Position numbers and translations under genes: made by a program. A stretch of 64,000 nucleotides of DNA from assembly GCA_013368315.1 (NCBI GenBank), contig JAACJM010000184.1, forward strand, positions 106,138 to 170,137, written 5' to 3'. The stretch's first letter is position 1. Each line of letters opens with the position of its first letter. The notes beneath the pieces were generated by a model, which was not told the origin of the DNA, ran no database searches, and was given only the letters and a program-made list of their open reading frames with translations. Below are positions 1 to 64,000 of the stretch, piece by piece. This DNA is from Tetrapyrgos nigripes. Lineage: Eukaryota; Basidiomycota; Agaricomycetes; Agaricales; Campanellaceae.

Positions 1-77
1 CACGCAACAATCAATACATTTCACAAACAAAAAAACAATTGCAAAATCATTCAAAAATACAAAACATTCAGGCTCAC

Positions 78-2220
78 CTTAAACTCAGCCAACGCGAACC
101 CCTTGCCTAAACAAATCCTCGGTCCATCACTGAACGTCAGTAGATGACGATGGCCCGAGACCCCTTTCGCAGCTTCAGGTATTCCGCTAGCCCCTTCTTC
201 ACCTTCGATCCACCTCTCCGGTCTGAATTGCTTAGCATTGGGACCCCATAAGGCTTCGGAACGATTGATACAACGAATAGGTACAGTGATGACTGTACCT
301 TTGGGGATAGCGATACCGGTGGTTTCACCGACCACGAATGATTTGCTGCTATTGTCAGAAGGCTGAAGAGGAGAGGAAAGCGGCATCACGTCGTCTGTGT
401 TTGCCTGTTCAACCAGGATGATGAGCTTTAGTCATCTATAGATATCAGGAGAGACGCGTAGCACTCACCGTCCTCGTAGTTTCAGTCAATGGAGGGTGCA
501 TCCTTAGTGTTTCGTGTACTACCGCATCGAGATACGGGAAATGGGTAGTCGTGTTGAGCTGATCCCACGTAGGGTCAGTGACAGTCCGTGAAAGTTCCGC
601 ACGAAGTTTATCTTGGATATGTGGTTGTATGCAGAGCTCGATCAAGGCCCATGTTAAGCTGACTACGATGGGACGATTGGGTAAAAGGATAAACTGAAGC
701 TGAAGGGATTTAGGACATACTAGATGTGGTTTCGTATCCTGTATGAGAAGCATGGATTAATTAGCAGATAAAAGGATTCAATTTACACGACTTACCTGCC
801 AACATAAGTACACTCTATTCGCGGCGATTGATCAGTCATCGTTCTCGATGAGCTATATATAACTGAAAACCCTCACCATCTGCCAGAAATCAAAACTTTC
901 GTTAGCACTAGTCCAGTCGCCATAGAACGCTTACGAACCTGTGCTGAAATCTCCTCTTTCGACAGCCTCAAAGGAGAGGTTGGGTCTTCTGCCTTGACTA
1001 AGAAAAGTGAAGGAAGTCATATTTGGGATCAACTATGAAAGCTCTGCACGCACTCAGCAGCCCAATAACAGACTTGTCCCCTTCTTTGTCAACTAAACCA
1101 AGTTCCTTCTCCTTTCTCGTCTTCTCCAACAAGATTTCAGCAATTTCAAAAGTATCACTTCGAATTCGCTGCCACATCTTGGATTCTTTGGTTGGTACGT
1201 GAAGTATTGGTGGAAAGATCGTGCCCAAGAGCCAGAGGATCAGACCAATTGGAGCGAAGATTCGAGAGAGAAAGGTTTCAGGAGGTGGTTTCAGCCCGGC
1301 GAAGGTGTCGAATAGGTCTGAGACAGTGGAGACTTGGCCAGAGAGAGAATCAAAGTCGTGTGAGAAGCCTGCAATACCGATACTGTCGAGGGATATGCGG
1401 TTCATCCTGAGTCAGGGAGAAACATCAGTTACATCATTTGACAGTAGTTCCAAAACAGACTAGACGTACCACGTCTGTACATCAATCAGTTTGCCGTCGG
1501 GATTTGATTCAATCATTGAGTCCCATATCGTCTTCAGCTAGACAGTCTCAAGTGTAAGGATAGAGAACACACTCAAATAAACGAGGTTGTACGTACTTTG
1601 TATGTCGAGTCGTAGAATACGGAGGTCAAACGTCTAATCGCAATGTTGCTGAAGGCTGGGGTCAGAGCCTTGCGTTGTCGCTTGTGATTGCTTCCTTCTG
1701 CAATGAGGATACCATTGCTTAGAGAGAAAAGCGGTGAATATAAGACAGCGCCTCTTGCGAGGAATGCTTACCCAATCTGTAGGAGGAGGATCCATTAGAA
1801 AGAGAGAAACTACACCCATGACTGACGACGCACCGTTCTCTTGATAAGAGTCTTGGATATTCCTGTCTGAATATACGTCACGGTCTCCTTGGCATAAAAG
1901 TGAGCAACCGCCTTGGGGTCCGTCAAAACAACGCGTTTCGAGCCTAAGACTGTGGGTATCTGATAGACTGAACCATACTTCGTCGCCCATTCCTCGTATA
2001 CAGCTCCAGGGTCCTGTGCTTGGTTTACATATCTGAGTACACCGAAGATGAGACTCTTCCTAGGTGGCCCTTTTAGGGGAGCCAGACGTCGGTCTCTTCT
2101 GAGACGAGAGATCAGTTCGGAGAGAAGCCAGACTGCTAGGGCGATGAAGAGCCCATCTACAGCCGATACTCTGTAGAGGCTGCTCATGGTTGGAAACTGA
2201 GAAACAGTAAACATCATCAC
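78..2220 (-). CDS. Cytochrome P450 monooxygenase, multi-exon, 3' end outside window
   Basis: Membrane-bound haem monooxygenase; substrate unknown. Exons that join in frame (plus coordinates, read downwards): 2187 or 2220-1834, 1776-1772, 1717-1597, 1537-1470, 1406-1054, 997-939, 879-877, 814-796, 738-721, 662-469, 404-78; the next intron starts at 77 and the rest lies off the window. An N-terminal hydrophobic anchor (DGLFIALAVWLLSEL) is followed by the C-helix region (HKRQRKALTPAFS), the I-helix motif AGYETTS, which appears only after exons 814-796 and 738-721 are joined, the K-helix ETLRMHPP, the PERW motif and the haem-binding FSDGPRICLG near 134-105, whose cysteine codon is at 113-111. All introns are GT-AG and 54-64 nt, except intron 998-1053 (56 nt) and the intron running off the edge. 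Two exons are tiny: 5 nt at 1776-1772 and 3 nt (ATG) at 879-877. No frameshift or stop was found, so it is probably functional. Start could be 2220 or 2187 (MSSLYR). P450 clan not assigned. Confidence 0.93.
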
Positions 2221-2339
2221 AGACGTTTATAAACTTTGGCGCCATTTCAAATAGCGCTGCAATAAAAGTATCACGCCATAGGTGCCAAAATATCTGTCGA
2301 ACGGAAAAGTTTGGGAAAAGTGGACAGATAATCACGCAT

Positions 2340-5300
2340 ACTAATATTGTATTAGTGTCTCACTAGTATTCTCATTCATGACTCCCTCGGAAGATGAACG
2401 TCGCGTCGCGTTAACGCCAAGTTACCGCACACACGTGATGGGGCGGCGGCAATGTTTTTTGTTTAGCTGCAGACAAACAAATGGACAACGTCGAGGGCGA
2501 TGAGCTCAAGGCGTTCTGGTCCGAGTCAACGCCGTGTTTTCAACTTCCCTCAACGTCGAAGACGATGACCTCAAGGAATGGTAGCAGGTATGTATCTTGT
2601 TGTAAGTCCTGTTTTTGCCCTAAACGCATATTAGGTCGCAGAACTGAATTCGGTGACTACTCACCTCGACGCCAACCCGAGACATTGAGAAAGCGACTCT
2701 AGAAAAATCCACGCCATCCCCCGGAGCCCCTCCGACAGACCTAGTCAAAGCCGACATTGGATTGGGCGCTGTAATTTGGCTGAGGGAGGATGGGATGAAG
2801 TAGTCGTTGTGTCGAGGGTTTGGGGGAATTGAGGCTCCATCAACGGCTACGACGACGACTGCAAGACCCAAGCCTATCCACCGGGTCACTACACCTTTGC
2901 ATCAAGACCGGAATCGTCTGACAGGAGTCAGGGCTAGGGCTAGAGGGGTTAAAAACGTACGTCCTTCCTTCCTTTTCTTTCTTTCTTTTTCTACAAAGTT
3001 AGCTATAGCTAACCTGTTTCCTGTTTTTTCTCTCTTTTTCTTCGACATACAGCCCATCTCCCCACCCACCCTCTCCATATCCTCCTCCTCACAAAGGGCA
3101 TCCACATTTACGCGAACGCAGACCAGGACGTGTTTATGGGTTTACCACCATTCCCACCCCAGCTCCCTTTTCGTTAACGACCCTTCCCCCTCTCCCCACC
3201 ACCACGACAACCATAACGGGCCCGACTTCCCCCTTCAACCTTAACCTTGAACCCTACGCCGACGCCGACGCCTACAACACTGGTGAAGGTGAAGACAACG
3301 GCAGTGACAACTTTATTGGTGAAGAAGAAGATGAAGAGGAGGGTTAGGAAGACCCCGTCCCCGACCTCACCAACAAATCATCTTGCTCCTAGAACGGGCG
3401 AGGTTGTTGGAAAGATTTAGGGTAGTTTGAGCGGCTTCAAAGCTAAGGCTAAGGGTTAATTTACATTTCTAGGTTTCGGAGGTTAGGGGGGACTGATGGG
3501 GAAAGGTGGAGAAGCGAAGGCGAAGGGATAAAGAGAATTGGATAATTGAGCTTCGTAACCTTCACCAGCTTCTTCCGTCTCATGCTCGCATCGACACCGT
3601 ACCCAAACACTACCGACTCTCTACCTTCATGACGCGGCAACTGTCATGCACACCACCCCCCACTTTAAATAAACTCTAATAACGTGTCGTCGGGTATGAA
3701 ACATTGATGTGTGATGTGCTCGTCCAATGGTACGGTACATTTTCTATGTGCTTGTACCTCGCGCGTTTGACTGATTGGGCTCTATAGACCACAGCCTTAT
3801 TAGCCTACATGGCCTTGAGCAACACAGCTCAACCCAATTCCCACATCCTCTTTGACCAGTGAACCTCTAGCGGAAGGCTATAACGTTGAGTTCTCAAGCA
3901 CCCATGGGATGTTGGGTACGTGATTTCCTTCTCTCGGTGTTGTAACCTGTCGACTAATCCTGTTTTTCCCCTTTGCGTCTATGCTCTTTGCGGATTCGGG
4001 CGCGCACATCTCTACAGATCCATATTCTTTGGTTAAGCGGGCCTGGTTAAACCATGTTTTGACCTGATCTAAATGTTATTAGGCAGCAGAAAGGCTAGAC
4101 GGTGTCAAGAAGAGGAGGAGAAGGATGTCGAGTTCTAGCTGGTGTACAATATGTAGTTTTTCTCGTAATAATTACTGATTATCATACTTATATAGACATT
4201 GTAAAGTAAACCTCGTACATGTCTGCGGATTATGGCTTGATATCGAATAAAGCTCTCTCACGGTATACCTTTGCGTCAACTGGCTTTAGCTGTGTGGCCC
4301 CGAGGGTATCTAAGTCTTAGAATCTGTGACGGAATACCGTCTGAGGCCGTATTTCGGTCCAAAAGATCATATTACTATTCCGTACGGTACAACTACACCC
4401 AAAGTGGCTTAGCTTTGACTCGAGTTGCTGGGTCGGGGAAGAGGGAGACGAAGGAAGGGAGGACGTTTTAGCCGAATGAGTACCGTTGGCATCGTGAATG
4501 TCAAGTGGAAGAGGGCGGGATATATGATGACTAGTGGGGTAGAGGCGTAATGGTGTTCATGGGCTTAAAAGAGGACGTAGACGTAGGCCGGAATGCGTAT
4601 AGAAGGCTGACGAGCGATGTAAGACGGTGAGATACACAGCTGTTGGACGAATATAGCTCACCTGAGACATCTATCCCTCATATTCTCCAACTACACCTTT
4701 ACCTCTTTTTTCTTCTTCATATTCTCCGGCCCGCAGAGCTAACCACTGTGTGCCTTCCGTCGAGCCCATCCAGACCTCCGTTCCCTCATAACGAGGATGG
4801 TTCTGGCATGGATGACCTCGTCTGTTTGATGATTGGGTGCGGAGAGAGCCAGCGTCAGAGTAGGAACTGCCGAAGACTGTGGAAGAGGGTGGATGAGTTT
4901 CGTGAGCTGTTGTTCTGTTGATAAGAGCAGACTTCGTGGTTTCGGGAGAAACACGGGAGATGGGTTCTTATCACGTCACCATGGATGACGCGTCCACTCG
5001 CATGCCGTTTCGAGTGACTGGGTCCGGTAATACAGGCAACGAGAATGGCAAATTGTGAGATGAGGCGATAAAATCGGAGTAGGGACAGCCATAGGACCAT
5101 TCGTTCAGAACGCGGACGATGGAACGAGGTTGGAACGAGGGATTGACTGGCAGAGCGTGATGACCTCGAGGAGTGTGTTCGCCTCATTGTTGAAGGGAGG
5201 AAGGTTCCTACGTTCATTTGACTGTATCAGAGGGCTGATTCCTGCATGTACTGAGGACGTTGACATAGGCTAAGGAGTAAGCAAGGAGACAAGGCCCAAA

Positions 5301-6617
5301 ACTTGAGGCACCCAACACTGACGCTGAGCACGCTCTTTCTCCTCGTCCCGTCAGCTTCCGAGTAGATTCAGTGGACCGACATAGGGATTCGCATCGTGGT
5401 AGTCGTCTTGAAGGAAGATGAAAAGAAGTAATGGAGAACCGCTAAGTCCCTTGAGGGCCGGTTTCCGAGGGTTCGGCGTCTAGAGCGCTAAAGTTACCAC
5501 AGATTATGGTATCCACATTTCCTTCCATGCTCTCTGATCCCTAAAGACAAGTTGAGGTGATAGTGCCGAGAAGTTGGAGATGCACTCACGAAAGACGCGT
5601 GCCGTGCAGCGGAGTCGACCCTGGAAGTTGCCTTCAAATTCCTGTGGACACCTAGCATCACGTCATACCCCGTAGACAGCCGGTGTCTCGTAAAATAAGT
5701 ACCTCCGCCAGCTTGCACTGTAGATCAATCTTACGACTGCTTTGCACTGCACTGGTATCAGATCATTTTGCATATCGTTCTTTCTAATTCCCTGCGCCGT
5801 TCCTTTTATGTTCTACGCTACGCTTGATTCTTCTATCGTTCCCGATGTTTTTCAACGAGTCATAGGCTTCAACGAGACTATTTGCGTTGTTGTTTCCAAT
5901 CTGCTGCGTGGACGTATGATGATAGGGTTTCTCAAAACGGGTAATTAGCTAGCATTTACACGCCCTACTTTCATCTTGTATTCTATTAATTACTATCTAA
6001 TGACCGAACATGAAAATTGCGTGGTACCGGGTCAGGTAACTCTATTTCTCCACAGCCTTCCACAGCTCTCAGCTCTTCCTTCCGAACTAGCTGCCAGTCA
6101 TCCTGAACGTGTGGTACTTCTAGTTTCCTTTAACACACGCGTCATACATGCTTATCGTCAATGTAAATGGCATGTATGAGTCTGGCGGCCATGATCGATC
6201 CATCTTCCCTCAACGGGGGACAGAAAGCAAATTGAAAATTCGTACGAAGCCATTATCCGTCTTGCCTCGGAGTCGGATGTCCATGTCATTCTTGGAATTT
6301 CTTCTTACAGTTGCATTTTTTTTCTTGGCGGAGAATAGAAGCGCTTCCTCCAGTCTTTTATGGTTGAACTGGGTAGGCACTCCTGACATCAACAAAATAA
6401 GAGGATCATCGAATAGGACTCCGCCGAGGGCTAAACAGTTGTTGATTAAACTTTGTGATTATCAGTCCAGTGTCAACGTGCATCATCATGGTGTGAATAC
6501 AGCGTGTTCATCTCGTTCTTATATCTCCACCGTCATTGCCTGCTCTACTAAAGTCTCCCTTTCCTTCCCTTTCTTATACACACGCTGCTATTTGCTCTCA
6601 TTGTCCATAATCCTACT
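2340..6617. other. Unassigned region, possible weak coding exons
   Basis: No recognisable protein family. A possible exon lies at about 3052-3346 on the plus strand, after a pyrimidine-rich stretch ending in the acceptor GACATACAG; it reads proline/threonine-rich and ends in an acidic tail (GEEEDEEEG) before TAG. A donor-like GTACGT lies at about 2957. Near 3980 a short plus-strand peptide contains DSGAHIS, which resembles an aspartic-protease motif but has no supporting context. Microsatellite-like CCTT/CTTT runs occur near 2965-2995. The remainder, 3.4-6.6 kb, has only short ORFs on both strands and I see no gene or repeat I can name. Confidence 0.3.
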
Positions 6618-6860
6618 ATGGACTCGCCACCCCCTCTCTTGAACCACCCGCCAATCCAGATGTTCTCAAATGCACAGGGGTTTTCCATGAACGAATGCAC
6701 ATTTCAAGTTGTTGGTGGAAACGTCAATAATTACTCTAGTGCGTCACAAATCAAAGTTTACGAAATAACAATTCTCTAAGTACTTACGTTCATCTCAGGC
6801 GGGAGTGACCACGCGGAAGTGCGTTGAGACTTCATTGGTGAAACACAACTGATAACTTTG
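6618..6860 (+). pseudogene. 5' fragment of gene with fungal GGN-type N-terminal motif
   Basis: The ORF starts MDSPPPLLNHPPIQ and continues with MFSNAQGFSMNECTF, then QVVGGNVNNY. Short N-terminal segments of the form 'F.NA..F.....TF..VGGN.N.Y' are common at the start of Agaricomycete proteins of varied architecture (kinase-like, NACHT-type and uncharacterised proteins); this is from general knowledge of such proteomes. After NNYS a GTGCGT donor at about 6742 and an acceptor TTCATCTCAG at about 6799 would join a second exon reading SGSDHAEVR, then an in-frame TGA where tryptophan would be plausible. No downstream domain is visible before the next gene, so this looks like a broken or truncated copy. 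Confidence 0.35.
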
Positions 6861-7148
6861 AGCCACACAGTTCTTGTATATCGTGAAAGGACCCTTACGA
6901 TGCTTTGATGATGGCCTGCGAGACTACCATTTTGTGGTCCAACAACGGCGAGAGACGGGAGATAAAGTGATGCTGATTGTACGGAGATTTTCGCCAAGTC
7001 AAGAGAGGGATCGAGATAATTTTGCAGTCTTGCTGGGAAAGTGCTGGTATGTGTCTTGAGTTTATGCATGCATGAATATTGTTCTTCAACTGTGAATTAT
7101 CTAGTTGGGCTCCATTTGCAATGAAAAAACTCATGAAGCTCACCATAA

Positions 7149-10100
7149 ATGGGGATCCATGTTTGGCTGTATCATCTGCAGGTAGTCTCCTATTGCTGTT
7201 TCCTTTTGGTGATGTTTTGAATCTTTAAACAAAACAAGCTGTATACACATGGCAGGAACACATTAAAGGCACATGGTTGTTTGAAGCGGAAGCAAAGATA
7301 AAAATGGTAAAATTTCACTGAATTTTCTGGCTTACTGTACACTAATTATTACTGAATCAAGTATTTCAAGATTACTGTATGGCTTAAATTATATGGTGAC
7401 AAGCATTTATACTGATAAACACTAGGCATTTTTTTACAATAATCACTCTATTTGGCCAGGTGATTGGAGATGGGGAGATTTATGGAGCGGTTCTGGGAAA
7501 TATAAGAATTTGAGACTTTGGGATTTAAATGGGAACCTAGTTTTGGATCCTGAGCAGCTGGAGTCTTGTCATCTGGCTTATCAAGAAGCAACACAATCTG
7601 TGGTATGGAATCTGTACCATATATTTATAACCCACTAAAGCAATACAGATGCAAAGAGCCAGACATTTTTGGTCAGAGCTTGATTGGGCTCAGGATGATT
7701 ATAAAAAGAAATTCAGTGAGTCAGGGACTGCTATACAACATAAAATTAATACAAAGAGTATATCATTGATTGCAGGTTCAGTAACCATTCAACAGTTAAT
7801 AGAGAGTCATATGAAGGAACAAATTGTGAGTATCAACTTTGCCATATCATCCTTTCCATCTGTTTCCAGGTTCCCTCTCAGTCTCTGCTGACTCCTGTTC
7901 CTTCTGGTCTCTGAAGTGGGTGAGTGCCTCTGTTTCCAGGTCCCCCTTCCCCCTCAGTCTCTGCTGACTCCTTTTCCTTCTGGTCTCTGCAGTCTGTGAG
8001 TGCCTCTGTTTCCAGGTCCCCCTTCCCCCTCAGTCTCTGCTGACTCCTGTTCCTTCTGGTCTCTGCAGTTTGTGAGTGCCTCTGTTTCCAGGTCCCCCTT
8101 CCCCCTCAGTCTCTGCTGACTCATGTTCCTTCTGGTCTCTGCAGGAGGTGAGTGCCTCTGTTTCCAGGTCTCCCTTCCCCTCAGTCTCTGCTGACTCCTG
8201 TTCCTTCTGGTCTCTGCAGTTGGTGAGTGCCTCTGTTTCCAGGTCCCCCTTCCCCCTCAGTCTCTGCTGACTCCTGTTCCTTCTGGTCTCTGCAGTTTGT
8301 GAGTGCCTCTGTTTCCAGGTCCCCCTTCCCCCTCAGTCTCTGCTGACTCCTGTTCCTTCTGGTCTCTGCAGCGGGTGAGTGCCTCTGTTTCCAGGTCCCC
8401 CTTCCCCCTGAGTCTCTGCTGACTTCTGTTCCTTCTGGTCTTTGCAGCGGGTGAGTGCCTCTGTTTCCAGGTCCCCCTTCCCCCTCAGTCTCTACTGACT
8501 CCTGTTCCTTCTGGTCTCTGCAGTCTGTGAGTGCCTCTGTTTGCAGGTCCCCCTTCCCCCTCAGTCTCTGCTGACTCCTGTTCCTTCTGGTCTCTGCAGT
8601 CTGTGAGTGCCTCTGTTTCCAGGTCTCCCTTTCCCCTCAGTCTCTGCTGACTCCTGTTCCTTCTGGTCTCTGCAGTGGGTGAGTGCCTCTGTTTCCAGGT
8701 CCTCCTTCCCCCTCAGTCTCTGCTGACTCCTGTTCCTTCTGGTCTCTGCAGGAGGTGAGTGCCTCTGTTTCCAGGTCCCCCTTCCCCCTCAGTCTCTGCT
8801 GACTCCTGTTCCTTCTGGTCTCTGCAGTTTGTGAGTGCCTCTGTTTCCAGGTCCCCCTTCCCCCTCAGTCTCTGCTGACTCCTGTTCCTTCTGGTCTCTG
8901 CAGCGGGTGAGTGCCTCTGTTTCCAGGTCCCCCTTCCCCCTGAGTCTCTGCTGACTTCTGTTCCTTCTGGTCTTTGCAGCGGGTGAGTGCCTCTGTTTCC
9001 AGGTCCCCCTTCCCCCTCAGTCTCTACTGACTCCTGTTCCTTCTGGTCTCTGCAGTCTGTGAGTGCCTCTGTTTGCAGGTCCCCCTTCCCCCTCAGTCTC
9101 TGCTGACTCCTGTTCCTTCTGGTCTCTGCAGTCTGTGAGTGCCTCTGTTTCCAGGTCTCCCTTTCCCCTCAGTCTCTGCTGACTCCTGTTCCTTCTGGTC
9201 TCTGCAGTGGGTGAGTGCCTCTGTTTCCAGGTCCTCCTTCCCCCTCAGTCTCTGCTGACTCCTGTTCCTTCTGGTCTCTGCAGGAGGTGAGTGCCTCTGT
9301 TTCCAGGTCCCCCTTCCCCCTCAGTCTCTGCTGACTCCTGTTCCTTCTGGTCTCTGCAGTTTGTGAGTGCCTCTGTTTCCAGGTACCCCTTCCCCCTCAG
9401 TCTCTGCTGACTCCTGTTCCTTCTGGTCTCTGCAGGAGGTGAGTGCCTCTGTTTGCAGGTCCCCCTTCCCCCTCAGTCTTTGCTGACTCCTGTTCCTTCT
9501 GGTCTCTGCAGGAGGTGAGTGCCTCTGTTTCCAGGTCTCCCTTCCCCTTCAGTCTCTGCTGACTCCTGTTCCTTCTGGTCTCTGCAGGAGGTGAGTGCCT
9601 CTGTTTCCAGGCCCCCCCTCCCCCTCAGTCTCTGCTGACTCCTGTTCCTTCTGGTCTCTGCAGGAGGTGAGTGCCTCTGTTGCCAGGTTCCCCTTCCCCC
9701 TCAGTCTCTGCTGACTCCTGTTCCTTCTGGTCTCTGCAGCAGGTGAGTGCCTCTGTTTCCAGGTCTCCATTTCCCCTCAGTCTCTGGTCTCTGCAGTTTG
9801 TGAGTGCCTCTGTTTGCAGGTCCCCCTTCCCCCTCAGTCTCTGCTGACTCCTGTTCCTTCTGGTCTCTGCAGTGGGTGAGTGCCTCGATTTCCAGGTCTC
9901 CCTTCCCCCTTAGTCTCTGCTGACTCCTGTTCCTTCTGGTCTCTGCAGCAGGTGAGTGCCTCTGTTTCCAGGTCTCCATTTCCCCTCAGTCTCTGGTCTC
10001 TGCAGTTTGTGAGTGCCTCTGTTTGCAGGTCCCCCTTCCCCCTCAGTCTCTGCTGACTCCTGTTCCTTCTGGTCTCTGCAGGTTGTGAGTGCCTCGATTT

Positions 10101-13013
10101 CCAGGTCCCCCTTCCCCCTTAGTCTCTGCTGACTCCTGTTCCTTCTGGTCTCTGTAGTCTGTGAGTGCCTCTGTTTCCAGGTCTCCCTTCCCCCTCAGGC
10201 TCTGCTGACTCCTGTTCCTTCTGGTCTCTGCAGGACGTGAGTGCCTCTGGTTCCAGGTCTCCCTTTCCCCTCAGTCCCTGCTGACTCCTGTTCCTTCTGG
10301 TCTCTGCAGTGGGTGAGTGCCTCTGTTTCCAGGTCCCCCTTGCCCCTCAGTCTCTGCTGACTCCTGTTCCTTCTGGTCTCTGCAGCGGGTGAGTGCCTCT
10401 GTTTCCAGGTCCCCCTTCCCCCTCAGTCTCTGCTGACTCCTGTTCCTTCTGGTCTCTGCAGGAGGTGAGTGCCTCTGTTTCCAGGTCCCCCTTCCCCCTC
10501 AGTCTCTGCTGACTCCTGTTCCTTCTGGTCTCTGCAGATGGTGAGTGCCTCTGTTTCCAGGTCCCCCTTCCCCCTCAGTCTCTGCTGACTCCTGTTCCAA
10601 CTGGTCTCTGCAGTTGGTGAGTGCCTCTGTTTCCAGGTCCCCCTTCCCCCTTAGTCTCTGCTGACTCCTGTTCCTTCTGGTCTCTGCAGTTTGTGAGTGC
10701 CTCTGTTTCCAGGTCCCCCTTCCCCCTCAGTCTCTGCTGACTCCTGTTCCTTCTGGTCTCTGCAGCGGGTGAGTGCCTCTGTTTCCAGGTCCCCCTTCCC
10801 CCTTAGTCTCTGCTGACTCCTGTTCCTTCTGGTCTCTGCAGTTTGTGAGTGCCTCTGTTTCCAGGTCCCCCTTCCCCCTCAGTCTCTGCTGACTCCTGTT
10901 CCTTCTGGTCTCTGCAGCGGGTGAGTGCCTCTGTTTCCAGGTCCCCCTTCCCCCTCAGTCTCTGCTGACTCCTGTTCCTTCTGGTCTCTGCAGTTTGTGA
11001 GTGCCTCTGTTTCCAGGTCCCCCTTCCCCCTCAGTCTCTGCTGACTCCTGTTCCTTCTGGTCTCTGCAGCGGGTGAGTGCCTCTGTTTCCAGGTCCTCCT
11101 TCCCCCTGAGTCTCTGCTGACTCCTGTTCCTTCTGGTCTCTGCAGTGGGTGAGTGCCTCTGTTTCCAGGTCCCCCTTCCCCCTCAGTCTCTGCTGACTCC
11201 TGTTCCTTCTGGTCTCTGCAGTTTGTGAGTGCCTCTGTTTCCAGGTCCCCCTTCCCCCTCAGTCTCTGCTGACTCCTGTTCCTTCTGGTCTCTGCAGCAG
11301 GTGAGTGCCTCTGTTTCCAGGTCCCCCTTCCCCCTCAGTCTCTGCTGACTCCTGTTCCAACTGGTCTCTGCAGTTGGTGAGTGCCTCTGTTTCCAGGTCC
11401 CCCTTGCCCCTTAGTCTCTGCTGACTCCTGTTCCTTCTGGTCTCTGCAGTTTGTGAGTGCCTCTGTTTCCAGGTCCCCCTTCCCCCTGAGTCTCTGCTGA
11501 CTTCTGTTCCTTCTGGTCTTTGCAGCGGGTGAGTGCCTCTGTTTCCAGGTCCCCCTTCCCCCTCAGTCTCTACTGACTCCTGTTCCTTCTGGTCTCTGCA
11601 GTCTGTGAGTGCCTCTGTTTGCAGGTCCCCCTTCCCCCTCAGTCTCTGCTGACTCCTGTTCCTTCTGGTCTCTGCAGTCTGTGAGTGCCTCTGTTTCCAG
11701 GTCTCCCTTTCCCCTCAGTCTCTGCTGACTCCTGTTCCTTCTGGTCTCTGCAGTGGGTGAGTGCCTCTGTTTCCAGGTCCCCCTTCCCCCTGAGTCTCTG
11801 CTGACTTCTGTTCCTTCTGGTCTTTGCAGCGGGTGAGTGCCTCTGTTTCCAGGTCCCCCTTCCCCCTCAGTCTCTGCTGACTCCTGTTCCTTCTGGTCTC
11901 TGCAGTCTGTGAGTGCCTCTGTTTGCAGGTCCCCCTTCCCCCTCAGTCTCTGCTGACTCCTGTTCCTTCTGGTCTCTGCAGGAGGTGAGTGCCTCTGTTT
12001 GCAGGTCCCCCTTCCCCCTCAGTCTCTGCTGACTCCTGTTCCTTCTGGTCTCTGCAGTCTGTGAGTGCCTCTGTTTCCAGGTCCCCCTTCCCCCTCAGTC
12101 TCTGCTGACTCCTGTTCCTTCTGGTCTCTGCAGATGGTGAGTGCCTCTGTTTCCAGGTCCCCCTTCCCCCTCAGTCTCTGCTGACTCCTGTTCCTTCTGG
12201 GATCTGCAGGAGGTGAGTGCCTCTGTTTCCAGGTCCCCCTTCCCCTTCAGTCTCTGCTGACTCCTGTTCCTTCTGGGATCTGCAGCGGGTGAGTGCCTCT
12301 GTTTCCAGGTCCCCCTTCCCCCTGTTTCTTCTGCTCCCTTTTACTGACTGTTTTTCAGACTCAGTCCAACAACTACAAGGGAAATCCATTATATCATGAT
12401 AACAGATTTCAAGGAGTCAATGGTTCTGATACTGAACTAGAAATCACCATTCAAGATTCAGGTAAGTACTAATATCTAGTATCTGACCTAGCTTGCTGTC
12501 AATTTTCTTATATACCTCTTTAGCAATGGCCCTGGATAGCCCTAAATCTTCAGATGATTATATGGATGTTGACTCTTCCGTCATGGATGGTTATTCCACC
12601 CCTTCAGCTGCAGCAAACTCCGAGGTCCTTTTTCTTTTTCTGTTTCATGCTATTTCTCAGCTCATTCTTTTACAAATTTTCTTCCATTATTAGTTTCACA
12701 CCGTTTTGGCTTTCTCCACTGCCTCAATTGATTTTGGTGAAGATGGGATGGAGCTGGACCCACAGCCAACCTTTTGCCCAATGGCAGTCCATACCAGGTC
12801 CACCAGGGCTGGAATATTCTCTGGATACCCTGATTGTCCCTCTTTCCACATTCAACTCCCTTGTTGTTGTCCTCAGTCTCCTTGGACAACAATGACAACT
12901 ACAATTGTAGTGAGGACCTTACTGGGACTTGTTCCACTTTATCTAGTGTTGTAAATGTCCCCTCTTATGCCTCAGGTTCTGTCTGCATATATATGCTACC
13001 TGGTCAGTTTTAG
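7149..13013 (+). CDS. Unrecognised gene with phase-0 tiny exons and a 59-unit one-codon exon array
   Basis: I do not recognise the protein. Exons that join in frame: 7149-7181 (MGIHVWLYHLQ; an in-frame TAA sits just before the ATG), 7256-7306 (EHIKGTWLFEAEAKIKM), 7362-7376 (YFKIT), 7426-7602 (contains WPGDWRWGDLWSGSGKY and LRLWDLNGNLVLDPEQLE), 7649-7825 (contains RARHFWSELDWAQDDYKKK, ends KEQI), then the tandem array, then 12359-12461 (TQSNNYKGNPLYHDNRF...) and 12524-about 12624 (ALDSPKSSDDYMDVDSS). Every junction from exon 1 to the exon after the array is phase 0; the intron at 12462 is phase 1. Introns are 46-75 nt with GT-AG ends. Skipping the whole array or including any number of 3-nt units keeps the frame. 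The 3' end is uncertain: a weak donor GTCCTT at 12625 could lead to 12694 (FHTVLAFSTASIDFGEDGMELD) and a last segment (SLDNNDNYNCSED) ending at 13013. Possibly a TE-associated or lineage-specific gene. Confidence 0.55.
7871..12349 (+). repeat. 76-nt tandem array: 59 intron-plus-one-codon units
   Basis: There are 59 copies; triplet 1 is at 7917-7919 and triplet 59 at 12286-12288. Of the 58 spacings, 55 are 76 nt, one is 75 and two are 57. Each unit contains GTGAGTGCCTCTGTTTCCAG, a C-rich stretch, TCTCTGCTGACTCCTG (branch-like CTGAC) and TTCCTTCTGGTCTCTGCAG, then three variable bases, then the next GTGAGT. Triplet counts from reading all copies: TTT 11, CGG 11, TCT 10, GAG 10, TGG 7, TTG 3, CAG 3, ATG 2, GTT 1, GAC 1. 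Acceptors are CTGCAG or TTGCAG except copy 1 (CTGAAG) and copy 31 (CTGTAG). The first intron would be 7826-7916 and the last 12289-12358, ending TTTTTCAG after a TACTGAC branch site. It is thus either a splice-competent micro-exon array or a minisatellite grown from one intron. Confidence 0.9.
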
Positions 13014-13060
13014 GATATAGACAAGTACTGTAGCACTGAATAATAATCTGTATAAGTCAT

Positions 13061-13442
13061 TGTAAGGGTGACTCCTGACATGTGAGGCACTCACTCAACA
13101 ACTGCAGGAGGAGATCCAAAGATACATAAACCAAAACTAGAAAATACAAGGCTAACATACTATGCACCTGCATGAGGAGATCCAAAGAGAAAAACTCAAG
13201 GATACTCACCTGCAAGGAAAGGGTATATATACTTGTATGAAGGCCGGGGAAAAGATCTACAAAACTGTACAGTTGAAATGAAGTAATAGAAAGGTGGAAT
13301 GATGAGAGATCAAATGATGAACAATCAAATGATGGATGATGAAACAATGCAACAGGGATAAACAAGTCAATGAAGTCCAGATAAAACAAGAACAAACAAG
13401 TCCTAAAGGAGAAGGGAAGGAAAAGGAAACTGTCCCCTTACA
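13061..13442. mobile_element. Solo LTR, family with TGTAAGGG/CCCTTACA ends
   Basis: This 382-bp block starts TGTAAGGGTGACTCC and ends GTCCCCTTACA, and it is a diverged copy of the solo LTR at 42897-43289. The 5-bp flanks are GTCAT (left) and GTAAT (right), so the target duplication is imperfect by one base, as expected for an old insertion. There is no primer-binding site or internal region beside it. It lies just after the last recognisable exon sequence of the micro-exon gene. Confidence 0.75.
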
Positions 13443-14811
13443 GTAATTGTAGTGAATAGTCATTCAAATATCCTTATACCTAGACTGCGGGGCAGCTCAA
13501 CGTAACTACACACGAATAGGGGTCAGTCAGGATATGTCAATTGAATTGTACTTCTTAAGAAATTGATTGATATAGTCAGAGTGTAAGTAAATGCAGTCGA
13601 AGTGCTTCAATGGCAGCCCTAGGCAATTGATAAGTGTTTAAATACTGTATATTCACAGCACTATGGTACATTGGTTACAAAATAGTGGACTGGGGATCTG
13701 GGGGATTCTCAGCCCACTTATATACCTGCTCAGAGGTGTACAAACAAATAAAAATACAGGTATACTATTACTAAGTATCCACAGCCTTCCACAGCCTTCC
13801 TACACCTTCTTTACTGCCTTACTCCCTTTTCCCATTCACAGACACCTGTGGCGGACAATATTTACTTCCTATTTTGATTCCGTATCTATTCAGTAGTCTA
13901 CTGAATACCTATCACCCTCCATTGGTCCCCAACTGGTGATCTTCCTCATGATGAAGGGGGGTCTGGGCCAGCGCTGAGGTGTGGCGAGTATGAGGCCAGA
14001 GGGCACTGACACAAAAGATATAAAGCCGAGTCGGTAATAGTAAAAAAATGAGAGATTTCAAGTCTAAAACTTGTAAGAGAAAGACATATAGGAAGAAATG
14101 AGTATGAGATAGGCTGATGGAATTGGTATAAAACATGTACCAGGCATGATACATGTATGAGTGTGGTGGGAGTCGAGAGCAATGAAAATATACTAGCAAA
14201 TAAGGAATAATGAATTTGTAAAACAAATGGAAAAGAACCAAGAAGATGTATGGTTGAAGAAGAATAATAATAAAAGAAAAGATAGGGGCCATGACTTACA
14301 CATCACTTGTTCCTGATAGATCTATGCATCTAGGGGCTATGCATGATGCGTCCTCATACAATACCAGAAATGGTATTACAGCACAGGAATGATAAATAGA
14401 CATTGTTTTCTATTTGACTTCTTTACTATTTACCATTAAGAGAATACAAGTACATGTGAAGAGACTACCAAACTCCTTTGCTTGTGGATTGAGTCTTCAT
14501 GAACAGAATCTGTAGAATCAAAACTGGAAAAGACAAAGGGTGTGTCAGAACAGAATTGGGCATTGAGTTATGAGGCCTTTAGGCTGAGTTAACTTAGGTT
14601 GACCTCAAAAACTTTTCCACAGGTTCAAACTCCCACCCCTGTTTGTTGGTGCTCAGCAAGCGCTCATTGATCATAGATCTGGAATCATCATGATGTTGTT
14701 CATGGCTTCCTCAGCAGCATAGGCAGCATCAGGGTGCACCTTGTCTTCCTCCTTGCTTCCTCTCCTGATCTGAGGGCCTTGTAGCTTGCCACAGGAAGCA
14801 ATGGCACTTTA
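13443..14811. other. Unassigned AT-rich spacer, probably TE debris
   Basis: No protein family, no LTR pair and no terminal repeats recognised. Short ORFs on the minus strand (13.9-14.3 kb) are low-complexity hydrophobic peptides without a motif. Confidence 0.4.
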
Positions 14812-15260
14812 TGTCACGAATCGTTGCTCTATTTACCTCCCTATTCATTTCTTAACTCCACGGACTACTATTCATTTCTCTCATATTTCCATCATCATTT
14901 TCCTTGTCTACAGTTACCATCACTTGATCTGACATGTACATCATTTATCCCCTCTGATTCCTATCTCCATCATTTATCTCCTCCGATTCCTATCTCCATG
15001 GACATTCTCACCTATTCACTTATTCTCAATTCACTTCTTTTACATATATACCAAGAGGCTTGTAGTTAGTTCTTTAGTCTGTTCACTTTGTCTCCACTCC
15101 ACTCTCAGTACAGTGCAGTGTTGAGCATAGTCAGCTACTCATCCTTTCCATGCCTCTACTATTTCTTTATATCTTTCTCTCGTCTCATCGTAACTTGTCA
15201 ATCTATCCTGTTCATTGCATGACTTGGGTGGTCAATTGCTAAGTGACAACGTTCTTGACA
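14812..15260 (+). mobile_element. LTR of a gypsy-like element (family 1)
   Basis: The block starts TGTCACGAATCG and ends GTTCTTGACA, giving TGTCA...TGACA inverted ends over 449 bp. It has the general layout of the LTRs of the 47.4-55.9 kb element, including a TATATA box region and the end block GTGACTTGGGTGGTCA. Directly after it comes CTTGGACAGACTCTC, which resembles the leader after the 5' LTR at 47925 (CTTGAACGAACTCCC). So it is probably a 5' LTR with its internal region to the right. A second, interrupted copy lies at 18026-20062. Confidence 0.75.
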
Positions 15261-17540
15261 CTTGGACAGACTCTCCCTACTCTCACTCCACCAAACTTTG
15301 CTTTTCTTGTTCTTTCTTCCTCCTGGATCACTGCTCTGTTCCCCAACTGTTATTGCCCACTATCCTTACCAGTTCATTGGCCTCTGTGCTTTGTTCAATG
15401 GTCCAGCCATGCCCTATGGAGGTTAGGAGGTTTTCTCTGAAGACTATGAGTGTACAGCTAGGTCTACAGGTGCATCATTCATTCTTTTGACCCAGAATCA
15501 TCCAGTCAAAGTCACCCAGTCCACAGACCATCAACAATACTGTCTATGCAACCTTATCATCCCCTTCCACTTCAGGTTTTCCTCCCCAGTCATCCTCACA
15601 TGCAGTTACAGAGTGTTTATCCTCTTTCCCTTCGACTTTTTACTTTCACAATGCCATAGTCATTTGCTTATTGTTTTCTTTTCATCATTGCACCCCCTTC
15701 TCCTCCCTTTACCTTTTGACTTACTGTTGCACCTGTACACAAACCCACCAGAACCAGAACCAAACACCAGAACAGGGCCAGTGCTTTATGCCAGTGCCAT
15801 TATTGAAACAGAATGTGTGTTACATGGTATGCTCAGTGATCTTACTGTCTACTTGACCTCTTGGGGGGGGTTGTTATTGTCCCAAATGCTTGCTTGATTT
15901 CGTCTCCAGACCCTGTAATGCCATCACTGTTTCCATCACTTCTTTGATTGCTTCTTTCATATGTCCTGTCCCTACTGCTTCTTTCTTCACATCAGCTTCT
16001 TTGATAGATATCTTTGACCGTTGTCTTCTTCCTTCGCATCAGCTTCCTTTTTGGCATCATAATTCTTTGATATACTGTCTTCTGCCTTCGCCTTCAGCTA
16101 TCTTTGACAGGTGGCATCATAGTTCATTGATACAGTATCCTTTGACTTCGCTTCCTTTGTTCTTACTTGCTTTCTTCACCCTTCTACTGTCCTCTGCTTC
16201 GCTTTCTTCATTCTTTCTTCATCATTGATCACTCCTTCATTCCCCAACTGCCATCACTAGTCCCTTTTCCATGATATTGGCCCTATGTGCTTCGTTCAAG
16301 CACCCAGTCTTGTCCCATGGATGTTAGAAGAAGTTCCCTTGGAGGTTATAGGAGATAGGTTGCTGTGGAGTGTGCAGCTTCGTCTATAGGTACATCATCC
16401 CTTGTTTTCAACCAGAACTACCCAGTCAAAGTCACCTTTCTCTCAGATAATCAGTCCTACTGCCCATGCAACCTTCTCATCACCTCTCACTTCGCCTTTA
16501 ACCCTCCAGTCATGCTCAGATGCAGTTCCTGAGTGCTCAACCTTTTACCCTTCAACTTTCCATCATCACCATGCCCAGTCTATCGCTTTTTTCACCTTGG
16601 ATCACTCTCCTGTTCTTCAACTGTTGTCTCTAGTCCCTACATCATGATGTTGACCTCTGTCCATCGTTCTATCACCCTGTTCCATGGATGTTTGAAGAAG
16701 TCCCTTGAAGATTAATGAAGATGGGTTGCTGTATAGTTTACAGCTTGGTCTACAGGTGCACCACCCATTGTTCTGCTCAGAATAACCTAGTCAAAGTCAC
16801 CTTTTCATAGACCAGTCACTTATGCTGCTCCAGTAGCCCTCATCTTCACCTTTACCTCATGTCTATCCCTTTCCATCATGTATAGGTGCAGTTACAAAGT
16901 ATCCATTCCCTTTTCATTCGACTTTTTATTGTTACCAGTCTACCAGTTATTTCTTTATTCTTTATCCTTTCTCCAGTCACCTTTTGTTATGATAATGTCC
17001 CTCATGTCCCTCATGCTTTCATTGTTGCTTCCATTCAACTGCTTTTATTGTTAACAGTCCACCAGTCACTGCTTTACTCTTTTCCAGTTACCTTTTGCTA
17101 TCACCAGTTCTACTGTTTGCTTATTGTTTCTTTGGATCATGGCACCCTTCCTCACCTCATCCTTCATCCTCTCTTCCCTCCCTATGGACATATTTCAACA
17201 ACCAGTTGCTTTGTCAGGTTGTTATGGGCTTGAAGTTTTTTGTTTTTGATTTATTTTGTTTTGGAACCCTTAGGAAACCAACCACTCTGTCAAGTCATTA
17301 TAGGCTTGGGGTGGGATGCTCTGGCAAGTCGTTATAGGCTTGGAGTTTCTTTGGCCACTATGGGATACTTTGTCAAGTTGTTATAGGCTTGCAGCATATT
17401 CAGCAACAATCTATTGGCAGGATATGGAGATATTGAAAGAGATTGTGGATTAATGGGAGTGGACTTAGGTTTTCCTTTTTGTTTTTCTTTTCAGCTATAC
17501 TTTGTGTGCTTCGGTGCAGCACACCTTGAAAAGGGGGTAA
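15261..17540 (+). mobile_element. Non-coding internal remnant of an LTR element with degenerate tandem blocks
   Basis: No gag or pol domain could be found in any frame. Three similar blocks start near 15456, 16378 and 16743, each with TCTAYAGGTRCAYCA followed by CAGTCAAAGTCACC and a shared downstream part. From 17.21 to 17.40 kb a short motif near TTGTTATAGGCTTG recurs four times. The segment ends in the polypurine tract AAAAGGGGGTAA directly before the LTR at 17541, which marks it as the 3' internal end of an LTR element, probably a non-autonomous one. Confidence 0.55.
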
Positions 17541-18025
17541 TGTCATGAATCCCTTCATGCCTTCGCTTCTAGACCCTGTTCTTTGTTCTCCTTTCATCAT
17601 TCTTCTCCCTTCCATCATTCTTTGCTTCTTTGGTTCTAGATCATGTTCCTTGTACCTATGGCTTCCATCTTCTTTGATGCATCATTTCTCTGATTGACAG
17701 GTTATATCTGTACCTGTTACACATATTGACATCACTTAGATACCTGATTATCATTCCTTGATTGTTTCCATCAGTACCTGCTGATCTAAGCTTGTTCTCC
17801 TTCGCACTTTTGTATATATACTCCAGGGCTTTGTAGATAGTTCCTCAGTCTGTCCACTTCTGTCCCTCTGATCCATACTGCTCAGCATTGTCCTCAGGAC
17901 TATGTAGACTCTGGCCCAGTACTGGCTTACTCATCTATACCATCTATTTGCCTTATTGCTTTGTCTTTAGTTCCTGTGTGGTGGCCTGAGAGGCATCCAG
18001 TCCCTATCTGAACCTGTTCTTGACA
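17541..18025 (+). mobile_element. 3' LTR of a gypsy-like element (family 3)
   Basis: It starts TGTCATGAATCCC directly after a GGGGGTAA polypurine tract and ends CTGTTCTTGACA. A TATATATACTCC box lies near 17814. The same family occurs on the minus strand as the solo LTR at 36284-36913, sharing for example GGTGGCCTGAGAGGCATCC. Immediately to the right begins a truncated family-1 LTR. Confidence 0.75.
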
Positions 18026-20062
18026 CTATTCATTTCTCTCATATTTCCATCATCATTTTCCTTGTCTACAGTTACCATCACTTGATCTGACATGTACATC
18101 ATTTATCCCCTCCAATTCCTATCTCCATCATTTATCTCCTCCAATTCCTATCTCCATGGACATTCTTACCTATCCACTTATTCTCAATTCACTTCTTTTA
18201 CATATATACCAAGAGGCTTGTAGTTAGTTCTTTAGTCTGTTCACTTCGTCTCCACTCCATTGATACGCCTGCCCAAAAATTCGACTAGAACTAGTTGAAA
18301 GTGCATACATATATTAAGTATATGGATATATTATGTCTGTTTACTAGGGAATAAGGACTGAAGCGAGCCCAAACTATCAGTCAAAGTGATTCTGGAGGCA
18401 ACGCTCGCAAAAGCGATACGAAATAAGAATAAGTAGCCTTGAGAGGATCGTACCTATGTCCCTCAAGCTACTAGGTTCAATGTTCAAGTACTAGACTGCG
18501 CGTATATGTTTATATGTACATACCCAAGGCACTGGTTCATGAAGTAGCCACCTCGCGAGCAGTATAAGTACGTGTTACCCCTATTCACAATCCATGGGAT
18601 TAAAGAAGATAAGATAAGAGACTAAAGGAGATGAATGATATCAAGCAGAAACCCCGGACAGGTGCCTTTGCGAAGTACATTGGAGACGTTCCGATAGTTC
18701 GTGAAGCTAAAGCTAAGATTGTCGTGATGTTGGCAAATACTCAAGATCTACCTCACCCCTCCTAAAGACACTAAAGAAGATAGTTCCGACGGATCTAGAC
18801 ACTTATAGTGAAAAGCACGGGTTGCGCGGGTTGCCACAGGTTGCGGGTACGGGTCTCGCGGGTATGGGTACGGGTAGTGATCTCCGGACCCGTGGCCCCT
18901 TCAGGTGGCTCTAGACACCCCAATATTGCACACAATTAACTGTAATAATGTTGAAATAGCTTAACAGTTAACTGCGTACTGATTTGAGGACCCAATTTTG
19001 CGAGGTCTTGAGTTCAAGCCCTGCTAGCAGCGTGACCCGTGGGTATTTTTGCGCACAGGTACAGGTACGGGTCGTGCCAAAAGTACCCCCAGGATACCCG
19101 TGCAGTTCACTAGACACTTACTAAGGTCCTTTTGAGGATTCTAGTAAAGATGGGAATATTGGAATCTATGAAAGACCACTTGCAAGCATCAGAAGAGGTT
19201 CGCATGTGATACCCAAAGAGGTTACTGGTACGATTACCGCTCTAGACCTCTATTACCAAGAAGCTAGCATGTGCTGCATATACCCTGGTCCTCTCACGAG
19301 GACTCTGTACATATTCTGATTGGACACTTCGTGTAAATATTGCTTGCGTATCTCTCTCCTTAGTTACTCTCATTCAATCTCTCGTGTTTTACTATGTAAT
19401 ATTCTACTGTACAGTTCTAGGACCTCTAGAGTATAAAAGGACGAAGTACTCGTAGCTAGAAAAACAGATTAGTACTCGCGTGTATTGCTGCGGATTCTGG
19501 ATAACTCTCGAGAGAAGATTAGGTCTCTCGCTTGCCCAGGCCAGCTTTATATCAATAGGAATTTCTACCAAAACCCAAAACTTTAAAGACTCGAACACTA
19601 GTTCACCCTAAGACAAAGATTGTTGTGATTGCATTGGCATATTGGCCCCTATATTGTGTTTATTGGACCTAGGCATATTGGCCTCATTGTGTTATTGAAG
19701 ATCTAGGCAATTGGCCTCTTATTGTGATATCTCGAAGTGACTCTTGTTATTGTTGAACCCCCTATTGTCCCTCAATCAGTTCTAGAGCTGTTTACCTCTA
19801 AGCTATACAAGTTATATGAGTGTTCTGCCACTTTGGATCACCTCGCACTTGATAGGATTGGTGTTTGTGTGTTTTTGGTCGAAGCTTTTAGCATTATCCA
19901 CTAGCCAGCCTATTACCGTTCTCAGTACAGTGCAGTGTTGAGCATAGTCAGCTACTCATCCTTTCCCCACCTCTACTATTTCTTTATATCTTTCTCTCAT
20001 CTCATCGTAACTTGTCAATCTATCCTGTTCATCGCGTGACTTGGGTGGTCAATTGCTAAGTG
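18026..20062 (+). mobile_element. Family-1 LTR fragment, split by a later insertion (18260-19918)
   Basis: 18026-18259 matches the family-1 LTR at 14812-15260 from CTATTCATTTCTCTC to TCTCCACTCCA. The match resumes at about 19919 with TCTCAGTACAGTGCAG and continues to GCTAAGTGAC at 20062, where it stops before the expected end. The 1.66-kb insert between them shows no ORF of note. It contains a TATAAAAGG box at about 19433 and a leader-like stretch with repeats of TAGGCATATTGGCCTC near 19.62-19.73 kb, which suggests LTR and leader sequence of another retroelement, perhaps copia-like, but this is a guess. Confidence 0.6.
18806..19112. mobile_element. hAT-type MITE with 8-bp TSD and internal tRNA-like box
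   Basis: The 307-bp element starts TAGTGAAAAGCACGGGT and ends ACCCGTGCAGTTCACTA, imperfect terminal inverted repeats. It is flanked by perfect 8-bp direct repeats GACACTTA (18798-18805 and 19113-19120). TAGTG-type ends with 8-bp duplications are typical of the hAT superfamily. Inside are G-rich GGGTACGGGT-type repeats and, near 19005-19020, GAGTTCAAGCCC, which resembles a Pol III B box, preceded by an A-box-like TAGCTTAACAG. Confidence 0.8.
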
Positions 20063-21885
20063 ACTCCAGTTGAAATATACAGACATCTTAGAGCTGAAGG
20101 GAAAGAGAACTGAAACAACATCAACAAGTGATGCAGCACCACCACCATGAAAGAAATTATAGCTAAGCTTGCACAGAAGCAACGTTAAAGAGGGCAATGA
20201 AGCAGAGAGGTACAAGTCAACAAGAAAGAAAGGTCCAGTTGGACATGTCGAACCCTGTATACAGTTGGAAAAGAAACAGATGGGAGAAATCAGGACATAA
20301 TTGACATAGCCACCTGTAGAAAAACAGTGTAAATAACTCAGCCTCATTCTTCAGCCTCATAAATCATCTGATTTTCCGAAGATTACTAACCTCTTTGTCC
20401 TTTAGGCTGTGTTGAGGCTGTCCATAGTCAGCAGGTTCTTGAGGCTGTTCCATTGTGAGTACTGATGGTCTGAGCTTTTGATGATATAGAAAAATTTCCT
20501 TTTTTAGATCTTTCTTTTGTGTCTCCCTGAGTTGCCACCATGCTTGTTTGAAAATTTTCTCAATCAAGGGGGACTTTGTTTTTTATCTGCAAGGATTTGG
20601 GAATATAAAGGAGGATAAATTTCATTGTCTCCTACCATCATTCTCTAACCCTTTTATGTGATAGATCCCAGCAAACTTCTCTACCCTGCTACTCCTCACC
20701 CTTCTACAGTTGACCTGCCAAATATCACTAACCCATTTGTGTTGCCTGAATCATCTCTCACTTCTAGTTTTTGTACGCAGTATGTATTACCTTTGTCCCT
20801 CTCATCCTCCAAAAATATTGATCACTTGGGGGGAAGGGGCCAAGGTATGCTGGCAAATACAATTACTATTTATTGATATACATCCATTTCTTATAAGTTC
20901 TTCCATATAATGAAGTTGACTGTTAACTATCTATCTTAAAAATTAGTTGCTGCAGGATTCCTGTGATGACTGTGTTTAGCATAGTCATCTTAGTACTGCC
21001 TGAATGGGCCAGTATATAGTTGTTTGTACATAATTATGTAATACAGCATTAATCATGTGTTTCCATTAATGCCAGAGCACCAGAGCGCTCACCCCATATC
21101 TGCTGTATTGTTAGGGCTAGGTATCCAACTGCTTCAATGCTGATAGTATTTGGTCACCTGACCCCTGTCACCAGGTCATTCCCAATTAGGCACTCAAGAG
21201 GTCATCAGACCCTTTGAGAGTCCCAAGTCAGTACACACTGTCTTCACAATTCCCAAGCTAATATAGAAGCTCTTTTCTTTAAAATTCTCCCTACTTCAAA
21301 AAATAAGCTGCACTTGTCACCTGGCCTGTGGCCAGCTCCTCATGCAGGCTAGCCCTGCTCGAGGGTTCATGACAGCCAGCATCAGGTGCAATTAATGCTC
21401 ATACCATCTGCCTTCAGTGTCTACTTACCAGCAATAAAGCAAAGCAGTGTGTATGTATTGTAGTGTGTTATTGAAAACACAGCATAACAAGCTATGGTGT
21501 AGTTGGTTAAATCATCAGTCCATTCTTTCTATTCTAATGTCACAGGTTCAAACCTTCATGCTGCAAATTTAATTTGGTCACCATTTTATTGCATACATTG
21601 TCATGTGAAATTTAGCCTCACTTTAGCTCAATATTCACACAGCTCAAGGATGTGTGTTACCATAGGTAATTTGGTGAAATTGTCTGAACAAATAACGATT
21701 CCTATAAATAGTAACTGTAACCATGGTGTTGCAGTGTTGGTCCTCCAGAGGTGGACATTGTCACTAGTCTTTGAGGGTGTATTGGGGATCTCAAGGCAGA
21801 GATCAAGACCAAGGATTTTTTGAATTGATCCTTGAGCACTCAACTAACTGGTGAGGCCAAGGAGCATGTACAGTAAATGACGTTG
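20063..21885. other. Mostly unassigned; possible exon and a tRNA-like segment
   Basis: A possible plus-strand exon at 20658-20876 reads DPSKLLYPATPHPS, VDLPNITNPFVLPESS and similar, not recognised. Near 21490-21565 a tRNA-like segment has an A-box-like GGTGTAGTTGGTTAA and a B-box-like GGTTCAAACC about 45 nt apart, followed by AT-rich sequence, as in the head of a tRNA-derived SINE; folding is too poor for a real tRNA. I see nothing else in this stretch. Confidence 0.3.
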
Positions 21886-22625
21886 CTTTTCTATTCCTTG
21901 TTACAACTTTCAATGACTCAACTGCGATGTGCCTTGTTAGGCTTCTGGCCTGCCTTGATCATGAGTTGGATTCATGGAAGCATCTCAATAGTGAGTGTTA
22001 TTTCTTTTGTCAGCTTGGGATGGCTATTGACAATTTGTTTCTATCAGATTACCAGACACCAGCCAGCAGCTCATTTCTACACTTCAGAACGAGATCTGAT
22101 TCATGGCCACCATCAGGGTTCAAGGTATTCATGGTAGGGTCATTAGGAACTACATGACCAGCTTAGACAAAGCCCTTGTATTGTTGCATGAGGGTATTTG
22201 TAGTGGTAACATGGATATCATTAGGGACAGGGTGACAACTGTAGGCATGGCGTTTGATGGTTTGGGAGCCATGTTAGCCCATTTGTTTACTGCTTCCAAG
22301 ACTGTTACAGGACTCATTGAAGAAGGGGACAAGACAATGTCTCATCTCCTCCCGTATGCAATGCAGGACATCCCCATGATTGAGACCTTGGTCCAAAATA
22401 CTCTGTGTGTGAATTTTCCTTATTCCATTAAGTTTTTTCTAACTTTGCTGGATTAGTACACCTGGTCCAGTTCCTGTTCCAGCTGCTCTTCTGGCATTGT
22501 TGCTCCCACTCCTCCCTCCTTCATCCAATGGCTTCATCAACCCTGCTGCTGTGCCTCCCCATGTCCCTTCCTCTACCAGTCCTTTGGTTACCCCAGCCCA
22601 TCAATTCAATGTCCCAGCAGTGATA
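21886..22625 (+). CDS. Unrecognised multi-exon gene fragment
   Basis: The best coding signal is 22103-22410: a peptide with VQGIHGRVIRNYMTSLDKAL, LLHEGICSGNMDIIRD and AFDGLGAMLAHLFTASKTV, helical and without stops. A putative intron (GTGAAT donor near 22407, GGATTAG acceptor at about 22456) leads to a proline-rich segment (PPSSNGFINPAAVPPHVPSS) up to about 22625. Upstream pieces at 21.93-22.10 kb (DHELDSWKHLNS, DYQTPASSSF) may be earlier exons across a short intron, but frames do not join cleanly. No family recognised. It may belong with the host-like exons at 7-13 kb and 56-58 kb. Confidence 0.3.
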
Positions 22626-22689
22626 CACTGTACAAAATTTGCATATAGAAATGCTAAATTGGTGGTTAGAAAGCTGATTCACCACTTCA

Positions 22690-24240
22690 ATTGGTATATA
22701 AAGGACTAGAGTGAGTCCCGAACTGCTAGTTAAAGTGCTAGTGGAATAAGTGTATGTGCCAGTACAATAAAACTAAGTACTTATGAATAGGATATGCTTA
22801 TTCTAAGTACTATGGTTGATGTGTACAGTGCTTCAGTTATAGTAGCAGATCCACCCCATATACTATACAAAGTTCTATAAGGACTTTGTAACTTAGTACT
22901 GCAAGTGTGACTCAAGGGAAAGTGAAGCCCCTATTCACAGGCAAGGAACACATACGCTATAAGACCCAGACTCTAGCACTAAACGATCACTGGTTTAGAA
23001 TGGCACCATAATCAGAGAAATCAGAGGAAAACCCTAGTAACCAAGTATGTCCGAACTAGCAGTATAACAAGCGATACCTCGTTTATAAGCAAAACAGAAA
23101 GAATAGTCTTTTGAAAGACAGTAAGGATAGATAAGTAGGACAAAGTATATATGTATGAGTTCCTAGGAAGCTCAGCTTTCATATGGTACTAAAGGGGATA
23201 AAGCCCATAGTTCATTACTGCCAGTACACAATCTAAGGAATGAGTCATAACGAGAGAGCCCCAAAAGGGTAAAGATATTTCTGAAGGCAGCAGTAAGATC
23301 AGCAAGATGTGTGCCTGATGACTGAGGCATTCTCATTGGTACAAGTGTGACTACAAAAGATATGTAGGACCTCTATAAGAGAACTATACTATGAACTGGC
23401 GGTATACTAGAAACAAAGTCTATGAACACCAAGTCTATAGTAGCGCCAGAAGAACATAAGAGGAGGAATAAACAGAAGACTACACAAACCTATAGTGACT
23501 GATTAGCAGTAAAGGAATGTGAGTCATACGAGTGGAGCTATGTGAGTCAGTTCCAGAAAGGTACTCTTAGTCAAGAGGATGAAGCAAAGGGAACATAGAA
23601 AGCCCTATTAGTTTTAGATAATATTATATGATTCCTAGATACCCTAATTAGAAAGTACCTACTTAATCTAGTAGTATGGACAAGCATGAACTGGCAATTA
23701 GACTAATATTTCTGTTTTTCTTAGGTACCTTTTAGTGGACATTAAAAAGAAATGTAGAACTGTATAGTAGTAGCTGCAAGTAGTATACAAGGACTAGGTA
23801 TTTCTCGTAGTTACTCAAGCCACATATGTAGAGTATCAGGACCACAGCAGTTCTAAGTAAGAGGGCGTGAAATACAGACAAACCTTTCTTGAAAGCCATG
23901 TACTGTAGAGTATCAGTCATCTCACCAGCACTAGCTGTAGAGACTGTGAAACACAGACTACGCTTCTACCAAATTTACCTCACTCACATCGAGTATAAAC
24001 ATAGTGTGTGGATCAATAGTGTTGAACCAAATTTGTTGGTTTTTGTGTTACCTTCTTGTGAAACTGGTTACAAGGCATTTGGGCCTACAAATTGTGAATT
24101 GAAACTGTTGGTTATATCTTTGTGGACTTGTTATAGTCTGTGTGTGTGTTTACCTTGTGTGCATTTGTGCACAACCCCTACCAAAACCCCCAAAAGTCCT
24201 TGTAGTACAAGTGAGCTGTTGAGTATTCTGACTACTCGGA
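22690..24240. mobile_element. Non-coding retroelement-like remnant
   Basis: The sequence near 22702 (GGACTAGAGTGAGTCCCGAA, then CTAGTTAAAGTG) resembles 18355 (GGACTGAAGCGAGCCCAAAC, then CAGTCAAAGTG), the start of the insert inside the split LTR, so the two are diverged relatives. The 24.0-24.2 kb part is T/G-rich like an LTR leader (GGCATTTGGGCCTACAAATTG). There is no coding signal on either strand. Element class uncertain. Confidence 0.3.
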
Positions 24241-24289
24241 ATGCTTGCACTTTACTATTTGTATAAAAGTCTTTAAGTTTGTGTTTGTT

Positions 24290-24733
24290 CTTCACCTATG
24301 CAAAAGACACCTATTAGCGGCTCCTCCTCCCACCCCAGTGAAATCTCGCAAACTTCCTCCTTTACCCAAGTTGACACCCAAAGAAAGGGACCGACTCTGT
24401 AAACTAGGAGCATGCTTCACATGTAGACAACCTGGTCATATGAGCAATCAATGTCCAACATTCCTGAGCAACACCTGGAGGTTATCAACTTCTCAAAATA
24501 CTCCCCATAATTTCCCTCCTCTTGCTGTTAGGACAGCCAAAACCTCCACTTCAGCTTCATTGTCGTCATCTAGTTCACCACCAGTGACAGTGGAGATCAA
24601 TATTTGTGCCAGGTTTACTAAGGCTCAAGAACTGGCAGAAGCAGCGCAGCAGATGAAGAAGGATGTTCCACTCACAGATAAGATCCCATCTCAATATCAT
24701 AAGTTCTTACCACTCTTTGACAAACTGGGGTAA
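24290..24733 (+). pseudogene. Gypsy gag zinc knuckle joined to pre-RT linker (protease missing)
   Basis: The reading frame has PKLTPKERDRLCKLGACFTC, then the rest of a CX2CX4HX4C knuckle (CFTCRQPGHMSNQC). After about 60 residues it passes directly into FTKAQELAEAAQQMKKD and KIPSQYHKFLPLFDK. In the related element at 47.4-55.9 kb these two parts lie 1.1 kb apart (about 49.82 and 50.97 kb) with the protease between them, so this copy has an internal deletion. It then stops at TAA (24733), and related RT sequence resumes only at 32.6 kb. Confidence 0.75.
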
Positions 24734-24942
24734 GGGGCCACTGCTTCGCATGGCAAGTTACGAGGCCCCATTCCAATGTCGATAAGGACAAGCAGAGGAA
24801 TGAACATTGGAGTAGGCCTGGGGATGCTATCGAGGTTCCCGAGCCGAATGCGGAGTCGAATGGTGGTTTCGTCTTGTTGACCTATCTACGATGTACAATT
24901 GGTGTGTATCCTACGCGATCACGTGACTCATAGGGCCTAGGC

Positions 24943-27900
24943 CTACCCTCTCTCCCTACTACATGTGCCCCCTCCAAATGTAGCGACGTCTTCGTCGCTG
25001 TCCTCTGAACCTGCGAGACACGCCAAAGAGTTAGCCTCGCTAAGAACATCCGATAAATCCGATAAATCTGCGACTTCTGATGGAGTGTCATTGCACCCGT
25101 CATCGGCCATCAAAGCTCCGTTGTCGTCGCCATCATTGCCATCGATGGGAAACACTCCCTTTCTTCCCTCCTTCAACTGTAACTCCAATGCCGTCTGCTC
25201 CCCGTGCAGCTTCGTTCCTTCCCTTGGTATGAACGCTCGCAACCTTCTGGAACTGAAAAGCCCGTTGACCAGAGTCCCATCCAGAGTCTCCAGTTTGTAG
25301 GAATTAGCGATTTTTTCCGCAATACGTCGCGGCTGTGACCACCTTGGCAGCAATTTCTTCTCCGTCTTGAAGGTGTAATCGAGGTCACTCCGGTACACCT
25401 GCACCAGCTGGCCCTTCCGGAACGTCACCTCCCTGGGAGACCGCTTCATTACCCGCCTATCAAACTCGTTTTTTCCGCTTTTCCGCACTCCACATTGTAG
25501 CGTCATAGCCATCCAGACGTTGCTGCGCAACGTAGGCCATCTGCCACTCAACATCGTCAGGACTCAATAATGATGAGCTCTCTTCAACGGGTGTTGGCTT
25601 TGTGTTAACGACTAAACTGAGGAGGAGCTCTTTAGGAGAGAAGTGAAGGGACTTGAGAATGCGATTATTGAGAATCCAGAGGGCCTCCTCCAGATGATCG
25701 GGCCAGGTATGTGGCAAGTCCTCCACCCGTACATCTTTGCACTCATCCTCCCCTAAATCCGGTGCGCACAGCCTCTTCAAAACGCTGAGTAGAAGCTTGT
25801 TGCCGCCCTCGACAAGCCCGTTGATCCATGGTGAGTACGCTGCCACGACATTAGTTTTTACCCCGTACCATTCGCAATAATCTCGGACTTCTTCACAGTC
25901 AAAATGGGATCCACCATCGGTCTGGAACACATCCGGCAGGATGTAACCGTGAAATATCTTTCCCAGGCCTTCCACCGTTGTCTTCCCACTGCCCTTCACT
26001 CTATACTTGAAGGCCCATATATGCTGTGAGTACGAATCCAGGTATACCCCCAATGTCGTGTAACCCCCTTTACCCTTAGGCATAGCCAAGTAATCACCGA
26101 CTAGTAGCTCAAATGGGTGTCTCCTGGTGACTGGAATCAACAGGGAGTGCAGGTGAGTCCGCCCAAAGTTTTTACATTTCCCACACCTGCTGATAGCTGT
26201 CAGGATTGATTGGTCCAGGTTGGGGCTCCAGATTTCGTCCAGTAGCTCCATCTTTACTGTGTCCCGCCCAAAGTGACCCCCTTCCTTATGTTTCGCCTCT
26301 GCCCGTTCAACAGCCTCCTTTCTCGTGACACACTCGACCCTGGATCTCGCTCTTGTACTACTACCACCTCTCAAACGCCACAGCTTCGCTCCTTCTATCA
26401 TGTACCCCTCGGCTTGGTGTCTAGCATGCTGCCTTTGCCTTACCGACATCCCTGCAGTGAGGCCTTTTAATGCGTCCACAACCTCCAACAGGATGGGTTC
26501 GTCAGCAAATCGTTTCTGCAGTGACGCCACCTCACTGTCCATTGCAACTTGCATTACATTGTGCACCAGCCCATGCGCATGCTCCCAATCCTCACTGACG
26601 GTCCATTCACTTCCGTCGCCTAGCAACCTCGGTGTCTCCTCCCACTTCCTGCTCAACCCGTCCGCGACCACGTTCTTCTTCCCTGGTATGTGCCATACCT
26701 CGACGATGTTGTGAGCTATGATGCCATCCCGCCACCACGCATGGGTAGCATTTAGATTAGGGTTTAGGATGACATCACGCAGTGCCTGGCAATCCGTCTC
26801 AATCTCCACCGGTGACCCCCATATCGTGTCTGAAAACTTATCCAGGCCACACTTCAACGCCGCGAACTCGAGGAGGAAAGGTTTGTATTTTTCTTCGGTT
26901 TTTGAGGTTCGTTTTGACATGAATGCTATAGGATGTGTCTTCACGGTGCGACCGTTTGGGAGGACCGTCTCGAAACGTTGGGAGAGCACGGCTGCAAAGC
27001 CTTCTTTGCAACCATCTGAGGTGACAATGAAGGGTGTGCCATCGAACCTAGGGCATTTCAGGACGGGTTCTGAGGTAAGCAGTTTTTTCAACTTGACAAA
27101 GGCTTTGGTGTGTTGACCTGTCCATAGGTCAGCTAATTTGTGTCTCTGTTTCAAAGTTCGGTACGTGGTTTTGGAGCATGGGTTGGGCAACGGAACATTG
27201 ACTAGGCTCCTCAGTGGTCTCTCCACCTTGGCATAGTCCTTGATCAGGTCCCGAAAGTGACTGGTGAGCCCAAGGAAGGATTCGAGGTTGAGTGCGTCAT
27301 CTGGTTGTCGCCAGTCCACTATGGCGGTCAACTTTGTCAGGTCAGGTGTTACGCCTTGCGGACCGACATTAGCACCAGCAAATACACCTTCCCTTGTGAA
27401 GAAACTGGACTTCGTTGCTGAGAGTGATAGCTTCCTTTCCCTCACCCGTTCCAACAACCTAGTGAGTTTTCCCATCATCTCCTCAAACATATCCGCTGCT
27501 GATGCCCCATCGTCCACAAACAGTTCCAATACCCCATCAGTCAGAAGATCGCCCAGTAGCTCTGCTGTCATTTGTGCAAATGTCGACGGTGCACCAGTAA
27601 GTCCAAACGGCATCCTTTTGTACCAAAAGTAATCCTTCCCCTCCACATAGAAGCATGTGTAAGGTCGGGATTCTGGGTCCACTTCGCAAGCGTAGAACCC
27701 CGATGCGAAATCGAAAAGGGATAAGTAGCGATGACCGCTCACTCGTTGCTGTTTGGCTCGGATGTCACCTTGTGGCATAGGTGCGACTTTTGTAACTTTG
27801 TTGACGGCGTCAAAATTTTGACATATCCGCCACTTCTGAGCAGGTGTAGTTTTGGGTTCCTCTTTGGCTGGCTCTGGACGGTGTGGGAGTGGGAAGGCCG

Positions 27901-29494
27901 GCTCTAGTCCAGCGAGAACACATTGCTCGTTAAGGCGGTACTGTAGTTCTTCTAGTGTCAGACCACCGCCTTCATGAGCCTTCTGCGCCAGTGTGGTCGG
28001 TGAAACACACTTGACCTGGTCTGGCCGACACCGCTCTATAATCCCTGCCTCCAACATCTCGTCTATCTTCTGGTGGAAAAATTTCTTCTGAGGAGGAGTT
28101 AAAGGCCTCTGGTGAACGTTTTTGGGGAATTGTGCATTGTCAGGTATGTGCAGCTTATGCACTGCATTGTTTACTGCGTGGACCTCGCTGACCGAAAGTG
28201 CGAAACAGTCTGCGTAGGAACGGAGCATCGCTACCACTTGGCAACGCTGACCATCTGTCAAGTCGTCTCCAATTGTGACCTCCTCCAGTATCCGGTTGAC
28301 TCTAGCTGGTAAGAATGGGTCTGATTTCCGTGTGAAGATGTTCTCATTCCTTAACCCTTCTATAGGCATTTCACCACCAAGAGGCCCTTCGACAGTGGCC
28401 TCGTCAGCAGTTACATGGCAGACTGGGTGGCCTACAGGTACGGAGGTGTCAGTTACAGGGTTTATAGGAGGGTGATTTTCAATGGAGACTTCCCTCGAGG
28501 GGGGTGCACGACTACCCCCCACGAAGTTTTTCACGTGCTTCCTCCAGCGCGGCCTCCATTGTCGTTTCCCCACCACCATTGCCTTCCTTTTCACCTTCTT
28601 CGGTACCATTTCTGCCACCTCCATGCTTTCCACTTTTCCTCGTGAGTTCTTCCGTTTCCAACGATTTCGTTTCATGTTCCTTTTAGCTCTCCGTCTTGCT
28701 AATATGTCCACGCCCTGCCAATACCAGAATATCCATGGCTCTTCCTCGTCCTCCACCTCTTCTAGCGTTACTTTGCCTTTGGAGGTATGTTGTATTTCAT
28801 TCGACGCTACCGTCACTACCTGATTAGTAATATTCTTTTGTTGTTCCAGATGATCGGTGGGGACTCGCCTCGAGGGGGGTTCATTGTGATTGCCCCCCAT
28901 TTCTTCTTCATGCTTTGCCAGCAGCTCGTTCTGCAGAGTTATGGATCCAGACCCACAAGGTATGTGTATAACATCCCCCTCATAATTATGGTCTGCCCTA
29001 AACCTGGTTAACAGAGGTTTCCCAAACAGGAATTCCCAAGCTCCTCCACTATCGAACACCTCAAATTCTCCCTCTGCTTCTACCCCTCCCAACAGTAGCA
29101 GGCCTTTCCAACATGCTAGACTTGGCACAATTGCTCCGTTTGCCATGCGCAACCGTTTGTATGACAGTGTCCATCCTGTGAGTCTGTCTCGGACTTGATG
29201 ATATAATTCCTCTGACATGGCTGCAACCATAGCGCCGTCATCGAAAAAGCCTTTCACTGTCACCGTCCCGTCTATGCCTACTATTCCCACCTCATGGATG
29301 AATGGTACTGGCTTTGTATCCTCCTCCCGCACCAAATAAAGATCAACAATCTCGTATTCTGATGGAATGATTACATTGTCAACCAGGGTATGGTTATCTG
29401 TGGTCCATGAGGGGCTGTCGTCACTTCCCCTAAGCAGCGCCTCCCCCTGCCTAGGGTTCTCTACATCTTTGCACCTTCCGGCATCATGGGCCAT
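24943..29494 (-). CDS. Pol polyprotein (PR-RT-RNase H-IN), one frameshift near the 3' end
   Basis: The first 1344 residues are open from 29494 to 25460. Order: aspartic protease-like segment (GFFDDGAMVAAMS, residues about 82-94; the usual D-S/T-G triad is D-D-G), reverse transcriptase (FDFASGFYACEVDPESRPYT; active-site box LFVDDG instead of YMDD-type spacing residues), RNase H (FIVTSDGCKEGFAAVLSQR), zinc-binding region and integrase core (LLVGDYLAMPKG, FQTDGGSHF, NGLVEGGN as D, D, E). At about 25475, in a run of A residues on the coding strand, the frame shifts. The C-terminal part (RKGQLVQVYRSDLDYTFKTE and onwards) continues in another frame to 24943. The tail is acidic; there is no chromodomain. 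The frameshift may be a real mutation or a homopolymer sequencing error. Confidence 0.9.
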
Positions 29495-29634
29495 CTGATT
29501 GGTACTTATGCAGACGGCCCTTCCCCATTTCCCTGGTTCTCATTTCCATACATCCCTTCATATCCATAACCCCCAAATCCATACCCCCCATACCCATAGT
29601 CCACAAATGCCACCACCACGCTGTTGGGGTCATC

Positions 29635-31062
29635 TCACAGGTATGGACCAAGCTCGTTACTGCACAGCTGCCTCCAAGCCTTCTCTTTTTCGTTGAGGGT
29701 TCGATTTTGACACATGTCACCTCTATGACCGCATTTACCGCACTGGAAGCATTCGCCAGTGCATACGTTGGATGTTCCGGGTTCCAAGGGATAGGGACGT
29801 TCGTAGGTCACTGGTGTCGCATTTCCTCCCCAGCGTTGAGACCACTCGGCTTTCTGGGTCTCATATGCCTGGCGTCCAGCTGTGGTGTTAGGGTGTCGGG
29901 GTAGGGCTGTGACGTTTTGTCGTAAGGTTGTTCTTTGCTCCTCGGTGATACGTGTGTAGCCACGTTGAGCTGGCCCAAATAATCCTCCCCTTTGTGCAAA
30001 CCCAAATCTGCCTCGACCCCTTGATGACGCTCCACCAAATCCTCCCCTAAAGCCGCCATAGGTTGGGCCATTCGTGCCGAGGTTGGCAGTTGCAAAATGA
30101 TTAGTGAGACCTCGTGTGGGTGTTTCGGGTGTAGCTCCCGCCATGCCAAGAATACGGTCGTATTTCTCCATCAACGCCTTCTCCTTCTTCATCCTCTCCT
30201 CTTCTTTCTCCTTCTCCTTCCTCAACTTGTCTGCCCTAGCCTTCACCTTTTCGGCATCTACTTCCCTGATAGCATTGCAAAATGCTGTCCAGTCCTTCTG
30301 CTTCGATGGTACCTGTTCCTGAATGATGCCCGGAAGCTTCTGCCAAACTGGAACGACGAGGAAATTGGTGTCGTCAATACCTGCACTGTGTGCGAGAGCT
30401 TCAAGATCCTCGGCCATCTTCATATGGCTCCACATCTCTACACCGCCTCTTTCAACCTTCTTTCCCAAATCCTCTTCTGGGAATTTGTACGCTGACAACT
30501 CCGTTACATAATCCTCTTCCCCTTTCATGACTGGTGCTGGCTTGGGCCACTGTTCTTCGAATTTCGCTACCAGTGCCTTCCAAGTCGCTGGCGGCATTTC
30601 TCCTTCCATGAGCTTATCGTACCACTGTTCTGCAGGACTGGATGGGAACAGGTAGTCCTTGAAGTCGTCGATACGGTCTGTGTCGCTATTGGCATGTGAA
30701 AGGTTTTGCTTTACCAGTTTGATGAAGACGTGTGGGTTCTCGGAAGCACGGCCGTCACCCCGGAAGAGTGTAATCTTCTCTGCAGGCATGATGCGTTGGT
30801 TGTGAGGGCATGATACAGGGGTCTGGTTTTCGTTGAAGGGTGCAGGTGAAGTTATGGGTGTGTTATAAGGAGGTAACAGACTACTGTCACTGCTCAGAGA
30901 TGATGATGAGACTGATGACTCGGATGATGATGTGACAGGTTCCGGCTCTCTCCAGGTGACCGGTGTGAACCAAGGGTTGTACTCCGCCCCAGTCAAGGTG
31001 CCTGAGGTGCTGCTTGTGGGACTAGGGGAGCGCGAGTGGTTGAAGAATTGGCCACGGTACAA
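29635..31062 (-). CDS. Gag-like capsid protein of the 24.8-31.4 kb retrotransposon
   Basis: 475 residues. A serine-rich N-terminus is followed by a retrotransposon Gag-type core from about residue 92 (AEKITLFRGDGRASENPHVF, with EQWYDKLMEGEMPPATWKAL further on), a charged coiled-coil-like lysine/glutamate stretch near 280-305, a glycine/arginine-rich segment (FRGGFGGASSRGRGRFG) and a C-terminal zinc knuckle CFQCGKCGHRGDMC (CX2CX4HX4C). It should package the element RNA. It ends with TGA 140 nt before the first methionine of pol, in a different arrangement from a fused Gag-Pol; how pol is translated is not evident. No internal stop. Confidence 0.9.
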   Translation of the reverse strand: MYRGQFFNHSRSPSPTSSTSGTLTGAEYNPWFTPVTWREPEPVTSSSESSVSSSSLSSDSSLLPPYNTPITSPAPFNENQTPVSCPHNQRIMPAEKITLFRGDGRASENPHVFIKLVKQNLSHANSDTDRIDDFKDYLFPSSPAEQWYDKLMEGEMPPATWKALVAKFEEQWPKPAPVMKGEEDYVTELSAYKFPEEDLGKKVERGGVEMWSHMKMAEDLEALAHSAGIDDTNFLVVPVWQKLPGIIQEQVPSKQKDWTAFCNAIREVDAEKVKARADKLRKEKEKEEERMKKEKALMEKYDRILGMAGATPETPTRGLTNHFATANLGTNGPTYGGFRGGFGGASSRGRGRFGFAQRGGLFGPAQRGYTRITEEQRTTLRQNVTALPRHPNTTAGRQAYETQKAEWSQRWGGNATPVTYERPYPLEPGTSNVCTGECFQCGKCGHRGDMCQNRTLNEKEKAWRQLCSNELGPYL

Positions 31063-31434
31063 CGCCAGAGTGTCGCAGTTGTGGGTAGGAATGTGTAATG
31101 GGAATGGGAACCGGAAATTAGGCTTTAAGGAACTGGAACTGGGGACCGGAACTGGGAACGAGGACCGAAAACGTGGATGACGTGTGGTTTTGATGTACTG
31201 TCTCTAGTGTATATTTTACGTGGATTGTGTATGAAAGCCTTGGCAGGTGTCGAATCGCGCTTTCGTCACCAAGATGGAGTAGGCCTGGGGATGCTATCGA
31301 GGTTCCCGAGCCGAATGCGGAGTCGAATGGTGGTTTCGTGTTGTTGACCTATCTACGATGTACAATTGGTGTGTATCCTATGCGATCACGTGACTCATAG
31401 GGCCTAGGCCTACCCTCTCTCCCTACTACAACAT

Positions 31435-32590
31435 GCATAGAAAAATTGGCGTTATTGTGTAGTTATCACTTGATATAGTGGTAAATGTACTAGTTATATG
31501 CCTGCAATCAGCATTGGGTTTAGTTCCATGTACTTAGTATTGTGTAGGTTGAAAAGCATGGGAATGGCATGCAGAACATTCATGGAGGGACTTAGGCGTG
31601 GTGAGGAATGGGGGAGGTCAGAGGAAGACCACAATGCTGCCTTGGTTACAGTTGGTGGATCCGAGAAAGCTGTTTACTACTCATGGTCTGGATATGAAAA
31701 ACCAATCAGAAGTGAAAAAATCGAGAAATTCTCTTTGTATCTCCTGCATCCCTTCATTTCTGGTGGTCAAAGACTTGTAGTAACTATCTATAGGATCTAT
31801 CTACACTACTATATGCTTTATATGAGGCAGGAAAATGCTGAGCATTTTCCAGACGCCAGAATACCTAGAAAATGAAGAATCCACAAGTGTGACAGTAGTG
31901 AAAACAGCTTGGCCTTGTGCGATACTTCAGAGTAGCAGAGATTATTGTTACTGGAGCTTTTTGAGACCAGGAATGGTGTGCTATGCACTCTTATCTTGCG
32001 AGAGAGGTCGGAGTGAAAAGGCATCTCCATTAAAACTCCAATCAGCGCCTGCTTTTTGGGTGTGTGTCACATGCAGGTCACATTTTTCACTTCTGTGTGC
32101 CAATATCCTCTCCTTCATCGGATCTCTGTGGCTTTAGACAGACATCCTCAGAAAACTCAAAAAAGAAGATGAATCGAAGGAATAGGTTACATAGTATATG
32201 TGTGTAAAATTTCTAGAGCAATGGATAAGAATTAACAAAGTTTCTCTATATCAACATTTTCTTTTTCACTTCTGGGCAATGGGTAGTACAACATCATCAG
32301 AGGGTCTCGACCATGATGCCGGATGACTCTGAATCAGCGCTTGACAAGCACCAGTCAATAGGGGTGGAAGGTCAAAGTCGCAAAGCCATCCAGTCAATAG
32401 AGGGGGAGGTGAAATGGGTGCAGAAGCAAGGGTGCACCTGGACGCTGCATTGGTTACACGTTGGTCCGAGGAAGCTGTGATGATGTCATGAGTGCCTGAC
32501 GTCGTGGTTGTCGATGTCATTAGTCCTTGGACCCGGTCCAGACCGCAATTTGGTTGTCATAGAGACCGCAATACAAATCTGCAGGTGTGG
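31435..32590. other. Unassigned segment between two TE pieces
   Basis: It lies between the right LTR of the young gypsy and the resumption of older gypsy pol. Two places share a diverged sequence: GCTGCCTTGGTTACAGTTGG (31.64 kb) and GCTGCATTGGTTACACGTTG (32.44 kb), each followed by a GATCCGAGAAAGCTG-like stretch, suggesting an internal duplication of a non-coding element. No protein match recognised. Confidence 0.35.
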
Positions 32591-32599
32591 GAAGATTGC

Positions 32600-34365
32600 A
32601 AAAGTCGACCTAAGTTAACTCGGCCTTTAAGAGGCCTAGTAACAAACTTCAGAATGACTAATCATGTGATTGAACTGAAACTGGACTTCAAACCATGTCC
32701 TTGCAAGACCTATCCTCTCTCTCCTGTTGAGCAAGAAGAACATGATAGTTTCATCAACCAAAATCTGAATAAGGAATATATAAGACCATCAAAGTCTCCT
32801 ATGACAAGTCCCTTTTTCTTCGTTTAAAAGAAAGACAGAAAGCTACGCCCCATACAGGATTATCAAGCATTGAATCAAGGAACAATAAAGAATGAGTACC
32901 CTCTACTGCTCATATCAGAATTAGTGGACAAACTTAAGGGGGTGCAGGTTTTCTCCAAGATCGATCTTCAATGGGGGTATAACAATGTATGGATAAAAAA
33001 AGGTGATGAGTGGAAGGCAGCATTTAAGACCAATAGAGGACTCTTTGAGCCAACAGTAATGTTCTTTGGCCTTATGAACTCTCCTGCTATGTTTCAGGCA
33101 ATGATGAACACTCTTTTCAAGGACCTCATTAATTCTGGAAAGGTGGTCATTTATATGGACGACATCTTGATTTTCACAATGACTTTAGAAGAACATCAAC
33201 AAATGGTCAAACAAGTAATAACTCAACTCCAAGAAAATGACCTCTATGCAAAGCTGGAAAAGTGCACATTTGAAACTGACTCGGTGGAGTTCCTAGGACT
33301 TATTGTCTCTCACAACACTTTGGCAATGGATCCTGTCAAAGTTAAGGGCGTCACTGAATGGCCAACACCACGAACAGTCTTGGTTTCAGAAACTTTTATC
33401 ATCGGTTCATGCATGACCACTTTTCAACTTGACGAAAAAGGACAAACCTTGGAAATGGTCTGTTGATGCAGAAGAAGCCTTTAAGGCACTTAAAGATGTG
33501 TTTACCTCTTCACCAGTTCTCTTAATGCCTGACTATTCTAAACCATACCAAGTAGAAGTTAATGCCTCAGATTATGCTACAGGAGGTATTCTCTTACAGA
33601 AAGGGTTGGATGACAAGTGGCATCCAGTCGCTTATCTGTCAAAATCCTTATCCCAAACCAAACAAAATTACGACATCCATGCTAAAGAACTGCTAGTGAT
33701 TATATGAGCACTAGAATCATGGTGACATTGGCACACCACATACAGTCAAAATTCTCACTGATCACAAAAACTTGGAATATTTCACGACCTCACAAAAACT
33801 GAGCCAACAACAAGTGAGAATGGACTTGTTTCTTACACGATTCAACTTTACCCTTATCCACAAACTGGGAGGTCTCAATCGAAGTGATCCTCTTTGTCAA
33901 AGACCAGATCATAAAGAGGGAGTTGAAGATGACAACAAGGACAGAGTGTTACTAGATCCCAGGTTCTTCATAATTCAGGCTATGAGACTGGGAGCAGTAG
34001 TTGTGATTGGAGATGCTGAACTGAGAAGATGAATTAAAGAATGTCCAAAGAAAGACACTGAAGTTGTGAGTGCTCTTGAAGTCATCTTAAATAATGGTCC
34101 TCGTTCGCTGGTCAAGAACTTACAGGAATGGAATTATGAAGACAGTATCATTTTGTACTGAGGAAAAGTCTACATCCCCTATGACCAACAATTATGAAGA
34201 GATATAGTCAAGATGCATCATGATAGTCTCACTGCTGGACACCCAGGCCAGTTCAAGACCTATGAGCTAGTTAGTAGAAAATTTTGGTGGCCTGGTATGT
34301 CAGTATTTGTTCATGATTATGTCGAAGGAAGCACTACTTGCCAATTGACCAACAGCTGTAGCTGT
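32600..34365 (+). pseudogene. Decayed gypsy pol (RT, RNase H, IN zinc finger)
   Basis: Closely related to pol at 50.97-52.9 kb. It covers the pre-RT segment ([20 protein letters not shown]), RT ([20 protein letters not shown], then [11 protein letters not shown]), RNase H (VEVNASDYATGGIL) and the HHCC region (HHDSLTAGHPGQFKTYELVS). Disabling changes include TAA after SPFFFV at 32827, a frameshift near 33.38 kb, and TGA codons at places where the relative has arginine (in the RNase H region near 33.70 and 33.72 kb and near 34.03 and 34.16 kb). It breaks off at about 34355 inside the zinc finger region (CQLTN). It is the downstream continuation of the 24.3-24.7 kb fragment. Confidence 0.85.
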
Positions 34366-34675
34366 AAATTTTTTTAAAAAATCACTGACGACTTATCGGC
34401 TTGGCAATTGCAAAAGTATAGCAACAATAGTTGACAGGGCAGCCAAGGCTTGGTAGGCCTCAGGGCTCTTGCCCAAATTGGAAGTACAGGTTCCTGAAGC
34501 CTTCTCGGCATTAAGGCATTCTCGGCAAGTCAGCAGATGCTTTCTCTACCATCACTTTTACAAAAACACACACTTTTAATTATAATTTTGGTGCTTTTGC
34601 AAAAATTGTGGTCACTTCAGTCTAGTATGGTATATCGGGTGTATTGGCCCGTTGTGGTAGGGCGGGGGTATGGTG
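34366..34675. other. Unassigned AT-rich stretch
   Basis: Between the broken gypsy pol and the foldback element. It has a T-run/A-run (AAATTTTTTTAAAAAATC) and repeats of TTCTCGGCA but no coding signal. It may be part of the left end of the foldback element. Confidence 0.35.
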
Positions 34676-37600
34676 GGGTACTTCCTTTTTGGGAAGAATA
34701 GTCAAAAAATGCTAGAAAATTCTGATTTTATTCTAATGGCTGTTGGCAGTGCACAGAAGCTGCTGAGGCAGGCCTAGTGGTTGTTTCCCATGGTACAGGG
34801 TTAGATGGGAAGGTACCCACAGTCAATAGCATCCCAAATCTGTATTTGGAATGGGAATATGGGCTGTGGCTGAACAAAAAAAGACAAAATACATTTCCAG
34901 AGCCAGCAATTAAAAATGAATTGGGTACATCAGGGAGTACATTCTTGGTAGCTGAATCAAAATATCACATTATATTTACAATATATGTAGCGATTCTTGA
35001 GATATGGCCAAAATACTGTATAAATATAGCAAAAGAGCAGGATGGGTACTGGTTATTGTGGTAAAACAGCTCTGATCATCATGTGGGCTGGTACGATATT
35101 GTATTGACACTTTCTAAATGTGGGAATATAGCACATTCTATTATATCTTCAGGTGTTGGGGTGCTATGCCCAAAATACTGTCCAGAAATAGCAAAATTTG
35201 AAATGGCCATGGACACTACATAATATACCATTAGATATATGTGTAAATATTTATACAAGCATATTTTGGGTCCCTAAAACCGAATTTCCACTTGGATAAT
35301 CCCTATTTATAGTGGCTGTGGTGCTATTTCATATGTACCCCTAAAGCAAGGTACCTGTGGCACCTGCATACATCTGGTTTATAAATTTGTGTGAGTGGGT
35401 ATATACATGTTATTCAGTGTCCTAAACACGAATATGAGTTTAAAATTCCCATATCTCCAAGATCCAGGACTCTATGCTATGTTTATTTCCTAAAAAGCGA
35501 ACTTAGTCCTAATTTCTCCCTTCTTTGGGGCATATATACTTTCATTGATATCTACTTGGTATTATGGATGATTCAATGTCATTCTGCTTATGTATATGGT
35601 TCAAAATGATACTATCTTCGCTTTTCAGAGAATAAACCTAACATAGAGTCTTTGTTGTGACAGTATTATTTCAGGATATTTTTGTTCATTTTCTCTTTCT
35701 TTTCTTCATCAGTCACTGCCTTTTGATCATCATTTTGTTCATCCTTTGCCCTATCTTTTGTTCATCTTTCCTTGATCATCTATGCACAGCTACATTCCCC
35801 TGTTTCATCATTTGTTCATCTTTGTATGATACATCTCTTACAGGGATACTATCCACACCTTGTTCATCTTTTGTTCATCTTTTCATGATACATCTTTTAC
35901 AGGGACAACAGGCTGTACTTTGATTGTTCTGGACAGTTCTCTGATTCCTTTCTTCACTTTACTCAGCTTTTATCTTTATTACTGTTCTGTGTATATAAGC
36001 TTAGAGTAGTAGCTCCCTAGTCCCCATCTTGACCTCTTTGTCTTGGAACTAGGTGAGCATCTCATGTATTTCTTGTTTTCACTTAGTATTAACTTCGTCT
36101 TGGGACTAGGTTCTCATTGTCTTCTGTCTACTGTTGCTTTAAGCCAAGTGTGTTCTCTTTACCACAGTCTTGGATCTTGAATATATAGCAGTTTTAACCT
36201 CATATTAATGTTCAGGGTGTTGAATAAGATCTATATACCCACTCACACAAATTTATAAATGAGCTATTTGCAGGTGCCACAAGTGTCAAGAACAGGTTCA
36301 GATAGGACTGGATGCCTCTCAGGCCACCACACAGGAGCCAAAGACAAAGTAACAGAGCAAATAGAATAGATAAGAGTGAGTAGCCACAGATGGGTCCAAG
36401 TCTACATAGTACTGAGACAAGGCTGAGCAGTATGGATCATAGGGAGCACAAGTGGACAGACTAGAGACCTCTCTACAAAGCCCTGAAGTATATATGACCA
36501 AAGGGACAAAGAAGCGAAGCCTAGATCAATAGGTATTGATGGAAAGGAAGAACTATGGAGAAATAAAGGAACAATGGAGAAATAAAGGAACAATGGAGGA
36601 ATCAAGGAACAATGGAGGAATCAAGGAGAAACAAGGTAGAACTATGGAAAAACAAGGAAGAACTATGGAGAAAGGAGGAACCATGGAGAAACACCTGGAA
36701 GAACTATAGAAGTGACAGGAACAAAGGAAGCAAAGCAAAGAAGAAGATCTGGATAAGCCAAAGTACTGGAAAGAAGACTAGAAGTAAAAGGAATGATGGA
36801 AGCAAAGCAAAGAAGAAGTAAAACAAAGAGGAACAAGATCTGGATAAGCCAAATTACTAGAAAGAAGACTAGAAGTGAAAAGAATGAAGGAAAACATGAA
36901 GAGATTTATGACAACAAGCACCTTTGTTCAGGGGTAATGATTCAATAGCACAAGAACCAATGTAAATAGAGCTTATAAAAGTGGAGATTCTGATTCAGGG
37001 ACTCGAAATACCCTAGTAAAAATATTTGGACATATATCCAATAGTGTAGTATGGAGTGTCTATTGCCATTTCAAGTTTTGAAAATTTTGGACAGTATTTT
37101 GGACTGTAGAGTCATGTATCCTTAAGATATAGGAATTTTAACCTGATATTCGTGTTTAGGACACTGAATAACATGTATATACCCACTCACACAAATTTAT
37201 AAACCAGATGTATGCAGGTGCCACAGGTACCTTGCTTTAGGGGTACATATGAAATAGCACCACAGCCACTATAAATAGGGATTATCCAAGTGGAAATTCG
37301 GTTTTAGGGACCCAAAATATGCTTGTATAAATATTTACACATATATCTAATGGTATATTATGTAGTGTCCATGGCCATTTCAAATTTTGCTATTTCTGGA
37401 CAGTATTTTGGGCATAGCACCCCAACACCTGAAGATCTAATAGAATGTGCTATATTCCCATATTTATAAAGTTTTTATGCAAAATCATACTAACCCACAT
37501 GATGATCAGAGCTGTTTTACCACAATAACCAGTACCCATCCTGCTCTTTTGCTATATTTATACAGTATTTTGGCCATATCTTGAGAACCGCTACATATAT

Positions 37601-37886
37601 TGTACATCTAATTTGGTATTTTGATTCAGCTACCCAGTATGCACTCCCTGATATACCCAATTTATTTTTAATTGCCGGCTCTGGGAATGTATTTTCTCTT
37701 TTTCAGTTCAGCCACAGCCCCTATTCCCATTCCAAATACAGATTTGGGGTGCTATTGACTGTGGGTACCTTCCGGAAACAACCACTAGGCCTGCCTCAGC
37801 AGCTTCCATGCACTGCCAACAGCCATTAGAATAAAATCTGAATTTTCTAGCATTTTTTGACCATTCTTCCCAAAACCAAAATACCC
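34676..37886. mobile_element. Large foldback element with ~0.8-kb inverted arms
   Basis: The left arm (about 34676-35470) is inverted relative to the right arm (about 37115-37886). For example CAAAAAATGCTAGAAAATTC at 34704 pairs with GAATTTTCTAGCATTTTTTG at 37841, and GTGTCCTAAACACGAATAT at 35418 pairs with ATATTCGTGTTTAGGACAC at about 37147. A third, more diverged copy of part of the arm lies in tandem with the right arm (36190-36283 and 36914-37114), cut by the solo LTR at 36284. The right end joins decayed gypsy sequence at 37887 (the related copy at about 45186 continues without the element). No transposase ORF was found. The centre (35.5-36.2 kb) holds TTGTTCATC-rich repeats. The exact left boundary is uncertain. 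Confidence 0.75.
36284..36913 (-). mobile_element. Solo LTR (family 3) with 5-bp TSD ACAAG
   Basis: Begins TGTCAAGAACAGGTTCAG and ends GATTTATGACA (minus orientation), with perfect duplications ACAAG at 36279-36283 and 36914-36918. Reverse complement of the LTR family at 17541-18025. It is 630 bp against 485 bp for that copy; the extra length comes from purine-rich tandem repeats (units near AAGGAACAATGGAGGAATC, 36560-36720). Confidence 0.88.
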
Positions 37887-38857
37887 AACTTGTCACTTGA
37901 AAGTTTCAAGTCGATGTCTTCTGCAGTCAGCCAGACATGATCCCTGACCTTGAACTGATGTCCTTTCCATTTCCCTCTTTCATATCCTTCCTTCATCTGG
38001 TGCTTAGCCAGGTGCAGTGCTGATCCTGCATCTCTTTGAACCTGTCTTAGGATTTTGAGTTGGTCTTCTACATTTGGGATGCCTGTGCGCTGGCCTACCA
38101 GTATGTTGAATAGAGGAAGGTAGCCATAAGTCACCTCAAAAGGTGCCATGCCATGTGCGGAGTGTGTGCAGGCCATAGGAAGGTGCTCCACCCAATTGTC
38201 CTGTCTGTAGTTGGTGTAGAGGCACAGATATTTCTCCACTTCTGTCCATTCGTCTGGGGTCGGTAGCCTGAGGAAAGGCTTGACTTGATCCCAAGTCAGT
38301 CTAACAGAGAACACATGGTTTGCACTGGAAACTGTGGACCATGATCTGATACAATGCGAAGTGGGAGGCCGTGAAGGCAGAACATTTCTCGGTAGTATAG
38401 GTTGGCGACTTCAGTAGCAGTAATATTAGAGGTGCAGGGAAGGGTATGGACTTGTTTTCCATAGAGGTCAGTGCAGCCTTGTGAGGATGGTAGCTGTGTA
38501 ATGAGGTTGACTCCAACTTCTTCCCAGAGTCCTAAGGGTACGTCCAAAGGTTGGATTACTGCTCGTGGATGACGTTGCAGCTTCTTCCTGGTGCATTTAT
38601 CACATCCCTCCACGTACTTCTCCACAAAAGAGCAAATGGTGGGCCACCAGAAGTGCGAGGTTACCAAATCGAGTGTTCCATGTAGCCCTGGATGTCCTGC
38701 TGATGGTTTGTCATGGCATTGTTCTACTATTGCCCTCTGCAGCTCTTTATTTGGGGGGACATAGACTCACCCCTTGTGGTATATCAATCCATTATCCTCT
38801 TCCCATTCAGGTAAACCATTGGCCAGTCGTTGCAATCCTTCCTTCTTCAACTGCTGA
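37887..38857 (-). pseudogene. Decayed gypsy integrase fragment (same family as 44.8-47.4 kb)
   Basis: Minus-strand pieces read TSHFWWPTICSFVEKYVEGC (HHCC zinc finger), NLITQLPSSQG (start of the IN core), IVSDHGPQFPVQTM (second catalytic aspartate region) and FEVTYGYLPLFNILVGQRTG. The sequence is closely similar to 45180-46210 and collinear with it, but with small deletions and frameshifts. It is cut on the left by the foldback element and on the right near 38857 just before the LTR at 38871. Non-functional. Confidence 0.85.
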
Positions 38858-39412
38858 CTGTTGTTCATTGTGTTACGATGGAAGTCATAATTCAAGGTTT
38901 CGCCTTTCATTTGTTTGTTTGTTGAGCCTTTCTGTTGAAGAAAGGTTTGAGCAGGACTTCTGAAGACGAGTGTTACTCAAAGTAAGACCTGTAGAAAAGG
39001 TCAAGCTGGGGAATCTAGCTTGAAGAATACTCTACCTATATACGAGTCAGAGTACAATGTGTGTAAAGCATGCAAATCGTCTGTAGTAGCTATGTCAAAC
39101 AGCATGTAAGTAATAAGAAACTTGCATACCATGCATGTTATAAGATAGGAGCAGAGGAAACATGCATATGATGCATGTATACAATGTGTAGGTAATAGTA
39201 GACATGTAAAAGAGAAAGCAAGGATAGAGCATGGTGAATGAAAGGGAAACATGTGTTAGATAAGAAGAAATGAAACAAAGTAAAGAAAAGAAAGAACAAG
39301 TCAGAGAGTCCTATAGAATAGGGGTGAGAAATTGTAACATTACCCCCCTTTCAAGATTGAAGTTTCCAACTTCAATAATCCGCCATCAGCTCTCCAGTGA
39401 TGTTCACCCATG

Positions 39413-40005
39413 CTACATTCCTTCTGGGTCAAGCTCTGGTGAATCCAGTCTATAGTCGTGTTGATTTCTGCCAGTTGTGCTTCTATGAGGGCATTGAGAA
39501 GGGTAGTGACCTGGTTGGAACTCCCCACATATGTAGCAGTTGGAGCGCTCGCAGGAGCTAGTGAAATGTCCATCCTTGTGGCACCAGTAGCAGCGAATGG
39601 TGTTGGAGCTTGTGGGTGAGGGATTTTGATTGATGATGATAGGTCTATTCCTGGTCCCGAGTGTGGATCTGCCTTGGCTACTGGCAGGGCTGCACAAAGC
39701 CTTTCTCTTTTCTCCAATTGTTTCTCCCATTTCTCCACAAACCCCTTGTCTGCTATCTCCTTTATATGTTTGTCCAACTCTTCATCTACCTCTTTCATTG
39801 CCTGTTGAAGTAGGCATCTATGTCCCTGCATCATAAAGATGGCTTTGGCCACTGATTTGATATGAATCAAATTTTTTAGAGCTTGTCATACTTCTTCATC
39901 ATTCAAGTTGTTGGTTAGGATCTTTTTTGTAATGGTGAAGTGGTCTTTGGTAGGTTTCTCTGGAAGAGAAATGGGGATGCAGACGGTGTTGTTGTTGAAA
40001 GACAT
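39413..40005 (-). pseudogene. 3' accessory ORF with two zinc-knuckle-like motifs, between pol and LTR
   Basis: It starts MSFNNNTVCIPISLPEKPTK at 40005, two bases beyond the pol stop codon, and ends with TGA at 39413. One in-frame TGA (about 39888) and one frame change (about 39.72 kb) break it. The middle is helical (QQAMKEVDEELDKHIKEIAD). The C-terminal part has CYWCHKDGHFTSSC, a classic CX2CX4HX4C knuckle, then CYICGEFQPGHYPSQC, a variant with six residues before the histidine. The element's own gag knuckle is separate, near 44.05-44.09 kb, so this is an extra nucleic-acid-binding-type protein placed after pol. Function unknown. Confidence 0.65.
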
Positions 40006-40007
40006 GT

Positions 40008-42850
40008 TTAAAGAGAAGTTGTTGAAAGGGAAATTTTTTGAGTTCTGGTGGTTTTGTGAGGTTTAGCTTTTGCTGTCATCTTTCCTTTCAACTTGTTCCT
40101 CTTTTTATATGCTTCAAGCTTTTCTTTGGCATTCTCCAGGTTTCCTTCAGGTTCCCATGAGTTCAAGGTGGAAGGGTATCCTTTCCAAGACACAAGGTAA
40201 TAGTGAGGTTTGTTCTTTGGTTTGTGTGAAAGGATTGCCTCTACTTCGTATTCTTCTTGTCCATCGATTACATCTGGAGGTGGTTCCAGGAAGTTTCTTC
40301 CATGTGCTTCATTCTCGTTGAAGGGAAACATGGGGTGGATCTTCCACTGCGGTGGTAAGTCCAGTTTGTATGTCAAAGGTCCTAAGACTTTATCAATAGT
40401 GAATGGACCCTCTCTTCATGGTGCAAGTTTTCTAGATGGATACATGAGTCGAAGGTTCTTGGCTTCTAGCCATACCTTCTGTCCTTGTTCGAATGGCATG
40501 AATTTTTTGTGGGATCGATGGATCATCTTCTGTCTGGCTAACTTGTGTAGTGCAAACATTTCTTCTCAGGTTTTTTGTAGTTTGGCCAATCGGTCAGCTA
40601 CACTTGGTATGTTGGTTTCTCCAAAAGCTGCTGGTAAGGGTCTGGGATTGTACCCCATCATGAGGTAGAAGGAGGAGTGATTCCTTGCAGTGTGAATTTG
40701 GTTGTTGTGAATGAATTTTGCCATAGGCAAGGATTTCTTCCATCTCTCCTGGTTCCTTGCACAGAACAATCAAAGATAGGTTCCCAGCTCTTGGTTGACC
40801 TGTTCAGTTTCTCCATTGGTTTGTGGATGATATGCAGTACTCAGGGAGAGTTTGATTCCAAGAAGTTGTCCTAGTTCTTGGAATATGTTTGCTGCAAATC
40901 TAGGGTCTTGATTGAATATGAGTTCTTCTGGTAGTCCAAACCTTTTGTAGACATTGTCCCAGTTGCATTGATTGTTTTGCCCCCTTTGTAGCCCCACGGT
41001 CTACCACGACCAAGATGAAATTGTCTCTGTCTATCTCCAGTAGGTCTGTGATCAAATCCATAGTGAGATGAGTAAAAGGTAAGGCATTTTTTGATCCTGG
41101 GATGGGATGTAAAGGTGGAGTTGTAGGATGTGTATTGATCTTCATTTGTTGGCAAATGGCACATCCTTTTACGTATTGTTTGACAAAAGAATACAATCCT
41201 GGCCACCAGTATTCTCTTCAGATCAATTCCAGTGTTGCATATTGTCCAGGATGTCCTGTTGATATCCCTTCATGATATCGTTTTACAAGGTTCCTTCGCA
41301 ATTCTCCATATTCATGAAGAATAAAATGTTTCCTTCAATTTTCCAGTCTGATAATGCGGATTTTATTGGTGGTATTCCTTTCGTTTTCAAGGCTTCCACC
41401 GCTTTTGATACCAGGTTGTCCTTCATAGTTTTTTCTGCAATAAGGGAATGGAGCTCTGTGTCTACTACCCTAACAAAGAGTTTGTCAGAGAGCATGGTGA
41501 CGTTTTCGTTATTGGTGTCTTCTTCTGGGACCATGTCTTGTCGTCTGGACAGGGCATCAGATTGTATCATTTTTGTTCCCCGAGTATGAATTAGTTTAAG
41601 ATCAAACTCAGAAAGGAAAACGCTCCATCTAGCTTGTTGTCAGTTTAGTTTCTGGGCATTTCAATAATAAGTGAGATTTTTGTGGTCTGACAAGACAGTG
41701 GTCATGTGATTTGATCTTTGTAGATAATGTCTCCATGCTTCGAGAGCTTTGACTGTAGCTAAAAGCTCTCTGTCATAGATTTCATAATTTATTTCTGCTT
41801 CGGTAAAAGCATGAGATATATATCCACAAGGATGCCAATCCTTGTTCATGTCTTGTTGTTTGAGTATGGCTCCTGTTGCCCATTTCGAAGCATCACATTC
41901 AATGATGAATGGTTTTTCTATGTCCGGCATCTGTAAGGCTGGTTCTTGAAGGAATTTATCTTTTAACTCATTGAATGCTTTTTGGCATTCTGGAGTCCAT
42001 TCGTATTTCTTGTCTTTTTGCATGAGTCCATGAAGTGGTTTCACGATATCTGCATATCTTCCAATGAATTTCCTATAATAGTTTTCAAATCCTAAGAAGG
42101 ACTGTACTCCTTTGACTGACATTGGGGCTTTCCAATCTCGAATCCCTGCTAGTTTTGTAGGGTCCATGGCGAGGGTGTCAGGCCTGATGATGAGTCCTAA
42201 AAATCCTACTTGTTCTTTGTCGAATTCGCATTTCTCCAGTTTCAAGAACAAGTCATTCTTTTGGAGTTGTTCTAGAACTTGTAGAGTTCTGATTTGGTGT
42301 TCTTTGAAGTCCTTTGAGAAGATTAGGATATCATCCATATAGATAACTATCCATCCTTCATCAATCATATCTCAAAAGAGGTCATTCATAAGTGCTTGGA
42401 ATGTGGCTGGGGAATTGCTCATTCCAAAGAACATGACTGTTGGTTTGAACAATCCTCTGTTCTTTTTGAATGCCGCTTTCCATTGATCTCCATCCTTTAT
42501 CTGAACATTATTGTATCCCCAATGTAAATCCATTTTTGTGAATATTTTTGCTCCTTTGAGTTTGTCAATCAGTTCAGGAATCAATGGTAAAGGATAACTA
42601 TTCTTGATTGATCCTTCATTTAACCTTCAATAATCTTGACATGGCCTCAACACTCCTTTTTCTTTTTTGGCCACAAAGAAGAAAGAGGAAGCCATAGGGG
42701 ATTTTGAAGGTCAAATATATCCTTTTCGTAGATTTTCGTCGATAAACTCATCTTGAAGTTTCTGTTCTGCAGGGGATAGAGGATAGACTTTGCAGTCTTT
42801 GGGGATGAAGTCGGGTTTCAGATCTATGGCATGATCATATGGTCAATCGT
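40008..42850 (-). pseudogene. Gypsy pol: RT, RNase H, integrase, chromodomain (broken)
   Basis: [22 protein letters not shown] and [15 protein letters not shown], with DKEQVGFLGLIIRPDTLAMD. RNase H: FIIECDASKWATGAILKQQ and YEIYDRELLATVKALEAWRH. Integrase: QQMKINTHPTTPPLHPIPGS, HLTMDLITDLLEID and [15 protein letters not shown]. The C-terminal chromodomain contains EYEVEAILSHKPKNKPHYYL and VSWKGYPSTLNSWEPEGNL and ends at 40008. At least five in-frame TGA codons occur where relatives have arginine or tryptophan (near 42.37, 41.66, 41.64, 41.22 and 40.42 kb) along with one or more frame changes near 40.98 kb. Confidence 0.88.
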
Positions 42851-42896
42851 TCAGAAGCTTTCTTTTCGAAAACTTCTTTGTATTTCATACAGTAAT

Positions 42897-43289
42897 TGTA
42901 AGGGCGACTCCTGGCACGTGAGGCACTCACTCAGCAACTGCAGGAGGAGATCCAAAGATATATAAATCAGAACTAGAAAATACAAGGCTGACATACTATG
43001 CACCTGCAGGAGGAGATCCAAAGAGAAAAACTCAATGATACTTGCCTGCAGGGAAGGGGTATATATACTCGTATGAAGGCCTGGGAAAAGATCTGCAAAA
43101 CTGTACAGTTGAAACAAAGTAATAGAAAGGCGGAATGATGAAAGATCAAAGTGATGAACAATGAATGATGGATGATGAAACAATGAAACTGGGGTAAACA
43201 AGTCAATGAAAGTCAATGAAGTTCAGATAAGACGAGAACAAACAAGTCCTAAAGGAGAAGGGAAGGAAAAAGGAAACTGTCCCCTTACA
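42897..43289. mobile_element. Solo LTR with perfect 5-bp TSD GTAAT
   Basis: 393 bp, TGTAAGGGCGACTCC...CTGTCCCCTTACA, with 8-bp inverted ends. Flanks GTAAT at 42892-42896 and 43290-43294 are identical. It interrupts the gypsy pol N-terminal region on the minus strand. The same family is at 13061-13442. Confidence 0.92.
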
Positions 43290-43294
43290 GTAAT

Positions 43295-44362
43295 CCAGTA
43301 TCAGTTCTTTTATGGTTTTTTCCTTCTTCAGTTCTGTCCCCTCCTGTGCAAGGTTTGGGAAAGGGTAGTCTTCGCCCTAATTAGAATTTCAAGTTCGTAT
43401 GTTTCCAAAGGATTGAGAGATTCATTTCGAAAACGTTTCTCTTGGAGTTTGGCAAAAGATCAAGTGAATCCTAATCTGGGTTTGAGTTGAATAGTTCCTT
43501 TTTTCCAGTCTATGTTCAGATTTGTTTCTCATAGCCATGGAAATCCAAATATAAAGTCTTCTTTTCCTAGTCCTGAGACTAAGAATAAGATGACTCTTCA
43601 CCTGCAGAAGTACTCTGTCGGTGATCATTCCTTCTTTGTTCTTGGTTCCATCTACATTGTAAACTTGAATGGGATCTTGAAGTTTCCTGGTGGGTATTTG
43701 GTGCTTTTTAATGAAGGCTTGGCTGACGAAGGTTCCTCCAGCTCCAGAGTCTATGAGGGCTTGTGTTTTGACAATTTCTTTTCTCTCCTTGACTAGTATA
43801 GGAACACACATTGAATTCCGATCAACAGTAGCTAGTACAAGGTTTGAAATAGATATTGGAGACTTCAGTGTCGATCTGAGTCCCCTTAAAGAAAACCCTC
43901 TTTCCAATTTGTCTAAGGCTTCATTAGCCTCTTGTTCTCCAGCTTCTTGTACCATTGCTTGGATCCTGGCCAAAAGTTTCTGTTTTGGTGTTGTTCGTTC
44001 TTCTGTCCTCCTGTTTTGATTATTTGCCTGGTTGTTGTCTTCCAGGACAATCCCTTTGAATATGTCCGACTTTCCCACAGCTGAAACACTGTCCCTTCTT
44101 CCTATACTCTTGTTGTTCCTCCATGGATAATCTATCCATGTCCATAGCATTTGGGTCTTTGGAAGTGTTTTCTGGATTGTATCATGGGAATGTGTAAGCG
44201 TTTCTATTACCCTTCCTCAAATTGTTGTATGCTTTAATGTGACCAGCAATGGCTCTTCCTTGTTGATAGTTACTATCATAGACTGCTGCATATTTGTACC
44301 AATCATTGACCTGAGTTGGTACTGTTTCTCTGTCAAACATCTTCTCCACTATCTTAGGGTTT
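43295..44362 (-). pseudogene. Gypsy gag C-terminus and protease (broken)
   Basis: A gag zinc knuckle reads CFSCGKVGHIQRDC (CX2CX4HX4C) at about 44.05-44.09 kb. In another frame after a shift, 43422-44150 contains a linker (KLLARIQAMVQEAGEQEANE) and the aspartic protease active site (ALIDSGAGGTFVSQAF). The gag N-terminus is missing because the element is cut at 44362. Confidence 0.8.
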
Positions 44363-44790
44363 TGTCACAAAGAGGCGAGCGCTTAGATAGTGATAACAAG
44401 GAGCTACGGGCTCAACTCAACTAACAGACAGTCCCAACAACAAAGAATGTATTAAATACCTAACAGACAGCAGCAAGTACTGGAACTACAGTGCCCATCA
44501 GTAAAGATGAAAGAAGTAATGAAAAGGGGAATACACACCTGGTCCCAACAACGAAGAGGTCAACATGGGGAACCAGGTGTCAGGGCAGGGTTTATATATG
44601 TAAAAGTAAAGCTGTTAAAGAAAGCTGTAAAGGAAGCTGTAAAGGAAGCTGTCAAGAAGCTGTATCGAAGCTGTATCGGAGAAATGAAAGGTCTGGTGCG
44701 TAGCATGTGGAACAAGAGTCAAATGGTGTAAAGATCTGAGGATACAGAGATAAGAAGAAATAAATAGTGCCAAATGTAGATGTCATGACA
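44363..44790 (-). mobile_element. 3' LTR of the minus-strand gypsy remnant at 44.8-47.4 kb
   Basis: 428 bp, TGTCACAAAGAGGCGAGC...GTAGATGTCATGACA, followed on the plus strand by TTACCCCCCTT, the complement of a polypurine tract, so it is the 3' LTR of a minus-strand element. It contains a tandem of AAGCTGTAAAGG-like units near 44.61-44.68 kb. It cuts the older element at 38.9-44.36 kb. Confidence 0.8.
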
Positions 44791-44833
44791 TTACCCCCCT
44801 TCTACACTTCATTGTCCTTGATGAATCTTAAGT

Positions 44834-47399
44834 CTTTGTTGCCTCTGGGTGTTTCTTGTGGAATGCTGTGATCTTACGCTTCGCATTTTTGAGATTTGCA
44901 ACTGGCTCCCATGAGTTGTGACCGTCATCGTATCCTTTCCACTTGACAAGGTATTCCAGTCGCCTCCATCGTATCCACTTCGTACTCGGGCTCATCCTCC
45001 CCCTTGAGGTATACTGGCTCTGGTTCCTCAGGTAAGAGTCCGTTCACTAGATTACCCTTGTAGGGGTAGAGTTTGTCGACATGGAATACTGGGTGCAGAT
45101 GATTAAGAGTTTCAGGGAGGTCTAACAGATAGTTCAAATCTCCAATTTTCTCTACAATCTCGTATGGTCCCAGCTGCTGATCCCCCAACTTGTCACTTGA
45201 AAGTTTCAAGCCGATGTCTTCTGCACTCAGCCAGACATGATCCCCAACCTTGAACTGATGTCCTTTCCATTTCCCTCTTTCATATCCTTCCTTCATCTGG
45301 CGCTTAGCCAGGTGCAGTGCTGATCCTGCATCTCTTTGAACCTGTCTTAGGATTTTGAGACAGTCTTCTACATTTGGGATGCCTGTGTGCTGGCCTACTG
45401 GTATGTTGAGTAGAGGAAGGTAGCCATAAGTCACCTCAAAAGGTGCCATGCCATGTGCAGAGTGTGTGCGGGAGTTCAGAACAAACTCAGCCATAGGAAG
45501 GTGCTCCACCCAATCGTCCTGTCTGTAGTTGGTGTAGAGGCACAGATATTTCTCCACCTCCTGGTTGGCTCGTTCTGTGTCCATTTGTCTGGGGTCGGTA
45601 GCCTAAGGAAAGGCTTGACTTGATCCCAAGTCGATCTAACAGAGAACGCATGGTTTGCGCTGCAAACTGTGGACCATGATCTGATACGAAGCGAAGTGGG
45701 AGGCCATGAAGGCAGAAGATTTCTCGGTAGTATAGGTCGGCGACTTCAGTAGCAGTGATATAGAGGTGCAGGGGAGGCTATGGACTTGTTTTCCATAGAG
45801 GTCAGTGCAGACCAGGATTGCGTCATAGCCTTGTGAGGATGGTAGCTGTGTAATGAGGTTGGCTCCAACTCCTTCCCAGAGTTCTAAGGGTACGTCCAAA
45901 GGTTGGATTACTGCTTGTGGATGACGTTGCAGCTTCTTCCTGGTGCATTTATCACATCCCTCCACACACTTCTCCACAAAAGAGCGAATGGTGGGCCACC
46001 AGAAGTGCGAGGTTACCAAATCGAGTGTTCCATGTAGCCCTGGATGTCCTGCTGATGGTTTGTCATAGCATTGTTCTACTATTGGCCTCTGCAGCTCTTC
46101 ATTTGGGGGGACGTAGACTTGCCCCTTGTGGTATACCAATCCATTATCCTCTTCCCATTCAGGTAAACCATTGGCCAGTCGTTGCAATCCTTCCTTCTTC
46201 AACTGCTCTCGTCCTTTTAACACCTCCACTTCTCTTCCCAGTGCCTGACAAATTCATTCCTCTAGGGGGTTGGCCAGTGTAGTAGCGGTGAGCCTTACAA
46301 AGTGTTCTGGTTTAAGTACTGTGGTTTCCAGATTGTCTTCCCGGTCTGTTACTTGGTGGGAGGAGAGACAGGAGAGGGCATCTGCTTGGGTATTTGGTTT
46401 GCCTGGGTGATGGATTAGTCGAAAGTCAAAGCATGATAGCCACAGGGCCCATCTTGCTTGTCGTCAACTAAGATCCTGTGCTGTTCACCAGAACTCTAGA
46501 TTGGAGGGATCTGTGATAATTTCAAAGGGCTGTGGTAGTCCTTCCAGATAACTCTGCCAATCTTTCAGTGCCTTGATAATAGCCAGCATCTCTCAGTCAT
46601 AGATCTCGTAATTGGGTTTGCTGACTGCATGGATGCTGAATGGAATGCTACTGGGTGCCAAAGACCATCTTCCAACATCTGCATTAGAGCTCCCCTGTTG
46701 CGAAGCCTGAAGCATCTACTTCGACTCGGGTAGGACGATCTGGTGACCAGAGTGTAAGAATGGGCACAGACATGAAGGCTGTTTGAAGGGAGTCAAAGGC
46801 TTCCTGTTGGTGAGTTCCCCAATTAAATGAGATGTCTTTACAAGTGAGGTTGTTCAGAGGCCAAGCAGTTTTAGCAAAGTTCTCCATGAATCGTTGGTAG
46901 AAATTTGCAAAACCCAAGAACGCCTGAACATCGCGGACATTGTGGGAAACTGGCCAGTGCTGTACTGCTGCCACCTTGACCAGGTCCATGTGGACTTGCC
47001 CTTCCCAGATAATCAGCCCCAGATATTCTATCTCCTCTCATTCAAACTCGCATTTCTCTGGCCTCAGATACAGATCATTCCTTTTCAACCTGGCTAGCAC
47101 TTCCCGAACCACTCCTCGGTGTTCTTCCAGAGTCCCACTGAAGATCAGGATGTCATCCAGATAAACTGCTACCTTGCCTGCTGCGATCAAGTCTGAGAAG
47201 ATGGAGTTCATGAGGCCTTGGAAAGTAGCTGGTGAGTTTGTCAATCCAGAGAACATGACAGTAGGTTCAAAAAGTCCTCGGTTGGTTGCAAATGCTGCCT
47301 TCCACTCATCCCCCTGTTTGATCTGGACATTGTTGTAACCCCAACGTATGTCAAACTTGGTGAAGTACTTGGCACCTTGAAGGCGGCTGACTATGTCAG
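44834..47399 (-). pseudogene. Gypsy pol remnant: RT, RNase H, integrase, chromodomain
   Basis: [22 protein letters not shown] and [22 protein letters not shown] connection: VQAFLGFANFYQRFMENFAK. Integrase zinc finger: VTSHFWWPTIRSFVEKCVEG. Integrase C-terminal part: FKVGDHVWLSAEDIGLKLSS and LHPVFHVDKLYPYKGNLV. Chromodomain: EPEYEV, then after a frame change [17 protein letters not shown], ending at about 44834. Several TGA stops replace arginine (near 47.04, 46.60, 46.48, 46.47 and 46.26 kb). The RT N-terminus is cut at 47399 by the 5' LTR of the next element. Confidence 0.88.
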
Positions 47400-48324
47400 T
47401 GTCATGAATTGTCTCCCGTCTATTCATTTTCCTTTCTATTCCTTCCCTTTTACTACTCATTTCTCACTCTATTTACTCTTAACCCCATAAACATCAGCCA
47501 TTTCCCATCATCGTCTATAGTTACCATCTCCCTAGATCTATGACTCACACACTTATCTCCTCCGCCTTTTATCTCCACAGACATTCTCACTGTCGATCAT
47601 TCCTTATGATCCAGCACCTTCATTTACCCATATTTAACCTATTACTTTCTCGCCCTTGACATTTCCACATGACACTGTCTATTATTACTGATTCTTTCCC
47701 ATCTGTTCATATTTTACTTATATACCTGTGATCTTTGTAACCTATTCCTTAGTTCGTTCACTTCGTCTCCGCTCCGTACTTTTACTATGCAGTGTAGAGC
47801 CTAGTCAGCTTACTTTCTCTTTCTCTCTACCTCTCTATCTCTCTTGATCAATCTATTCTCTTGTAACTGGCTTTCTCGTATTGTGTGACTTGGGTGGTTA
47901 CTGAGTGTACTGACAACCTTGACACTTGAACGAACTCCCATACACCCACCTCACAAATCCTTCCATCGCATTGAACCTTCCTATTATCCTATCCTTCCCC
48001 TATGGTGCTGCAGAAGCCCAGCAACTCTACCCTGTGTGAGGAGCCTCACAGGTTGGCAGGCGTGAACTACTCAAGGAGCAGTTACACGAGGTCATCCCCC
48101 GTCTACACAGACTCGCTAAACCCGAGTAAGGTGGTTGACCGGTTCTGTAATAGAAACCCAAACTCCCTTCTTCACTCTGTCTACCCCACATCCCCGAATT
48201 TGTATCGAACCCGCTATAACCCCTCGTGACTACGAACGGGTTCCATTTCCCCTTCCTCGCTACTGCTTGCACACTGAATACCTGGTCTCCCATGGAAGAA
48301 ATATACGAGTGAATCCTTGGAGCT

Positions 48325-50089
48325 TTGACTGACACTTCGTTTGCACAAGACGTTGGGGTGTGGAAACTTATCTCAGGTGACGTAGTTCTCTCAACGTTCT
48401 CATACATAACAGTGAAAGAGGACTTCGATACAGGAGATACAGTGGTTCAGATCGAAGGACCTCTATTCTTCAGAGAAAACATCGACTACTCTCCATCATC
48501 ACCTTTCCCCGAATACGGTCTGGCATCCTCCTTTATCCTAGGACCCAACTACCTTTTGTAAAAAATTAGTGTATGACCGAGCGACGATCCGCATCTGCAG
48601 ACCCGAACCTCCATTGTGCCAACCGACCACACGTATTCCATCCCGCATCAAATCAAGACGCCTGCTATATACCTGAAAATGGTGACGATCCTTGGGTTCC
48701 GTGCACTACACAACCGTGCCTGAACAGATATAACACTCAACGACTTACTAACGTAGAACTCCCGAGTTGGTTACACGTTATAACCCAGCTCCAAGAACTT
48801 GCAATTCAAAAGGCACATCGAAAACCTAAAACCAAATCAGGCCAAGGAACCCCTACACCTACCAACCAACCCTCTGAACCTGACCCAATACCAGAACCTC
48901 CTCCCAATAACCCATCAGAACCAAACGACCCCACTTCCCCACCTTCTTCGCCCACCATTCCATCCGCCGAAGGACCATTCGTAGCCCCTCGTCGTCCTCC
49001 TACACCTCCTTCTCCAAATCCATCAGATCCAAACGACTCGGTCATGGCTGATACACCTCCTATCGGGTTGAATGGTACTTCCAAACAAGGAAGAAAACCA
49101 GACGCCTTCAATGGAGAACGTAGCAAGGCAAAATGATGGCTGGCCCTATTTAATAACTATCTACGCATGAATAAGGCAAGTACCCGACTGAGGAAAGTCA
49201 GGTCTCGTTATTCCTGTCGTTCTTTACGGGAGAAAAAGGAGGAGATTGGGCAACGCAGAGATTGATAGAATGAGATGAAGATGAGGAAAATGAGGACTTG
49301 GCGAGTACACCGGACAGATGGAGATGGATAACCTTGAAACAGATACGTGATAGATTCAAAAAGGACTTCAAAGCTCTCGCCTCGGAAGATGTGGCGAGGA
49401 CAAAGATCAAGTTTGCTAGAGTGAAAGGGATGGATATTAGCAGCTATAACAGCATCTTTGATACATACGGAGAAGAGTCCGAATTCAGAGAAGCGGCGCT
49501 GTTGGAATTCTATCAGGATGGGTTACCACCCAAACTCCGAGAAGCAGTTGGAAGAATGTATCCAAAGTGGGATGACTTCGAAGAATACAAGGAAAGAGCC
49601 GTGGAACTTCATTTAGAATGGTTGAAGGAACGGGAAAGACAAGGACGCTGGAAAACTACTTCGACGTCGAAGAGTGGTCCAGGTCCGTCTCAGGGAAGAC
49701 AAGTAGCAAGCGTCAATGCGCTTATGAATATGGGACCAGGTGCTAGCTCGTCCTTCACGCCATTACCTAAACTGACACCCGATGAAAGGGACCGACTCCA
49801 AAAAGCAGGAGCATGCTTCGCATGTAGACAAACTGGACACATGAGCAACGAATGTCCAACATTCCTGAGGACGCCATCTCAAAACACTTCCCGAACCTTC
49901 CCCTCTCGTGCTGTTCGAACACCCGAAACTGCATCTTCACCACCGGTAACGGTAGCTCAAGCGTCTTTGTCCAGAAACACAATCAAGGACATTTCCGACA
50001 TGATTAACAGGGTTAAAGGATTAGAAGGAGAAGAAAAGGAACAAGCAACCGTCTATTTAAAAGACATTATGTCTAAATTGGATTTTTGA
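48325..50089 (+). pseudogene. Gag polyprotein of the 47.4-55.9 kb element (broken)
   Basis: An upstream piece (48325-48561, LTDTSFAQDVGVWKLISGDV) may be a leader ORF or the N-terminus. 48573-49136 has a proline/serine-rich middle and GRKPDAFNGERSKAK, the start of a retrotransposon Gag domain, then TGA directly before a TGG codon. The Gag core resumes at 49298-50089 (RDRFKKDFKALASEDVART, SSYNSIFDTYGEESEFREA) and includes a zinc knuckle CFACRQTGHMSNEC (CX2CX4HX4C). A further stop and frame change lie between 49136 and 49298. It overlaps the protease ORF by four bases at 50086-50089. Confidence 0.85.
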
Positions 50090-50670
50090 ATCACTCCTCT
50101 GCTACGTCGTCAGTAGGAGTAGAACAGTACACTAGACAGTTAAAGAACAATCGATATAGTGTGTTATACCCCTCTAGTGAGCGAGTCTTTCCTTCAGAGA
50201 TAAGAATGTCAGCAATCACTTGTAACAAACAGATACCATCAATCACACTCAAAACTGAATTAATCGGCAAAGTTACTGGCAAAAAAATCGATGCAAACGT
50301 TCTAATAGACAGCGGTGCAGAAGGCATAATCATCAATGGCCAATTCACACAAAAACATCAACTCACCCTTCTTCCTATTAAAAAACCCGTTCCCAGTTCA
50401 AAATGTGGACGGCTCCGAAAACACCATGGGATGGGTGCGAGAATACACTATCCAAAACCTGCGTATCTATTCCCGAGACGGCGAGCGTACCACAAAGAAA
50501 AGGCTGAGTTCTACATAACGGACATCGGGGATCACGATATAATCCTCGGTACCGACTGGTTGGAAGAACATAATCCAGATATAGACTGGTCGGACTCACA
50601 GGTAGACATGACTAGATGCCCAGAAACATGCATCACAGTGAAAACCCCCCATTCTCCGTTTGAAAACTAA
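50086..50670 (+). CDS. Retrotransposon aspartic protease
   Basis: 194-residue ORF. The active site is NVLIDSGAEGIIINGQF (DSG at about residues 75-77). Beyond residue 100 the expected sequence (NVDGSEN...) moves to another frame and returns near 50500 (FYITDIGDHDIILGTDWLEE), where the conserved ILGTDWL segment of gypsy proteases is present. So the ORF probably contains two compensating indels or a frame change. It would process Gag and Pol. Confidence 0.75.
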   Translation: MNHSSATSSVGVEQYTRQLKNNRYSVLYPSSERVFPSEIRMSAITCNKQIPSITLKTELIGKVTGKKIDANVLIDSGAEGIIINGQFTQKHQLTLLPIKKPVPSSKCGRLRKHHGMGARIHYPKPAYLFPRRRAYHKEKAEFYITDIGDHDIILGTDWLEEHNPDIDWSDSQVDMTRCPETCITVKTPHSPFEN

Positions 50671-50830
50671 ATCCTTGAAATCCACAGTCGTCGATCCAAG
50701 AACCCACCACAAGGATTACCAAGTCAGATGGTTAGAACCAGTTGGACAATTCAAACCAGTTGCCCAACCAAAAATTGCAGGGCGACGCCGTTGAATTCCT
50801 ATTCGATCCTTTCACTGAAGTTCGGAGGTA

Positions 50831-53710
50831 ATGACGATCTTTACTGAAGACGATTACGGGAGAGACATGATCCCAGAACGATGGGAACAGGACATAATGG
50901 AGGAATTGTTGGGGAAAGAAGAAAGAATAGATGAAGAGGCGCCAGGGACACCAAACCTGAACATCCGCGCAGGGTTCACAAAGGCACAAGAACTTGCAGA
51001 GGCAGCCCAGAACGTCCAGGTCGACGTACCTCTTAAAGATAAGATTCCTTCGCAATATCATCAGTTCCTACGAGTCTTTGACAAACAAACCTCAGAGCGA
51101 TTACCGAAATGTGGCGAATGGGATCATGCTATCGAATTAAAACCGGACTTTGAACCACGCCCCTGCAAAATGTATCCTTTATCCCCAAATGAACAAAAGG
51201 AACTGGATGAATTCATCAAGGAAAACTTAGAGAAAGGATATATAAGACCGTCGAAATCTCCTTGGCAAGTCCCTTTTTCTTTGTAAAAAAGAAAGACGGA
51301 AAACTACGACCAGTACAGGACTACCGTGCTTTAAACAAAGGGACCGTCAAAAACGAATACCCCCTACTGCTTATATTGGAACTCGTAGACAAACTCAAAG
51401 GGGCACGAATATTTTCCAAAGTCGACCTTAGATGGGGATATAACAACGTACGCATCAAAAAGGGAGATGAATGGAAAGCGGCGTTTAAAACCAACCGCGG
51501 CCTCTTCGAACCAACGGTGATGTTTTTCAGTCTTATGAACTCTCCAGCTACATTCCAAGCGATGATGAACACTCTATTCAAGGACCTGATCGACTCCAGA
51601 AAAGTCGTGATCTATATGGATGATATTCTCATATTCACAGAATCACTAGAAGAACATCGATACACGGTGAAACAAGTATTGGCACGACTCCATGATAACG
51701 ACTTATACGCTAAACCGGAAAAATGCACTTTCAAAACCAATTCAGTGGAATTCCTCGGCCTTATCGTTTCACACAACACATTGGCGATGGACCCAGTCAA
51801 GGTCGAGGGCGTGACCAAATGGCCAGTCCCACGCAACGTCAAAGACGTACAATCATTCCTCGGCTTCGGAAACTTTTACCGTCGTTTCATACGCGATTTC
51901 TCAAAAATCGCACGACCACTGTTCGATCTCACAAAAAAGGAGCACCCACGGGGATGGTCCGAGGAAGCTCAAACAGCTTTCCAAGCACTCAAAGATACGT
52001 TTACGACTTCACCAGTCCTTCTCATGCCTGATCATTCTAAACCATACCGAGTAGAAGTTGATGCGTCAGATTACGCTACGGGAGGTATCCTGCAACAACA
52101 AGGACCGGATGATAAATGGCATCCAGTAGCCTACCTGTCAAAAGCGTTATCCGAAACTGAACGGAATTACGACATTCACGACAAAGAACTGCTAGTGATC
52201 ATACGCGGACTTGAAGCCTGGCGACACTACCTTGAAGGTGGACCGCATACCATCGAAATCTTGACCGATCACAATAACCTTAGATACTTCACCACCGCTC
52301 AGAAACTTAGCCGACGACAAGCAAGAATGGCCTTATTTCTGACCAGATTCGACTTTATGCTCACACACAAACCCGGGAACTTGAACCGAAGTGACCCACT
52401 CTCTCGGAGATCAGACCATAAAGAGGGGGTCGAAAACGACAACAAAGACAGGGTCTTGCTTGACCCCAGATTCTTCAGAATTCGAGCAACATGGCCAGGA
52501 ACGGTAACCGCAATAGGAGATGCAGAGTTGAAAAGGCGGATCAAGGAATGTCCGAAAAAGGATGCTGAAGTCATAAGTGCGTTACAAACCATCTTTAACA
52601 ACGGACCACGCGCTTTGGCAAAAAATCTACAGGAATGGAACTACGAAGACGGAATCGTCTTGTTCAGAGGGAAGATCTACATCCCAAACGATCAACAACT
52701 CAGACAGGACATCGTTAGAATGCATCACGACAGCCTTACTGCAGGACACCCGGGACGATTCAAAACATACGAACTCGTCAGTAGAGAGTTTTGGTGGCCT
52801 GGTATGTCAGTATTCGTTCGTAACTATGTTGAAGGATGCACTACCTGTCAATTAACCAAGGCAAATAACCACCTGACGCATGTACCATTAATTCCGAACG
52901 AAAATACCAGAACGACCCTTTGGTACCATTACAACTGACTTCATCACGGATCTGCCAGAATGTGACGGCTTCAATGCAATTCACGTCACAGTCGACCGCT
53001 CAACAAAAACAGTCGTCATTTCTCCATGCAGAAAAGATATCGATAGCAACGGAACAATCGACCTATTGTTCGACAACACTTGGCGATGATACGGCTTGTG
53101 GGACAAAATGATATCTGACCGCGGACCTCAATTCGCAAGCCAAGTAATGAAAGGGATCTACGCTAAGTTAGGTATCACTTCGGCACTCAGTACAGCTTAT
53201 CATCCGCAAACAGATGGCGAGACAGAAAGGTTCAATCAAGAACTTGAACAATACCTTCGAACCTTCTGTAACTATCGTCAGGACGATTGGGTTAAATACC
53301 TACCTTACGCCGAATTCTGTCACAATACCCGAATCCATTCAGCAACCGGGAAATCGCCGTTCAAACTACTTCACGGATATCTACCCTGGCTCTTCCCTTC
53401 CATCAATCCGACTTCACACGTACCAAAGGTTGAAGAACGCCTCCAGAACTTAGATACTCTTCGAGAGGAACTAAAAGCAAGTCTGGTGACAGCGGCAGAA
53501 CTGATGAAAGAACAAAACAAGGACTACGCGAATGAAGGGATGAAGTTTAAAGTTGGGGACAAAGTATTGCTAGACGGAAAGAATTTGAAGACAACAAGGC
53601 CGAAAGCTAAGTTGGCAAATCGTCGTCACGGACCGTTCGAGATCACTGACGTTATCAGTGAAGTCAATTACTGACTCAAATTACCGAATAGCTGGCGCAT
53701 TCATCCTGTC
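50831..53710 (+). pseudogene. Gypsy pol: RT, RNase H, integrase (broken)
   Basis: The pre-RT linker (FTKAQELAEAAQNVQVDVPL) is followed by a frame change at about 51.27 kb. The RT ([38 protein letters not shown]) and RNase H (VEVDASDYATGGILQQQ, NYDIHDKELLVIIRGLEAWR) lie in a 558-residue ORF at 51262-52938. The integrase zinc finger (MHHDSLTAGHPGRFKTYELV ... CTTCQLTKA) ends this ORF. The frame shifts near 52.91 kb; the IN core continues (TTDFITDLPECDGFNAIHV) with a TGA at about 53.09 kb, then MISDRGPQFASQVMKG and HPQTDGETERFNQELEQYL at 53096-53674. A TGA after EVNY at 53672 stands where arginine is expected. Confidence 0.88.
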
Positions 53711-54223
53711 AAGGTTGTCATTACACTCAATAACCACCCAAGTCACACAATGCGGGAAACCGGTTACAAGACGATAGATTTGATCAAGAGAGGTAAAGAG
53801 AGAAATAGAGATAGAGAGAAAGTAAGCTGACTAGGCTCTTACACTGCGTAGTGAAAGTACGGAGCGGAGACGAAGTGAACGAACTAAGGCATAGGTTACA
53901 AGGATCACAGGTATATAAGTAAAATATGAACAGATGGGAAAGAGTAAGTAATAATAGACGGTTTCGTGTGGAAATGTCAAGAGCGAGAGAATAATAAGTC
54001 AAGTATGGATAGATGAAAGTACTGGATCATGCGGAGTGATTGACAGTGAGAATGTCCATGGAGATAGGAACCGGAGGAGATAAGAATGTGAGTCATAGAT
54101 CTAGAGATGGTAACTATAGACGATGATGAGAAATGATTAATGTTTATGGAGTTAGAGTGGGAAGTAGATAGTAAAGGGAAAAGGATAGCAAAGAAATGAA
54201 TAGGCAGGGAGCGATTCGTGACA
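53707..54223 (-). mobile_element. Antisense solo LTR of the same family nested in pol
   Basis: 517 bp, TGTCAAGGTTGTCATTACAC...GGAGCGATTCGTGACA, the reverse complement of the host element's own LTR type. A perfect 5-bp duplication CATCC lies at 53702-53706 and 54224-54228. Removing it joins the integrase C-terminus in frame (WRIHP before, VFHASLLSPYKE after), which confirms the insertion. Confidence 0.93.
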
Positions 54224-54718
54224 CATCCAGTGTTCCACGCTTCACTCCTATCGCCGTACAAAGAAACCGAAGCCCATGGAGTAAACTATCCAGGAGAACC
54301 GGCTGAGTTACTTCCTGAAGATAACGAATACAATGTGGAAACAATTCTAGATTCAAAACCAACGAGAAACCGCCGGGGAGTACAATACCTTGTCAAATGG
54401 TTGGACTATGCTGACTCAGAAAATTCATGGGAACCGGCGTCAGGATTAACGAAGGTGAAGGATATGATCGAAACCTTCCATCAACAGCATCCGAATGCGT
54501 ATCGACCCAAGAACCTGATACGCCCCGGAACAACAGTGCGTTCACTAGGGATCGCCATGGAAGACATATGGCGAAGTACCCGTGTGCTTCAAGCAAAAGC
54601 ACAACTCCGAGGAGAAACACTGTTACGAACCATTGGTATTCTATGCCCTCCTTCGCACCCCACTCGGCAATCGAACTCAGACTTTTGTCATCATTCATCG
54701 ATCGCATTCCCTCGTTAA
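54224..54718 (+). CDS. Integrase C-terminus and chromodomain
   Basis: The 3' end of pol after the nested LTR. VFHASLLSPYKETEAHG is the conserved IN C-terminal segment. The chromodomain follows (EYNVETILDSKPTRNRRGVQ, then YLVKWLDYADSENSWEPASG). Aromatic cage-type positions Y, W and W are visible. Chromodomains of chromoviruses direct integration to heterochromatin. The tail after IETFHQQHPNAYRP is less conserved and ends at 54718. Confidence 0.85.
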   Translation, partial: HPVFHASLLSPYKETEAHGVNYPGEPAELLPEDNEYNVETILDSKPTRNRRGVQYLVKWLDYADSENSWEPASGLTKVKDMIETFHQQHPNAYRPKNLIRPGTTVRSLGIAMEDIWRSTRVLQAKAQLRGETLLRTIGILCPPSHPTRQSNSDFCHHSSIAFPR

Positions 54719-54951
54719 CGGCGTCTACTGTCAAACCCGTCTCCGACAATGGCCTGACCATTCATTTGACATTCACACCATACAAACCGATAACTATAAA
54801 AGATCCCTTTCCACAACGGAGAACTATAGAACATCATCTACCGCAGCCAATCCAACAACAATCACCCACACTCTCGTCATAACAATGTCTACCACTTCCT
54901 CCACCAACACTATCGCTCACACCGCACACCCAAACAACAGGGGACGTTGCA

Positions 54952-55418
54952 CCTATGGACAACGCTCAGGACGTCGATGTTGACTCTCAAAACAGCACGC
55001 AGGACCTCACAACGGATGTCAACGCTGCACGTGGGGAGGAGAGGATGGACCAGGACGATGTAGATTGGGCAGAGGACATCAAGCTAGATGTGTCGTTCAG
55101 TGGACATCCCTACGAGCAGAGCACAGAGGGAACTTGGGATGGGGAGACGGCAGTATATGGGGCGCACACGTCGCCCTACAGTATGATAATGACGACGGAG
55201 GGAATGGAGCAGGCTGGGGAACAGCGACCGACACGACAGGATGGGGGGACTTATCAGACTGGACCGACCCTAGGTGGAGTATTACAAACTACACGACGGG
55301 ATGGGACAACTTAGAGAAGTATTGGCCGAGTCAAGGGGACGTAGACAGACGACTTCGCAAACAATGGGCGGAGCACTGGAAAACTAGCTTGCCGAGCTCC
55401 AGTGAAAGCTCGTCCTAA
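54952..55418 (+). pseudogene. Acidic, Trp/Gly-rich 3' ORF between pol and 3' LTR
   Basis: It starts MDNAQDVDVDSQNSTQDL at about 54955 and is acidic (MDQDDVDWAEDIKLDVS). From about 55.18 kb the likely coding continues in another frame with tryptophan/glycine repeats (GWGTATDTTGWGDLSDWTD) and a basic end (RRLRKQWAEHWKTSLPS), stopping at 55418 just before the polypurine tract. It does not resemble gag or pol domains. The position is the same as the zinc-knuckle ORF of the element at 38.9-44.4 kb. Confidence 0.55.
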
Positions 55419-57412
55419 AGAGGGGGTAATGTCATGAATCGCTCCCCGCCTATTCATTTTCTATTCATTTCCCTTTACTACCTATTTCCCACTTTAACCC
55501 CATAAACATCAACCATTTCTCATCATCGTCTATAGTTACCATCTCTACAGATCTATGACTCACACTCTTATCTCCTCCGATTCCTATCTCCATGGACATT
55601 CTCACTGTCAATCATTCCTTATGAACCAGTACCTTCATCTATCCATATTTAACTCATTACTCTCTCGCCTTTGACATTTCCACATGATACCGTCTATTAT
55701 TACTTACTCTTTCCCATCTGTTCATATTTCACTTATATACCTGTGATCTTTGTAACCTATTCCTTAGTTCGTTCACTTTGTCTCCGCTCCGTACTTTTAC
55801 TACGCAGTGTAGAGCCTAGTCAGCCTACTTTCTCCCTATCTCTCTACTTCTCTATTTCCCTTGATCAATCTATTCTCTTGGAACTGGCTTTTTCGTATTG
55901 TGTGACTTGGGTGGTTATTGAGTGTACCGACAACCTTGACACACCCCCCCCTTGTCTGTTGTCATCATCATTTTCCAAATCCTCATCTCCACTCTCTCAC
56001 AATACTCTTTTCAACTATGATTGGGGTAACACAAAAGGAAGCCAGGTGTATGTGAATGATGTTGACTCATCAATCTCAAAACAGTGCATCCTTTCCTGAA
56101 ACCATTCCCATTTGTCCAGTTATTTTCACTCAAGATGTCACTACCACCAATTTTGCAGGCATTGCGATTAACAACTTAAAAAATCATTAATTCCACATCA
56201 TTCAACATGTTCATTTGTACTCCCCCAATCATTCCACTTCCAGCCCTGCAGGATACTTCTTCGATCATTCTGATACAATTGCTTTATCATCTCACAACTT
56301 TACTCATGCTTCCAGCATTGATGAGAGAGACAAAAGAGCTTCTGATTCTGATTCTGAAGAGCAGTGGAAATATCTAGGTGGATATGAGTACTATATTGAT
56401 TCAGTGGTCTTGTTCTTTTTTCCGGTTTCATCACTTTATGTTTTTCATGTTTTTTTTTCATCTTTATGATTTTATGCTTTATGATCTCAGGAGGTGTGTT
56501 AGGATGTCGAGTCTAGATCCTCATGGCATTGGTAAATACATACATACAAAGGTCCTTATGACTGGCTCTTTGTAATCTGTACCTAAATTCATCTATACTA
56601 CTTGTTGCCTCTCACACATCCTCAGTTCCTCTGGTACCCAATTCTTAACAGTAACAACTAACCTACTTTTTGAGGCTCTCAGGTCCCCTTCATATCCCTA
56701 CTACCCTACTGGATATCCCAGCACTATGTACCCATCTCCTCTTGTTCCTAATGCCACGCCGAGTCAACCACCTGCTCAAATAGGCAAACAGACCCACGAG
56801 AATCCCTCTGAAAACCCTGTTTACCATCTAACAGCACGTTTGCCAGGCACAGAACCCCACCAGGACAGCTCTCATCAATCCCAGAACCATCCACAGGCTT
56901 CTTTGGGGTGATATGTCTTGTCTCTTTAGCCATACATACTCTTACTACACTAGTGTACAGTGTACTAGGTCAAATTGCTCTCAAAAAATTGTATTTTTTT
57001 TCACCTATATTACAAGGTAATCTGATAGAGCAAACCTCAAAACTCAAGAATATGATAGTCACCAAACAATGATTTTTTGGAGGCAGAGGACATCGATTTT
57101 TTGCAAGTCCATTGTCACATTTGGCAGTGCCTGCCAAAATTGCGACAGTTCGGATCTTGTGTGATGTCACAGAACTGGATGGTCACAAGCCTAAGCTTCG
57201 CTTTTTGATTTCCCCAGACACTATTCTTCAAGAAACTGGTGCAGTGTCCAAAATCCCTTATTTTAAAGTGTTCTACATGTATTGTGCTCTTATTATCAAA
57301 GGTCAAATTCAGAAAGCGGAGTATACAAGGCTCCTATTTGACTACTACAACAAGTGTGTGTTTCAATCAGATGGAGATGGGGAGCACTTTGCTGGGCTAG
57401 ACCAGTTGGAGG

Positions 57413-57582
57413 CAGTGTTGTCCTTAAGCCTTAACAATTATTAATGTTAAGGCCTTAAAAACCTTTTAATTTAAGACCTAACTTCAGAAGAAAAACAATT
57501 TAAGCCTTAATTAAGACCTTATTAACAACTTAAGATGTAACTTCATTGGGTGGCCTTAATTAAGGCCTTAAGGACAACACTG
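57413..57582. mobile_element. hAT MITE, 170 bp, TSD GTTGGAGG
   Basis: Terminal inverted repeats CAGTGTTGTCCTTAAG and CTTAAGGACAACACTG. Perfect 8-bp direct repeats GTTGGAGG at 57405-57412 and 57583-57590. The interior is AT-rich with repeated TTAAGGCCTTAA-type palindromes. It interrupts an open reading frame. Confidence 0.95.
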
Positions 57583-57774
57583 GTTGGAGGAGATGACAGA
57601 AATGATGGATCACTTGTATGCTCCAGGGACTGATGCCAGTATCAGCATACATGGAATGTCTTCTACTAATCAATCATCACTTCCTGGACCCCCTCCTTCC
57701 ACATCTGCACATGCACATGTGCCAGCACCAAATACACCCTCATGTCACCCTTCCAGCCCAGGTGATGTAATCCC

Positions 57775-58282
57775 CAGCGTTGTCAATTAAGGGCTTAATA
57801 AGGGTGAAAATTTTTCCTAAGGGCTTAAATACTTATTAATGGTTATTAAGGTAAGGGTATTTAAGGCTTAATGACAGAGATTTTTTGAAAAGGTACAATT
57901 TACACGCCATAATCATCACCAGACCCTTCAAGCTCTCCATCACCTGGTGGTTCATCAGAATACTCCGCTGTGAGAAGCTCCATCATCATCACCTCTTCAT
58001 TATATGCTCAGTGATGTGCACGAGGAGCAATGAAGTCATTCAACAGTCACTTTGGGGTCCCTCCGAAAAGCTTGTCAAGGGTGATTGGCAACCATTTGCG
58101 ATTGACAGGCTGCGCCGTTGAGCTGGTAGATTCGTCAACATCCATATCTGAATTCTCATCCACATCCAGTTACTAAGCTTGACTATTAAGGGTTAATCAG
58201 GGTTGGGGCTGATGCTAAGGGTTATCTTAAGGGTGTTCTTAAGGCTTAACTAATTTAAGGGTTAAGCCTTATGACAACACTG
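57775..58282. mobile_element. hAT non-autonomous element, 508 bp, TSD GTAATCCC
   Basis: Ends CAGCGTTGTCAATTAAGG and TTATGACAACACTG are related to those of the 170-bp MITE. Perfect 8-bp duplications GTAATCCC lie at 57767-57774 and 58283-58290. The middle (57.88-58.13 kb) is less AT-rich. On the minus strand it has a short acidic reading frame (EYSDEPPGDGELEGSGDDYG, then stop) that could be the 3' end of a lost transposase gene, which would make this a deletion derivative. Confidence 0.93.
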
Positions 58283-58416
58283 GTAATCCCAGGTGCTGTC
58301 AGTAATATGCCACAGGTACAGCCAACACCTGTGGAGGTACCTGAACAGACAGCACCTGAACCTGCTAAGTCTAAGCCCCACCATGGCACCAGGTCACAAA
58401 CGCGCGCTCAGAAATA

Positions 58417-59577
58417 ATCAGTCACATTGCCTTAGACTTGAGCCAGTCACTTCTGCAAGGTTTGATGAAAGTCGATCAAACCGCTTGGCAAAGCACTTTT
58501 GATCGACTGTCATCAAATTGTTACAACAGTACGAGTGGTTTTGAGTCTAACATTGTCTATGCCTATTGTACAACTATACTGTAATAACATACAATGTTCT
58601 TTTGCAATTCAATTGTTTGTATATACATATGCTTGGTTTTGGAAAGACTAACTGCAGCAAGTGAGTCATAGGAGATGCCCAACAAGCAGTGGTAGCTGTA
58701 TTTGCCCACCTGCTAAAATGGTCGACATGAGCTTGAGCCCTTGAGTAATATCTGTAGCTTCCCCGACTCTCTCTTTCAGAGAGAAGGGCCTTGTGGGGTC
58801 AAAAACGTCCACCATCAAACTCCCACACTCGAGGTCCCCAGTTTGATCCTGGGCTGAACCAATCATTTTCTGTTGTTTTTTCGCTTCTCCACATCCCAAA
58901 CGGCGCAATTTTTCAGCACTTGTTGATTGCTTACTCTTTTTTAATCGATTTTCTATGCATATTTTAGTTTCGTCACCAAAAAGTTCGAATTTATTCAAGT
59001 ACCGTTGAGTACCGTTACCCTAATCATACCATTTCATCTCGAAAAGGGATCATTTTGGGCTTAGTAACTTCGACATTTACTCACGCTAATTTCGGTAACC
59101 CCTAATTCCAAATGACGTCTTTACCCACGTATGTATATTATTTATTTATAGCGGGTGTGTATCGTTCGTTTCCTTTTCTTCCCCGGTTGTATCCCTACGA
59201 ATTTTTCGTCAAGTTTGTTTTTTGCACTACTAAAGATGGATAACTGCGAAGGTGAGCTTTGGTGTGTATCTGTGCTCGTCTAATGTTGTTGATTGTTACT
59301 CTGTTGTGTTAGATGCCACAGTTTTCAGTGTCAGATAGGGCTCCTTCTTCATCAGCAAAATGGTTCATCCGGCTTAGACGTGCTTATGCTTATATCCGAG
59401 CGCTTTGGCTTACATTCCGGTTGCTTTGGCTTACATCTGATCGCTTTTCGCTTGGAGACATCTTCTTTGGCTTAGAGAAATTTCGTTAGCTTAGAGACAA
59501 GTGCTTGGGACCACATTTTGTACATATGCTTAGAACACAAATAGAATAAAGGCCTCTATCTTAGAACGATGCTACAA
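58417..59577. other. Intergenic; palindrome and a possible tRNA-derived remnant
   Basis: A strong imperfect palindrome lies just after the stop codon of the preceding gene: TTTGATGAAAGTCGATCAAA (58461-58480) against TTTTGATCGACTGTCATCAA (58497-58516), with a 16-nt loop. Near 58.83-58.86 kb GAGGTCCCCAGTTTGATCCT resembles a Pol III B box. At 59235 a short ORF (MDNCEG) with a GTGAGC donor and an acceptor at about 59312 could be the start of a small gene, but the continuation stops quickly. Nothing else recognised. Confidence 0.35.
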
Positions 59578-60515
59578 GTCATTGAGATGTTCGCGACAAG
59601 TTAGCAATTTGGAATGGAGGTTGTCATATGCTCTCTGCAATTCTCTAATTTCCGACTCAAAACGACGTTTCCCTGTAACCCAGTCCTGTCGTTCGCGGGA
59701 CCGAGCTGCCACTAGAATCTTCACCTCTAGCTTCATGTCTGAGACTGTGGCCTTGAGCTCTTTTTAACTCAGCTTGATGGCAGTGGGTCGTCTTCTTCAA
59801 ATCAACAAGTTGGGCATGACGATCAGTGGAAAGGGCGGTCGCTTCCTTGAGTTCAGTCTCGAGGCAGAGGATGGTTGCCGTGTTATCATCAATGAGAGTC
59901 ATTTCTGACTCGGAGTTGGGCTCTCTATAAAATTTGGGGGATCATTAGGCGGCTGCACAATAGACGAATAATTACTTACTTCTTGATCTCAAATGACTCA
60001 GGCTCCTTCTTGACACTGGCAGCTCCCGTCAATTTGGTGACCTGTAATGCAACAAAAGCCCAGGAATTAGCACAACAGATACTCGGAAATGATTTTGATT
60101 ACACACTTTGCCTGGCCCTTCTTCGAGTCACCCCTTGCAGCCTCCATCCTGTCATTCAACATTTTCTTTGTTTCCTGGACCCACAGACTCACCTGAGTGA
60201 GAACGATATCACTAATGTATCAGATAAAAAAGCAATCCAGTACGAACAGGTTTTCTGCACAAACATGCTTGCCCAACCTCATCATAAAGTAAGCCTGCCC
60301 AAGGAATAGAACAAGTTGAGAGTCTTCGAAGCCTTCCTCATACGGTCTATGGACCCAGTTAATCTGGGCTAACGTCAAGAAGATAGCCAATATGCACTGC
60401 TTGACCTTTAAGATTTTGAGTGCAGCTACGCCTCGGCCACTTCTTGGGACTTGTCAGGACTGTTTTCGATGTCGGACAATAGGCCTCGCTTTGCAGCCAT
60501 GAGAGTTATGTGGAA
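59578..60515 (-). pseudogene. Coiled-coil protein gene, probably frameshifted
   Basis: A minus-strand exon reads TKLTGAASVKKEPESFEIK (about 60045-59985), then after a short intron SESEMTLIDDNTATILCLET and LKEATALSTDRHAQLVDLKK, heptad-like and helical. In the A-run at about 59765 the frame moves; the continuation in the next frame is DMKLEVKILVAARSRERQDW and SEIRELQRAYDNLHSKLLTC, ending at 59578 in TAG. A possible first exon near 60515 reads MAAKRGLLSDIENSPDKSQE. No family recognised. The location downstream of a Plavaka transposase suggests it may be an accessory gene of that transposon, but no terminal repeats were found to support this. Confidence 0.4.
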
Positions 60516-60684
60516 GATCAGAAGGGAGCTGTCGACATGGTCACAGAAGAAGAGTTGTGCCTAAACTATTTGCCGGTGGATAGGTAATAGGCCCGGAGTA
60601 CTCACATCCATCCGCTATCTCCTACACCCCCACCGTCCTCTCCAGACAATTCCCATCTATGAGTGTGTATTAGTGAAGTACATA

Positions 60685-63600
60685 CTAGAATGCTATCTCG
60701 TGTGCATGATAATCAATGTATTTATTTACATAGAAAGAATGAAAGTCATCCAGAGTGTCTGAGTAGGAATGGTCATTTGGAATCCATTCATCACCAGCAA
60801 CACCCAATAGGTGAGCGCCGTGTACTATGCTCTGGAGAGGTATGATATCCACCTGCCTATTACCATCCATGTCCTCATCCGGCTGTACAATCCACATACC
60901 CGTGATAGGATCAGGCTCGTCGCCCACAGCACTAAAACCAGTGATGACTGCACATGGGTACCTTTGCCGATCATGAAGAACAGAAAGGAAGTGAAGGACC
61001 CGAGCAACGTAAAGTCCTCGAAAGCCTGGCAATGATGGGTCCTGGTTGACAAATACGCAATCCCTTCGTTCAGGCCCACCTCTCCACGAATCAACTGCTC
61101 TGATCCTCTCCTTCTTCAGTCCACCAAAACCACATAGATCGCTCGGTGCAGTGAAAGTCGCAATGGCAGAAGGATATACCCAGACCTTGGTTGAAGAGTC
61201 AAACTCTGGCAGGTGAGCATTATCCTGGACTGTTACCCAGTCTATGTCGTTGCGTTGATTGGGAGGAAGGTTCTGCTCGTAGATGAATGACTTCAAGAAG
61301 AATGAGAAGTCGTCGATTTTCAGGTGGGGGCCCAAGGTGTCAGGATGCCGAGGAAGATTCTTGACTAACGAGCCAGTCAGTATCCAGTGTTGAAAAGTAG
61401 AATTACCGACGCACCGTGCTTGCAAGCAAGTCTAATTCCACTGCCCATTTGCTTCCCATCCACTGGCCCACCATCATCATCTTCATCGTCATCTGGATTC
61501 ACAGCCATCGCCTGCAATGCCAACAAGCGCTCAATAGCACGTATGTCTGCTTGATGAGCAAAACGCTCACTTAGCCCCTTGGTGACAGGACCAGACAGCA
61601 TTCCCCGGTGTCGAAAGTCAGCCTCTGCCCATTCAAGCTTGTCCATCCATTCGTTGATGACCAACATTTCCGACAGTGGTTGGTTACGACTGCTCCGACG
61701 CCATGGTTCCTTGACAGCAGCTATATGTTTCGACTCGGTAATTGAAGAGCAAAGGCTGTTAGGAGAACCAAATTCCGCAATGAGGACAGGATAGTGTATA
61801 AGGGAGTGCTGACGTGGAAGAGAGAATGTGTCCCGTACTTCAAGCTGTTCAAAGATGACGCGTTCCTTGTGAAATTGGTCGAGCGCTTGTCCAATCTGGT
61901 AGATGGTGTCTTCAGTGATGACATCTCTTCTGACAAGGTAGCAGAACTCTGTGAAGGCCGCAATAGTCCGGACAATCTCGTCTGGCACTCGGCCAGCAAT
62001 AGCAGCTAGATAGACCTAAGGAATAAACAATTAATTAATTAGACTGCATCATTAGAGTACATGAAACTCACCTTCATGAGTGCCTTCGAGTCATTTCCAG
62101 TCCATTGCTTGAATCCACGGCCTTCTGGAAAACGCTGAAGTGCTGGAAATAAAGGTGCAGCTGCAATCCTGAACTCACTTGAGGCGATACTGATTGCAGA
62201 GGCATAAGAACACTTACCGTTGGTCAATGTCAGCCATTATTCTAGCTGCCTCTGCCTTACTATTCTCCAGCTCCAGATACTCCTGTATCCATGTAACGAG
62301 GTGGTCCTTGTATGTGCCTTTGATGAGCTGATGTAGGATGTCGGGCGCGATCAAAGCATGAATATCCGCACGAGGGAAGTAATACGTGAAAGGCTAATTG
62401 ACGACTTGATCAGCTTAGAACATAATCAGGAGAGGAATAGTAACGTACCATGATACCTGATATAATCCCATATGCGTCCCACTTATCTGCAGCAGACGGC
62501 ATGGCATCGTCAACCAAACAGGTGTGTTCATGCGATCTTGGTATACTCGGGCCATCAAGGTCTTTGTGGTCAGCAGTACATCTGTAAGAAGTTAATGAGG
62601 AACATCAAGCAATAAAATACACAGCTGAGACAGACCTTGCACACCATCCCTGAGCGATACACGCAAGCAGCACCTGCTCGGGATAATCGCCAATATAGGG
62701 TCCGATGCTGTATACCACCCGACGGTAATAACCATCACCAAACCGTACTAGGTCTGGCTTTGTCATGAACAGGCGAAGGGACTCGTATACATGGTGAAGG
62801 GACTGATGGAAGATATGTCAGCGGAATTTGCGGAACTCAGGGCTATTCTGATAATCTCGAGTAGCTTTTGTAAAGTACATGAGTTTTGGAAATGGCTTGT
62901 TTAGAGGATCTGGTGGACGTACTCTTGGGTATGGCAAGGAACATAAAAAGAGAAACACCACCACGGTGAGATCGACGAGCATTATTGGTGAGGCAACCGT
63001 TTGAGAGATATGCAGGATAGTAGTCGTTTTGGCCCGTTGCAACGGAGACGGTGGCCTTGTCACTACCCGTTATAGTAGCACACAGCATGGCACCTTTAGT
63101 GTCTGGGTGCGCATCAACGATTTTATCCTGTATTTGTATGAGACGAAATGAAAACAAAAGAAAGGTGTAACGCACTGCCTCGCGCATAGCCCAGTTACCA
63201 GACATGAAGTTCTGGTATTGCCGTTTCCCATCTTCCGCACTAATCGCCTGGTAAGGTGTCGTCTCCATCTCTCCAATAAAGTCTGGATTTCCTAGTTGCC
63301 GATGGAGAACCTCCCGCAGATCCCGATAATACACCATAAATTCACTGTCCATCCAAGGCTCAAGCTTCTCCTCCTCCCAAGGTCCATCATACTTAACTGA
63401 AAAAGCTTCCCAGGGAACAGCACCATCAGTACACGCATCAATTGTGGAGTACAGATCGGTATGATCTGCAAAGAGCGGTTGTTCTTCCTGAGCACGGGCA
63501 GCCAGTATTTCCATCAACTCGTCTATGTTTCCGGCTGAAGCCTGCATTTTACGATACAGGAGATTGGCCATCCGGAACTCTAGACCGTCCTGCCAGGGTC

Positions 63601-64000
63601 TCCAATCATTGCCCTGACGCTCTGTTGGAGATGGAGCAGGAGGTGGTGCCCCTCAGGAAGAACATTCCCTTTGGAATCACATTTACGGCCTTGATTGGGT
63701 TAGTAAAGGTCAATTTTAAGAAAGCAAGAAGACTAAACTTACCATTGAGCTTGGCGTGAAACTGTCGTTCAATTTGTGACCCTTCTTTGCTTCAATTCTG
63801 TCGTCTGGTTGTGGAGGAAGAGAGATGGAAGCGTCAAAGTTGGCATTCGGGTTGAAGTCGATGTCCCAATGTAACACGGGTTTGACATTAGGCTCGTCAT
63901 CAGACAAAGCTACATCGGAGTCGGAGTCGGATTGAGACGTGCTGGAATAGTTAAGGTGGTCATGAGTGTGGAGGTGGTTTCCGAGCCCCGTATGGTTTTT
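60685..64000 (-). pseudogene. Plavaka-type (CACTA superfamily) transposase, 5' end outside window
   Basis: Multi-exon minus-strand gene matching the widespread Agaricomycete Plavaka transposase. Segments in order: LHWDIDFNPNANFD, LLYRKMQASAGNIDELMEIL, VPWEAFSVKYDG, DPDF-like NPDFIGEMETTPY, NFMSGNWAMREA, then after an intron GSDKATVSVATGQNDYYPAY, FRKFR, LVRFGDGYYRRVVYSIGPYI, PFTYYFPRADIHALIAPDIL, FCYLVRRDVITEDTIYQIGQ, SLPRQHSLIHYPVLIAEFGS, LCSSITESKHIAAVKEPWRR and the C-terminal DDFHSFYVNKYIDYHAHE. Introns are about 48-65 nt. It appears disabled: the frame breaks after FLAIPK (about 62.94 kb) and a TGA follows FRKFR at 62818 where the family continues with arginine. The protein continues upstream of 64000, so the usual N-terminal zinc-finger region is not in view. 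No TIR seen. Confidence 0.88.

Follow-up and report, generated by a model that had tools for sequence, protein, structure and literature searches.

The window analysed in this study is a stretch of 64,000 nucleotides from the genome of the agaric Tetrapyrgos nigripes (Agaricales, Campanellaceae). On its forward strand it carries a gene that is interrupted, at positions 7826-12358, by an array of 60 predicted introns and 59 candidate one-codon exons. The unit of the array is 76 bp, made up of a 73-nt intron and a 3-nt exon, and a pattern and sequence count showed that the introns and triplets fill the interval without remainder. The array opens with a 91-nt intron (7826-7916) with an AAG acceptor, followed by the first one-codon exon, TGG (7917-7919), and it closes with the 59th, CGG (12286-12288), and a 70-nt intron (12289-12358) whose 3' half has diverged from the repeat. 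Fifty-five of the remaining introns are 73 nt long, two are 54 nt and one is 72 nt. An initial annotation of this DNA had proposed 59 candidate one-codon exons between complete introns of 73 nt, with two exceptions of 54 nt. The exact tiling agrees with the first part of this proposal; the lengths hold for 57 introns and fail for the 72-nt intron and for the first and last. The splice signals described there were recovered, with GTGAGT donors in all 60 introns, CAG acceptors in 58 (AAG and TAG in one each) and CTGAC in 58, the two introns that lack CTGAC being those of 54 nt. A recount also found the 59 window triplets to be free of stops, as had been stated. The array has the properties of codon-sized microexons, as a single gene contains tens of 3-nt exons, each flanked by complete introns. 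It does not have the structure of stwintrons, because every one of the 60 introns possesses a full donor and acceptor of its own and a codon lies between neighbours.

Upstream of the array, a spliced model places eight 5' coding exons on the forward strand (6618-6738, 6799-6818, 6871-7046, 7105-7181, 7239-7306, 7426-7602, 7649-7715 and 7776-7825), and it is open from the ATG at 6618 to 7825, where it ends with SHMKEQI in phase 0. Exon borders were set from sequence, by homology with the paralogue C221, whose exons follow a parallel order with parallel phases. This homology yields two exons, 7649-7715 and 7776-7825, where a single upstream exon at 7649-7825 had initially been assumed. Downstream, three coding exons on the same strand (12359-12461, 12524-12624 and 12694-12954, spanning 12359-12954) encode a predicted acidic tail (TQSNNYKGNPLYHDNRF...). 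Their frame is open to 12945 in the model, and inspection of the sequence places a TAA stop at 12952-12954. The C221 model, array included, has an open frame of 403 residues from ATG to stop. The exons on both sides of the array are in phase 0 in C221 and in the window array, designated C180, and for the latter the open model from 6618 to 7825 and from 12359 supports the earlier claim of phase 0 on either side. Splicing directly from the outer donor at 7826 to the outer acceptor at 12358 would likewise preserve phase 0, as expected of one 4.5-kb intron that had grown by minisatellite expansion, with inner splice signals inherited from the duplicated unit and non-coding triplets. Tandem repeats inside introns are commonplace, and this alternative is weighed below.

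A DNA search with the array start matched four further genomic loci (C103, C221, C83 and C131), all of which share a homologous upstream gene part with the window gene. The genome was also searched with the generic pattern GTGAGT-N45..75-CAG-NNN-GTGAGT, which fixes the donor, the acceptor and the three-base gap only and leaves the intron body free. It occurred at least 346 times on the forward and at least 44 times on the reverse strand, against 14 and 20 for the pattern read backwards. An origin of the array geometry by chance was ruled out by this excess. The generic searches led to arrays with three further intron sequences, unrelated to the first (type A), and the genome holds at least 14 arrays with four unrelated intron sequences, all with 3-nt exons. 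Counting sites, which take in a few flanking sites, the type A arrays (73 nt) are C180 with 59, C103 with 20, C221 with 65, C83 with 38 and C131 with 22; the type B arrays (66-67 nt) are C28 with 41, C34 with 24, C304 with 56, C314 with 18 and C156 with 29. Type C (68 nt) comprises C96 with 19 and C164 with 20, and type D (82 nt, TAG acceptor) C368 with 24 and C412 with 29. Host-exon copies were counted for types A, B and C, and every copy found, the numbers being lower bounds, adjoins an array (5/5, 5/5 and 2/2, respectively). Clear enrichment over the reversed control in the genome was not found for GTAAGT/CAG (13+10 versus 9+7, forward+reverse), GTATGT/CAG (3+2 versus 5+8), GTGAGT with longer introns (10+11 versus 14+9) or GTAAGT/TAG (4+8 versus 3+4).

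The patterns behind the triplet lists require a three-base exon, and exons of other lengths appear only as gaps. Gaps were inspected in C83, C131, C96, C164 and C304; C412 has a further seven large ones. Near positions 4243 and 4792 of C304 (L024), a locus otherwise made of 3-nt exons, two 2-nt exons (GA) lie between complete introns and may represent skipping, decay or an assembly error. Variant donors occur in five units spread over C83, C131, C96 and C164. At about 4450-4602 of C228 (L021), two near-identical tandem GTAAGT introns enclose a longer exon-like stretch, perhaps a young or different array.

Among 1522 candidates, none was homologous to the type A protein at E <= 1, and this protein had no Pfam match above the cut-off; the homologue evidence presented below therefore concerns type B genes only, and expression of the window gene and a function of its protein are putative. 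The dN/dS values of the type A exons (C221-C83, 0.041/0.054; C221-C131, 0.042/0.054; C83-C131, 0.019/0.051; and C180-C103, 0.22/0.35, disturbed by a C103 frameshift) show mild constraint at most and were set aside as support. The C103 frameshift is a single base in an A-run of an upstream exon (L009, 4118 and upstream), and the array splice sites are kept. Long tandem repeats lie 3' of the C103 array (L009, 6445-7012, 7542-8040 and 8621-8927), with periods of about 171, 145, 152 and 8-48. The frameshift in this sister copy and the outcome of the homologue search would fit a window gene that is itself decayed or silent, in which the architecture is real and this copy makes nothing. We consider this rather unlikely, as the window model reads without interruption from ATG to stop and all window donors are intact.

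The position of the variable bases within the unit is informative for all four types. Column diversity was calculated for units of modal length only (334 units in 12 arrays and 36 units in two). In 10 of 14 arrays (all but C103, C96, C164 and C314), the three triplet columns outranked every other column of the unit in variability, and in the 12 arrays their mean diversity was 3.3-53 times the mean of the intron columns. An ordinary minisatellite was rejected on account of this concentration of variability in the triplet columns. The 85-bp repeat of C368 and C412 was first taken as a negative control and proved to be the fourth array family, with variable triplets, so that the comparison of variability has no matched negative-control repeat. 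Within the triplet, the third base varied least in 10 of 14 arrays, which is the expectation if it is the amino acids that vary. Across the 12 arrays, both flanking introns were identical in 195 pairs of units (81 in C304, 47 in C156r, 32 in C221, 29 in C180, five in C83, one in C28 and none in the other six), and 131 of these pairs had different triplets. The triplets are, then, largely uncoupled from the surrounding sequence. In C180 and C221, however, most such pairs have the triplet in common (19/29 and 21/32), as recent block duplications would explain. In C304, 65 of 81 such pairs differ in the triplet, 23 of them at all three bases, and in C156r the figures are 40 of 47 and 20. A dedicated mutator acting on the exon between identical introns, in place of selection on ordinary mutation and recombination, might produce pairs of this kind. 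However, the lower variability of the third base and the codon-level preferences described next resemble selection on amino acids, and the block duplications in C221 and C180 show recombination to be active. We know of no mutator of this kind and regard such a process as very unlikely.

No stop codon was present among 458 triplets, a set that includes some flanking codons (for example CCA in C221, C83 and C131, the end of the upstream exon), whereas 23.5 were expected when each base position was shuffled within arrays; none of 5000 shuffles was free of stops. When distinct triplets were counted once per array (128), there were again no stops versus 4.31 expected (P = 0.0044). The force of this test is limited, as fifteen triplets with an expectation of at least 2 were absent, 12 of which are sense codons, and GTA (expected 15.0) and CTA (11.1) were more strongly absent than any stop. 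Codons for Phe (60 observed, 29.7 expected), Asp (63, 32.8), Arg (70, 44.7) and Glu (33, 18.7) were found above the shuffled level, and those for His (2, 23.8), Cys (2, 15.6) and Val (17, 48.8) below it. The preference appears to act on whole codons rather than on single bases. The order of the codons was compared between paralogues, and at least 31 of 200 shuffles aligned equally well in nine of ten pairs, with 11 of 200 for C221-C83. Over 1017 compared bases of coding flank, C83 and C131 show only 25 differences. By these alignments, codon order differs between close paralogues and is not conserved.

The hosts of the type B arrays belong to a known protein family. They match PF01926 (MMR_HSR1, P-loop GTPase) with 26.2 bits against a cut-off of 21.9, and the window gene lies outside this family. 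Stretches of the type C and type D contigs match a type B GTPase protein by tblastn (E 4e-13 to 2e-18), and the array design is found in P-loop GTPases for three of the four intron families. A NACHT match in type B was below the cut-off and limited to one exon (E 0.026), and it was absent from the result that gave PF01926. The combination of NACHT and ankyrin that marks the nank genes of T. melanosporum was not found, as type A has no Pfam match above the cut-off and type B has PF01926. The deposited models on type B contigs (P0001, P0003, P0007 and P0012) end before the array or skip it, four examples of one-codon exons missed by gene finders. Two other T. nigripes GTPases, P0005 and P0006, have C-terminal parts with a QRYIDQRYIDQRTI repeat and without the motif that flanks the arrays, and their tail is predicted to be unrelated.

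On the 5' side of the array, all five type B genes have micro-exons with diverged, non-repeated introns. The series starts with 6 nt and 6 nt (3 in C34), continues with GAT or AAT and then TAT or TAC, and ends with a nine-base exon, for example GGAAAGACA, and GAG. Joined to the preceding exon, the micro-exons spell WFCHAYVKSYDYGKTE in C28 and close variants in the other four genes, and the corresponding motif of the YDYGKTE type is uninterrupted in homologues (WFGHCYYMEHDYGKSE in P0022 and WFGHSYVPKYNYDRTE in P0030). The nine-base exon GGAAAGACA (GGGAAGACA in C28) was picked with a homologue in view, a choice that unguided spliced alignment omits. Spliced alignments from the homologue residues beat 60 of 60 shuffles at five of five loci for P0022, at four for P0030 and at three for P0009. 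The best path to P0022 contained separate one-codon D/N and Y exons at four of five loci (C28, C34 with a gap, C314r and C304) and a two-codon NY instead at C156r, and at several loci the path to P0030 departs from this (NH in C28 and C304, for instance). Because the type B loci are paralogues, these alignments are not independent tests. They provide good evidence that the predicted one-codon exons of type B genes carry conserved coding sequence.

The reading of the window array as one 4.5-kb intron is distinctly unlikely in our view for several reasons. First, variability is concentrated in precisely the three bases between AG and GT, and this is repeated in four unrelated intron families. 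Secondly, there are no stops among the triplets. Third, the neighbouring micro-exons contain conserved codons.

Homologues of cDNA-like appearance were found in a search with the type B C-terminal region, which gave 17 proteins, six of them jgi proteins from contigs of 1063-1554 nt. These six are uninterrupted across the intron sites of the T. nigripes micro-exons and carry a YDYGKTE-type motif (identical in three of them), after which they enter a variable segment at the position of the array (for example EGGLGGGRLGGRLGHLRLGLGGRGGGLGHLRL in P0087 and IIEKRRRWFDFLLELEEERGEEERGVVRF in P0122). We infer from their sequences that the six are assembled transcripts. Between GN and VPVI, P0121 carries 20 additional residues with the appearance of a retained intron, and there is an additional stretch in P0125 too. 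Array-likeness was scored from type B array composition over the first 30 residues of the segment, leaving out P0060 and P0021, which have no motif. In four of eight scored homologues, this segment was more array-like than any other window of the protein (P0087, 1.31 bits per residue; P0122, 0.46; P0124, 0.14; and P0123, -0.21), and another window was the most array-like in P0121, P0125, P0009 and P0030. The AlphaFold model of P0087 has a mean pLDDT of 84 and falls below 50 at residues 1-3, 232-250 and 252-258. The variable segment starts at residue 235, is modelled mostly at low confidence and lies after the GTPase part and before the C-terminal helices, the position that it would also take in type B. 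In the P0009 model the corresponding stretch, 297-306, is likewise below 50, as are 1-20 and 74-77. Foldseek found no match for the P0087 model in the PDB at E <= 0.001; its weak best matches, which include immunity-related and EngB GTPases with a query TM-score of at most 0.29, were not used as evidence.

On the accepted view of splicing in fungi, short introns with strong signals should be recognised singly, by intron definition, and a 3-base exon itself need not be recognised. Each 73-nt unit of the window array would be a complete intron recognised in this way. Removal of all 60 introns would join the upstream protein part to the acidic tail through 59 in-frame single codons, and the product would contain a variable protein segment. 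Our preferred interpretation, to which we assign a probability of about 0.74, is that the triplets are genuine codon-sized exons coding for such a segment and that the near-identical introns probably serve as recombination handles. The proposal of one-codon exons between complete introns in the initial annotation gains support from the paralogous and unrelated arrays, the variability of the triplets, the lack of stops and the match of neighbouring micro-exons to homologues, to which the variable segment of the cDNA-like proteins is added here. Because the introns are near-identical, unequal exchange would be likely, and any breakpoint in an intron would move whole codons. Exchange or conversion anywhere within an intron could in this way add, drop or reorder codons with frame and splice sites untouched, and selection may keep the codons diverse. 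Splicing in T. nigripes, recombination through the introns, diversifying selection and a recognition role are all inferred from genomic sequence, and the last of these, with self/nonself or other partners, is suggested by the behaviour of codon order alone. More tentatively, the introns may be recombination scaffolds for a binding segment that is stored codon by codon in agaric GTPase-type and orphan proteins, a fast-evolving recognition repertoire convergent with truffle NLRs. Exchange anywhere in such an array would edit the protein one residue at a time and keep the frame safe.

It is possible, if on balance doubtful, that the array is chiefly a generator of isoforms in which any donor is joined to any later acceptor, and this would be compatible with codon-sized exons that encode a variable segment. 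All 60 window donors are identical, so skipping of triplets would always be in frame, and the available portions of reports on truffle NACHT-ANK genes describe alternative splicing of codon-sized exons (PMC4986451, PMC10197012, PMC3689799, PMC9815663). However, the cDNA-like homologues each contain a single segment, a few tens of residues long, for which skipping is not needed.

The initial annotation stated that no gene with such an architecture had been described. This does not stand, since truffle NACHT-ANK genes carry tens or dozens of codon-sized (3-bp), alternatively spliced microexons according to the accessible parts of PMC4986451, PMC3689799, PMC9815663 and PMC10197012, and codon-sized microexon arrays were already known. 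In the accessible part of PMC3778014, nothing was found on NACHT microexons. The truffle and T. nigripes systems are alike in having tens of 3-bp exons per gene in an expanded fungal family, and the truffle exons are said to diversify a C-terminal domain. They differ in that the truffle hosts are ascomycete NACHT-ANK proteins and those found here are agaric P-loop GTPases and an orphan family, and in that alternative splicing has been reported for truffles whereas the T. nigripes arrays are known from DNA alone. The hnwd-type WD-repeat NLRs of Podospora also have very similar repeats with a few highly variable positions, and these repeats are reshuffled as units, as far as the available text of PMC9815663 describes them. 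In Podospora the conserved repeat portion is itself coding, whereas in T. nigripes it is intron and the protein would receive the variable codon alone.

Other systems with small exons or repeated introns were compared on the sections available of each source. The bicycle genes of aphids are fast-evolving families of many small exons, with a mean of about 17 and more than 100 microexons in the megacycle gene (PMC9168663). Their internal exons are nearly all in phase 2, whereas the T. nigripes exons are single codons in phase 0 between repeated introns. The sister stwintrons of Xylariales are also near-identical spliceosomal intron families in one fungal genome (PMC12403724), but they are nested and occur at new, scattered positions and not in tandem arrays with variable codons. 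Accurate splicing of ultra-small exons, in fungi as well, is exemplified by the 1-nt exons of Fusarium CYP621A (PMC12940212) and of plant APC11 and VPS55 (PMC8831610), which are single conserved microexons, unlike the variable arrays of T. nigripes.

Our literature search did not find codon-sized arrays described in a basidiomycete, in GTPases or in an orphan family, nor did it find a description of tandemly alike introns of four unrelated sequences with the variability placed in the triplets. These aspects, the basidiomycete setting, the GTPase and orphan hosts, the tandemly alike introns and the variable triplets, appear to be new in that sense. If the arrays are spliced as read here, a variable protein segment is stored one codon per exon, the design of the truffle NLRs is more than a single curiosity, and a link between introns, recombination and the fast evolution of recognition proteins becomes testable.

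Two further features were observed in the window outside the array gene. Short tandem repeats with periods of 11-21 are clustered at 36550-36707. Two long frames, at 25460-29494 on the reverse strand and 51262-52938 on the forward strand, contain reverse transcriptase, RNase H and integrase domains or zinc-binding parts by Pfam and are identified by these predicted domains as fungal LTR-type retroelements.
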